Virus record (IMG/VR): IMGVR_UViG_3300037840_000278
Location: 1 to 38,228 of that record
DNA from: a virus
Reading direction: 5' to 3' (one strand)
DNA length: 38,228 nt
Shown here: piece by piece, positions 1 to 38,228 of the stretch
Position numbering within the stretch: the first letter of the stretch is position 1
How the letters are laid out: every line of letters starts with the position of its first letter
The notes under the pieces: model-generated
Told to the model about the DNA's origin: nothing
The model's input: the letters and a program-made list of their open reading frames with translations, nothing else
The model's database searches: none
Position numbers and translations under genes: made by a program

Positions 1-195
1 GACCGAGCCCGAGAGTCAGGGCAACAAAGAGAGTTCAAACAAATGCTCAGCGACTATATCAGAGTCACCAATCGTCCCGCCCAACGCGAGTTACGAGCTT
101 ACGCGAATAAACGCGCGGGTGAAATATATCATGACAAACTCGCCGATCGAGGACTAATGCCTCAAAGGAGATTCGATGAATCCACTTCAATGTAA
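1..195 (+). CDS. C-terminal part of an unrecognised Arg-rich protein
   Basis: Frame 1 is open from the first base for 64 codons and stops at 193-195, so the start lies outside the window. The visible tail is basic and probably helical, with stretches such as RPAQRELRAYANKRAGEIYH. I do not recognise the family. It overlaps the next gene by 20 bases, with that gene's Shine-Dalgarno (AAAGGAG, about 164-170) inside it, which suggests translational coupling. Frame 2 is also open for 51 codons, but its residues look less protein-like. The frame choice is therefore likely rather than certain. Confidence 0.6.
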   Translation, partial: DRARESGQQREFKQMLSDYIRVTNRPAQRELRAYANKRAGEIYHDKLADRGLMPQRRFDESTSM

Positions 196-724
196 AAAAT
201 GCCATACGCTTATGCAATGGGGATGGGATGCAGAAGGTTTGTGTGGTGCTTGCTCATCACGCGAACATCAAGAAAAACTAAAACGAATTTCTGGTTGTAT
301 GCCGGCTACGTTTATCAAGCCCGAGCCATCACCTGAGAAATGCTGGCATTGCAAAACACCTATCCAAGATAAAAAGTCTCGTGAGGGAGTTCTAGGAAGG
401 GTTTATTGCCAGGTCTGCGCGCCTTTTTATCTGAATCTAGAATCAGAAGCTCCCTCTAAATGCTGCGAGACAGACACATGTGAATGTGCAGGCATATGGC
501 GTAAGGAGATCGAAGAGCTCAAGGAAACCATTAGGATTCATGAGATGACTATCCAGGTGATGAATAACGCAAAAAAAGATTACCATTTTCGTGGCACCAC
601 GAAAAAGGAAGAGCTACAATCACTTAAGGAATGTATCGATCATCTGAGTGAGATGGAAAAAGGAGAAGGGGCTCGCTGTGTGGCTCAGATCTTAAAAAAG
701 CTGCTCGATCATTTGATTAAGTAG
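176..724 (+). CDS. Zinc-ribbon protein with C-terminal coiled coil, unknown function
   Basis: The protein has 182 residues. The N-terminal half carries paired Cys motifs: C6xxC9 with C23xxC26, then C56xxC59 with C78xxC81. This looks like two zinc ribbons or one treble-clef pair. A further Cys cluster (C96, C97, C102, C104) follows. From about residue 110 the sequence is charged and heptad-like, probably a coiled coil. The ATG has a good AGGAG site six bases upstream, inside the preceding gene. Zinc-ribbon plus coiled-coil proteins often bind nucleic acid or partner proteins, but nothing here fixes a function. It is the last rightward gene before the leftward operon terminator. Confidence 0.75.
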   Translation: MNPLQCKKCHTLMQWGWDAEGLCGACSSREHQEKLKRISGCMPATFIKPEPSPEKCWHCKTPIQDKKSREGVLGRVYCQVCAPFYLNLESEAPSKCCETDTCECAGIWRKEIEELKETIRIHEMTIQVMNNAKKDYHFRGTTKKEELQSLKECIDHLSEMEKGEGARCVAQILKKLLDHLIK

Positions 725-750
725 CTTACATTTTGTAACCGACTGAAAAG

Positions 751-779
751 AAAAACCCCGGCCCACTCAAGAGCCGGGG
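751..779 (-). terminator. Rho-independent terminator of the left accessory operon
   Basis: The arms CCCCGGC (756-762) and GCCGGGG (773-779) form a perfect 7-bp GC-rich stem with a 10-base loop. Read leftward, the stem is followed at once by five T (complement of the A run at 751-755) and more T-rich sequence. That is the classic form for transcription coming from the 2616-815 operon. Rightward there is no T run, although the hairpin could still shield the end of the 176-724 transcript. Confidence 0.85.
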
Positions 780-814
780 AAAACCTAAAGCTAATCTATG
801 AAACGCTTGCCACG

Positions 815-1087
815 TTACACGACTTCGGGTTTTTCGGCAATCCCATCAGTTGGAGATTCTGGGATTGCGTTAACTGTCTCGACCGGAGCCGGGCGATAAT
901 CGATAAAAACGACATGGTCTAGCTGAATGAGCATCGTCGAATCGTTGTCTGTGATGTCGTACATTTTGGCTGTTGAAGCTCCATTAAGGAGAGAGCGAAA
1001 GTGTGTCATCTCCTGCGTTGCTTGCTCTTCGGTAACGAGCCCTTTGATCTGGACTTGGTTTGATAGAAATATTGAACGTTGAATCAT
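815..1087 (-). CDS. Small acidic protein, unknown function
   Basis: The protein has 90 residues. The N-terminal half alternates hydrophobic and polar residues (SIFLSNQVQIKGLV), then a central region (MLIQLDHVVFIDYRPAP) suggests a small beta-rich fold. The C-terminus is acidic and Pro-rich (AIPESPTDGIAEKPEVV) and probably disordered. It is the last gene of the leftward operon, 35 bases before the terminator. Its ATG overlaps the stop of the 59-residue gene upstream (ATGA), and an AAGGAG site lies in that gene's end. No family recognised. Confidence 0.7.
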   Translation of the reverse strand: MIQRSIFLSNQVQIKGLVTEEQATQEMTHFRSLLNGASTAKMYDITDNDSTMLIQLDHVVFIDYRPAPVETVNAIPESPTDGIAEKPEVV

Positions 1088-1263
1088 TTTTTCTCCTTTT
1101 TGGGTTTAAAGTCTAAGTCAATTCCGTAGACCTTCAAGACAGCGACATTAGCCTCTGTTAATGTGGTCTGGGTCAATAGCTCACAAATCATTTGCGAGAG
1201 CGGGCAAGCCGGGTAAAATATCTCCCGGCCGTAGGTTCGATGTCTAATCAGGTGTAGTTTCAT
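1084..1263 (-). CDS. Small basic protein, 59 residues, unknown function
   Basis: This short gene fills what would otherwise be a gap. It begins MKLHLIRHRTYGREIF, contains PACPLSQMICELLTQT and ends KPKKEKK. The ATG at 1263 follows an AGGTGAT site. It starts inside the end of the 1244-1612 gene (20-base overlap), and its TGA overlaps the next ATG. Coupling on both sides and the absence of any other use of these 180 bases support it as real. No family recognised. Confidence 0.7.
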   Translation of the reverse strand: MKLHLIRHRTYGREIFYPACPLSQMICELLTQTTLTEANVAVLKVYGIDLDFKPKKEKK

Positions 1264-1612
1264 TGCGGATCACCTTTGAGAGAGCTTCGTAGCCCTGCAT
1301 AAAGATTTTGGCCTCTTCAAATTTCAACCCATGGGCCAGACATCTATCAAATTCTTTGTGGTAGACATTAAAGACGTTCCCAAAATTAAGCAGTTCTAAC
1401 CCATAAGTTCGCATCTTTGCCGATAACTGGCATCTTTCGGATAATAAAGTTAAATCTTCAATCTTATCTTGAAGCTTGTCATTAAGATCGTTGACGATTA
1501 TATCAAAATCCTCAAGAGTCCAAAAAAGACTATTTATTTCTTTACGCTTTTCTGTATCCATAGGCTTCCCATTTAAGAAAATAGCCAGAATCTCGTTGTG
1601 TTTTTGTTGCAT
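1244..1612 (-). CDS. Unknown helical protein, 122 residues
   Basis: I start the gene at the ATG at 1612 (MQQKHNEILAIF) rather than at the longer open frame. It is preceded by an excellent CGGAGGA site four to eight bases upstream, placed exactly at the end of the DUF551-like gene. The protein is mostly helical and charged, with a heptad-like stretch near residues 40-65. It has two cysteines and no recognisable catalytic motif. The context is a tight accessory operon; a host-takeover or regulatory role is possible but not shown. Confidence 0.75.
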   Translation of the reverse strand: MQQKHNEILAIFLNGKPMDTEKRKEINSLFWTLEDFDIIVNDLNDKLQDKIEDLTLLSERCQLSAKMRTYGLELLNFGNVFNVYHKEFDRCLAHGLKFEEAKIFMQGYEALSKVIRNETTPD

Positions 1613-1613
1613 T

Positions 1614-1799
1614 TCATTCCTCCGGAGGGTTAGGTAAGGGCATCCAATGGGTAGGATAGAAAGGGCCGTCATTTGCTTCCCACAATGGTAAACCATTTTT
1701 GTAGGCGAAAAGCTCTCCCATAGTCATTACCGGATCGTTCCATAAAAGAATCTTCCCGCTGCTTTTTGGCAGCTGCTCGCTAACTTTTATCCATTTCAT
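1614..1799 (-). CDS. DUF551-like protein
   Basis: About 61 residues starting MKWIKVSEQLPKSSGKILLW and ending YPTHWMPLPNPPEE. The opening W-I-x-V-x-x-x-L-P and the closing T-H-W-M-P-L-P-x-P-P are the signature of DUF551, a domain common in phages with no agreed function. The ATG at 1799 puts the typical M-K-W start at residue 1 and has a weak GAG upstream. An in-frame ATG at 1811 is possible but has no Shine-Dalgarno site and overlaps the upstream stop. A longer DUF551-like protein is encoded at 35568-35882. Confidence 0.85.
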   Translation of the reverse strand: MKWIKVSEQLPKSSGKILLWNDPVMTMGELFAYKNGLPLWEANDGPFYPTHWMPLPNPPEE

Positions 1800-1800
1800 A

Positions 1801-2151
1801 TTAGTACTCATTGGCTAGCATTAAAACTTTATTGTGTAAAAATAACAGGTACTCACCCGTTTTGAGCTCTCCAGAGCCTTCTTCATCCCAGAGCACTTTG
1901 TCATCCCCATCGCTGCAAGTGAGCGTAATGACTTTATTACAGCTCAAGATGTGCCAAGCAGTGAAAGCGCGCTTGAAGATCTTACGCTTCTCGTTGTAGA
2001 GCTCTCCGATGCGATCGATGATCCAAAGAGCGGCATACTTCTCAGCCATGTACTGAACACCGTCTGTGCAAACAAACGGATGGACAGGATTAAGCGTGTG
2101 ATAAGTCTTCGTGCCCTTGAACTTCATTAGATCAGGCTGTTTCATCGACAT
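1801..2151 (-). CDS. DUF6876-like protein
   Basis: The protein has 116 residues. The core reads CTDGVQYMAEKYAALWIID, then AFTAWHIL, LTCSDGDDKVLWDEEG and a C-terminal VLMLANEY. The pattern TDGVxYxAExxxAxWxxDxI with a Trp-containing strand, a Cys-Asp strand and a final EY resembles the DUF6876 family seen on plasmids and phages. No function is established. The start at 2151 has GGAGTG seven bases upstream, inside the end of the preceding gene. The family call is from memory of the pattern only. Confidence 0.75.
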   Translation of the reverse strand: MSMKQPDLMKFKGTKTYHTLNPVHPFVCTDGVQYMAEKYAALWIIDRIGELYNEKRKIFKRAFTAWHILSCNKVITLTCSDGDDKVLWDEEGSGELKTGEYLLFLHNKVLMLANEY

Positions 2152-2329
2152 TCGGCACTCCGTTATCTAGGTTGCATTCTTCCATGACTTTCAAGAGAGC
2201 TTTTCTAGCTTCTGCAATCTCACCTAGATTCAGCTCGACCCAAAATTGGTCGAGCTTGCCTAACAGATCCTTGAAGAATTCCTCGAGGGCTAGAGCTTGC
2301 CTCACATCATCCTTTAGAAGTTTGTGCAT
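2132..2329 (-). CDS. Small acidic helical protein, unknown function
   Basis: The protein has 65 residues, rich in Leu and Glu (FFKDLLGKLDQFWVELNLGE, then EARKALLKVMEECNLD). It is probably two or three amphipathic helices. A strong AGGAGA site precedes the ATG. It overlaps both neighbours by 15-20 bases, which fits a coupled operon. Small acidic helical proteins in early phage operons are sometimes inhibitors or DNA mimics, but nothing specific shows that here. Confidence 0.7.
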   Translation of the reverse strand: MHKLLKDDVRQALALEEFFKDLLGKLDQFWVELNLGEIAEARKALLKVMEECNLDNGVPNVDETA

Positions 2330-2616
2330 TGATCTCTCCTGATGCCAAGATCTGTGAGCATACGGCCTGCTTCCAAGCCCTTTTTATAGAATTCGATCAT
2401 GGGTAACCATTGTTCCTCGAAAAGACATTGGTGAGCTCCACAATAGGAATCAACAAACTCCTGGGGATTTGTGGTATTGACTAGCCAGACCTCTTTCATG
2501 AGCTGGAGGGCTCGTTGATCCATTTGCAGGATCGCATCGAATAGATGGATCTCGTATTGTTGGAGGATTGCTCCGCTTGAGGATCGTTCGTAAATGGTAA
2601 CAATTTTGTCGTTCAT
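2314..2616 (-). CDS. First gene of left operon, unknown function
   Basis: The protein has 100 residues from the ATG at 2616 (MNDKIVTIYERSSSGAILQQ). A GTG six bases further upstream lies in the Shine-Dalgarno sequence itself (AAAGGTG), so the ATG is preferred. It has an N-terminal strand-rich part and a helical C-terminal half with a single CGAHQC motif near residue 60, which is not enough for a zinc site. It is promoter-proximal in the leftward operon. No family recognised. Confidence 0.7.
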   Translation of the reverse strand: MNDKIVTIYERSSSGAILQQYEIHLFDAILQMDQRALQLMKEVWLVNTTNPQEFVDSYCGAHQCLFEEQWLPMIEFYKKGLEAGRMLTDLGIRRDQCTNF

Positions 2617-2633
2617 AGACACCTTTGAGTTTT

Positions 2634-2662
2634 TTTAATCTGCATTGAGGCGATTGCGTCAA
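2634..2662 (-). promoter_or_regulatory. Possible leftward promoter for the accessory operon
   Basis: Read leftward, TTGACG (complement of 2657-2662) matches a -35 box at five of six bases. Seventeen bases later ATTAAA (2634-2639) is a poor -10. It sits just upstream of the first gene of the operon, where a promoter is expected. The weak -10 keeps confidence low. Confidence 0.35.
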
Positions 2663-2729
2663 TGTGTGCTTTTGGAGCTTAACAGGAGGGAGGGATTTTG
2701 CCAAGAAGATTTGTTTGCATAGAGCATTG

Positions 2730-2744
2730 AGGTATGTTATACCT
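2730..2744. promoter_or_regulatory. Palindromic candidate operator before terminase genes
   Basis: AGGTAT-GTT-ATACCT is a perfect 6-bp inverted repeat with a 3-base centre, 24 bases upstream of the terS start. It lies in the 150-base divergent gap between the leftward operon and the virion block. A 9-bp direct repeat GCATTGAGG occurs in the same gap at 2642-2650 and 2724-2732. A weak rightward promoter (TTGCAT, 17 bases, TATACC) overlaps the palindrome. A dimeric regulator binding here could control both directions. Confidence 0.4.
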
Positions 2745-2767
2745 GGTTTAAAGAATGAGGTTGATGG

Positions 2768-3172
2768 ATGGCAGCAAAGAAAGGCAATAAGCAAGCCAGC
2801 AAATGGACTGATGATCAGCCTTGGGATAAGATTTACGAAAGCTATTTGCAAAATATTCGAGAGGGGTATCCCAAAGAGTGTTGGTGCTGGAAAGACAAAG
2901 ATCCAAAAAAATCTTTAACACATCGAACCTTCATAAAATACATAGAGGATCACCCAGACGTCTTTCCGCCTTCTATGATTCGAGAGGCAGAAAGTGAAGG
3001 TTATCGTCTATGGTTTAAGAAGGGGATTCGCTTCACCGATGGCGATATGAAGGGCAATCCAAGTCCTCAGACTTATGCCTTAATCATGCGTAATATGCAA
3101 CGCTGGGATTCTACTACCGGCGGGAACGTGACTATCAACGTTCACTCTAAGAAGTTCGATGCGGACGATTGA
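2768..3172 (+). CDS. terS: Probable terminase small subunit
   Basis: The protein has 134 residues directly upstream of, and overlapping by 14 bases, the clear large terminase. In tailed phages the small subunit recognises packaging DNA and occupies this place and size. The N-terminus is basic (MAAKKGNKQASKW), followed by a Trp-rich helical region (ECWCWKDKD, then HRTFIKYIEDHPDVFP) that could form the DNA-binding helical domain. The C-terminus has GNVTINVHSKKFDADD. The start has GAGG seven bases upstream. The call rests mainly on position; no diagnostic helix-turn-helix motif is obvious. Confidence 0.65.
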   Translation: MAAKKGNKQASKWTDDQPWDKIYESYLQNIREGYPKECWCWKDKDPKKSLTHRTFIKYIEDHPDVFPPSMIREAESEGYRLWFKKGIRFTDGDMKGNPSPQTYALIMRNMQRWDSTTGGNVTINVHSKKFDADD

Positions 3173-4517
3173 TATCGATCTACCGTTCGGTTACACACCT
3201 AGAAAATACCAATTACAGATTCTAAGGGCTCTAGATAAAGGCTGCAAGCGATTAGTTGTGGTCATGCATCGACGAGCGGGGAAGGACCTTACGGTTTGGA
3301 ATTGGTGCATCAAAGAGTATGCCGTAGGGGTGCCGAGCATTGTATGGTACGTGTTTCCCACCTATAGCCAGGCTAAGCGGGTGATCTGGGATGGGATGAC
3401 TAAGGAAGGCAAGCGGTTCCTGGACTACATCCCCAAAGAGCTCATCAAGCAAAAGTATGAAAATGAGCTTAAGATCAAATTCGTCAACGGCTCTATCCTC
3501 CAACTAATAGGCTCAGATAATCTAGACGCTCTAATGGGTTCTGGGCCACGCTGTGTCGTATTTAGCGAGGCTAGCATGCACGATCCTAGGGCATGGGATC
3601 TGATCAGACCAATGCTTACTGAGACCAATGGAACGGCCATCTTCATCTCGACGCCTCGCGGTAAGAACTGGTTCTATGATCTGTTTTGCTTAGCTGAGAA
3701 AACGCAGGGAATGCAGGCTATCCGCCTCTCTGTCGCGGAGACTGGAGCCATATCAGAAGAAGATATCGAGCAAGAGCGCCGTCAAGGAATGTCCGAGGAG
3801 ATGGTGCAGCAGGAGTTCTATTGCTCCTGGGAAGCTTCCGTCTTAGGAGCCTATTATGCTCGTCTGATGAGCAAGGTGCGCAAAGAGAGCCGCATCCAGA
3901 TTGTGCCATATGATGAAGACCTCCTTGTCTATACGGCCTGGGATCTAGGTTATACCGACACCATGTCGATCATCTTTTTCCAGCTCAGAGGAGAACAGAT
4001 ACGCGTTATCGACTACTACGAAAACCACGGCTACCAGCTCTCACACTACCTCAACATCCTAGCTACCCGTCATTATATATATGGCGAGCACTGGGCACCC
4101 CATGACGGAGCGGCACACGACCGGGCAGGCAATACATTTGTGCAGAAAGCCCGAGAGTATGGCTACGATTTCAACGTTCTTCCCAATAAGTACACCATTC
4201 TAGAGGGCATTGAGAAGGTCAGGGCCATGCTTCCCCGCTGTTATTTCGATGAGGTCAAATGCGATCGACTGATCAAAGCCCTAGAAAATTATCATTCCAA
4301 ATATGATCCCGTTCGGCAATCATACAGTATGGAGCCGGATCACAACTGGGCGAGCCACGGAGCTGATGCATTCCGTTACCTGGCTCTAGCCACTGAAGTA
4401 ATTCGCCAAGGGCGAGGCATGACACCCGAGAGCATTCAAGAGATCAAATGGCGAGCGCTCGCCGAGAGAGATAGAGAGATGACACCCCATTACAAGCAGC
4501 CTCGCTATGGCAGATAG
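3159..4517 (+). CDS. terL: Terminase large subunit (packaging ATPase and nuclease)
   Basis: The protein has 452 residues. It powers DNA entry through the portal and cuts the concatemer. The ATPase domain shows the Walker A variant HRRAGKD (37-43), Walker B RCVVFSE (131-137) with the catalytic Glu at 137, and the coupling motif STPRG (164-168). The RNase H-like nuclease domain has its acidic residues in WDLGYTDT (D262), HDGAAHD (D316) and HGADAFRY (D403). Length and motif order are normal for the family. The ATG lies inside the end of terS, so the two are coupled. The portal gene follows about 700 bases downstream after three small genes. Confidence 0.95.
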   Translation: MRTIDIDLPFGYTPRKYQLQILRALDKGCKRLVVVMHRRAGKDLTVWNWCIKEYAVGVPSIVWYVFPTYSQAKRVIWDGMTKEGKRFLDYIPKELIKQKYENELKIKFVNGSILQLIGSDNLDALMGSGPRCVVFSEASMHDPRAWDLIRPMLTETNGTAIFISTPRGKNWFYDLFCLAEKTQGMQAIRLSVAETGAISEEDIEQERRQGMSEEMVQQEFYCSWEASVLGAYYARLMSKVRKESRIQIVPYDEDLLVYTAWDLGYTDTMSIIFFQLRGEQIRVIDYYENHGYQLSHYLNILATRHYIYGEHWAPHDGAAHDRAGNTFVQKAREYGYDFNVLPNKYTILEGIEKVRAMLPRCYFDEVKCDRLIKALENYHSKYDPVRQSYSMEPDHNWASHGADAFRYLALATEVIRQGRGMTPESIQEIKWRALAERDREMTPHYKQPRYGR

Positions 4518-4701
4518 GTATTGTGCTTGGTGCGATAAACCGGCTAAACCCGATTCGATCTTCTGCGAGCCTCATTCCGGTTTGAAGTCAACCATTGACC
4601 AACAGGAGAAATCAGATGAACCAGAAATCCTCAGATCACGAAGAAATGTTAAGTTCCTCCCCGGTTATCGATTGGAGTACATGCGAATTGACAATCACTG
4701 A
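4507..4701 (+). CDS. Small zinc-finger protein, unknown function
   Basis: The protein has 64 residues. The N-terminal half has C6xxC9 and C20xxH23 (CAWCDKPAKPDSIFCEPH), a single zinc-binding knuckle. The rest is polar and basic. The start overlaps the last codons of terL without a clear Shine-Dalgarno site, so it would rely on coupling. The C-terminal 85 bases overlap the next gene, which has its own strong ribosome site. The zinc motif argues that the N-terminal part is real; the downstream end is less certain. Confidence 0.6.
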   Translation: MADRYCAWCDKPAKPDSIFCEPHSGLKSTIDQQEKSDEPEILRSRRNVKFLPGYRLEYMRIDNH

Positions 4702-4804
4702 AGAAGTTAAATATGTTGGAGAAGGCGAAGATCCAGCAAATGATCCTTACATGATTGCTTATAAAAAAGCCTTAGAATCAATTTATCAGCCTGAACGAAT
4801 TTAA
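4616..4804 (+). CDS. Small acidic protein, unknown function
   Basis: The protein has 62 residues starting at the ATG at 4616, which is preceded by AGGAGAAATC, a strong ribosome site. A longer in-frame start upstream has none. The protein contains SSSPVIDWSTCELTITEE and an acidic loop (GEGEDPANDP), ending in a short helix. It overlaps the zinc-finger gene in another frame. No family recognised. Confidence 0.6.
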   Translation: MNQKSSDHEEMLSSSPVIDWSTCELTITEEVKYVGEGEDPANDPYMIAYKKALESIYQPERI

Positions 4805-4818
4805 TGAAACCGTGACAA

Positions 4819-4824
4819 TATAAT
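4819..4824 (+). promoter_or_regulatory. Possible -10 box (TATAAT)
   Basis: A perfect TATAAT lies in a short AT-rich gap 22 bases before the ATG at 4846. No good -35 box sits 16-18 bases upstream; the nearest candidate is too far. It could be a weak promoter, or simply an AT-rich spacer. Confidence 0.35.
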
Positions 4825-4845
4825 AAAATTAAACCCAAGGAAACC

Positions 4846-5163
4846 ATGAGAAAGCTGATTATTGATTGTGGAGACTATAAATATGCAGTTGATTGCCATT
4901 ATTTCGAAGTGAAAGACGGCATTCTCTATTGCTATGACGAGAATAACTACGCAGTTCACGTCAATTGCATATGGCAATTCTTCAAAGAAGTAAAGAACGA
5001 AGGTTTCAGCCCTCCAACGGAAAATTCATTCTCTGAAGCATATAAACGTATGCTAGATACCTTAAAAGAACGAGAACAAGAAGAATCAGAAGAGAGCGAT
5101 AGCGTCCGTACAACTCGCAATTTGATGGCTTCCCTCAAAGACTATTACGAGGCGAATTCGTAA
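4846..5163 (+). CDS. Unknown protein, 105 residues
   Basis: The ATG has AAGGAAA just upstream. The N-terminal half looks like a small beta fold with aromatic and Cys residues (DCGDYKYAVDCHYF, then GILYCYDENNYAVHVNCIW). The C-terminal half is acidic and helical (KEREQEESEESDS), probably extended. The gene sits between the terminase and the portal, with a small hairpin-forming gap before the portal. No family recognised and no role can be assigned. Confidence 0.7.
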   Translation: MRKLIIDCGDYKYAVDCHYFEVKDGILYCYDENNYAVHVNCIWQFFKEVKNEGFSPPTENSFSEAYKRMLDTLKEREQEESEESDSVRTTRNLMASLKDYYEANS

Positions 5164-5180
5164 GAAATATTTTTGTAGAA

Positions 5181-5199
5181 ATCCTTAATAGATTAGGAT
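5181..5199 (+). promoter_or_regulatory. Hairpin element before portal gene
   Basis: ATCCTTAAT-AG-ATTAGGAT pairs over eight bases with one bulged T, 20 bases before the portal ATG. A closely similar hairpin, TTCCTAAT-TAT-ATTAGGAA, precedes the collagen-like gene at 28402-28420. The shared form suggests a recurrent element, either an mRNA hairpin or a protein-binding site. Function is unknown. Confidence 0.4.
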
Positions 5200-5219
5200 A
5201 GGGATAAAATCAGGACTGT

Positions 5220-7310
5220 ATGACATTTCTACCCTACGTCTCATCTGTTAATGATCCTACTCCAAATAGAGTGTACCTCCTTCAGCGCATGAAGGATTTC
5301 TGGAACGACACCACTTCGATAACCCAGACCATGTGGAACGAGGCTGATACCGATCTTAGGTTTAGCCTCGGGGATGCCAACCTCTGGAATAGATTCTATT
5401 CGCTCTATCCCAATTACGCCGGACGCAATGGATTTCAGTTCAATTACTGCCGTAGGTATATCAACTTCATCTCAGGGCAACAAAGACAACTGCGTAAGCA
5501 ATCCATCGTGATACCTCAAGAGGACGGCTCCCAGCGTACAGCAGACCAGCGGTCTAAAGTCCTGCAACACGTGTCGCATTGTCACCAAGATTATAACGTC
5601 ATCAGCGACGCGTTTGAGATGGCTATCACATCAGGTATAGGCTGGCTACACCAATGGATAGACTACCGAAACGATCCGATTAACGGGAACATCATCACAG
5701 ATGCTCTGCCATTTGCAGCGGTGATCTCAGATCCTTGGGCCCGTAAGCCTGACCTTTCAGATTGCAATACGATCTGGTACCGCAAGTACATGCACAAAGA
5801 GGAGGTCTTATCACTCTTTCCCGAGCAGCGAGCCGAAATCGAAAGCGTACGTCCTACCACATATAGAGATGACAAATTCCTGTTCCTCCAAGAGAACTTC
5901 TCCCTCAATAAGCGACTTCTCTATTCCCTCGATGAGTACTGTTATGCTGATACCCGTTCGGCGATCATGGTAATCGACACCGAAACGGGCGATAATCAGG
6001 AATGGCGGGGCGAGGAAGATGCTGAAGAGCTCCGCGCGATCTTACGAGGTCATCCCGAACTCGTCGTCAAGCGTATGGAAAAGAAAACGGTCAAGACCGC
6101 TCTCGTGCTAAACATGCAATACGTGCTCTACGATGGTTATTCGCCCTATGGCATTGATCGCTACAATTTCCAGCCCCTATACTGTTATAATCAGCCCGAC
6201 TCAAATCTCTACAGTCTCAAGCAGGCTGGTATCGTGAGAATGCTCAGAGATGCTCAATACCTCTATAATCGCCGCAAGCAAATAGAGCTCGATATGCTGG
6301 AATCGGTTGCGACAACTGGCTATGCTGTCATAGAGGGATCGCTCGTCGATGACACCTCGGTATTCAACACAGGTCAAGGCAGGGCGATGTTCGTCAAGAA
6401 GAACGCTCCTGCAGGCCTAGATAGCATTCGCCAGCTCGATCAAGCTGTCGTCGCTCCCACAACAATCCAGCTATCTCAGATGCTCACTCAGGACATGGCT
6501 CAGATCGTAGGCCTATCAGATGAGTCAATGGGTCTGAACATGGATGACAAGGCGGCGATCATCGCTAATCTCCGGCAGCTAAGCACTCAAGTAGCCTTGC
6601 AAAAAATATTCGATAATCTAGACTATGCCCAGCATCTGCACTCTGAAGTGAAGATGGAGATGATCCTCGCCAATTACTCCCCTGGTAAGATCCGCTCGAT
6701 CCTCGGTGAAGAACCGGAACCTGATTTCTTCCTAGAAGGCGTCTCAAAATATAAGGTTGCTATCGTAAACGGTACCGATACGCCCACTCAGAAGCAGATG
6801 ACAGCTCTTCAGCTCTATCGCCTGCAGGAGCTAGGCTATCAGATCCCTCCCGAGAACCTTCTTGCCACAGTCGATGTGCAGAACAAGGAACAACTTACGA
6901 AAGCCCTCACGGATCAGCGCGAGATGCAAAATCAGATGCAGCAATTAGATTTGCAACTCAAGCAGCTTGAGATCCAGGGCAAGCTTCAAGCCATGGAGGC
7001 CAAAGCTTTCGCGGACAAGTCCCTCGGTGTCGAACGCCTGGCTCGTGTAGAGGAAAATCGCGCCCTGGCAATCGATCGTATTGCAGAGGCACAAGCAGCG
7101 CGCGACAGGGGCACACTCGATAAAATTAAGGCAGCCAAAGAGCTCACCGGGATAGACCTCGAACATATCAACCATGCATTACAGATCCTCCAACAGGTGA
7201 GCCAGATGCAGCAGATAGAAGAACAGCAAGGAGCTGCAGGGGCAGAGAGGCAATCGCAGTCTCAGCAACTGACTGAACAATTATCAGGCCAAATGCAGAA
7301 AGCTGTTTAA
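5220..7310 (+). CDS. Portal protein (P22-like)
   Basis: The protein has 696 residues, normal for the P22-like portal family. It forms the dodecameric ring through which DNA is packaged and ejected, and it binds the terminase. The N-terminal part has the clip and wing features usual for the family: RRYINFISGQQRQLRKQS near 80, then a region with FEMAITSGIGWLHQW and repeated aromatic strands. From about residue 575 it becomes Gln- and Ala-rich and strongly helical, ending in many Q residues, like the barrel helix of P22-type portals. The ATG has AGGA five bases upstream. It follows the terminase and precedes the scaffold and coat genes, the canonical order. Confidence 0.9.
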   Translation: MTFLPYVSSVNDPTPNRVYLLQRMKDFWNDTTSITQTMWNEADTDLRFSLGDANLWNRFYSLYPNYAGRNGFQFNYCRRYINFISGQQRQLRKQSIVIPQEDGSQRTADQRSKVLQHVSHCHQDYNVISDAFEMAITSGIGWLHQWIDYRNDPINGNIITDALPFAAVISDPWARKPDLSDCNTIWYRKYMHKEEVLSLFPEQRAEIESVRPTTYRDDKFLFLQENFSLNKRLLYSLDEYCYADTRSAIMVIDTETGDNQEWRGEEDAEELRAILRGHPELVVKRMEKKTVKTALVLNMQYVLYDGYSPYGIDRYNFQPLYCYNQPDSNLYSLKQAGIVRMLRDAQYLYNRRKQIELDMLESVATTGYAVIEGSLVDDTSVFNTGQGRAMFVKKNAPAGLDSIRQLDQAVVAPTTIQLSQMLTQDMAQIVGLSDESMGLNMDDKAAIIANLRQLSTQVALQKIFDNLDYAQHLHSEVKMEMILANYSPGKIRSILGEEPEPDFFLEGVSKYKVAIVNGTDTPTQKQMTALQLYRLQELGYQIPPENLLATVDVQNKEQLTKALTDQREMQNQMQQLDLQLKQLEIQGKLQAMEAKAFADKSLGVERLARVEENRALAIDRIAEAQAARDRGTLDKIKAAKELTGIDLEHINHALQILQQVSQMQQIEEQQGAAGAERQSQSQQLTEQLSGQMQKAV

Positions 7311-7356
7311 AAAATTATAGCAGTATTTTAGATTATGCTTAACACGTGAGGTGTAT

Positions 7357-7578
7357 ATGAAGCACAGAATCCCTAAAACAGGTGGCGGCCCTATGATCAT
7401 GGAGCGCAATCGCCAAGCGCGCGAGGGTGGTCACTATTGTGGCTCCTCGATGGATGTCCAACCTTCTCCTACCTATGAGCAATTCAATCGCCATTACCAT
7501 GGCCACGATATGAAGAAACTCAAGAAAGACCGATCCGATGAAGATCAATATGGTCAAGCTCGAGGAACCTACGCGTGA
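7357..7578 (+). CDS. Small His/Arg-rich protein, unknown function
   Basis: The protein has 73 residues. The ATG at 7357 is preceded by GAGG at six bases; an in-frame GTG two codons upstream is part of that site. The sequence is polar with many His, Arg and Gly residues (PMIMERNRQAREGGHYCG, then FNRHYHGHDMKKLKKDRSDE). It is probably mostly disordered and nucleic-acid binding or structural. It heads a run of five tiny basic genes between the portal and the scaffold. No family recognised. Confidence 0.65.
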   Translation: MKHRIPKTGGGPMIMERNRQAREGGHYCGSSMDVQPSPTYEQFNRHYHGHDMKKLKKDRSDEDQYGQARGTYA

Positions 7579-7784
7579 AAAAGGGCTATAAACTCAAATT
7601 GGAGCGTGTAGTCGGTCGAAAGCCGCCTATCCGTAAGGCTGCCAAGATCAGAAGAGCTGAGAAGAAGGACGACCCTATCTCAGCTCAAGAGACATTCGCC
7701 TACAATCGCATGAAAGATGAGCCAGAAGCACCGCGCTATAAAACAATGAACATGAAACGAATGAGAACTTCTCGAGGCGTATGA
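7575..7784 (+). CDS. Small Lys/Arg-rich protein
   Basis: The protein has 69 residues and starts at a GTG that overlaps the previous stop (GTGA). It is very basic (KPPIRKAAKIRRAEKKDD), ending MKRMRTSRGV. A related phrase, KPIRKAEKIL, recurs in the gene at 7894-8055, so the two may be diverged duplicates. Such proteins near the portal could be minor virion or DNA-associated proteins. Function is unknown. Confidence 0.65.
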   Translation: MKKGYKLKLERVVGRKPPIRKAAKIRRAEKKDDPISAQETFAYNRMKDEPEAPRYKTMNMKRMRTSRGV

Positions 7785-7888
7785 AACACAAGAAAGTCAA
7801 AGCTAAAAAAGTAGCTGCAAAAATGATGGAGCATCACGAAGAGAAAATGATGCCCCATAAAAAAATGAAGCATCATAAAAAGAAGTAG
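7781..7888 (+). CDS. Tiny Lys/His/Met-rich peptide, 35 residues
   Basis: The ATG overlaps the previous stop (ATGA). The peptide begins MKHKKVKAKKVAAK, continues MMEHHEEKMMPHKK and ends MKHHKKK. Nearly every residue is Lys, His, Met or Glu. The low complexity is striking, and the spacing and coupling fit the neighbouring genes. It could bind nucleic acid or metal, but this is inference. Confidence 0.6.
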   Translation: MKHKKVKAKKVAAKMMEHHEEKMMPHKKMKHHKKK

Positions 7889-7893
7889 GCTTT

Positions 7894-8055
7894 GTGGACA
7901 AAAAAATGCGTCGCCAGGTCACGAAGCCTATCCGTAAGGCTGAGAAGATCCTGAAAAAAGCTGAAAAGTCCAATATGAAGCTCGCTAACTATGATGAGCG
8001 TGTGCGTGATCCTGAGATCAGGAAACTGCATAAGCTTGAGAAAAAGCGTCGCTAG
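7894..8055 (+). CDS. Small basic helical protein, 53 residues
   Basis: It starts at a GTG at 7894 with AGG a few bases upstream; an ATG four codons later is the alternative. The sequence is mainly one long charged helix (KPIRKAEKILKKAEKSNMKL, then VRDPEIRKLHKLEKKRR). It shares PIRKAxKI with the gene at 7575-7784. It could bind DNA or RNA; no family is recognised. Confidence 0.6.
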   Translation: MDKKMRRQVTKPIRKAEKILKKAEKSNMKLANYDERVRDPEIRKLHKLEKKRR

Positions 8056-8070
8056 TTCACGCTAGCAAGA

Positions 8071-8127
8071 GTTTTGTTGCTCATCTCAACAAACGAGGAA
8101 CGCCGCTGTACTCGCTAAACCCGCGGC
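8071..8127 (+). promoter_or_regulatory. Two small hairpins in gap before 8145 gene
   Basis: The 89-base gap after the basic gene run holds GTTTTGTTG/CAACAAAC (8071-8079 with 8087-8094, one bulge) and GCCGC/GCGGC (8102-8106 with 8123-8127). The second is followed by the GAGGG ribosome site of the next gene. There is no T run, so it is not a classic terminator; mRNA processing or stability is possible. Confidence 0.3.
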
Positions 8128-8144
8128 ACCACTACTGAGGGAAT

Positions 8145-8381
8145 ATGAAAAAAGGTGAGCTTTCAAAAATCCGCTCTAAGCCAGGTCAATCCAACGCCTA
8201 CAAGTATAAAGACGTTAAATCCTTTGCTGGCCCTAATCACACTTTCCCCATCAATACTCCCGCGCGAGCCAGAAATGCACTCGCTCGGGCGCACTTCGCT
8301 GCTAACCCCTCTGCGGTTAAAGCCAAGGTTCACAAGAAGTACCCATCTATCGGGAAGCCTCAACGTGGCAAAAAAGCTTGA
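8145..8381 (+). CDS. Small phage protein, DUF6582-like C-terminal motif
   Basis: The protein has 78 residues. The central phrase FAGPNHTFPINTPARARNAL, followed by AVKAKVHKKYP, matches a pattern (FAxPxxxxPInxxxxARxAL then VxxxVxxRxP) often found near phage head genes, similar to DUF6582. The function is unknown; some occurrences are fused to head proteases. A GAGGG site lies six bases before the ATG. It overlaps the next gene by 17 bases. Confidence 0.75.
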   Translation: MKKGELSKIRSKPGQSNAYKYKDVKSFAGPNHTFPINTPARARNALARAHFAANPSAVKAKVHKKYPSIGKPQRGKKA

Positions 8382-8808
8382 TCTAGAGACAAAAGAGTTT
8401 GGCAAGGAATACTCTCGCCAAATGACTAAGCATGCAGATGAGCGTATCCAAATGGGGGATATGGCTGGCGAGTTTACCAAGAAGTACGCCTATGAGCTCT
8501 CAGACATGATCAAAAAGCATGAGCATCTCGAGGGTGTCTACTACATCTATGTTCTCTGGAGCAAAGATCCTAGATTTCCTTCAGCTACCAAGCTCTGCTT
8601 CTGCTCCATGCGCGAGAAGGATCTCAACAAAGCCAGTATGCTTCCCTCTACTGACCTATGGAAAATAGATAATAAAAATGGATCATTCATCCTAAGGTGG
8701 TCTATTCCTCCTAAGGGCAAGATCAAGCGCACTCTTGAAAAGCCCACAGACGAGAAGCGCTTTACCTGGACAAAGGAAATGATCGAAAATAAAAGGAAAA
8801 AACAATGA
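8365..8808 (+). CDS. Unknown protein upstream of scaffold, 147 residues
   Basis: I start it at the GTG at 8365 (VAKKLDLETKEFGKEYSRQM), which has GGGAAG seven bases upstream. The longer open frame to 8155 lies entirely over the previous gene and reads as a shadow. The N-terminal third is a charged helix; the middle (GVYYIYVLWSKDPRFP, then LCFCSMREKD) looks like beta strands. The stop overlaps the scaffold start. It could be a head-assembly accessory, but this is only from position. Confidence 0.7.
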   Translation: MAKKLDLETKEFGKEYSRQMTKHADERIQMGDMAGEFTKKYAYELSDMIKKHEHLEGVYYIYVLWSKDPRFPSATKLCFCSMREKDLNKASMLPSTDLWKIDNKNGSFILRWSIPPKGKIKRTLEKPTDEKRFTWTKEMIENKRKKQ

Positions 8809-9464
8809 CAGATGAGCAAGAGAATGAGCCAATCGAGCAAGAAGAAGTCCAAGCAGAGGAAAAAAAGTCTAAAGAGTATAACTGGGCCCAAGCCAACAAG
8901 CTCATTAAAGCCCAGGCCGAAGAATTGGCTGCTCTGCGCGCTCAGAAGGCTACAGTGCCTAATCAACAAGTCTCAAATGAGAGTGCTCCATCAAATCTCC
9001 AAGATGAAGACTGGCTCACAGTAGGACAGTATAAGAAAATGTCCACCAGCGAGCTTAAATCTATGGTGGAGGAAGAAGTAACACGCAGAACAGAACGCGC
9101 AACCTTCCAGCAAGCAAAAGCGCAAGCCACAGACTGGGAAAGCGTGCTAACTCGCGAGTCTATAGCCGAGTTTGAGCGTGATAATCCAGCTTATGCAGCG
9201 TCCCTAGCTAAAATTACCGATCAAGACGCTCAAACGATCGCCGTCTACCATGCGATTAAGGCATATAAAGGGCAGAAAGCACCTGCAACTTCTCGTGAAC
9301 AAGCTATAAACCGTGAGAAGATCGATCGTAATCTCGAAAAACCTCACACAACAGCGCTGCCCAAGCCTCCAGACGCACGTCCGCAGGCCGAGGACCCTTA
9401 TGATCAACGTTTGAGAAGGAAGCAGCTATGGACGAAAATGCAGAATCTCGCCCGCCAAGCATAG
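8805..9464 (+). CDS. Probable capsid scaffolding protein
   Basis: The protein has 219 residues, highly charged and helical with no cysteines. The N-terminus is very acidic (MTDEQENEPIEQEEVQAEEK). The centre has long helices (KSMVEEEVTRRTERATFQQA), and the C-terminus is a basic helix (RLRRKQLWTKMQNLARQA). An acidic N-terminus with a basic coat-binding C-terminal helix, between the portal and the coat gene, is typical of scaffolding proteins such as P22 gp8. These guide coat assembly and then leave the prohead. There is little sequence identity to rely on, so this is from composition and place. Confidence 0.75.
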   Translation: MTDEQENEPIEQEEVQAEEKKSKEYNWAQANKLIKAQAEELAALRAQKATVPNQQVSNESAPSNLQDEDWLTVGQYKKMSTSELKSMVEEEVTRRTERATFQQAKAQATDWESVLTRESIAEFERDNPAYAASLAKITDQDAQTIAVYHAIKAYKGQKAPATSREQAINREKIDRNLEKPHTTALPKPPDARPQAEDPYDQRLRRKQLWTKMQNLARQA

Positions 9465-9628
9465 GATCAATCGCGCAATGCTTGAAATGCAATAGTGATA
9501 TGAAGTTTATGGGACATCATATGATAGGCCCGGACTATACGTGTGAAAAATGTGATAAAGTTTACATAGTTCGTTATGGAAAAATCTACGCCGCAAGATT
9601 TGTTTTGCCCATGCTCGGCCAAGCTTAA
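9428..9628 (+). CDS. Zinc-ribbon protein, 66 residues
   Basis: It has two CxxC knuckles, C18xxC21 and C39xxC42 (QCLKCNSDM, then YTCEKCDKVY), spaced as in a zinc ribbon. It starts in another frame inside the end of the scaffold gene, with AAGGAAG upstream. The fold suggests nucleic-acid or protein binding; function is unknown. A second zinc protein overlaps its end. Confidence 0.7.
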   Translation: MDENAESRPPSIGSIAQCLKCNSDMKFMGHHMIGPDYTCEKCDKVYIVRYGKIYAARFVLPMLGQA

Positions 9629-9800
9629 GTTTATTAATGAAGTCTATTGGTGTCCTAGTTGCCTACAAAAATATCGCAGTGTCCCAGAAGGGCATTATTG
9701 TAATCAATGGGATGGCTTGTGGATAGAGCCTAGCGATCCTGAGTTTGAGTGTTGCTTTTGTTTTAGTCCTAGGAAAAAGTATGGATCTACAACCACATGA
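9576..9800 (+). CDS. Second zinc-binding protein, 74 residues
   Basis: It has several Cys pairs: C11xC13, C26xxC29, and later C42 with CCFC (59-62). Tryptophans lie near the motifs (VYWCPSCLQKY, then CNQWDGLW). It starts 53 bases inside the previous zinc-ribbon gene with no clear ribosome site, so it is probably coupled. The two adjacent zinc genes may have arisen by duplication, but their identity is too low to be sure. Confidence 0.6.
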   Translation: MEKSTPQDLFCPCSAKLKFINEVYWCPSCLQKYRSVPEGHYCNQWDGLWIEPSDPEFECCFCFSPRKKYGSTTT

Positions 9801-9894
9801 ATACTATTTTCTACTTCAAAACGGCTATGTTTATTCCGGCTCATCTTGCTTCGTAGATATTTTCTTCTGGAAAAGACTTGTCGATTTTAATTAA
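9781..9894 (+). CDS. Small aromatic-rich peptide, 37 residues
   Basis: A short frame begins MDLQPHEYYFLLQNGYVYSG and ends DIFFWKRLVDFN. The ATG at 9781 has AGGA with seven-base spacing, inside the end of the preceding gene. The pattern resembles a single small beta domain with hydrophobic strands, not a membrane segment. It is the last gene before the coat leader. Confidence 0.5.
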   Translation: MDLQPHEYYFLLQNGYVYSGSSCFVDIFFWKRLVDFN

Positions 9895-9918
9895 TTATTA
9901 TACGATCCAAATTACGAG

Positions 9919-10061
9919 TAGTCCACGTTACGGACTAATTCGAGTCACCCACGTTACGGGTCGCGTACAGCAGTCTCGCAACTGCATCACGTTTAGTTAA
10001 TGGGCGTAATTGGGTGCCGCCTCCCCCTAGACGAAAAATGCTGAGTCATTTTTAAACGTGA
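9919..10061 (+). ncRNA. Structured leader RNA of the coat gene (candidate regulator)
   Basis: The 173-base gap before the coat ATG has no open frame but dense pairing. Helix A is TAGTCC/GGACTA (9919-9924, 9932-9937). Helix B is ACCC/GGGT (9947-9950, 9958-9961). A and B have identical 7-base loops, ACGTTAC. Helix C is GCAGT/ACTGC (9970-9974, 9981-9985). A long-range helix P1 pairs TCACGTTTA (9987-9995) with TAAACGTGA (10053-10061). Inside P1 sit GGGCG/CGCCT (10002-10006, 10018-10022, one G-U) and AAAAATG/CATTTTT (10034-10040, 10047-10053). P1 covers the GUGAG ribosome site, so folding should restrain coat translation. No known family recognised. Confidence 0.6.
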
Positions 10062-10067
10062 GCCGTC

Positions 10068-11027
10068 ATGTCACAACCAGTAACCAGCGCAAACCTACCT
10101 CCGCAAATTCGCATCCAAGCGGTCGATCAATTGCTCGTCCGTCCGATGCCTTTCTGCATCCACGCAGAGTTAGCGGATACGGTTAAGTTAAAGCCGAATC
10201 TAGGCGACATCGCCAGATTCTCCCGTTATCAAAACCTTGCGACCTTTCCAGCTCCTCTGGGGCCTCTGTTCGCAAACCCACCTCTGCAACCTTTGACTCG
10301 AGTCGATATCGATGCTCAAGTGCAGTACTACGCCACAAGCGTTCTAATCACAAAGCAGGTCACGCTTATCAACGAAGATCCCGTTCTCGCTGAAACCACG
10401 TCTCTACTGGCCCAAGCCCTTCAGGAAACTGAAGATCAGCTAGTCCGAGAGATGATGCAGGCTACAGCGTCGGTCATTTATTGTGTCGGCGGATTTAATG
10501 GTGACTCTCCCACGGAATTGACCCAGTCGGATATTTCTGGCGTCGTAGCGACTCTGAGAACCAACTCAGCTCGTTTCGTCACAGAGTACATAGAAGGGGA
10601 CCTGAAATTCGGAACCGGCCCAGTTAGAGATTGCTTCTTTGCTCTTGCAAACACACAACTCCAACCGCAAGTCGAGCAGATCAAATCATTCCAAGCGAAG
10701 GCAAATTATCCTACTCCAGAGAAGACCTTGATAGCGGAGTGGGGGACAACGGATAACGTTCGTTGGCTGCTTTCTCCTCTTGGAGTCGTATCTCTCGGGG
10801 CATCTGCCAACGGTAGAGACGTGTTTAGCTCCTTCATTGTAGCTAACCACTCCTACGCGATTGTCGATATTGATGAGTTCAACGCTGAATTCATCTATGT
10901 GCCACCAGTTCCGTCGGCTGCTGACCCTGTCGGCCTCCGTCAGATCGCATCATCTCGCTTCTCCTTCGCAACAAGGATTACGAATGACTTGTGGTTAGAT
11001 AATCTTATCTCAACCCTAAGCCTGTAG
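10068..11027 (+). CDS. Major capsid protein (N4-gp56-like)
   Basis: The protein has 319 residues, about the usual length for the N4-gp56 coat family (HK97 fold). Family-like features are an N-terminal arm with ADTVKLKPNLGDIARFSRYQ, then VDIDAQVQYYATSVLITKQ, a helix rich in Leu and Glu (LAQALQETEDQLVREMMQA, the spine helix) and SFIVANHSYAIVDIDEF near 265. It follows the scaffold, as in related phages. The ATG at 10068 has a GAG site within a long leader helix, so its translation is likely regulated. Hundreds of copies would build the shell, making it the most strongly expressed gene here. Confidence 0.8.
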   Translation: MSQPVTSANLPPQIRIQAVDQLLVRPMPFCIHAELADTVKLKPNLGDIARFSRYQNLATFPAPLGPLFANPPLQPLTRVDIDAQVQYYATSVLITKQVTLINEDPVLAETTSLLAQALQETEDQLVREMMQATASVIYCVGGFNGDSPTELTQSDISGVVATLRTNSARFVTEYIEGDLKFGTGPVRDCFFALANTQLQPQVEQIKSFQAKANYPTPEKTLIAEWGTTDNVRWLLSPLGVVSLGASANGRDVFSSFIVANHSYAIVDIDEFNAEFIYVPPVPSAADPVGLRQIASSRFSFATRITNDLWLDNLISTLSL

Positions 11028-11035
11028 GAGCAAAA

Positions 11036-12067
11036 ATGTATACTCCGCAATCCTTGATCGCACGAGGTTCATTTCTCTCAACCGGGAATCCTGTAACCTT
11101 CCAAGTGCAGCCAGGTCTTGACTACATGCTAGTCAAAAACCGAACTCAATGGGGCAACGCTGCCGCGACTGTTATTCAATCTGAGTGGTTCACTGGTTTA
11201 GCAGCTGGTTCGGCCTATCAGATCACGAATACAGTGACTACCAATGTCATGAAAGACACCTTTGCTACGACAAATGGTTTCACATACATTGATCCAGACT
11301 TTCCGATCACCTATGCGCCGGTTGCTCTAGCAACGCCATTCTTTACCGCGGCTAATCCGATTGTGTTTACAACGGCCACAGCCCACGGTTTGAATGTCGG
11401 AGACACTGTCATCTTTACAAATATGACAGGGGCTCGCCAGATCGCTGGCCCGCAGTACACCGTTAGCGCGGTTCCATCTACAACAACATTCTCAGTCTTG
11501 ATTAACTCGACTGGGTTTGTCGTAGGTACAGCAGGATTCGTGCAGAAAGTCTCTAACCCCCTCTTTATCCCTCAAGCCAATGTGATCACTGGTATGACGT
11601 CAGCATCGTCAGCAGTGGTAACTCTAGCGCAAGGGATCACATTCACAGTCGGGCAATACGTCCGCATTGTAATGCCAGCAGGATGGGGTATGTCTGAAGC
11701 AGTTAATGGGGTGCTAGCTTTGGTTACAGCGGTGAACAACTCACCTACTGTAAACACAGTGACGCTCAACTATAACTCTACAGGCCAAGGAACCTTTGCG
11801 TTCCCTCTAACTGCAGCAGTGCCAATCAGTTTCCCTGAATTGGTACCAGTTGGAACGATCGCCGAAACTGTAATTCAACTTCCTAATAACGCATCTTTCA
11901 CAATCGAAAACATGGCCGATGCTGTTCGCAACAACCAATTCCGTGGAATCATCCTCGGCACAGGTGTTGTAGGTTCAGCAACGGGTGGCCCTGGATCAAC
12001 TCCAGATGTTATCGACTGGTGGATGTTTAAAGCGGATGTGACTTTAGTTCCTGGCATCTTCTATTAA
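11036..12067 (+). CDS. Virion protein with beta modules, possible head decoration
   Basis: The protein has 343 residues, immediately after the coat gene with GGAG upstream. The N-terminal 90 residues are unlike anything I know. Residues 99-160 form a FCCH-like beta module (TATAHGLNVGDTVIFTNM, then VPSTTTFSVLINST). Residues 175-280 (FIPQANVITGMTSASSAVVT, then GQYVRIVMPAGWGM and ELVPVGTIAETV) are clearly related to the whole of the 113-residue protein at 12850-13191. It is Thr/Val/Gly rich and beta-rich, as expected for a surface or connector protein. A UUCG-capped terminator follows. Confidence 0.65.
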   Translation: MYTPQSLIARGSFLSTGNPVTFQVQPGLDYMLVKNRTQWGNAAATVIQSEWFTGLAAGSAYQITNTVTTNVMKDTFATTNGFTYIDPDFPITYAPVALATPFFTAANPIVFTTATAHGLNVGDTVIFTNMTGARQIAGPQYTVSAVPSTTTFSVLINSTGFVVGTAGFVQKVSNPLFIPQANVITGMTSASSAVVTLAQGITFTVGQYVRIVMPAGWGMSEAVNGVLALVTAVNNSPTVNTVTLNYNSTGQGTFAFPLTAAVPISFPELVPVGTIAETVIQLPNNASFTIENMADAVRNNQFRGIILGTGVVGSATGGPGSTPDVIDWWMFKADVTLVPGIFY

Positions 12068-12072
12068 TCTCT

Positions 12073-12093
12073 AGGGGCCTTCGGGCCCCTTTC
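12073..12093 (+). terminator. Terminator after coat and decoration genes
   Basis: AGGGGCC-TTCG-GGCCCCT is a perfect 7-bp stem with a very stable UUCG loop, starting just after the stop at 12067 and followed by TTC. The T run is short, so it may be partial, lowering transcription into the downstream tail genes relative to the coat gene. Confidence 0.75.
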
Positions 12094-12106
12094 AACTTAG
12101 GACGAC

Positions 12107-12841
12107 ATGGCAAAATCAAAAGCAATAGAAAGTGCGCTGAGAAGTGACGAGCCCATTAAAGCTCCAACGCGCTCAGATGAGCCTAATCAGGCACCAAGTA
12201 TGGCCGATCAAATCACCGCAAGACTCGCAGAGCAACGCGGCACAGTGGACGGTCAAGAGCAACCAATTGAGATGATCAACCAATATCACAATCCGAATCA
12301 ACAAGACCCCTTTCTCAAAGCCAATGATCATAGATCCGACTATGATTATGCGATGCAAGATGTCGATGAAAAGGCGATGGGAGATATGAACATCTCCGAC
12401 GGTCTTGTCGGTTCCTATCTTTACGGTTCCAAGGAGCAACTAACTCCAGCTATCGTGGATCAGCGTAAGCGGCGTGTAGAAGAGCGCAAAAAGCAAGACC
12501 GAATACCTATCGTCTGCCGCTTTATTAATCACGAGCTGAAAGGCGGTTCTGCTAGGTTCTGCTTCCGTCAGTATGCAGATGAGCCGATCCGTATCCTTGA
12601 GTTCCTCGATGGCAAGGTCTACAAAATCAATGTAGGGCTCATGCGCCACGTCAACGACAACTGTCGAATCCGCGTACACCAATACGATGAATCGGTAAGC
12701 ACGGCTGAAGGAAATATCTATGATGCTACTAGTGGCGGTAAACGCCCTAAGCAGCTTCAGATCAAAAAGCCGAATTACACATCTATCACATACCCGAGGT
12801 ACGAATTCATACCTGTACAACTGAAAACAATTCCTAGATAG
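12107..12841 (+). CDS. Unknown virion-cluster protein, 244 residues
   Basis: The N-terminal 100 residues are polar and probably disordered (SDEPIKAPTRSDEPNQAP has an internal SDEP repeat). The C-terminal half has a compact domain: RIPIVCRFINHELKGGSARF, then RILEFLDGKVYKINVGLM and a final PRYEFIPVQL. The same kind of domain is common in podovirus structural clusters without a known role. It starts 17 bases after the terminator hairpin with AGGA upstream, so it may have its own reduced expression. Confidence 0.65.
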   Translation: MAKSKAIESALRSDEPIKAPTRSDEPNQAPSMADQITARLAEQRGTVDGQEQPIEMINQYHNPNQQDPFLKANDHRSDYDYAMQDVDEKAMGDMNISDGLVGSYLYGSKEQLTPAIVDQRKRRVEERKKQDRIPIVCRFINHELKGGSARFCFRQYADEPIRILEFLDGKVYKINVGLMRHVNDNCRIRVHQYDESVSTAEGNIYDATSGGKRPKQLQIKKPNYTSITYPRYEFIPVQLKTIPR

Positions 12842-12849
12842 GATATGTC

Positions 12850-13191
12850 GTGGCCAGCAACTTTCTGCCTCTATTGTTTATCCCTCAGGCTCGTATCATT
12901 GCGGGAATAACGCAGGCGAATCCTGGCGTGGTCACGACTACCGTTCCTCACACTTATCAAAATCAGGCGTATGTGCGCCTGATTATCCCTCAAGCATATG
13001 GGATGCAGCAGCTCGCAAATCATCTTTTCAATATAACAATCTTGAGTTCTACTACATTTTCATTGAATGTAGATACAACAGCGTATCAAGCGTTCGTGGC
13101 AGCGGATGAGATTCAACTCCCTCAAGTGTTGCCAGTGGGAGAGTTTGCGACGACTGTTTCAAGTGCGATGCAAAATGCAGGAGTCATATGA
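12850..13191 (+). CDS. Small virion protein, paralogue of a module in the 11036 protein
   Basis: The protein has 113 residues, starting at a GTG with AGGA upstream. It reads FIPQARIIAGITQANPGVVT, then YVRLIIPQAYGMQQLAN and LPQVLPVGEFATTV. Each segment aligns in order with residues 175-280 of the gene at 11036-12067, which marks an ancient duplication. A similar phrase, VTGVTNASPGVVTAPNHNL, occurs in the 855-residue tail protein. It may add a beta module to a connector or tail. Its stop overlaps the adaptor start. Confidence 0.65.
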   Translation: MASNFLPLLFIPQARIIAGITQANPGVVTTTVPHTYQNQAYVRLIIPQAYGMQQLANHLFNITILSSTTFSLNVDTTAYQAFVAADEIQLPQVLPVGEFATTVSSAMQNAGVI

Positions 13192-14216
13192 GCGCAGTTA
13201 TTTCAACACTAGCCGATATTCGCCTGACATTCCGATCGGTAACGGCTAACCAATCCCCTGAAGATTTCACAGACACACAAATCGATCTATTTATCAACAA
13301 ATTTTATATCTATTATTTGCCATCTGAGCTAAAACTCCTCGATCTTAAGGACACCTTCGTTTTTTACACTCAGCCAAATGTTGATACTTACGCTTTTGAT
13401 ACTGTCAATTATTATTCTGTGCAGACACCGCTCTATGTAGCCGGTATCGAATCCCAATATACTCAAAACCGCGGTGAATTCTATCGTTACTGGCCTAAGA
13501 TCGCCTATAAACAGCAACTGGGGACTGGAGATGGTGTAACACTTACCTTTTCGCCTAACACGCAATTCGGCCTTTTCCTGCGCTCTATCGATCAAGCCAT
13601 AGATCCCTTCGAGCAGTTCAAGGAAGTGTTGATCACGACGTTCATGGCAGACGGATCGAGCTTCATCATCGTGGATCAGGGCGGAGCAATCGGGAATGTT
13701 GGAAATCTAATCACGCGATTTAAGTATGGTACTACTCCAGCTGGCACAATCGTCGGTTCAGTCAATTATTTCACAGGAGCGCTGACTTTTACGTATCCGG
13801 TAGGCTTCCCGCCAGCGCAGCAATCGCCTATCGAAATCCAGTATACCCCTTTCCAGCCCTCTCGACCTCAATCGATGCTATTCTACAACAACTATTTCAC
13901 TTTGCGCCCCGTTCCCGACGATGTGTATGAGGTGTGCTTGGATGCTTTTGTAACTCCTACGACATTCCTCTCCACTCAACCCCAGGCCACTCCAGTTATC
14001 CAGCAGTGGTCGACGCTTCTGGCCTATGGCGCATCTAAGATCTTTTTCGAGCAGCAACTAGATACTGAAAGTATGGCTAGATTGCAGCCGTTTTATCAGG
14101 AGCAACTTAGCATGGTGGAGCGTAGGACTCTTGAGCAGCTTGTGGGGCAAAGATCCCAAACGATCTTCACAGACTCCAGATGGATACCCTTCACCTTAAC
14201 GCCGCCTTATTATTAA
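13188..14216 (+). CDS. Probable head-tail adaptor protein
   Basis: The protein has 342 residues. The N-terminal helical domain (TLADIRLTFRSVTANQSPED, then DTQIDLFINKFYIYYLPSEL) and the C-terminal segment (FTLRPVPDDVYEVCLDAFVT, then helices with a TESMARLQPFYQEQLSMVER phrase) resemble podovirus adaptor proteins, such as those of P22/SU10-like phages, which sit below the portal. A beta insert in the middle (GTIVGSVNYFTGALTFTYP) is shared in style with the 855-residue protein. It is in the expected position after the head genes. Confidence 0.65.
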   Translation: MSAVISTLADIRLTFRSVTANQSPEDFTDTQIDLFINKFYIYYLPSELKLLDLKDTFVFYTQPNVDTYAFDTVNYYSVQTPLYVAGIESQYTQNRGEFYRYWPKIAYKQQLGTGDGVTLTFSPNTQFGLFLRSIDQAIDPFEQFKEVLITTFMADGSSFIIVDQGGAIGNVGNLITRFKYGTTPAGTIVGSVNYFTGALTFTYPVGFPPAQQSPIEIQYTPFQPSRPQSMLFYNNYFTLRPVPDDVYEVCLDAFVTPTTFLSTQPQATPVIQQWSTLLAYGASKIFFEQQLDTESMARLQPFYQEQLSMVERRTLEQLVGQRSQTIFTDSRWIPFTLTPPYY

Positions 14217-14233
14217 AATTATAGGTATACCAT

Positions 14234-14818
14234 ATGTCTACATGGACAACCAATATCCCGCAGCCTAACGACCTACTGTCGATCTCTCAGCCTCAATTGC
14301 TGGGTAATACGAACAGCAACCAAACGATCTTTGGCACAGATCACTTTACCTTCAATTTTGCTACGGTAGGATTAAGAGGTTATCATAAACAAGTGACGTT
14401 CGGTCAGCCTCTTAGCGTCAATCCAGGTCAGATTTCCCCCATCGCCACTCTATACACCAAGCTGGATGTTAATAGCGTGCCTCAACTCTTCTTCCAGAAC
14501 GGCGCTCTAAGCACCAATGTGATCCAGATAACAGGGGGTGGGCTTGCAGGCGCCTGGGCGCAGATGAAAATATCGGGAGGAGTTCTAACGCTTCCGTCAT
14601 CCTATAACATCGCAACATCAACAAGAAATAGTGTAAGTAATTACACTTTAACCTTCTCAACGCCATTCTCTACTATGAATTATGCACCTGTAATAACCGC
14701 TTTTGGATCTGGAATCACATATACAATTGTTTCTCAAACTGCTAGTTCATTTCAATTCACTACGGGGAATTTGGCAGCCGATCCGTCTTTTATCAGCATC
14801 GTATTCTTTGGTGGATAA
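14234..14818 (+). CDS. Structural protein, possible tail/fibre component
   Basis: The protein has 194 residues. The N-terminus reads MSTWTTNIPQPNDLLSISQP, followed by a DHFTFNF segment and GYHKQV. This is the pattern of phage structural proteins that begin with a Pro/Gln-rich peptide and a short DH region, often near tail needles or fibres. The rest is beta-rich with a glycine-rich centre. AGG lies eight bases before the ATG, within a GGTATACC palindrome. It overlaps the next start by one base. Confidence 0.6.
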   Translation: MSTWTTNIPQPNDLLSISQPQLLGNTNSNQTIFGTDHFTFNFATVGLRGYHKQVTFGQPLSVNPGQISPIATLYTKLDVNSVPQLFFQNGALSTNVIQITGGGLAGAWAQMKISGGVLTLPSSYNIATSTRNSVSNYTLTFSTPFSTMNYAPVITAFGSGITYTIVSQTASSFQFTTGNLAADPSFISIVFFGG

Positions 14819-17385
14819 TGGCTGACAAAATCACCATCTCCAACACCCGAACCGGCCTTGAGACCGATGTTAGATCCTTTCTATTGCCCATGGATGGCTA
14901 TCCTCAGCTCTCCAATATCTATAACTTCAGAGGCAGAGAGCAACGCAGGTTAGGTAATAGCTTTCTAGGTAGGCTCGTTCAGCGTGTGGTCAGCGAATCT
15001 GAGGGCACAGTCACGACTCCTTGGCTAACCTTTAGTGGCACCCTCACCAATCTGCCGATCTCTCCTAAGTCCGTAATCATCACTGTGGGTGCGATAACCT
15101 TTACCGATACAGGAACAGGAGTTCTGATTGGCTCGCCCAGCACAAACACAGGCACGATTAACTATACCACGGGCGCCTTCACGCTGAACTTTAATCCAGC
15201 TCTAGGTGGTAACACTGCGGTTACAGCGCTTTATGAGTATTTTACTGGCAGACCGGTAATGGGATTGCCAAATAGAGATATCCAGCAGATTAATCAAGAG
15301 CAGCTCATAGCTTTCGATACCGTCAAAGCAAACCTTTACTCCAGCACAGCTCAAGCCTTTCGCGATATTTCTTTCTATCAAGGCGCAAATGCAGATCCCG
15401 TTAGCTGGACGGGCACAAACTATCAGTTCTTTTGGACGACTAACTATCAATTCGGGTTCTTTGCCACTAACAACGTCCCAGGATTCCACGCATTCCCGAT
15501 TCTCACCATCACAACCGGAGCAACCACAACAGTAACCTTCACGGGTGGAGACGTTTTTGCAGATGGTGATATTGTCACCTTTGTTCTGGCTGTCAATACA
15601 ACCCCGGCGACTGGAACGGCTCATAATGGATTCACAGGAGTGGTTAGCGCGCATGGAGCAGGAACAGTTACTTTTCTTCTCAACACCACCGGCGACGTAT
15701 ACACAGCTGACACAGGATATATCCAAAATCTGACCAATACCGTCGCAGGCGATGGGATCAGATGGTACTCTACAGCGGGCTGGGTGAATTATCAGCCTCC
15801 GGTAGACTCAACAGACCTATTGCTCGGCACACTCATTCTATTGCCCTATAAAGGGTATTTTATAGCTCTCTCAACTTGGGAAGGTCCATCTTTAGGAGCA
15901 GCTGTGAATTATCAGCAGCGCGCGAGGATCATGGCTCCAGGCAGTATCTATTACAATAATCTGTTTCCAGTTGGATTTGCCGGAGGATTTCAAGTCGATG
16001 GATGGGATTCAGATATAGGGATGCCCGGCGACTTTGTAGATGCTCCAACAGGAGATATCATTATCGGTGCAGAGTTCATCAAAGACACGCTCATCGTAAA
16101 GTTTAACCGATCGACATGGCAACTCAGATATACCGGCGATCCTGCCGCTCCTTTCCTATGGGAACAGATCAACACAGAACTTGGAGCTGATGCAACCTTT
16201 TCGATGATCCCGTTCGACGATCAAGTGTTATCTGTCGGAAACTACGGAATTACACGCGACAACTCAGTGCAGGTGCAGCGTATCGATCAGAAGATACCCC
16301 AAGCCGTCTTTCAGATTCGAAATGATTCCAATGGCGTACAACGCGTCTACGGGCAAAGGGATTATACCAAGCAGCTCGCTTATTGGACTTTTCCAAGTGA
16401 AGAGGCTGGCGAAACAGCTCCTGTCTTTCCAAATCGCATCCTCGTATACAACTATCTAGACAACTCGTGGAGCTTTTTCGAGGATTCTCTAACCGCTTTA
16501 GGTACCTTCCAACCGTTTAACGATGCGACATGGGCGGATGTGGGCAAAGCTTGGGCAGACTGCAACTTTTCATGGGCAGGAGGGCCAATACAAGCTGGCT
16601 ATCCTGTGACAGTTGGAGGCAATCAAGTTGGATTCGTGTTCGCAGTCAACTTCATTCAGACCAACAATGATCCATCTCTCTACGTCACAGGTGTAACGAA
16701 TGCTTCGCCAGGGGTCGTCACAGCTCCAAACCACAATCTAAATGATGGGGAGTTCATCGCTTTCTCTCAAGTCCTAGGTATGACTCAGCTAAATGGTTAC
16801 ACTGATCCGATTAACATCTCGTCGCCGGATGGCATTTTTGTGGTCAATGAAGTGCTGTCGGCAGATACCTTTAGTTTGGGAATAGTGGACTTGAGAACGA
16901 ATGTCGACAATAATCCGAGCAATCCCCCTAATCCAAACTATGGGCTAATTACAGATCTAGACACGACAAACTTCGGTGTATTTACTACCCCTAATAGCGC
17001 TCTAATAGCTATCGTGTCCAACTTTAGCATCCTGAGTAAGCAGTTTGCTCCTTATCTCGATGACGGTTTGCAGAGCCGTTTGATGTATGTTGATACCTTT
17101 ATGCAGGTCACGGGACAGGGACAGATCTCGCTCAACTTCTTCAAAAACCAGAACACGACCTATCCTTCTCTTTCCAGAGTGTTCACCCCTTCGGCTATTT
17201 CGCCTCAGCAAATTGTCTGGACTAGAACGAATGTGGGGCTATCGGGACAATTCATCTCTGTTCAGATGACTTTTAACAACGTTCAGATGGCGACCAAAGC
17301 CCTCAATAATATTCAGATCTCTCTTGATGCCATAACACTAACCTGGGACAAAGCAGGCAGGTTTATGCCAGGGTCACCGATATGA
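14818..17385 (+). CDS. Large tail hub protein, gp10-like beta-propeller
   Basis: The protein has 855 residues. It starts MADKITISNTRTGLETDVRS, then has FRGREQRRLG, and from about residue 410 a propeller-like repeat (DTLIVKFNRSTWQLRYTG, then DDQVLSVGNYGITRDNSVQV, RILVYNYLDNSWSFFEDS). These blade-like strands with Trp resemble P22 gp10-type stabilisation proteins that close the tail hub. Two inserted beta modules occur, one near 90-150 (NTGTINYTTGAFTLNF) and one near 621 (the VTGVTNASPGVV phrase shared with other genes). Length is larger than gp10 because of these inserts. Confidence 0.65.
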   Translation: MADKITISNTRTGLETDVRSFLLPMDGYPQLSNIYNFRGREQRRLGNSFLGRLVQRVVSESEGTVTTPWLTFSGTLTNLPISPKSVIITVGAITFTDTGTGVLIGSPSTNTGTINYTTGAFTLNFNPALGGNTAVTALYEYFTGRPVMGLPNRDIQQINQEQLIAFDTVKANLYSSTAQAFRDISFYQGANADPVSWTGTNYQFFWTTNYQFGFFATNNVPGFHAFPILTITTGATTTVTFTGGDVFADGDIVTFVLAVNTTPATGTAHNGFTGVVSAHGAGTVTFLLNTTGDVYTADTGYIQNLTNTVAGDGIRWYSTAGWVNYQPPVDSTDLLLGTLILLPYKGYFIALSTWEGPSLGAAVNYQQRARIMAPGSIYYNNLFPVGFAGGFQVDGWDSDIGMPGDFVDAPTGDIIIGAEFIKDTLIVKFNRSTWQLRYTGDPAAPFLWEQINTELGADATFSMIPFDDQVLSVGNYGITRDNSVQVQRIDQKIPQAVFQIRNDSNGVQRVYGQRDYTKQLAYWTFPSEEAGETAPVFPNRILVYNYLDNSWSFFEDSLTALGTFQPFNDATWADVGKAWADCNFSWAGGPIQAGYPVTVGGNQVGFVFAVNFIQTNNDPSLYVTGVTNASPGVVTAPNHNLNDGEFIAFSQVLGMTQLNGYTDPINISSPDGIFVVNEVLSADTFSLGIVDLRTNVDNNPSNPPNPNYGLITDLDTTNFGVFTTPNSALIAIVSNFSILSKQFAPYLDDGLQSRLMYVDTFMQVTGQGQISLNFFKNQNTTYPSLSRVFTPSAISPQQIVWTRTNVGLSGQFISVQMTFNNVQMATKALNNIQISLDAITLTWDKAGRFMPGSPI

Positions 17386-17885
17386 CAGCTAAACCCTATC
17401 CTTACAACTCCTCTTACTTGCCTACCACGATTGTCTTCCCAACAGATCCGAATGAGTTTATGGTTCAATTGACAAAGATGTATGCTGATATCGCCAATCG
17501 GATCAATAACAGGCAGTTAGGTAACTATGAAGAATTCGAATACACGACAGGGCAACAATTCTTCTCTCTCAATGTTTCGAAGACTCAAGCTCAGGTTAAA
17601 AGGCAGCCTTTGCGCCGCGTCTTCGTATTTGGAGCGATTGCGGCAGGGGCCACAGCGACAGCCTCCTCCATTACCGGAGTTACTTCGTTTACAAATCTTT
17701 ATGGTACTTGTATTACAAGCAATCCTGATTATCGGCCTTTGCCTTATGTGGACGTTACTCTAATAACTAACCAGATCCAGCTCTATTCGACGATATCCGG
17801 TAACACCACAACTGTAACGATTGTGAATGGCTCAACCGCCCCAAATATCACTTCCGCGTTAGTCGTAGCCGAATTTCTCCGGTGA
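17382..17885 (+). CDS. Small virion protein, 167 residues
   Basis: It reads PYNSSYLPTTIVFPTDPNEF, then a helix ending IANRINNRQLGNYEEFEY and a TGQQFFSL strand, and ends SALVVAEFLR. The layout, a helix with IAxxxNxRxxGxY followed by beta strands, is widely seen in podovirus tail or needle-associated proteins. The role is unassigned. Its ATG overlaps the stop of the hub gene (ATGA). Confidence 0.65.
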   Translation: MTAKPYPYNSSYLPTTIVFPTDPNEFMVQLTKMYADIANRINNRQLGNYEEFEYTTGQQFFSLNVSKTQAQVKRQPLRRVFVFGAIAAGATATASSITGVTSFTNLYGTCITSNPDYRPLPYVDVTLITNQIQLYSTISGNTTTVTIVNGSTAPNITSALVVAEFLR

Positions 17886-17917
17886 GTGGTAAGATCTGAT
17901 TTTAAAGGAAGGTTTGT

Positions 17918-18505
17918 ATGGCAACAATAGCAATCCCCGCCATCTTAGGCGCTCTGTCTCTAGCATCTAAATTCTTCGAGAAAAAACCTTCAACCCAGAA
18001 GTTTGATCTACTGTCTAAAAAACAAGGGTCACTCCAAGACAAAATTACCAATTACCTCAGCCAACAATTCGGTGAAGGGAGCATCTTTTCACAAGGCCAA
18101 GACTATCTTTCCAAATTGCTCAGCGGCAACGAAGAATTTCAAAACCAGTTCGAGCAGCCTTTAATCGATCAGTTCAACAAACAGATCGTTCCTCAGCTAG
18201 CTGGCAGATTTGGCGGAGCCGGCGCTCTCTCATCCTCCTACTTCACTAAAGCCCTAGGAGGCGCTGCAACTGACTTGCAAACACGTCTTGGAGCTCTCAG
18301 AGGTAATATGCAGCTCCAAGGAGCTCAGCAAGCCCTAGGCCTGCCGCAATCATTTCTAAGCTCTGCTTTTCAGCCTCGCTTCAGCACGGGCATTCAAGGA
18401 GGTAATCCAGGGCCGCTCGCTCAAGGTCTAGCGCCCATCCTGCAAGGCTTCGGAAATAACTACGGCGAACTACTCGCTGGCAAAGCATTTGGAGGAGAGT
18501 CATGA
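17918..18505 (+). CDS. Probable internal virion (ejection) protein, small
   Basis: The protein has 195 residues with a strong AAGGAAGG site. It begins with a hydrophobic Ala/Leu stretch (MATIAIPAILGALSLASKFF) that could be a membrane or amphipathic helix. Helices rich in Gln and Gly follow (GRFGGAGALSSSYFTKALGG), ending in a Gly-rich tail. The IxPxLAGRFGGxGALSSS pattern is usual in small proteins before the ejection proteins of P22-like phages. It would be packed inside the head and released with the DNA. Coupled to the next gene by overlap. Confidence 0.65.
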   Translation: MATIAIPAILGALSLASKFFEKKPSTQKFDLLSKKQGSLQDKITNYLSQQFGEGSIFSQGQDYLSKLLSGNEEFQNQFEQPLIDQFNKQIVPQLAGRFGGAGALSSSYFTKALGGAATDLQTRLGALRGNMQLQGAQQALGLPQSFLSSAFQPRFSTGIQGGNPGPLAQGLAPILQGFGNNYGELLAGKAFGGES

Positions 18506-19215
18506 GTATCTTCAATCTTCCCGAGCAACAAACCGCTTTAGGCCATCTCTCGACAGCTTTAGGTACAGGTATAGGGGCAGGTGTGCAGCAAAAGTTAGCT
18601 TCCATTCGTGAAGAGCATCTCAACAATAAGGAAGCTGGGATCTTAGAAAAAAGGCTGCAATCTCTTGGCCCAAACGCCACCGATGCAGAAGTGTCAACAG
18701 CGATCCTCGGTGCACCCGTTCGTCCTGAGACAAAGAAGATCTATTCTGGAGTGTTCACTCAAGCCTATCGGGAGAATCGAGAAAAGCGTATCGCCAATGA
18801 GCATCAGATGGATCGCTATAAGGCTGATCTGAAAGCTCTCCAAGATGAATTGAAAGTCACGATGGAGAGGAATAGACCCCCATTGAAAGAAAAGTATGAG
18901 GCTCTAAAAAAAGAGCGAGACCAAAACTACCAACGCCTTAGAGAGGGAAAACCTCTCGTCTTTGATGTTCTCGAGGGTATTCAGGCCGAAGGTGAGGGAA
19001 TGCCTCTCGAAGAAGCCCCACAGGCTGAGCCACAAAAAGCACCACGTCCTCCTCGTCCCACTAAGCCGGAAATTCCGGCAAAGTTCAAAAGAGGAACCAA
19101 GTTCGATATGAATAATGCAGAGCATAAAGCCGCGATGCAAAAAGCGTGGATCGATTCAGGTCAGGATCGAGATCAAGCTAACCTCATCTTGGAACAGCAA
19201 GGATTTGTGATGTGA
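18502..19215 (+). CDS. Probable internal virion protein, coiled-coil rich
   Basis: The protein has 237 residues. After an N-terminal Gly/Ala stretch (LSTALGTGIGAGVQQKLAS) it is strongly helical and charged (RYKADLKALQDELKVTMERN, then EKYEALKKERDQNYQRLREG). A Pro-rich linker follows (PQKAPRPPRPTKPEIP), then a final helix. It has GGAGGAGA upstream within the previous gene. Its position before the 1538-residue ejection protein suggests a partner in the same internal assembly. Confidence 0.6.
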   Translation: MSIFNLPEQQTALGHLSTALGTGIGAGVQQKLASIREEHLNNKEAGILEKRLQSLGPNATDAEVSTAILGAPVRPETKKIYSGVFTQAYRENREKRIANEHQMDRYKADLKALQDELKVTMERNRPPLKEKYEALKKERDQNYQRLREGKPLVFDVLEGIQAEGEGMPLEEAPQAEPQKAPRPPRPTKPEIPAKFKRGTKFDMNNAEHKAAMQKAWIDSGQDRDQANLILEQQGFVM

Positions 19216-19216
19216 T

Positions 19217-22200
19217 ATGGCTAAATACGATTTCTTTGCTCAAGCAGAAGAGTCCGCTGCGCCAGCCAAGCCTAAATATGACTTCTTTGCATCTGAAGAA
19301 CCTGCTAAACCCAAATACGACTTTTTCTCAATCGAAGGGCCATCAAAGCAAAAGCCGATCCGTGACTTCCTGAAAGGTTTTGGCGAAGCCGCTGCGATGG
19401 CGCCTAAGATTGCTGGGATGGGAGTCGTTCAGCCTGAAACCGCCGCCCAACTTCCTGCCGGCGCTCTGCAAGGCGTAACTCTAGGGGCTGTGGATATCAA
19501 TCCTCCAAAGTCAACCGAAGAACAAGTTGCAAGAGAAGCCGGCAAACTTTTTGGGTTAGGTGGCCCTCTGAAGGTCATTCGTAAGATCTTCCAACCGCTC
19601 GGATTCTGGGGTAAATTCCTAGGCGCTGGCACCGCAGGAGCTTCTATCAAAGCGGCCAATGACTACTTTAAAGGCAACGAGCAAGATCCTACAGGCATGG
19701 CAATCGATGCAGGGATCTGGATGGGTTTAGAAGGTGTTAATGCCGTCTATCAAGGACTTAACTACATTTCTAAGGCTACAGGAAAATCAAAGATCGATGT
19801 GATGAAGTGGTTTGCTAGCAAATTCCGGTCGAAGGTCAAAGATCCTTTTGTTACAGAGCCCACACCCCAAGCTCTAGAAACTGGAACCGTCAAAGTCAAG
19901 CCCGAAGCTGCCCAAGAGGCTGAGACGATCATCAAAGAGGAAATGGCTAAGCCGGTTGAGCAGATGGCGGCTGAGATTTCGGCAAAACCTGAAAAGCCGC
20001 AGGTCGAGCCTGAAATTGAGGCTAAAAAGCCCGAAATTGAGCCTATTCATGAGAAAAAATCTCCTGAAATGTTAAAACCTGTAGAACTCGTTGTTAAACC
20101 TGAGCCCACTGCCCAAGCTACTTTTCCCGAGACAAAACCGAAGCCAGTTGTTAAAACTCCAAAAGAGAAAAAGCAAGAACCTGAGAAAAAAGAGGCTAAG
20201 GAGCTACCGGTTAACAAATCCACAGGCTATCAGCATAAGGCTACGCCAGTGACTCATGAAGAGAAGGTCAATCACCTCGTCGGCAAAATCCACGATAGCA
20301 GAACTCATATCGAAAACCTCAAGTCAGCGATCGTCAAAGCCAGAGATAGGGTGAAAGAACAAGAAGCCAAACTCAAAAATATCACAGATTCCGCAGAGCT
20401 TAAGAAAGAGCGACAAAAGCTAATAGAATATCGAAGCGCCTTAGATAATAACAAATTAGATCTATCTAATGAGTTAAGATATAGGGATCAACTCAAGAGA
20501 GATCTCGCAGACCTTAAGAAGAACAAAGAGAATTCTAAAGTTCAGCTACCGCTAGGCAGAAGAAATGTCGCTTCCAAACCAACCCCATCTAAAACTGCAC
20601 TTCAGCCTCAAATGGGCAAACGCCAAGCTAAGAAACGCTCCGATATTCTCAACATCTTCCGCAAAGCCTTTAATGATCCGATCCGCTTAGGCAAGATCAA
20701 AGGTCAGCCTAAGGGCACAGTAGCTATTCATAAAGTCTTCGAGAAGGTGACGAGATTATTACGCGACAATGACATAGAAAGCGCCGCCCATGAGATCGGC
20801 CACAATCTTCATACGTTTCTCTATGCTCCAAATGTCAAGAATGGCAAGGAAGCTCTAACCCAAGCCGAAAGAGCTCTCAAACCTTACGCACATGAATTAG
20901 ACGCGCTGGGAGATTACGAGCCTTTCCGACTAGAGGGTTTCGCAGAATTCACCCGGCTCTATGTCACCAATCCAGATGTCGCCAAGCAACTCGCTCCAAC
21001 GTTCTATGATAAGTTCGAAGCTGAGCTCGGCGCTGATCATCCTGAAATGCTCGATGCGCTGCTTCAGGCCAGGGACTATTACGACTCATATATCAAAGGC
21101 ACTCCCGAATCGCGCACGCTTTCGAGCATGAACTTAGAGCCAAACCTACTCGACAAGCTTAAGAACAAAGTCCAGGACGTGAAGGACTACTTCAGCGAGT
21201 TGCCAGAAAAGATCGTCACCCAGATCTATGACGACCTCTATCCTCTCAAAAAGATGATGGCCGAGCTATTCGACATATCGCCCACTGAAGTCGAAACTTT
21301 GGGAGATCCTCGAAACGTCTATCGTGCTGCTCGTGTCTTACGCGGGGCAGTCGACATGGCCACCACTATGCTAGAATATGAGACGATGGACTACAAGTCA
21401 GTGGAAGTGGGTAAGAGCGGCTATCTGAAACGCAAACGCACTGGAGAAGGTTTGAAGCAGGTTTTGGAGGGTTTGAGCGATGCGGATCTAGTAGAGCTTC
21501 GGATGTTCATGGTGCATCAGCGCAATCTTGAAAAGCTTAAACAGGGATTCGATACTCCATTTCCAGTTGGCGATTCTCAATTCATCATCCAAAAGTATGG
21601 CAAAAAATATGCCCCGATTGCCGAACGACTTAGGGGATTCATGGATCGCATTTTGCAATACTATCGAGACTCAGGCATGCTTTCGTTGGAATCGTATAAT
21701 GCCATCAAAAAAGCCAACGAATATTACATCCCTTGGAATCGCGTTCTCCATCCCGAATACGCTGAATCGGCTCCCAGACAGTACTTCGGAGCGGGAGGCA
21801 AATTACAAGCTGCACGGCAGATCAAGCGCTTTAAAGGCTCTCTAAGCGATCTGGAAGATCCTTTCGTAAGCATGATCAAAAATACATATGCTTTTACACT
21901 AGCGGCTGAAAAGAATCGCGTAGGTCAGATGCTCGCCTCCCTGGCTAAGACAGTCCAGGGCGCGGGCAAGTTTGTGGAAAGGGTGCCAGCTCAAACTACC
22001 CTCAAAGCTCGCATCTCAAAGGAAGAGATCGTCGATAAGATGATTAAAAAGATTTCCAACGGCGCAAAACTCACTCCCGAGCAAAAAGAAGGCCTCAAAG
22101 AATCTCTTGCGGAAACCATCGATCTGATTCCTGATACTATCGAGCGATGGGGTGCCAAGAAGCCAGCCGGCAACATTATCACCGTCTATCACCGCGGCAA

Positions 22201-23833
22201 GCCTACCTACTATGAAGTCTCTCCCGAGATCTACGATGTGTGGGAGAAAGGGCTGTCCCCTTACTCGGCAAATATCATCGTGAGAATCTTGTCCCCTATG
22301 ACCCGAACTCTCCGAACAGGCGCTATCCTCAACCCAAAGTTCTGGGAGCGCAATCTTATCAAAGACACCTGGGCGCGTGCTATTTTCACTCGTAATGGCA
22401 AAAAGGGACTGAAAGCTCTAGTAGATGCCATCTATGCGCCTATCCAGGGATTAGCTCATGCAGCGGGCAAGAGCGATCTATACCTCGCATGGCTACAATC
22501 TGGTGGAGGGCTCACCACTATGAGCTCCATGGATACCGCTCAAGGTGCTAAAACGCTGGAACAGGTTAGAAAAGGCCTACGTCCATGGGAGATTTTGAAG
22601 ATCTTGCGCTCGATCGGCAATATCTCAGAAGAGGCCAACCGCCTAGCAGAGTTTGGAACTACTCTAAATCATCAAGAGCAATCTCGCATAGGATTAGAAA
22701 GCGCCGCCTTTTACGCTCGAGACGTCAGCATCGATTATGCCAAAGGCGGAATGGTCACAAAATCTCTAACGCAGATCATCGCGTTTTTAGCTTCCACTCT
22801 CCAAGGCGGAGGCAAGTTGGTTAGGGCGATTATCAATCCAAAAGACCGCGCGGAGTTTGCGCGTAGAATGGCTATTTTTGTAACGATTCCATCCGCTCTA
22901 CTTTGGTGGTACAATCGCAACAATGACGAAGAGAAGATCGAAGAGCAACCCGACTACACAAAAGACTTCTACTTCCTGACAAGCACTCCAACTGGGCTGC
23001 TGACCATTCCTGTTCCCTTTGAGGCAGGAGTCTTAGCTCACGGCTTAACTCAGCGCTTCCTAGATTATGCTCTCAAAAAAGATCCGAATGCCTTTGAAGG
23101 CTTTTTCGGTAGCATCAATGCCGCAGCTCTGCCTTCTTTCGTGCCTACCGAACTTAACCCACTCATCGAGCATTGGGCTAATCGCAATTTCTACACAGGC
23201 CGTAAGATCATACCTGCCAACAAAGAAAGCCTGATTCCCGAGCTGCAATACAAAGATTATACCTCAGTTACAGCCCGTCTAGTGGGTCGCTGTTTGTCTT
23301 ATGCCTTCGGGCCTGAAAAGGTGGGCTCTTATGCTTCACCAGCAATCATCGACAACTATATCAATGGTTGGTTTGGTGGGCTTGGTCGCTTATCGATCAA
23401 GTTCCTCGATGCAAGTTTGCGCGCCGCCGGACTAGCGGATGATATTCCAAAGATGGATCGCCCCTTTGTCGAGCAGTACGAACTCAACGCCTTCCAGAAG
23501 CATTATCCTACTTCAGATACGAAGAGCATTCAGAAATTCTACGAACATTATCAGAAGGCCACGAGAATCCACAAATCGCTAAAGCCGCTCGATGAGCTAG
23601 AAATGGAAGAAACGTATAAGAAAATTGAAGGTATCTACAATTATCATGACATGGTCTTAGCCTATAAAGCGATGCAGCGCCATCAGAAAGCGATCAACAT
23701 GATCTCAAAAGACCCAACTATTCCATCCGATGAAAAGTCTCAATTGATCGATCAAGAGTATCTTTACATGATCGATTTTGCGAGAGCTGTCAATAAGGAT
23801 ATCGACAGGCACTTTCAAGAAAATAAGAAATAA
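19217..23833 (+). CDS. Giant ejection protein with HExxH metallopeptidase motif
   Basis: The protein has 1538 residues. The N-terminus carries three copies of KYDFF (residues 4-8, then two more preceded by AKP). A Lys/Pro/Glu-rich linker and a coiled coil fill about 200-450. At 525-529 is HEIGH in AAHEIGHNLHTF, and at 573-577 EGFAEF, fitting a gluzincin-type zinc site. The C-terminal half is helical with NPKFWERNLIKDTW and a hydrophobic stretch AIFVTIPSALLWWYN, like LPD38-type polyvalent proteins. It is probably packed in the head and injected. The peptidase may open the cell wall or cut host proteins. Confidence 0.75.
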   Translation: MAKYDFFAQAEESAAPAKPKYDFFASEEPAKPKYDFFSIEGPSKQKPIRDFLKGFGEAAAMAPKIAGMGVVQPETAAQLPAGALQGVTLGAVDINPPKSTEEQVAREAGKLFGLGGPLKVIRKIFQPLGFWGKFLGAGTAGASIKAANDYFKGNEQDPTGMAIDAGIWMGLEGVNAVYQGLNYISKATGKSKIDVMKWFASKFRSKVKDPFVTEPTPQALETGTVKVKPEAAQEAETIIKEEMAKPVEQMAAEISAKPEKPQVEPEIEAKKPEIEPIHEKKSPEMLKPVELVVKPEPTAQATFPETKPKPVVKTPKEKKQEPEKKEAKELPVNKSTGYQHKATPVTHEEKVNHLVGKIHDSRTHIENLKSAIVKARDRVKEQEAKLKNITDSAELKKERQKLIEYRSALDNNKLDLSNELRYRDQLKRDLADLKKNKENSKVQLPLGRRNVASKPTPSKTALQPQMGKRQAKKRSDILNIFRKAFNDPIRLGKIKGQPKGTVAIHKVFEKVTRLLRDNDIESAAHEIGHNLHTFLYAPNVKNGKEALTQAERALKPYAHELDALGDYEPFRLEGFAEFTRLYVTNPDVAKQLAPTFYDKFEAELGADHPEMLDALLQARDYYDSYIKGTPESRTLSSMNLEPNLLDKLKNKVQDVKDYFSELPEKIVTQIYDDLYPLKKMMAELFDISPTEVETLGDPRNVYRAARVLRGAVDMATTMLEYETMDYKSVEVGKSGYLKRKRTGEGLKQVLEGLSDADLVELRMFMVHQRNLEKLKQGFDTPFPVGDSQFIIQKYGKKYAPIAERLRGFMDRILQYYRDSGMLSLESYNAIKKANEYYIPWNRVLHPEYAESAPRQYFGAGGKLQAARQIKRFKGSLSDLEDPFVSMIKNTYAFTLAAEKNRVGQMLASLAKTVQGAGKFVERVPAQTTLKARISKEEIVDKMIKKISNGAKLTPEQKEGLKESLAETIDLIPDTIERWGAKKPAGNIITVYHRGKPTYYEVSPEIYDVWEKGLSPYSANIIVRILSPMTRTLRTGAILNPKFWERNLIKDTWARAIFTRNGKKGLKALVDAIYAPIQGLAHAAGKSDLYLAWLQSGGGLTTMSSMDTAQGAKTLEQVRKGLRPWEILKILRSIGNISEEANRLAEFGTTLNHQEQSRIGLESAAFYARDVSIDYAKGGMVTKSLTQIIAFLASTLQGGGKLVRAIINPKDRAEFARRMAIFVTIPSALLWWYNRNNDEEKIEEQPDYTKDFYFLTSTPTGLLTIPVPFEAGVLAHGLTQRFLDYALKKDPNAFEGFFGSINAAALPSFVPTELNPLIEHWANRNFYTGRKIIPANKESLIPELQYKDYTSVTARLVGRCLSYAFGPEKVGSYASPAIIDNYINGWFGGLGRLSIKFLDASLRAAGLADDIPKMDRPFVEQYELNAFQKHYPTSDTKSIQKFYEHYQKATRIHKSLKPLDELEMEETYKKIEGIYNYHDMVLAYKAMQRHQKAINMISKDPTIPSDEKSQLIDQEYLYMIDFARAVNKDIDRHFQENKK

Positions 23834-23887
23834 TTTCTACAAAACTTTTAACGATGGTAGAGTAAAGAAAACGATCTACGAGGTCAT

Positions 23888-24970
23888 ATGGGTAAAACAT
23901 TTGTAAACCAGCAGCTTTACGGCATTTCACCAGGCATAGTCACTGAGTTTCCTCCTCCAATTATCGCACAGATAGCTCCAACCGGGTCTAACACAAATGC
24001 TCCAATCGGGCAAATTCTAGTTCAAGAAAACGTTGCAGCTTACATGCTAATCGGCTTCGATAGCTCAGGCAATGCTATTTGGGATGAACTTGGTGTCGCT
24101 TCAGGCGGCCCTCTAGATACGATTAATTCGTTATCTCCAAGCGGTGGAAACATCAATATCGTTGGTACAGTAGCGCAAATAGGTGTTGCAAATGCTGGCT
24201 CAACAGTTACACTTTCTCTGATCGGGCCATTCACTCCTGCAACCTTCACAGCTCATGGCGTTCTTATCGGAGAAGGGTCCGGGCCTATTGTAGCTGTGGC
24301 TCCTTCTGCAACCGTAGGACAGGCCTTAGTATCCACAGGTGCAACCTCAGATCCAGCTTATGGCACAGTAGTCGTAGCTGGCGGAGGAACCGGCGCAGCA
24401 ACCTTAACAGGCGTCCTGACAGGTAATGGCACATCTGCTATTACCGGGAATGTAGTAACGCAATTCGGTGTTCTTGTCGGAGGAGCATCAAATGCCGTCG
24501 CTTCAACAGCGGTAGGAGCAACTGGAACTGTACTGATCGGCAATACGGGAGCTGCTCCAACTTATTCCGGTTCACCATCAGTTTCAGGCTCGCTAACAGC
24601 AGCAACAACTATTACAGCTACATTGGGAGCAATCACGGCTACTAATGGAAACGTCGTTTTTGGAACCGCTGGCAATAAAATTATATCCACCTCTGTTGCC
24701 ACTACGACAACAGCTGGCGCAAACTCATTCGGTACGGTTACGTTAGTTGGCGGTACTGCCACTGTTAACACATCAGCAGTAACAGCGAATTCGATTATCA
24801 TGCTGACTCGCATGTCAGTTGGGGCAACCGGCGCCGCTGCGTTAGGTATTTTGAGTGTGGGTACGATTGTAGGAGCTACATCATTTGTGATTAACGCATG
24901 GACAACAGCCAATGCGACTGCGTTGGCGACAACAGATGTTTCTTCAGTCGGATGGATGCTCATTAACTAG
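23888..24970 (+). CDS. Fibre-like beta-repeat protein
   Basis: The protein has 360 residues, very rich in Gly, Ala, Thr and Val with few charges. It contains VVVAGGGTGAATLTGVLTGN and TQFGVLVGGASNAVASTAVG, repeat phrases usual in phage fibres and other beta-strand-repeat proteins. The N-terminal 40 residues (FVNQQLYGISPGIVTEFPPP) may be the virion anchor. It begins the fibre cluster after a 54-base gap with a GAGG site. Related phrases appear at 25912-26517 and 26529-28283, so modules are shared. Confidence 0.75.
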   Translation: MGKTFVNQQLYGISPGIVTEFPPPIIAQIAPTGSNTNAPIGQILVQENVAAYMLIGFDSSGNAIWDELGVASGGPLDTINSLSPSGGNINIVGTVAQIGVANAGSTVTLSLIGPFTPATFTAHGVLIGEGSGPIVAVAPSATVGQALVSTGATSDPAYGTVVVAGGGTGAATLTGVLTGNGTSAITGNVVTQFGVLVGGASNAVASTAVGATGTVLIGNTGAAPTYSGSPSVSGSLTAATTITATLGAITATNGNVVFGTAGNKIISTSVATTTTAGANSFGTVTLVGGTATVNTSAVTANSIIMLTRMSVGATGAAALGILSVGTIVGATSFVINAWTTANATALATTDVSSVGWMLIN

Positions 24971-24978
24971 AGGACAAT

Positions 24979-25284
24979 ATGACGGTTTTGAATACCCTCA
25001 ATCACCGCGCTATAGCTAAAGTTGATGCCAACTACAATGTAAATCAATACTCCTTCAACGATATGGCCTTTCAGGGCGATAACGGAGGAGGAAGTAACCT
25101 GATTTACATTGGAATGGCAAGAGCTGGTTCATCAACTGCACAGCCTGTTTGGCAGATCCGAAAGATCTCCTATGACGGAAGTGGTAACATTTTGACAATC
25201 ACATGGCCGATCAATTCGAATGGAGCTGTTTCAACAGAAAATCAGTTCATCTGGACGTCCCGCACAACGTACACCTATCAATAG
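24979..25284 (+). CDS. Small fibre-associated protein, 101 residues
   Basis: It reads YSFNDMAFQGDNGGGSNLIYIGMARAG (split here as a Gly-rich segment and an IYIGMA strand), then PVWQIRKISYDGSGNIL, and ends FIWTSRTTYTYQ. The pattern IYxGxAxxG...PxWQI...FxWxxRxxYxY is repeatedly seen in small proteins beside phage fibres. It may be a chaperone or a beta-sandwich subunit of the fibre. The stop is followed closely by AGGA before the next gene. Confidence 0.65.
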   Translation: MTVLNTLNHRAIAKVDANYNVNQYSFNDMAFQGDNGGGSNLIYIGMARAGSSTAQPVWQIRKISYDGSGNILTITWPINSNGAVSTENQFIWTSRTTYTYQ

Positions 25285-25290
25285 GAAGTT

Positions 25291-25899
25291 ATGCCTTTTA
25301 AATGGAATCCATTCACGAATAACTGGGATCTAGTAGGAACGGGAAGCGGTGGGTCTGGCATTGCCACGCTCAGTGGTGAGGATAATCCTCCTCAGCCGCC
25401 CACAGGAGCAGATAATTTCAACTTCTCTGGTTCGATTGCAGGTGGTGCAGCAGCTAATGGTGCGATCACTTTCACAACAGATACACCCGGTGAGATGGAT
25501 GCGGCTGTCAATGTGGATGGATCGACGATCATTATCAATGCTAGCAATAAACTTCAAGCGATTGCTTCTGAGCATTGGCAGGTTATTTCGGCTTCTCAGA
25601 GCGCTGCAAATGGACAAGGGTATTTAGTTCTGTCGGCGGGATTGGTAGTTGTGACACTTCCTGTCGCTCCAGCGATAGGATGGGAATTTACAGTCGCTGA
25701 AATTGGATCTGGAACCTTTAGAATAGCACAAAATGCGGGCGATTCTATTACATTTGGAAGTGATTTAACTACGACTGGCGCAGGAGGATCTATCACAAGT
25801 ATAGACCAAGGGGACACGCTTACTCTAGTGTGCTGGGCAGCAGGCCCGGGAGCATCCTGGGTAGCTCTACAACCAGTCGGAAATTTCACAATAGTGTAA
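25291..25899 (+). CDS. Fibre-tip-like protein, paralogue of next gene
   Basis: The protein has 202 residues. It starts MPFKWNPFTNNWDLVGTGSG, an N-terminal peptide common at fibre heads. The C-terminal domain (about 95-202) contains LVVVTLPVAPAIGWEFTVAE, then FRIAQNAGDSITFG, TTTGAGGSI and ends VGNFTIV. The same sequence order occurs in 25912-26517 (WTIAQNATQQIIF, TTAGTGGSI, IGNLTIV). These are clear tandem duplicates that probably recognise host surface groups. Confidence 0.7.
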   Translation: MPFKWNPFTNNWDLVGTGSGGSGIATLSGEDNPPQPPTGADNFNFSGSIAGGAAANGAITFTTDTPGEMDAAVNVDGSTIIINASNKLQAIASEHWQVISASQSAANGQGYLVLSAGLVVVTLPVAPAIGWEFTVAEIGSGTFRIAQNAGDSITFGSDLTTTGAGGSITSIDQGDTLTLVCWAAGPGASWVALQPVGNFTIV

Positions 25900-25911
25900 G
25901 AGGCAAAAATT

Positions 25912-26517
25912 ATGGCAACCAACAATGCAATCAATCTTAAAGCGCAGGGTGTTGCATATTACAATGGAACAGGCACATTCAGCGCTCCTACAATTACTCA
26001 ATTTGGAACCGTCATTGGGGCAGCTGCCAATGACATCACATCTCTTGGAGTAGCCACAAATGGACAGCTCGTCATTGGGTCAACAGGAACGACACCCGTT
26101 CTCGGTACGCTTACACCAGGAACAGGCGTCACTATCACAAACGGAGCAGGATCGATTACGATCGCTGCAACAGGTGGTGGACTTGCGTGGGTCGATCAAA
26201 CAACTTCCTCAGTTACAATGGCAATTAACACCGGATATCTAGTCGATGCTGGAGCTTCATTAATTACCCTGACCCTTCCTCTCACTGCGCCACAATTTAG
26301 CGTGATCGAAGTTCGTGGATACGCTTCTGGAGGATGGACAATCGCTCAGAATGCTACACAGCAGATCATATTTAGTTCGTCTTCAACAACAGCAGGCACA
26401 GGCGGAAGCATTTCATCTACGCAAGCGGGAGATGGGATACGATTGATTGCGGCAGTTGGTGGGACAGCTACGATTTGGACAGCAGAGTTTGCAATAGGAA
26501 ATCTTACGATAGTTTAA
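25912..26517 (+). CDS. Fibre-tip-like protein, paralogue of previous gene
   Basis: The protein has 201 residues. The C-terminal half matches the previous gene (TLPLTAPQFSVIEVRGYA, then GWTIAQNATQQIIF and AIGNLTIV). The N-terminal half instead matches the 23888 protein (ITQFGTVIGAAANDITSLGV against TQFGVLVGGASNAVASTAVG). It is therefore a mosaic of its two neighbours. AGAGG lies upstream of the ATG. Confidence 0.7.
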   Translation: MATNNAINLKAQGVAYYNGTGTFSAPTITQFGTVIGAAANDITSLGVATNGQLVIGSTGTTPVLGTLTPGTGVTITNGAGSITIAATGGGLAWVDQTTSSVTMAINTGYLVDAGASLITLTLPLTAPQFSVIEVRGYASGGWTIAQNATQQIIFSSSSTTAGTGGSISSTQAGDGIRLIAAVGGTATIWTAEFAIGNLTIV

Positions 26518-26528
26518 TCAAGGAAATC

Positions 26529-28283
26529 ATGGCCAAACAGCAATTAAGCACTAATACTTATGGTGTGGCAAAATGGATTGTAAGCCCCACAGCTTCCGAT
26601 GGAACGCATACCACTATTACCGCTGCGACCGCAGCAGCTTCTTCGGGTGACACGATTTTTATTAGACCTGGTACCTACACAGAGAATTTCACAGCAAAAC
26701 CAGGCGTTAATTATACAGCATTTGTCTGCGATTCTCTCACTCCTAACGTGATTATCAATGGAACCGTGACCATGTCGGGAGCGGGAACATGTGCTTTTTC
26801 TGGGATAAGTTTTCAGACTAATTCAGCTTTCGCGATTGTTGTAAGCGGTTCCGGTGTCTCTATTTTATATTTGGATAATTGCTCTTTAAACTGCACGAAT
26901 AATACAGGAATTAGTTTTACAAATTCCAATGCTGGATCTCAGATAAATATTTATAGATGCGAAGGATACTTAGGAACTACAGGTATAGCTCTATGGTCTT
27001 CTTCTAGTACAGGAACGATTTCTATTTCTTATTCTGGATTTAGTAATGCAGGAGCTTCCACAACAGTAAGTTCTAATTCGGCCGGAGCTGTTAATATTTA
27101 TTATTCAACATTCATTTCTCCTATATCCACCTCTTCAACTGGAGGGATGTCATTATTTTATTCCATGGTAGATACTGGGGGTCAAAACACCACAACATTA
27201 ACTTTAAATGGCACAGGAGTTACCAATCTAAGAAATGTTTGGCTTGCTGGAGGGGCAGGAGCTTGTATAGTTGCAGGAGGAGGAACCACCATTTCCCTGC
27301 AAGGTATCACTTCCATTTCAAGTACTAATTCTCATCCGATTAGTGGTGCCGGAACCGTTCAATATAGCGCGATAAGCTTTACTGATGGATCTACTAATAG
27401 TGTTACATCTGCAATTTCATCCGATGTTCTCAACGTTGGCACTTTAACCCTTAATAATCCTCTAGCTCTCGCATATGGTGGCACTAACGCCACTTCTATG
27501 ACCAACACCGATGGCGTTGTTTACTATGATGGAACACGCCTGGTCACAACAGCCGTCGGTACAGCTACCCAAGTCCTTACCAGTAATGGAGCCGGCGTAG
27601 CTCCTACCTTCCAAGCGGCAGGCGGTGGAGGCGGCGGATTCAGTGCAGTCAATATTCAAAAATTCACGACTGCCGGGACTTTTACTTATACCCCTACCGC
27701 TAGCACTGCCTATGCTCTAATTCAGTTAGTTGGAGGTGGTGCAGGTGGTGCCGGTGGAAACGGCGGAGGCTGCGGCGGGAATTCCGGAGCTTATTGCGTA
27801 GGGTTATTGACAGCAGCGCAGATTGGTGCTTCAAAAACCGTTGTAATAGGTGCAGGCGGAGCTTCTTCATCGGGAGTTCCTAATGCAGGTGCAATTTCAA
27901 CTTTTGGTGCAATATTACTTGTAGCAGCTGGTGGAACTGCGGGTGCTGGGGGATCTCAAACGGGGGGTTTTGTTTCAAATCCTTCGACTACTGCCGCACT
28001 AGCTACGGGCACTGATTTAACTTATGGCATTAATGGTTTGGGAGGTGGTTCTGGGACTGGTTTTGACTTTGGTTCAGGAACCTTTGGCTATTGGGGTGGA
28101 ACAGGTGGGTCAAATCCCCTTGGAGCAGGGGGAGGAAGCACCACCACCACAGATAATGGAACTCCTGTTAATGGTTACGCTGGACAAGGATTCGGATCTG
28201 GGGGGTCTGGCGGCGCAGGAAATACAGCTAATGGAGGAGCCGGGGCAGTTGGAGCGTGTATTATCACGGAATTCATTACGTAA
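26529..28283 (+). CDS. Tail fibre with beta-helix and glycine-rich tip
   Basis: The protein has 584 residues from the ATG at 26529, which has AAGGAAA upstream; the open frame extends 18 codons further over the previous gene. Residues 15-300 read as a parallel beta-helix (SSGDTIFIRPGTYTENF, then repeated short strands with Asn and Ser turns). An AYGGTNATSMTNTDGVVYYD module follows, then VLTSNGAGVAPTFQA. From about 380 it is a glycine-rich domain (LVGGGAGGAGGNGGG), as in T4-like receptor-binding adhesins. This suggests the host-recognition protein. Confidence 0.8.
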   Translation: MAKQQLSTNTYGVAKWIVSPTASDGTHTTITAATAAASSGDTIFIRPGTYTENFTAKPGVNYTAFVCDSLTPNVIINGTVTMSGAGTCAFSGISFQTNSAFAIVVSGSGVSILYLDNCSLNCTNNTGISFTNSNAGSQINIYRCEGYLGTTGIALWSSSSTGTISISYSGFSNAGASTTVSSNSAGAVNIYYSTFISPISTSSTGGMSLFYSMVDTGGQNTTTLTLNGTGVTNLRNVWLAGGAGACIVAGGGTTISLQGITSISSTNSHPISGAGTVQYSAISFTDGSTNSVTSAISSDVLNVGTLTLNNPLALAYGGTNATSMTNTDGVVYYDGTRLVTTAVGTATQVLTSNGAGVAPTFQAAGGGGGGFSAVNIQKFTTAGTFTYTPTASTAYALIQLVGGGAGGAGGNGGGCGGNSGAYCVGLLTAAQIGASKTVVIGAGGASSSGVPNAGAISTFGAILLVAAGGTAGAGGSQTGGFVSNPSTTAALATGTDLTYGINGLGGGSGTGFDFGSGTFGYWGGTGGSNPLGAGGGSTTTTDNGTPVNGYAGQGFGSGGSGGAGNTANGGAGAVGACIITEFIT

Positions 28284-28333
28284 ATAATATATTAATCTTT
28301 TGTGAAAAGCATGCCCATGATATGCATTGATTG

Positions 28334-28382
28334 AAGGATGTTCTTCGTTCTCTAAATTCTACTTCTCAAATATAACATCCTT
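28334..28382 (+). promoter_or_regulatory. 9-bp inverted repeat in gap before collagen-like gene
   Basis: AAGGATGTT (28334-28342) and AACATCCTT (28374-28382) are perfect inverted repeats around 31 bases. The 146-base gap 28284-28429 is AT-rich and has no open frame of note. There is no T run after the repeat, so it is not a clear terminator. It could end the fibre transcript weakly, or bind a regulator of the collagen-like gene. Confidence 0.35.
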
Positions 28383-28401
28383 TCTCAAAAATTATGGTTA
28401 T

Positions 28402-28420
28402 TTCCTAATTATATTAGGAA
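28402..28420 (+). promoter_or_regulatory. Hairpin covering ribosome site of collagen-like gene
   Basis: TTCCTAAT-TAT-ATTAGGAA is a perfect 8-bp stem. Its right arm supplies AGGA, part of the AGGAAGGAG ribosome site for the ATG at 28430. Folding could limit translation, although GGAG next to it remains free. A near copy lies before the portal gene (5181-5199). Confidence 0.45.
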
Positions 28421-28429
28421 GGAGCTCAT

Positions 28430-29197
28430 ATGTGTGATAACGGTTGTTGTTCTTGCCCGGGGCCACAAGGCCCGCAGGGCATTCAAGGTTTGCAAGGTCT
28501 CCAAGGCATTCAAGGCCCAGCGGGGATGAACGGTCATGATGGAGCAGTAGGAGCAATGGGGCCACAAGGCCCGATGGGAGCCACAGGTGCTCAAGGCTCA
28601 GCTGGTCAAATGGGAGCAACTGGCGCACAGGGCGCGCAAGGGATTGCAGGCCCACAGGGCATCCAAGGTCTACAAGGGCCACCTGGATTGGATTGTGTGA
28701 ATGGAGGAAATGGTGGTTGCGAAGTTTATGCTAACGTTTTTTCTTCGATAGTTCAGACCATCGGGGCTTACAGTTCTGCGACGGATACAGTTCTTTTTAA
28801 TGCACAAAATGCAGTGTCACCAGGCGATTTTGATCTTTCCATGATGAACGTCACTGGCGATATCAAATTTCTCAAACATGCTTTTTATCACATTGCTTGG
28901 CAATTGCAAGCACGCATAACCCCGCCCGTTCCAGACCCTGTACCTAGTTGGTCATTTGGGTTCTGGGTCAATGGAGTTCTGGTGCCTGGAAGCATCTATT
29001 CGGGCTTTACACAAGCTCCCGGGGATGATGCATGCCACAGCACTGGCGATATTATCATTGAGGTTAAGGCAGGCGATCTGTTGCGCTTAAGAAATACTTC
29101 TGTAAGCCCAGTTCTCCTCAATCCTAGCGTAACAGGAAGCGTTTTCCCAATTACAATTGCTTCAATTAACATTGAATGCCTCCAATCCCTTCCATAA
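28430..29197 (+). CDS. Collagen-like protein with C1q/BclA-like C-terminal domain
   Basis: The protein has 255 residues. After a Cys-rich head (MCDNGCCSCPGP), residues 11-88 form 26 perfect Gly-x-y triplets (for example GPQGPQGIQGLQGLQGIQG), which would make a short collagen triple helix. A D-C-V-N-G linker leads to a beta domain, about 100-255 (FLKHAFYHIAWQLQARI, then SFGFWVNGVLVPGS and GDLLRLRN), similar to the trimeric heads of BclA and C1q. Likely a virion surface fibre or head decoration. It lies at the end of the rightward block before a shared terminator. Confidence 0.85.
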   Translation: MCDNGCCSCPGPQGPQGIQGLQGLQGIQGPAGMNGHDGAVGAMGPQGPMGATGAQGSAGQMGATGAQGAQGIAGPQGIQGLQGPPGLDCVNGGNGGCEVYANVFSSIVQTIGAYSSATDTVLFNAQNAVSPGDFDLSMMNVTGDIKFLKHAFYHIAWQLQARITPPVPDPVPSWSFGFWVNGVLVPGSIYSGFTQAPGDDACHSTGDIIIEVKAGDLLRLRNTSVSPVLLNPSVTGSVFPITIASINIECLQSLP

Positions 29198-29202
29198 GGA
29201 TT

Positions 29203-29229
29203 TAGCCTCTCTCGTTCTGAGCGAGGCTA
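29203..29229. terminator. Bidirectional hairpin between convergent transcripts
   Basis: TAGCCTCTCTC (29203-29213) pairs with GAGCGAGGCTA (29219-29229), with one mismatch over eleven positions and a 5-base loop. It lies exactly between the stop at 29197 and the opposing stop codon, which is in the right arm. There is no good T run on either side, so it may stop transcription only partly or mainly protect mRNA ends. Confidence 0.6.
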
Positions 29230-29397
29230 TACCAAATCTCCTTTGAAAAGATGTTTGACCAAGTTGTCGATCGCCGCATCTTCCTCGCTAATCATGGCCT
29301 TTAGAAGTCGCTGATCTTTATAATCTTGATATATCGTGCCCGCTAAAAAAAACAGCGCACCAAAAATAATCCCATAAACAATTTCTTTTCCAGTCAT
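29227..29397 (-). CDS. Small single-pass membrane protein, 56 residues
   Basis: From the ATG at 29397 it reads MTGKEIVYGIIFGALFFLAG, a membrane segment at about residues 7-23, then a charged helix (DYKDQRLLKAMISEEDAAID). An in-frame TTG upstream lies in a hairpin loop and is less likely. It is the last gene of the leftward cluster and its stop is in the shared terminator. A holin or spanin-like role is possible given size and topology, but there is no direct evidence. Confidence 0.6.
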   Translation of the reverse strand: MTGKEIVYGIIFGALFFLAGTIYQDYKDQRLLKAMISEEDAAIDNLVKHLFKGDLV

Positions 29398-29413
29398 AGA
29401 GGCTCTTGAGTTA

Positions 29414-29436
29414 GCGCCGAGCAAAAAACCCGGCGC
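29414..29436 (-). promoter_or_regulatory. GC-rich hairpin between leftward genes
   Basis: GCGCCG (29414-29419) pairs with CGGCGC (29431-29436). Read leftward, the loop contains a run of six T. This is an unusual form for a terminator, since the T run is inside the loop. It may act as an attenuator or mRNA-stability element before the small membrane gene. Confidence 0.35.
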
Positions 29437-29447
29437 ATAGATTAGGT

Positions 29448-29762
29448 TTATTGATCTTTTTTCTTCTTACGCTTGATGGTAACCTTGACATCACGGCAAT
29501 TGATTCTTCCAGTCTCAATAGCCTCTCTCACGTTGTCATAATCTCTGTCGTTAGCCGTTCCTTCCCAGAAACGTTCTATAGACTTGCCGATCTCTCGATC
29601 ATGCAGCTCTTTCTCGCACCCATCACCTAATCCTCCTGGCCCGATATATTCGAACTCAAAAGTGTGAGCATTAGCTTTAATAGCAGAAATGCCCATGATG
29701 ATCGCTCCGATTGCTAAAGCGGTGATTCGTAAAGTTTTGTAAGTCTCAAAAAATTTGCTCAT
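29448..29762 (-). CDS. Exported or membrane-anchored small protein
   Basis: The protein has 104 residues. It has a typical N-terminal signal: basic start, then LRITALAIGAIIMGISAI and ANA-H, a good signal peptidase I site near residue 32. The mature part is polar with two cysteines (about 49 and 89), which could form a disulfide outside the cytoplasm, and a Lys-rich tail (KRKKKKDQ). A cell-envelope role, perhaps in lysis or exclusion, fits. No family recognised. The start overlaps the upstream gene's end by four bases. Confidence 0.65.
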   Translation of the reverse strand: MSKFFETYKTLRITALAIGAIIMGISAIKANAHTFEFEYIGPGGLGDGCEKELHDREIGKSIERFWEGTANDRDYDNVREAIETGRINCRDVKVTIKRKKKKDQ

Positions 29763-30010
29763 AAATCTTCCTTAGTATTTTGTTGTTTTGGTAAAAAAGT
29801 CCATTTGAGAACTTTTCCGTTCTCAAGGACATGAGTTAAAAAGTTGTCAAAATCACTTGAATAACAATCTATAGCATAAAGATATTCTCCTTTGATTGGC
29901 CCTCTCGATCCAAGCATATAGCATAGTACATCCTCTCCTGAGGGCGGTTTGATTAAGTCAGCGTCGAAAAATAACGGCTGCCATTCTGAACTACTCATCT
30001 CATTGCTCAT
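29759..30010 (-). CDS. Small protein, weakly DUF551-like ends
   Basis: The protein has 83 residues from the ATG at 30010; a TTG slightly upstream and an ATG four codons downstream are alternatives. It contains SEWQPLFFDADLIKPPSGED and ends KVLKWTFLPKQQNTKEDL. The pattern of W near the start and a W-x-x-L-P near the end faintly recalls DUF551, but the core differs. The function is unknown. It overlaps the upstream gene by 11 bases. Confidence 0.6.
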   Translation of the reverse strand: MSNEMSSSEWQPLFFDADLIKPPSGEDVLCYMLGSRGPIKGEYLYAIDCYSSDFDNFLTHVLENGKVLKWTFLPKQQNTKEDL

Positions 30011-30212
30011 TGATTTCAATCTCTCTATTTTTACAGCTATGGTACACGTCTATCCATCGATTAGAAGGCCACCAAGCCTTTACATTGCATTTTTCACAGA
30101 AAAATTCAGGCTCAGGACTTACTAGAAAAATCGACCCGAGTAGAACCATAACTATGGACATGAAGCCCATTCCCATAAAAAAACTTGTCGGGCAAAACCA
30201 TCCAATTTTCAT
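30000..30212 (-). CDS. Membrane protein with cytoplasmic or outer Cys pair
   Basis: The protein has 70 residues from the ATG at 30212 (MKIGWFCPTSFFMGMGFMSI), continuing hydrophobic to about residue 32, so one membrane segment. Then FFCEKCNVKAWWPSNRW has a CxxC, with another Cys later (YHSCKN). The ATG overlaps the stop of the 25-residue gene (ATGA) and has GGTGG upstream. Unknown role; it belongs with the small envelope-type genes here. Confidence 0.65.
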   Translation of the reverse strand: MKIGWFCPTSFFMGMGFMSIVMVLLGSIFLVSPEPEFFCEKCNVKAWWPSNRWIDVYHSCKNREIEINEQ

Positions 30213-30286
30213 GATACCACCCAATATCCCCAGATCAGAATAAACGCCGCAGCGCATCCAATCGCACTCATAATATTTTCTATCAT
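30209..30286 (-). CDS. Tiny membrane peptide, 25 residues
   Basis: The frame reads MIENIMSAIGCAAAFILIWG followed by YWVVS. It has an excellent AAGGAGAA site right after the rtcB stop, and its TGA overlaps the next ATG. Almost the whole peptide is one hydrophobic helix. Tiny membrane peptides of this sort can be holin-like, anti-holin or exclusion factors. The strong ribosome site is the main reason to call it real. Confidence 0.6.
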   Translation of the reverse strand: MIENIMSAIGCAAAFILIWGYWVVS

Positions 30287-30296
30287 AGATTTCTCC

Positions 30297-31454
30297 TTAG
30301 TCTTTGTATGGATCAACATTCTCGGGGCCAGCCATTGCCACCCCAATTGGAATAAGCGTATGCAGGATCTTAACGGTTCCTGCATGGCTTTCTAAAACTT
30401 CAGGTAAGAATTTATAGCACTCGGGCGCCTCATCTATATCCCCTCCTCTAAGCTCAATCCCGGAGTAGGCCATAGCTGCTTGCCATTTAGCCCGATTGAC
30501 GAGACCTTCTCTGACAACGACGCCTTTCTTCACTTTTCCTTTTGCAGCCAAACGTCCAATCTGACGGCCCGCACCATGAACTGTTGAGTAGAGCGCTTGC
30601 CGAGCCACCACAGAATCGACGCCTTCGAGGATAACGGAACATTCCGCCATAGATCCGCCAACAAAGCCTTTTTGACCAGGTGTTGCAGGAGTGGCACCCT
30701 TGCGCACCACCCAGTAATCTTCACCAAAATGCGTTTCCTTCCAGGCGAAGTTATGGTGATTGTGGACCTGCTCAACGATATCGCCTCCAATAATCTCTGC
30801 AACCTTTTTACAGACCCAGTCTCGCCCTGCATAAGCATAGTCTCCAGCGAGCTCCATCCCTTCACGATATGCGTGTCCCAGCTCTGAAGAGTCATCAAGC
30901 AACACCGGCTCTGCGTTAACACCATCCTTTCCTCCTGCTGCCTTTACAAAATGAGTAGCAATAGTATGGCCAAGACCCCTACTACCAAAGTGCACACCCA
31001 CCCAAATGCGATCAAGATCATCGACAAAAACGTCAACATAATGATTGCCGCCACCAACAGTACCGAGTTGGCTAAAAGCTCTATCTTTGAGATTCTTGTA
31101 AATCGACGTTTGCCAGATTTGTCGGTCGAATATTTCATGTTCCACTCGTTCATTGTTAGTGCGCCCCATTCCAAAGCTGATTTTCAAAAATATCTCATCC
31201 ATGATGTCGCTGATCCGTGGCACTACATCATCTAGGCTAATATCAAGTCTGACAGCCTTATTTCCGCAGGCAATATCGTAGCCTACTCCATTGACGCACA
31301 GCTTATTTTTGTAAGCCACAACGCTACCAATAGGAAGAGAATAACCAACGTGCGAATCAGCGCATAATACTGCATGTTCACCTCCCAGTTTTAATGCTGA
31401 GATTAGTTGGTCTACGACTTCTTTGTCTTGCTTTCCAAACGATGTAATCGACAT
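30297..31454 (-). CDS. rtcB: RtcB-type RNA ligase
   Basis: The protein has 385 residues, slightly shorter than bacterial RtcB (about 400). RtcB joins 2',3'-cyclic phosphate (or 3'-phosphate) and 5'-OH RNA ends using GTP and Mn2+. Visible motifs are DSHVGY (33-38), GVGYDIACG (56-64, D60 and C63), GGGNH (134-138), HFGSRG (155-160), HNHHN (231-235), RKGA (251-254) and HGAGR (293-297, H293 being the guanylylated histidine). After HGAGR the usual SR is replaced by GR, and PGSM by GGSM, so it is a variant subgroup. It may repair tRNAs cut by host defence nucleases. Archease and RtcA are absent nearby. Confidence 0.93.
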   Translation of the reverse strand: MSITSFGKQDKEVVDQLISALKLGGEHAVLCADSHVGYSLPIGSVVAYKNKLCVNGVGYDIACGNKAVRLDISLDDVVPRISDIMDEIFLKISFGMGRTNNERVEHEIFDRQIWQTSIYKNLKDRAFSQLGTVGGGNHYVDVFVDDLDRIWVGVHFGSRGLGHTIATHFVKAAGGKDGVNAEPVLLDDSSELGHAYREGMELAGDYAYAGRDWVCKKVAEIIGGDIVEQVHNHHNFAWKETHFGEDYWVVRKGATPATPGQKGFVGGSMAECSVILEGVDSVVARQALYSTVHGAGRQIGRLAAKGKVKKGVVVREGLVNRAKWQAAMAYSGIELRGGDIDEAPECYKFLPEVLESHAGTVKILHTLIPIGVAMAGPENVDPYKD

Positions 31455-31473
31455 GTGAGCTCCAGCTCAGGTT

Positions 31474-31611
31474 TTACTTCTTCTTTTTCTTACTCTTTCT
31501 TTGCTGAGAATAAGAGATTGCGAGCGCTTGTGACCTGGGTCTTCCGCTATTAATCAATTCAGCTACATTCTCTTTGAACGTCTTGTTGCTCTTTCCTTTT
31601 TTCAATGGCAT
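31474..31611 (-). CDS. DUF6496-like small basic protein
   Basis: The protein has 45 residues and reads [38 protein letters not shown] and a Lys tail. This matches the pattern of the short phage family DUF6496 (MPxKKGKSxxTxxxNIxxLxxxGxPxxQAxAIA). The family has no established role and is frequent in phages and prophages. An AAAGGAGGAAGG ribosome site precedes the ATG. It starts inside the zinc-ribbon gene at 31559-31738. Confidence 0.85.
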
Positions 31612-31738
31612 TGCCTTCCTCCTTTAAAAGTTTTAAGCATTTTGGACAAAAAGCGACTAACTCATCTGTTTTAGAGTTGATCAAAAACTCTCCATCCTCG
31701 ACCTCATTTGATCCGCACATCCAGCAAGACCAGTTCAT
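31559..31738 (-). CDS. Zinc-ribbon protein, 59 residues
   Basis: It has C5xxC8 and C31xxC34 ([10 protein letters not shown], then FCPKCLKL) with a [11 protein letters not shown] strand pair between, as in a classic zinc ribbon. TTGGAGAAG lies just before the ATG. The last 53 bases overlap the DUF6496-like gene in a different frame. The C-terminal tail from the overlap is polar and may be dispensable. Confidence 0.7.
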
Positions 31739-31952
31739 TACTTCTCCAAGTCACATATCCGTGTAAAGCCATCAAAAATGATACAATGTGCCAGAACTGC
31801 TGAGATATGAAGCCTGTATATGAGGCTCGCCATACCCAGTAAATGATCGTAACCATTGTCATGATCCATCCAATCGGGTTTTTCTGAATCTTGAGATAGG
31901 TGCCTAACTGAATCATACAACCAGCTATGAAGTCAGTGATTTCTAGCGTCAT
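31704..31952 (-). CDS. Small membrane protein, PnuC-like hydrophobic pattern
   Basis: The protein has 82 residues from the ATG at 31952 (MTLEITDFIAGCMIQLGTYL). It has two or three membrane segments: IAGCMIQLGTYL, then IGWIMTMVTIIYWVW, and FWHIVSFLMALHGYVTW. The KIQKNPIGW phrase before the second segment and GYxxW at the end recall a fragment of PnuC-type transporters, but the protein is far too short for a full transporter. The last 35 bases overlap the zinc-ribbon gene. It may be a stand-alone phage membrane protein. Confidence 0.65.
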   Translation of the reverse strand: MTLEITDFIAGCMIQLGTYLKIQKNPIGWIMTMVTIIYWVWRASYTGFISQQFWHIVSFLMALHGYVTWRSNELVLLDVRIK

Positions 31953-31954
31953 TT

Positions 31955-32257
31955 TTACCAATCTTTTAGAAATTCAACTAATTCAGGATGGTAGTTTTCA
32001 GAAATTTCGCGATCTTTCATGATCTCCTTACTCGTCTCAATCATCTCCCATTGACCCTCTAATCCACTACAGGAGCAATGGCCGCCTTCTGAAGTGTAGT
32101 ATTTACCTTGTCTCTCAAAAATAACGATAGCGTCGCCGTCGTAACATTGACTGCCATAAGAAGCGAAAATCACTTCATTATCTGTTAGTCCATCACAATC
32201 GCTGCGAAACAGATGCTTAATATCTTCCAGATCCACAAATCCATAGTATTTATTCAT
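31955..32257 (-). CDS. Unknown protein with HCSC motif, 100 residues
   Basis: It contains IFASYGSQCYDGDAIVIFER, then GKYYTSEGGHCSCSGLEGQW. The pattern SYG...YDGDAxVxF...GxHCSCxGLExQW is one I have seen in phage and plasmid proteins of unknown role. The Cys and His residues might bind metal. The ATG overlaps the resolvase stop (ATGA) and has GGATAAG upstream. Confidence 0.75.
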   Translation of the reverse strand: MNKYYGFVDLEDIKHLFRSDCDGLTDNEVIFASYGSQCYDGDAIVIFERQGKYYTSEGGHCSCSGLEGQWEMIETSKEIMKDREISENYHPELVEFLKDW

Positions 32258-32781
32258 TGGCTTATCCTGTTTTTAATGCCCCACAATGCAAGACCCGCTG
32301 CATCTATCACATGTTCCATTTTAATCGGTGATACTTTCTCCTCAAATCCCCAGAAAAGCGGTGAACCTAGCGCTTTGGTTATCTTTTCTCTAGTATCCTC
32401 TTTAGTTTCGTTGCCTTTCCATTCTGATGGGGCGATCAAATGCACCTCATCATGATGATGAGCTTCCAAATAGATGGCCGCGCAACCTCCCGAGATGTGA
32501 GCAATGGAAGATAATGTACCAGCTGAGATGTTAGCTCCATACTGAAAGGTTGGCGACTCGATGAAGATTCCATCATACAAGCCGCCGATAAGACCTTCGA
32601 CTTCCTGAATCATCTCTAGCATGTGGATAATCGCATTGGAGCCCTTGTATTTGACAGGATTGCTTAGAACTAGACAGTCAATAACTTCGTAAGTATTTCT
32701 TTCAGGAAAATAAGTTACGGTAGCAAAGCCCGTATTTCTTAGACTTGGATCAATTCCTAGAGCTCTTAGATATGCTTGCAT
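32254..32781 (-). CDS. RuvC-like Holliday junction resolvase
   Basis: The protein has 175 residues, the usual RuvC length. Acidic catalytic residues appear as D11 in LGIDPSLRNTG, E75 in GIFIESPTF and D160 in HVIDAAGLALWG (with H157). LIAPSEWKG near 115 is also typical. Such phage enzymes resolve branched DNA before packaging. GGAGGATAG precedes the ATG, inside the regulator gene's end. It would work with the ERF and nuclease genes on the opposite strand nearby. Confidence 0.85.
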   Translation of the reverse strand: MQAYLRALGIDPSLRNTGFATVTYFPERNTYEVIDCLVLSNPVKYKGSNAIIHMLEMIQEVEGLIGGLYDGIFIESPTFQYGANISAGTLSSIAHISGGCAAIYLEAHHHDEVHLIAPSEWKGNETKEDTREKITKALGSPLFWGFEEKVSPIKMEHVIDAAGLALWGIKNRISQ

Positions 32782-33005
32782 CTATCCTCCGTCTTCACTC
32801 GTTTTGGTTCTGAGCAAAGTTCTTCGTAAACTAATTCGCATCGTGTGGCCTTTTCGATCTTCAGGGCGATAAAGCGTTTCATAGGACGGCCCTTCAAATA
32901 ATTGTATACAGAAACTATAGAGATCTTGCAAATCTGGGCGAAAATCTTGCAGTTGATCCCTTTAACGTAAATATATCGAGCTATCGGTTTTGCGGGGTTG
33001 ACCAT
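32766..33005 (-). CDS. Cro/CI-type or YdaS-like helix-turn-helix regulator
   Basis: The protein has 79 residues. The core KIFAQICKISIVSVYNYLKG is a helix-turn-helix, followed by RPMKRFIALKIEKATRCELVYEEL, which matches the YdaS/Cro pattern (AxxIExATxGxVxxxEL). It is the first gene of the leftward cluster and sits opposite the nuclease gene, with overlapping divergent promoters and an AT-rich palindrome between. It probably represses one or both. With no integrase visible, it need not mean lysogeny. Confidence 0.8.
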   Translation of the reverse strand: MVNPAKPIARYIYVKGINCKIFAQICKISIVSVYNYLKGRPMKRFIALKIEKATRCELVYEELCSEPKRVKTEDRCKHI

Positions 33006-33024
33006 TATTTCCTCTTTTTATAAT
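32998..33024 (+). promoter_or_regulatory. Rightward promoter for recombination module
   Basis: TTGACC (32998-33003, five of six) and a perfect TATAAT (33019-33024) lie with a 15-base spacer, slightly short. The -35 box overlaps the start codon of the regulator gene. It would begin transcription near 33031, about 50 bases before the nuclease start. Confidence 0.55.
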
Positions 33025-33033
33025 CTACTCTCG

Positions 33034-33049
33034 ATATTTTAAAAAATAT
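33034..33049. promoter_or_regulatory. AT-rich palindrome, candidate operator
   Basis: ATATTTT-AA-AAAATAT is a perfect palindrome over 16 bases in the divergent gap. It overlaps the leftward -10 and the expected start of the rightward transcript. A dimeric helix-turn-helix regulator could bind here. AT-rich palindromes can occur by chance, hence modest confidence. Confidence 0.4.
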
Positions 33050-33072
33050 ACGTTCCCGAAACTTTAACGCAA
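33045..33072 (-). promoter_or_regulatory. Leftward promoter for regulator and rtcB cluster
   Basis: Read leftward, TTGCGT (complement of 33067-33072) and TATATT (complement of 33045-33050) have a 16-base spacer. The -10 matches at five of six. It would start near 33038 and give a short leader with AGAGGAAAT before the regulator ATG. It faces the rightward promoter, so the two may interfere. Confidence 0.45.
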
Positions 33073-33081
33073 GGATTTTTT

Positions 33082-33675
33082 GTGGATCACATAAAACCAG
33101 GCTACATCAGAGTATCAGAAATCCTCGGAGTCTACTTCGATAAGAGTATGATCCCACCGGGGGTTCTTGAAGCTAAGCAGCTTCTAGGGCAAGAGGTGCA
33201 TGAGGCGATCGCCGCCTCAGAACAGGGAGTTGATATCTCTCTTACTGATCGAGCGGCTCCCTACTATGATTCCTACCTTAGATGGCGCAAGTTGATGAGA
33301 CAACCTTTTTTCGCTCAAGAGCTGCGCCTCTATCATGAAGCTCTAAAAATCACTGGATGCATCGATGCTCTAGGAGAAGTCAATGAAGGTCAGCAGATGA
33401 TCTACGATTTCAAGTGTTCGTATTCAGTGAGTGAACCTTCTTGGCGGATTCAGGGAGCTTTATACAAAATCATTGCAGAATCAAATGGTTTCAAAATTAA
33501 TGATCATGTTTTATTCATCAAGCTTAACAAGAATGGAGGAATGCCTCTTATATGTGATTACCTTTTAGGTAGAAAGGAATTTGACGTAGCGTATGCGGCA
33601 ATCCGCGCCTATGAATGGTTCAAGGGACGCGAGATGCCAGAAGAAAAAGTTTTAAACCTAATGGATATCCTATGA
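33082..33675 (+). CDS. PD-(D/E)XK nuclease, RecB/Cas4-like
   Basis: The protein has 197 residues, starting at a GTG with AAGGA upstream. The motif set of the RecB-type nuclease family is complete: GQEVHEAI (H40), FFAQELRLY (E80), GCIDAL (D95), IYDFK (D109, K111) and QGALY (Q124, Y128). Such phage enzymes resect DNA ends to give single strands for an annealing protein. The ERF gene lies 200 bases downstream, which supports a recombination pair. Confidence 0.85.
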   Translation: MDHIKPGYIRVSEILGVYFDKSMIPPGVLEAKQLLGQEVHEAIAASEQGVDISLTDRAAPYYDSYLRWRKLMRQPFFAQELRLYHEALKITGCIDALGEVNEGQQMIYDFKCSYSVSEPSWRIQGALYKIIAESNGFKINDHVLFIKLNKNGGMPLICDYLLGRKEFDVAYAAIRAYEWFKGREMPEEKVLNLMDIL

Positions 33676-33679
33676 CTCT
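33650..33679 (+). repeat. Direct repeat, first copy, at nuclease/small-gene junction
   Basis: This 30-base stretch covers the end of the nuclease gene and the start of the next. It matches 33849-33878 at 26 of 30 positions (both read TTTTAA, then CCTAATGGATAT, then TATGACTC). The copies are 199 bases apart and flank the small Cys gene, each ending at an ATG start. Confidence 0.85.
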
Positions 33680-33845
33680 AGATGAGATTCGAGAATATCT
33701 AAGGTTCCCTTATAGGAACCAATGCGAATGCGGAAAGACTCACAGCATTTTGTCGCAAAGAAATAATTCCTCAGAATACGAAACTGAAATTTATCTTCTT
33801 TGCGACTGCGGTAAGTATGTCCAATTTATATTACCAGTGAATTAA
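33672..33845 (+). CDS. Small Cys-rich protein inserted between nuclease and ERF
   Basis: The protein has 57 residues from the ATG at 33672 (MTLDEIREYLRFPYRNQCEC), overlapping the nuclease stop. It has CxCGK (C18, C20) and CDCGK (C46, C48), a small zinc-type motif. A longer open frame upstream is a shadow of the nuclease gene. Repeats flanking the gene suggest it was added as a cassette. Unknown role. Confidence 0.65.
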   Translation: MTLDEIREYLRFPYRNQCECGKTHSILSQRNNSSEYETEIYLLCDCGKYVQFILPVN

Positions 33846-33848
33846 CAA

Positions 33849-33878
33849 TTTTAAGCCTAATGGATATTTTATGACTCC
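33849..33878 (+). repeat. Direct repeat, second copy, before ERF gene
   Basis: Second copy of the 30-base repeat, ending over the first codons of the ERF gene. Its GGATATTTT includes the ribosome site. In the first copy the same sequence codes for the nuclease C-terminus (LNLMDIL). The second copy is non-coding until its ATG. Confidence 0.85.
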
Positions 33879-34518
33879 TACTACACAAGATCTAGTATTT
33901 CAATCAGCACAGCTAGACAAATTATTCGAAGCCCTGAGCATCGCCCAGGCCTCTATGCAGGGTGCTAAAAAAGACTCTGAGAATCCTTTCTTCAAGAGTA
34001 AGTATGCCGATCTGCATTCCGTCTGGGAAGCGTGCAAGACAGCTCTCACCGCCAACGGCCTCAGCGTATCTCAGGTGATGTGGCCCATGGGTGACAAGAC
34101 AGTCCTAGTCACGATCCTAGGCCATTCTAGCGGCCAATGGATCAAGTCTATGTTGCCTTTGCCGTTACTCAAAACAGACGTGCAGTCTCTAGGCGCCACA
34201 ATCACCTATTGTCGTAGATTCGCGCTGGCCTCGATCGTAGGAGTAAGCCAGATCGATGATGATGGAGAGACAGCGATGATCCCAGCTAGAGAGAATCCTA
34301 AAGCGGCCATCAAGGTGGACGTAGGGGCTCTTGCTAAAGTAGTCCTCGATTCGATTCAGCTCGAACATGATGAACACCTGGTCGAGTACATGAATGAGGT
34401 TCAGAAACTTAGTAAGGGTACCCTCCCAAGTGTTGTGCAACAGTGGTTAGGCAACCCCGAAAGGCTGAAGGAATTCTATGGACAATGGATTGTAAAAAAA
34501 GGATACAAAAATGGATGA
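33871..34518 (+). CDS. erf: ERF-family single-strand annealing protein
   Basis: The protein has 215 residues, normal for ERF. It anneals complementary single strands in phage recombination. Family features are ALSIAQASMQGAKKDSENPF, then KSKYADLHSVWEA (43-55), GLSVSQ, LGHSSGQW (83-90), DVQSLGATITYCRRFALASI (103-122) and the acidic IDDDGET end. The nuclease two genes upstream likely supplies its single-stranded substrate, and the RuvC-like enzyme across the divergent promoter could resolve products. The stop overlaps the next start. Confidence 0.92.
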   Translation: MTPTTQDLVFQSAQLDKLFEALSIAQASMQGAKKDSENPFFKSKYADLHSVWEACKTALTANGLSVSQVMWPMGDKTVLVTILGHSSGQWIKSMLPLPLLKTDVQSLGATITYCRRFALASIVGVSQIDDDGETAMIPARENPKAAIKVDVGALAKVVLDSIQLEHDEHLVEYMNEVQKLSKGTLPSVVQQWLGNPERLKEFYGQWIVKKGYKNG

Positions 34519-34753
34519 CATCGAAATTATTTACTCGGGGAAAAAGGATGAAGGTAACGATTTAAAAAAAGCAATAGAAGTGTCCGATGTACTTCTAAAA
34601 CTTCTAGATGATTGGAAAATACACGAAAACGAGGCTCAAACAGCTCTGGGATATGCATGGTTTCGTTTGCTCAAGGCAATGGGTATGCCCTTTGAAACTT
34701 TCAAGGAGATTTGTCAGGGCATGATGAAGCAATACAAAGAGGACAAAAAATGA
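34511..34753 (+). CDS. Unknown helical protein, 80 residues
   Basis: It has a strong AAAGGA site within the erf end. The sequence is helical (DLKKAIEVSDVLLKLLDDWK, then AWFRLLKAMGMPFETFKEIC). There is no recognisable motif. It is coupled on both sides in the recombination operon and might be an accessory for DNA metabolism. Confidence 0.65.
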   Translation: MDDIEIIYSGKKDEGNDLKKAIEVSDVLLKLLDDWKIHENEAQTALGYAWFRLLKAMGMPFETFKEICQGMMKQYKEDKK

Positions 34754-34944
34754 AAGCCATTATCACTTGGTCAAATGGAGAGCAGATCATCGTTGATAAG
34801 CCAGCCACCGAAATGTCCGGTCTTTTGGAGCAGGCTAAAAAGATGCTTTGGTCGGAGATTTCGATGTGCTTGGTCTCTCCTGATGGCAAACACAAAATGT
34901 GTTTGAATCTAACTCACGCTCGAAGCATTGAGTTTGAGGAATAG
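34750..34944 (+). CDS. Small beta-rich protein, 64 residues
   Basis: From the ATG at 34750 it reads MKAIITWSNGEQIIVDKPAT, then LVSPDGKHKMCLNLTHARSI. It looks like a compact beta fold with one helix. The ATG overlaps the previous stop (ATGA). A longer frame upstream is inside the previous gene. It is the last rightward gene before a clear terminator. Unknown role. Confidence 0.65.
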   Translation: MKAIITWSNGEQIIVDKPATEMSGLLEQAKKMLWSEISMCLVSPDGKHKMCLNLTHARSIEFEE

Positions 34945-34950
34945 AAGAAG

Positions 34951-34975
34951 CCCCCTCAATCTGAGGGGGTATTTT
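34951..34975 (+). terminator. Terminator of recombination operon
   Basis: CCCCCTCA (34951-34958) pairs with TGAGGGGG (34962-34969) around ATC, followed by TATTTT. It lies 7 bases after the last rightward stop. In the other direction it has a T/C-rich tail, so it may also end the short leftward operon 35882-34975. Confidence 0.9.
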
Positions 34976-35067
34976 CACTTATCAGTGCTCAACCATTTAT
35001 GCATTTTTAATATTCCCAAGATAAAGAATAGCAGGGCCATGATGACCGCTAAACCTTTACCCATCAT
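34975..35067 (-). CDS. Tiny membrane peptide, 30 residues
   Basis: The frame reads MMGKGLAVIMALLFFILGIL then KMHKWLSTDK, one membrane helix with a short basic tail. Its start overlaps the end of the preceding gene, without a strong ribosome site, so coupling is needed. The stop codon lies at the edge of the shared terminator. Function could be membrane-related (holin-like), but it is too short to classify. Confidence 0.5.
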   Translation of the reverse strand: MMGKGLAVIMALLFFILGILKMHKWLSTDK

Positions 35068-35287
35068 TATCAGAATATGACTCATACAGATGCGCTCCAA
35101 GGGTTCTCATATTTTCCATCCAATGGCATTCCTTCAAATGCAGCTTCATGTGAAACTTCCAAGCAGCTATAAGACAAGCGCCATATGCAATTTGATGCAT
35201 GTAGTTTTGCTCTAAAAACGAATCGATGATCTTATCGGAAAGATCCCAGCAGAGAAGCATTTCTTCTTCATCCAGCTGTCTGATCAT
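35057..35287 (-). CDS. Unknown protein, 76 residues
   Basis: Helical, with an acidic start (MIRQLDEEEMLLCWDLSDKI) and aromatic, His-rich middle (AWKFHMKLHLKECHWMENMR). The ATG overlaps the upstream stop (ATGA). No family recognised. It is in a leftward set of four small genes lying between two rightward blocks. Confidence 0.65.
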   Translation of the reverse strand: MIRQLDEEEMLLCWDLSDKIIDSFLEQNYMHQIAYGACLIAAWKFHMKLHLKECHWMENMRTLGAHLYESYSDNDG

Positions 35288-35565
35288 GAGAACTCCGTGT
35301 GAGCCTTAGTTACCATTTCTAATACCTTATGCATCACCTCGGCTCCTAAAATCAGGTAAATCGAGTGCAGTAGCTCAGGGAAGGTAGTTAGATTAGTTTT
35401 GTAGATGCCCCACTCTTCGAGCTTTTGCACGATCAACGGTCCTAAGCCAAATGCCGGGGCAAGCCTTTTCATCGCATCCTGATCGATTGCAGGTATATTT
35501 GCGAGCAATCGGTTCATGGAGTCAGCTATCGGTATGTATTTGCGTTCTGTAGCTTCAATTATCAT
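35284..35565 (-). CDS. Unknown helical protein, 93 residues
   Basis: I use the ATG at 35565 (MIIEATERKYIPIADSMNRL), with GGAG five bases upstream; a GTG two codons earlier overlaps that site. The protein is helical and moderately hydrophobic (FPELLHSIYLILGAEVMHKV). There are no metal or catalytic motifs. Coupled to both neighbours. Confidence 0.65.
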   Translation of the reverse strand: MIIEATERKYIPIADSMNRLLANIPAIDQDAMKRLAPAFGLGPLIVQKLEEWGIYKTNLTTFPELLHSIYLILGAEVMHKVLEMVTKAHTEFS

Positions 35566-35567
35566 GA

Positions 35568-35882
35568 TCACTCCACGTTAATTTGGGCAGCTTGCTTCGA
35601 GGCTGCATGTCGATCTAATTGGACTATAATATCCTTTGGAAACTCCATCTCGTCCATCCAGTGAGTGACATTAACTGCAAGGAACCCATTTTGTTCTTCA
35701 TAGCGCTTTTGTAGAGAGATCGATTTTTTCGATATAGTCGCATCGTCGAGAAACCAAGTTACTTGCCAGCTCTCTTGCAGTTTCTTCCGAATGTTGTCGC
35801 TGTGATCGGTTATGACTTTGACTAGAACCAGGTACGGCCCTGAGAAAACCGGCTTGCGGTCTTTGATGTTTACCCATTTCAT
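35568..35882 (-). CDS. DUF551-like protein, longer version
   Basis: From the ATG at 35882 it reads MKWVNIKDRKPVFSGPYLVL, and later VTHWMDEMEFP. Its first and last motifs match DUF551 as in 1614-1799, with about 40 extra residues between (containing WQVTWFLDDATISKKSISLQ). AAGGAG is seven bases before this ATG; an upstream ATG at 35903 is less well placed. First gene of its small leftward operon. Unknown role. Confidence 0.8.
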   Translation of the reverse strand: MKWVNIKDRKPVFSGPYLVLVKVITDHSDNIRKKLQESWQVTWFLDDATISKKSISLQKRYEEQNGFLAVNVTHWMDEMEFPKDIIVQLDRHAASKQAAQINVE

Positions 35883-35947
35883 TTTGAACTCCTTTAAATC
35901 CATCCTCTGAAAAGGAATAAATCGAGGGTGTGCTTGAAAATAAAATA

Positions 35948-35953
35948 TGTCAA
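35948..35953 (-). promoter_or_regulatory. Isolated TTGACA, possible -35 box
   Basis: Read leftward, a perfect TTGACA stands 66 bases before the DUF551-like start, but no good -10 box follows at 16-18 bases. It may be part of the promoter for the 35882-34975 operon. Confidence 0.3.
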
Positions 35954-35991
35954 GGAAAAGTTTGCAGGAAAATGTTGAGGGAGAGTAATTT

Positions 35992-36021
35992 AAAAAAGGA
36001 CCCCAGTTTTTAGGCTGGGGT
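35992..36021 (-). terminator. Leftward terminator with no leftward gene upstream
   Basis: ACCCCAG (36000-36006) pairs with CTGGGGT (36015-36021). Read leftward, the stem is followed by TCC and six T (complement of A at 35992-35997). Rightward there is no T run. Genes on its right are all rightward, so it must end a non-coding leftward transcript or block readthrough into the DUF551-like operon. Confidence 0.8.
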
Positions 36022-36116
36022 TAAGTAGAACCACAAGAGGCGGAATACTCTTGCGTTGCATTTCGCATCATATCAAATGATCAGATTTAGACGCAAGGGG
36101 CGCCTCTTCCAACAAT
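35992..36116 (-). ncRNA. Candidate antisense regulatory RNA to replication leader
   Basis: Read leftward from about 36116, the sequence folds as AAGAGGCG/CGCCTCTT (36101-36108 with 36035-36042). Inside it is CTTGCGT/ACGCAAG (36091-36097 with 36050-36056), and within that a 5-bp hairpin ATCAT/ATGAT (36067-36071, 36077-36081). Eighteen bases after the outer stem comes a strong terminator with six T. No leftward gene lies upstream, so the terminator needs another purpose. A weak promoter (TTGACT at 36148-36153, CATAGT at 36123-36128) would start it at the outer stem. The RNA would be antisense to the 36126 gene's leader and reach near its ribosome site. Confidence 0.5.
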
Positions 36117-36125
36117 GGAGAGACT

Positions 36126-36407
36126 ATGCGTTTTATCATTCCACCTAAGTCAAAGTTGCCGGTTTGGGATTCTAAGCTTTCCTTGGCCGCTTTAGGCCTA
36201 TGGTACAAAGTTAAAATCTATCCAAAAGACATCAGCTTAGATCAGATCGCTAAGTTATCGGGTATTCGGAAGTCAACTTTAGAGAGGCTGGTCAAAGAGC
36301 TTGTCGATCGAGGTTATGCTAAGATCGTCGAGCAGGTTTATGACGGAGATTTTACAGATATATATTTAGAAGTATTCAACGAGAAAAAACTTAATTCGGA
36401 GAAGTGA
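36126..36407 (+). CDS. Winged-helix DNA-binding protein, replication-type
   Basis: The protein has 93 residues with GGAGAG before the ATG. It reads LSLAALGLWYKVKIYPKDIS, then LDQIAKLSGIRKSTLERLVK and ELVDRGYAKI. This is a winged helix of the type at the front of plasmid and phage replication initiators (LSxxAxGLWxxLxxxP...LxxxxxxSxxTxxRxxxELxxxGY). It is clearly related to the first 100 residues of the next gene, so the two are tandem paralogues. It may control the larger protein or the origin. Confidence 0.75.
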   Translation: MRFIIPPKSKLPVWDSKLSLAALGLWYKVKIYPKDISLDQIAKLSGIRKSTLERLVKELVDRGYAKIVEQVYDGDFTDIYLEVFNEKKLNSEK

Positions 36408-36411
36408 AACT

Positions 36412-37374
36412 ATGCCAATTATCAGAACATTGCATAACAAAGAAAATCCATATGTACAAATCAATAAGAAAGCATTATGGGATTCAGATTTATCATTTGA
36501 AGCTAAGGGTCTTTGGGCGCAATTATTATCACGTCCGAATAATTGGACGGTAAGCGTTTCGGAATTATGCAAAGCATGCAAATGTAGTGACAAACCAATT
36601 TATAGAATTTTTAAGGAGTTGATAGAAAAAGGGTATGCACACCGGAGGCAGTTAAACGTAAAGGGAAAATTTCAATCGTTCGAGATGTATGTATTTGAGT
36701 TTAAAGTTACACCGGAAGAGATTAAAGAAATGTTTGCCGATATTAAAGAAATTTTACCGCTTCCCCCAAACCCGGGAAGCGGATATGGCTACACTAATAA
36801 GACTAATACTACTAAGACTCCCCCACCCTCTTCGTTCCGTTCTTCTTCTTCCGGCCACTTCGTGTGCGAAGAATCATCACTTCACTCAGACAGGGTGGCC
36901 CCTCAAGGGGCGCCCGGGGCGAGCCCGGGTGTGAGCGCGGCGGAAGAATCTTCACTTCGCTCAAAGGGAAAAGAGAAGGGGAGTTATGGCGAACATGGTT
37001 TCGTGCGGCTCAGTCTCGAAGAGTACGCTAAAGCTATCGCGAAATATGGTGCCAAAGCCGTGGAGGAAGAGATTGAGTCTTTGGATCTGTGGCTAGGAAG
37101 AGGAAAGGCCAAAGGCGAACGCAATCACTATCTTACTTTGCTCACTTTTCTGAGGAAGAGGCCTCAAGATGCATGCCATGAAATGGTTGAGGAGAAGAAT
37201 CGAGCTCTAGCGAGGTATGTTAAGGATTTTCTAGGGGAAGCTGGCAAGGGAATTAGGTTTTTCAAAGATGCAATGTATAGTGCAGAAAGAGGAGATTCGC
37301 TAAAACTCAATCTTCCCAATGAGACATTCAAGGAAATACTTTTCAAATGGTATGAAATTAAGGAAACAACATGA
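36412..37374 (+). CDS. Probable replication initiator / replisome organiser
   Basis: The protein has 320 residues. The N-terminal winged helix spans 1-105 (DSDLSFEAKGLWAQLLSRPN, then CSDKPIYRIFKELIEKGYAH). A low-complexity linker at 120-190 is rich in Ser, Pro and Gly. The C-terminal domain, 195-255 (SLEEYAKAIAKYGAKAVEEE, then GERNHYLTLLTFLRKRP), matches a domain common at the end of phage replication proteins (EExxxxxxxYGxxxVxxxIxxL...NHxxxxxxFxRK). It probably binds an origin and loads the replisome. Its linker DNA contains repeats (see separate entry). Confidence 0.75.
   Translation: MPIIRTLHNKENPYVQINKKALWDSDLSFEAKGLWAQLLSRPNNWTVSVSELCKACKCSDKPIYRIFKELIEKGYAHRRQLNVKGKFQSFEMYVFEFKVTPEEIKEMFADIKEILPLPPNPGSGYGYTNKTNTTKTPPPSSFRSSSSGHFVCEESSLHSDRVAPQGAPGASPGVSAAEESSLRSKGKEKGSYGEHGFVRLSLEEYAKAIAKYGAKAVEEEIESLDLWLGRGKAKGERNHYLTLLTFLRKRPQDACHEMVEEKNRALARYVKDFLGEAGKGIRFFKDAMYSAERGDSLKLNLPNETFKEILFKWYEIKETT
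36868..36963 (+). repeat. Direct repeats and GC palindromes in initiator gene (candidate origin)
   Basis: A 21-base direct repeat occurs at 36868-36888 and 36943-36963 with 19 of 21 identical (GAAGAATC-N-TCACTTC-N-CTCA), coding EESSLHS and EESSLRS. Between them lie CCCC-TCAA-GGGG and two CCCGGG palindromes (36913-36918, 36924-36929). CTTCG-TGTG-CGAAG overlaps the first repeat. The composition is far more GC-rich than the surroundings. It resembles the iterons in the linker of the lambda O gene. Confidence 0.55.
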
Positions 37375-37853
37375 GACTTGAAAGAATTAACTCAGAGAAG
37401 CCTATCAAAGTAGACGAAAAACACATAGCCAACAACCGCTCATTCACTGAGCGGTACTTAGCAGCCTACGACTTTCTGCCTCAATGGTTTAAGGGAGATT
37501 GGCTTATAAGACCATGCTACACAATGCAATCGCTCGTGGTCTTTTTCTCATGGGAAGAGCTTGGGAAGCTATTGCAAAACCCCATCTCGTTTTGTGAGGC
37601 TTGCGATTGGCTCCAACATGAGCTAAAATTACAAGTAGCCAAGATGGAAAGTTTCAAGCTTCTTGCAAGGAAGCCGATATCTGCTTCCTCGAAAGCCCGA
37701 CCGAGCGGAGCGAGTGCAACAGGGAGCGGAGCGACCGTTCTTAGTCAAGCGAATAGCGCGCCGCCGCCCCCGCCGCGAAAAGAGTCTGAGGATTCAACTC
37801 AAAATAGGCCTCAGGCTTCATTAGAAGGCTTACAAACGCTTATCGCATGGTGA
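37371..37853 (+). CDS. Unknown protein next to initiator, 160 residues
   Basis: The ATG overlaps the initiator stop (ATGA). The first 100 residues form a compact domain with aromatics (RYLAAYDFLPQWFKGDWLIR, then LGKLLQNPISFCEACDWLQH). The tail from about 104 is a linker rich in Ser, Ala and Pro (SKARPSGASATGSGAT, then APPPPPRKESED) coded by GC-rich repeats. It could be a helicase-loader-like partner, by place only. No Walker motif is present, so it is not a DnaC-type ATPase. Confidence 0.65.
   Translation: MRLERINSEKPIKVDEKHIANNRSFTERYLAAYDFLPQWFKGDWLIRPCYTMQSLVVFFSWEELGKLLQNPISFCEACDWLQHELKLQVAKMESFKLLARKPISASSKARPSGASATGSGATVLSQANSAPPPPPRKESEDSTQNRPQASLEGLQTLIAW
37703..37734 (+). repeat. 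Short GC repeat in 37371 gene
   Basis: GAGCGGAGCGA occurs at 37703-37713 and 37724-37734, exactly 21 bases apart. A reverse-complement version with two mismatches, TCGTTCCGTTC, lies in the initiator gene at 36832-36842. The 21-base spacing keeps the reading frame and equals about two helical turns. Confidence 0.7.
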
Positions 37854-37879
37854 GCAATATGGACATAGCCTTCTGTATC

Positions 37880-37893
37880 TTAAATCGATTTAA
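37880..37893. repeat. 14-bp perfect palindrome
   Basis: TTAAATCGATTTAA is a perfect palindrome in the short gap (37854-37911) before the last gene. It may be a regulator or initiator binding site. The location just after the replication genes makes it worth noting; function is unproven. Confidence 0.5.
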
Positions 37894-37911
37894 ACGCAAA
37901 TTGAGGGCATT

Positions 37912-38228
37912 TTGAGCGATTTGCCTATACAAGAGTTTTACGACAACTTTGACCTCAACCGGGCGCATTACCAGGCCAGGATGATGCTGGTCTGGTACGA
38001 CTGTAACAAACTTTATATAAATAAAGTGCATGACTATTTAATATTTATTAAGCGAAATGATATAAGATATTGTTTCGCAATTTATTTGGGTCTAGAAAAG
38101 GATGAGTTTAACAATCAGTTGGAATGTTTGTTATCTCACTTAAAGTTTTTAAAACTCATGGAGGAAAGAAATTGGATATTACCGAAACAGACTCCTTCGA
38201 CGTCACAAGCTGGTCAGAGCTGTGGGAC
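37912..38228 (+). CDS. Unknown protein, cut by window end
   Basis: The frame is open from a TTG at 37912 to the end (105 codons). GAGGG lies four bases before the TTG, and an in-frame TAA sits 18 bases upstream, so this is the likely start. The sequence is SDLPIQEFYDNFDLN, then RMMLVWYDCNKLYINKVHDY and CFAIYLGLEKDEFNNQLECL. It is aromatic, helical and AT-rich in codon use from about 38015 on. The region around LECLLSHLKFLKLMEERNWI could be a small winged helix. No family recognised. Confidence 0.6.
   Translation, partial: MSDLPIQEFYDNFDLNRAHYQARMMLVWYDCNKLYINKVHDYLIFIKRNDIRYCFAIYLGLEKDEFNNQLECLLSHLKFLKLMEERNWILPKQTPSTSQAGQSCG

Follow-up and report, generated by a model that had tools for sequence, protein, structure and literature searches.

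We propose that the replication operon of an uncultured phage is probably under negative control of a plasmid-type countertranscribed RNA, as judged from its sequence. The analysed stretch, further called the window, is the whole IMG/VR record IMGVR_UViG_3300037840_000278 of 38,228 bp. A promoter-like site, a stretch of about 69 nt with two predicted hairpins and a terminator were noticed there, all complementary to the leader of an operon encoding a small winged-helix (wHTH) protein and a replication initiator, and we infer that the predicted antisense RNA would be transcribed and would pair with this leader. An earlier note on this DNA had suggested a plasmid-like countertranscribed RNA at the replication leader; comparative enrichment in related phages supports the core of that idea, while the RNA length, the gene lying opposite and the best known parallel had to be revised. 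The region is organized as follows (positions are those of the window):

Between 35903 (leftward gene) and 36126 (rightward gene): intergenic gap of 222 bp separating divergent genes
35057-35903, minus strand: divergent small leftward genes, the first of them DUF551-like
35992-36021, minus strand: intrinsic terminator, predicted 3' end of the antisense RNA and also the first hairpin of the rightward leader
36035-36108, plus strand: long-range nested stem of the rightward leader, minimum free energy (MFE) about -30
36034-36053, plus strand: local hairpin CAAGAG...CTCTTG, which competes with the long stem (the two are mutually exclusive)
36126-36407, plus strand: gene of a 93-aa winged-helix protein, first in the operon
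36412-37374, plus strand: gene of a 320-aa phage replication initiator or DnaD-like helicase loader with N-terminal HTH_36 (PF13730)

The initiator gene begins 4 nt after the stop codon of the 93-aa winged-helix gene, the product of which is a divergent paralogue of the initiator's N-terminal domain. The initiator itself matches Pfam HTH_36 (E 9e-11), resembles PHROG replication-initiation and DnaD-like families and gave no Pfam match to a RepA_N domain. Its AlphaFold model is confident for the N-terminal winged helix only, and Foldseek matches of this model include primosomal DnaB as well as, weakly (E 0.04-0.08), 4pql, 4pt7 and 5kbj; these three entries carry initiator or Rep descriptions, and we take them to be RepA_N-type Rep domains. 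Placing the RNA opposite a replication gene leader, as was done earlier, fits the operon, but the gene directly opposite is the small winged-helix paralogue and the initiator comes second. Tandem duplication of the initiator domain recurs, as it is seen in the window and in another phage (locus L069, 2017-4398, minus strand), where an array of consecutive small winged-helix/initiator-like genes lies beside an IS200/IS605-type insertion; an antisense hairpin upstream of a wHTH gene in L069 adjoins that insertion and was set aside. GC-rich, strongly structured stretches were also found at 36800-36990, within the initiator's linker, and at 37680-37780, in the C-terminal part of the gene after it; both resemble repeats inserted where the protein is disordered. 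An ORF runs in frame across the joined record ends (about 37911-38228 to 1-187), which suggests a possibly complete, circularly permuted genome.

The terminator hairpin (36000-36021, minus strand) has a 7-bp GC-rich stem, ACCCCAG-CCTAAAAA-CTGGGGT, followed by CC and six T (35992-35997), with an energy of about -11.5 kcal/mol, and the site read from 36021 to 35992 ranks among the window's better leftward terminator-like sites. It is not preceded by any credible leftward gene that would end there; 35903, 35571 and 35287, which do run leftward, all begin beyond it. The hairpin and tail of a leftward terminator with six T and no leftward gene to serve, as claimed before, are therefore confirmed; such a terminator would shield the leftward genes 35903 to 35057 from the antisense transcript. 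Another strong leftward terminator-like hairpin, at 7784-7894 inside the rightward structural operon, overlaps a coding repeat rich in Lys, His and Met, of which it is probably a by-product. The nested inverted repeat described earlier is likewise present, with outer 8-bp arms AAGAGGCG (36035-36042) and CGCCTCTT (36101-36108) and inner 7-bp arms CTTGCGT (36050-36056) and ACGCAAG (36091-36097); shuffling the window 100 times never produced the combined pattern. In folding, both strands of the region beat all 200 shuffles (minus -39.4, z -3.8; plus -47.8, z -4.4), placing the plus strand among the best 0.7% of stretches in the window and the minus strand among the best 2.5%. The nested stem alone gives -29.8 on the plus and -25.5 on the minus strand, the plus-strand fold being deeper because several stem extensions are G-U pairs on that strand. 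Complementary strands fold alike, hence a structured leader is by itself enough to make its antisense look structured too. Rfam covariance models found nothing above gathering score in the region.

Leftward promoters were sought by a position-weight scan with a sigma-70-like model, which together with folding gave the following candidates:

36067-36096, minus strand: best leftward promoter, TTGCGT-18-TATGAT with a TGn extended -10, score 9.0
36123-36153, minus strand: weaker leftward promoter, TTGACT-19-CATAGT, score 8.5 (about one per 770 positions)
35992-36060, minus strand: predicted countertranscribed RNA of about 69 nt, MFE -22.7

Neither promoter candidate is strong or significant alone. 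The better one sits inside the inverted repeat, has a score within the top 0.09% of window positions and predicts a start near 36060; relative to the ATG, these sequence features place the terminator at -126 to -105 and the promoter -10 at -54. The resulting RNA of about 69 nt is predicted to fold into a stem-loop, a spacer of about 10 nt and the terminator stem-loop, while the weaker promoter would yield an RNA of about 124 nt spanning the whole nested repeat. The weak promoter previously placed before the outer stem thus exists, but a better one lies within the repeat, and the RNA of about 125 bases expected from it is possible, though about 69 nt is more likely. The same type of scan identified no convincing rightward promoter in the window. 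Transcription attenuation of the rightward leader was considered and rejected, as no sense terminator with dG of -11 or below occurs in the 250 nt before 36126.

Close relatives were sought by rep, wHTH, portal, terminase and ERF protein and by the stem pattern, and none was found in IMG/VR, GTDB species genomes or GenBank phages; base-pair covariation was therefore not countable, and anatomy was compared across initiator homologues instead, gathered solely through the initiator protein. The detector, an antisense terminator with dG of -11 or below and at least six T in nine, was settled on a discovery set that was also inspected by eye. In that set 5 of 10 leaders had an antisense terminator, compared with 16 of 499 control leaders taken from other phage genes (p=1.6e-5); antisense promoter scores were raised (p about 2e-4 to 5e-4) and several leaders were unusually structured. 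The unchanged detector was then applied to 80 newly fetched loci, which reduced to 34 non-redundant leaders. In this independent set 12 leaders carried an antisense terminator, against the same 16/499 in controls (p=9e-9), and 4 a sense-strand one; plus-strand structure was also stronger (z -2.8 against -0.6 in controls, p=1e-8) and antisense promoters were enriched (p=1e-5, or 5e-4 once corrected by shuffling). About two thirds of the related leaders have no detectable antisense terminator. The lambda OOP terminator, which lies 80 nt before O, served as positive control and was recovered.

The 499-leader control was judged too easy, so leaders from the same contigs were added as a stricter one. 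Pooling every other same-contig leader, those immediately before rep included, weakens the contrast to p of about 0.007, and most of the control matches precede same-strand genes just before rep. Splitting the same-contig leaders at 1.25 kb, a division made post hoc after inspecting the matches, gives 12/34 for rep, 10/30 for same-strand genes just upstream of rep and 4/71 elsewhere (p=1.9e-4); the split is biologically sensible because upstream leaders may belong to the same operon, as in the window. Antisense terminators in leaders of small early genes upstream of rep were observed at about 960-980 nt in L119, L120 and L128 and nearer to rep in L125, L132, L134, L141, L165 and L167, which would allow two or more antisense RNAs in a single phage.

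Among the relatives with a leftward terminator, the best in-leader promoter lies 48-97 nt before the start codon in L003, L106, L108, L110, L115, L116, L119, L128, L131, L145, L161 and L180, and near the start codon, which would give a longer RNA, in L113, L137, L139 and L179. L113 is the closest homologue (63% identity in the N-terminal domain) and shows the order leftward terminator, outer stem GGAGCGCCAG/CTGGCGCTCC, Shine-Dalgarno sequence (SD) and ATG. By eye, L116 shows a long-range stem of 18 bp and a local hairpin that competes with it; in L145 the SD, GGAGAAAA, is matched by the 3' arm of a long stem, GGUUUUCUCC. The related leader sequences are largely unlike one another; among all leaders a few close pairs align, and within the L119-L128 group the alignment consists of fragments only, too few for pair counts. 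Loss of the hairpins with retention of the protein had been named in the earlier note as speaking against such an RNA, and what we see lies in between: the sequence is not conserved, but the anatomy often is. From these predictions the antisense terminator and promoter anatomy is common but not universal in leaders of homologous phage initiators. Plasmid relatives of the initiator were considered as comparators, but most of them are located inside operons. Upstream of the phage initiator in L001 (the same place as L105), a structured leader of about 230 nt occurs as two tandem copies (4466-4720 and 4770-5010) with no Rfam match; one copy precedes a small ORF, and the copies differ by paired changes in both hairpins, e.g. 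TAGTATA/TATACTA versus GAGTATA/TATACTC.

These comparisons bear on three other explanations of the locus. The leftward promoter and terminator could serve the genes 35903 to 35057 as an attenuator or as a regulated leader, in the manner of lambda PR'-tR' or of an antitermination site. Past the terminator there is indeed a leftward gene in the window and in L003, L106, L110, L113, L145 and L161, and in L003 and L110 it is the portal gene. The leftward gene varies among the relatives while the initiator is common to them, and in 9 of 12 replication loci the upstream neighbour points in the same direction as rep, leaving no adjacent leftward gene; because the leftward gene is not conserved, this explanation is disfavoured and we hold it to be unlikely. 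The inverted repeats might instead be DNA sites, either winged-helix operators or part of a replication origin, with RNA folding as a by-product: palindromes beside wHTH genes are typical of such sites, both window strands fold well, and plus and minus z-scores are similar across relatives. This would leave the strand-specific terminator (the 12 antisense against 4 sense) and the antisense promoter unexplained. In the window the plus strand pairs better than the minus strand through G-U pairs. We rate this reading as slightly less likely than the other two. Finally, the rightward leader could be a structured 5' UTR serving translation control, mRNA stability or sensing, its terminator merely insulating the divergent genes. 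The deeper plus-strand structure, the SD adjoining the long stem and the existence of related leaders that are structured without an antisense terminator all agree with this, whereas antisense promoters are enriched besides terminators, and terminators are also present where no adjacent leftward gene needs insulation; we consider it improbable.

If a countertranscribed RNA is indeed made, two further elements of the leader suggest how it could act:

36104-36122, plus strand: Shine-Dalgarno GGAGAG (36117-36122) and anti-SD CUCUUCC (36104-36110), the latter overlapping the 3' arm of the long stem

The antisense RNA would occupy the 5' arm (AAGAGGCG...) of the long-range stem, and the freed 3' arm, CGCCUCUUC, could then pair with the SD GGAGAG and hide the ribosome-binding site. 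The wHTH gene would be translated less, and the initiator, 4 nt downstream, would be reduced by coupling. With rising phage copy number there would be more antisense RNA, and the initiation of replication may thereby be slowed or timed as in plasmids. If the leader is folded as far as 36130, its SD is 52% unpaired in the free state and 2% with 35992-36061 blocked; once coding sequence is added, the SD of the window is mostly paired in both states and the contrast between blocked and free is gone. Over the whole set of leaders, blocking the upstream part leaves the SD less accessible than in controls (p=1e-4), while accessibility of free leaders is no different; a direct switch score gives p=0.03 overall and is not significant in the discovery set. 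Hiding of the SD is therefore a plausible step, weakly suggested by these folds.

Earlier, R1, ColE1 and pT181 had been offered as plasmid parallels; the likeness to plasmids is kept, but the best parallel is RNAI of pSK41 rather than ColE1. pSK41 RNAI is about 83 nt long, has two stem-loops and binds the rep leader about 100 nt upstream, where it is proposed to induce a stem-loop that hides the ribosome-binding site (PMC5703833). Our predicted RNA of about 69 nt is similar in size, also has two stem-loops, here with a short spacer, and its promoter and terminator likewise lie opposite a rep-operon leader, about 100 nt before the first start codon. In contrast, pSK41 is a staphylococcal multiresistance plasmid with a RepA_N initiator, while the phage initiator is of the HTH_36 type and is preceded by a small wHTH gene; the two are likened by layout. 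A link is provided by pPR9, in which the domain under a pSK41-type control region is an HTH_36 one with relatives among phage replication proteins (PMC5703833). This pPR9/pUSA03-type hybrid initiator resembles our case in having its HTH_36 N-terminal domain downstream of an antisense-controlled rep leader, but it is a plasmid that carries the pSK41 control region, whereas here the control region would be in a phage. We regard pSK41 RNAI as the closest working parallel and claim no family membership.

Antisense RNAs also act over the rep leaders of pT181 (RNAI) and R1 (CopA/CopT); pT181 further shares mutually exclusive leader hairpins, and in R1 the small upstream ORF tap lies close to the initiator gene, as at this locus. 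The initiators of both plasmids are unrelated to the phage HTH_36 initiator, and pT181 works by transcription termination, unlike this leader, which is without a rightward terminator (found in 4/34 relatives). In position, the closest phage parallel is lambda OOP (pO to tO), which is likewise short, leftward and terminated and is encoded immediately before a phage replication gene. OOP has cII as its antisense target and leaves O-P mRNA stability unaffected (PMC3985674). Here there is no cII-like gene on the opposite side, the divergent neighbour is DUF551-like, and the leader of the replication operon itself would be targeted. A part for non-coding RNA in replication is also met in parABS mycobacteriophages lacking repA, which have RNA-based origins with RNA implicated in initiation itself (PMC7157519).

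In the open-access literature searched, of which coverage was incomplete, no report was found of an antisense RNA covering the leader of an HTH_36 phage initiator gene. To our knowledge, restraint of phage replication initiation after infection has been little studied beyond a few models such as lambda. A plasmid-like countertranscribed RNA is probably recurrent, yet not universal, in these phage replication operons. More tentatively, and with somewhat less than even confidence, we suggest that such RNAs are a common and fast-diverging control module of HTH_36/DnaD-type phage replication operons, setting both the timing and the copy number of phage genomes and possibly their incompatibility. 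If true, an antisense brake would act on a whole class of phage initiators, linking phage and plasmid replication control; the structured leaders at phage initiator genes would be explained; and RNA-based incompatibility between co-infecting phages would be predicted, as with plasmid antisense RNAs.
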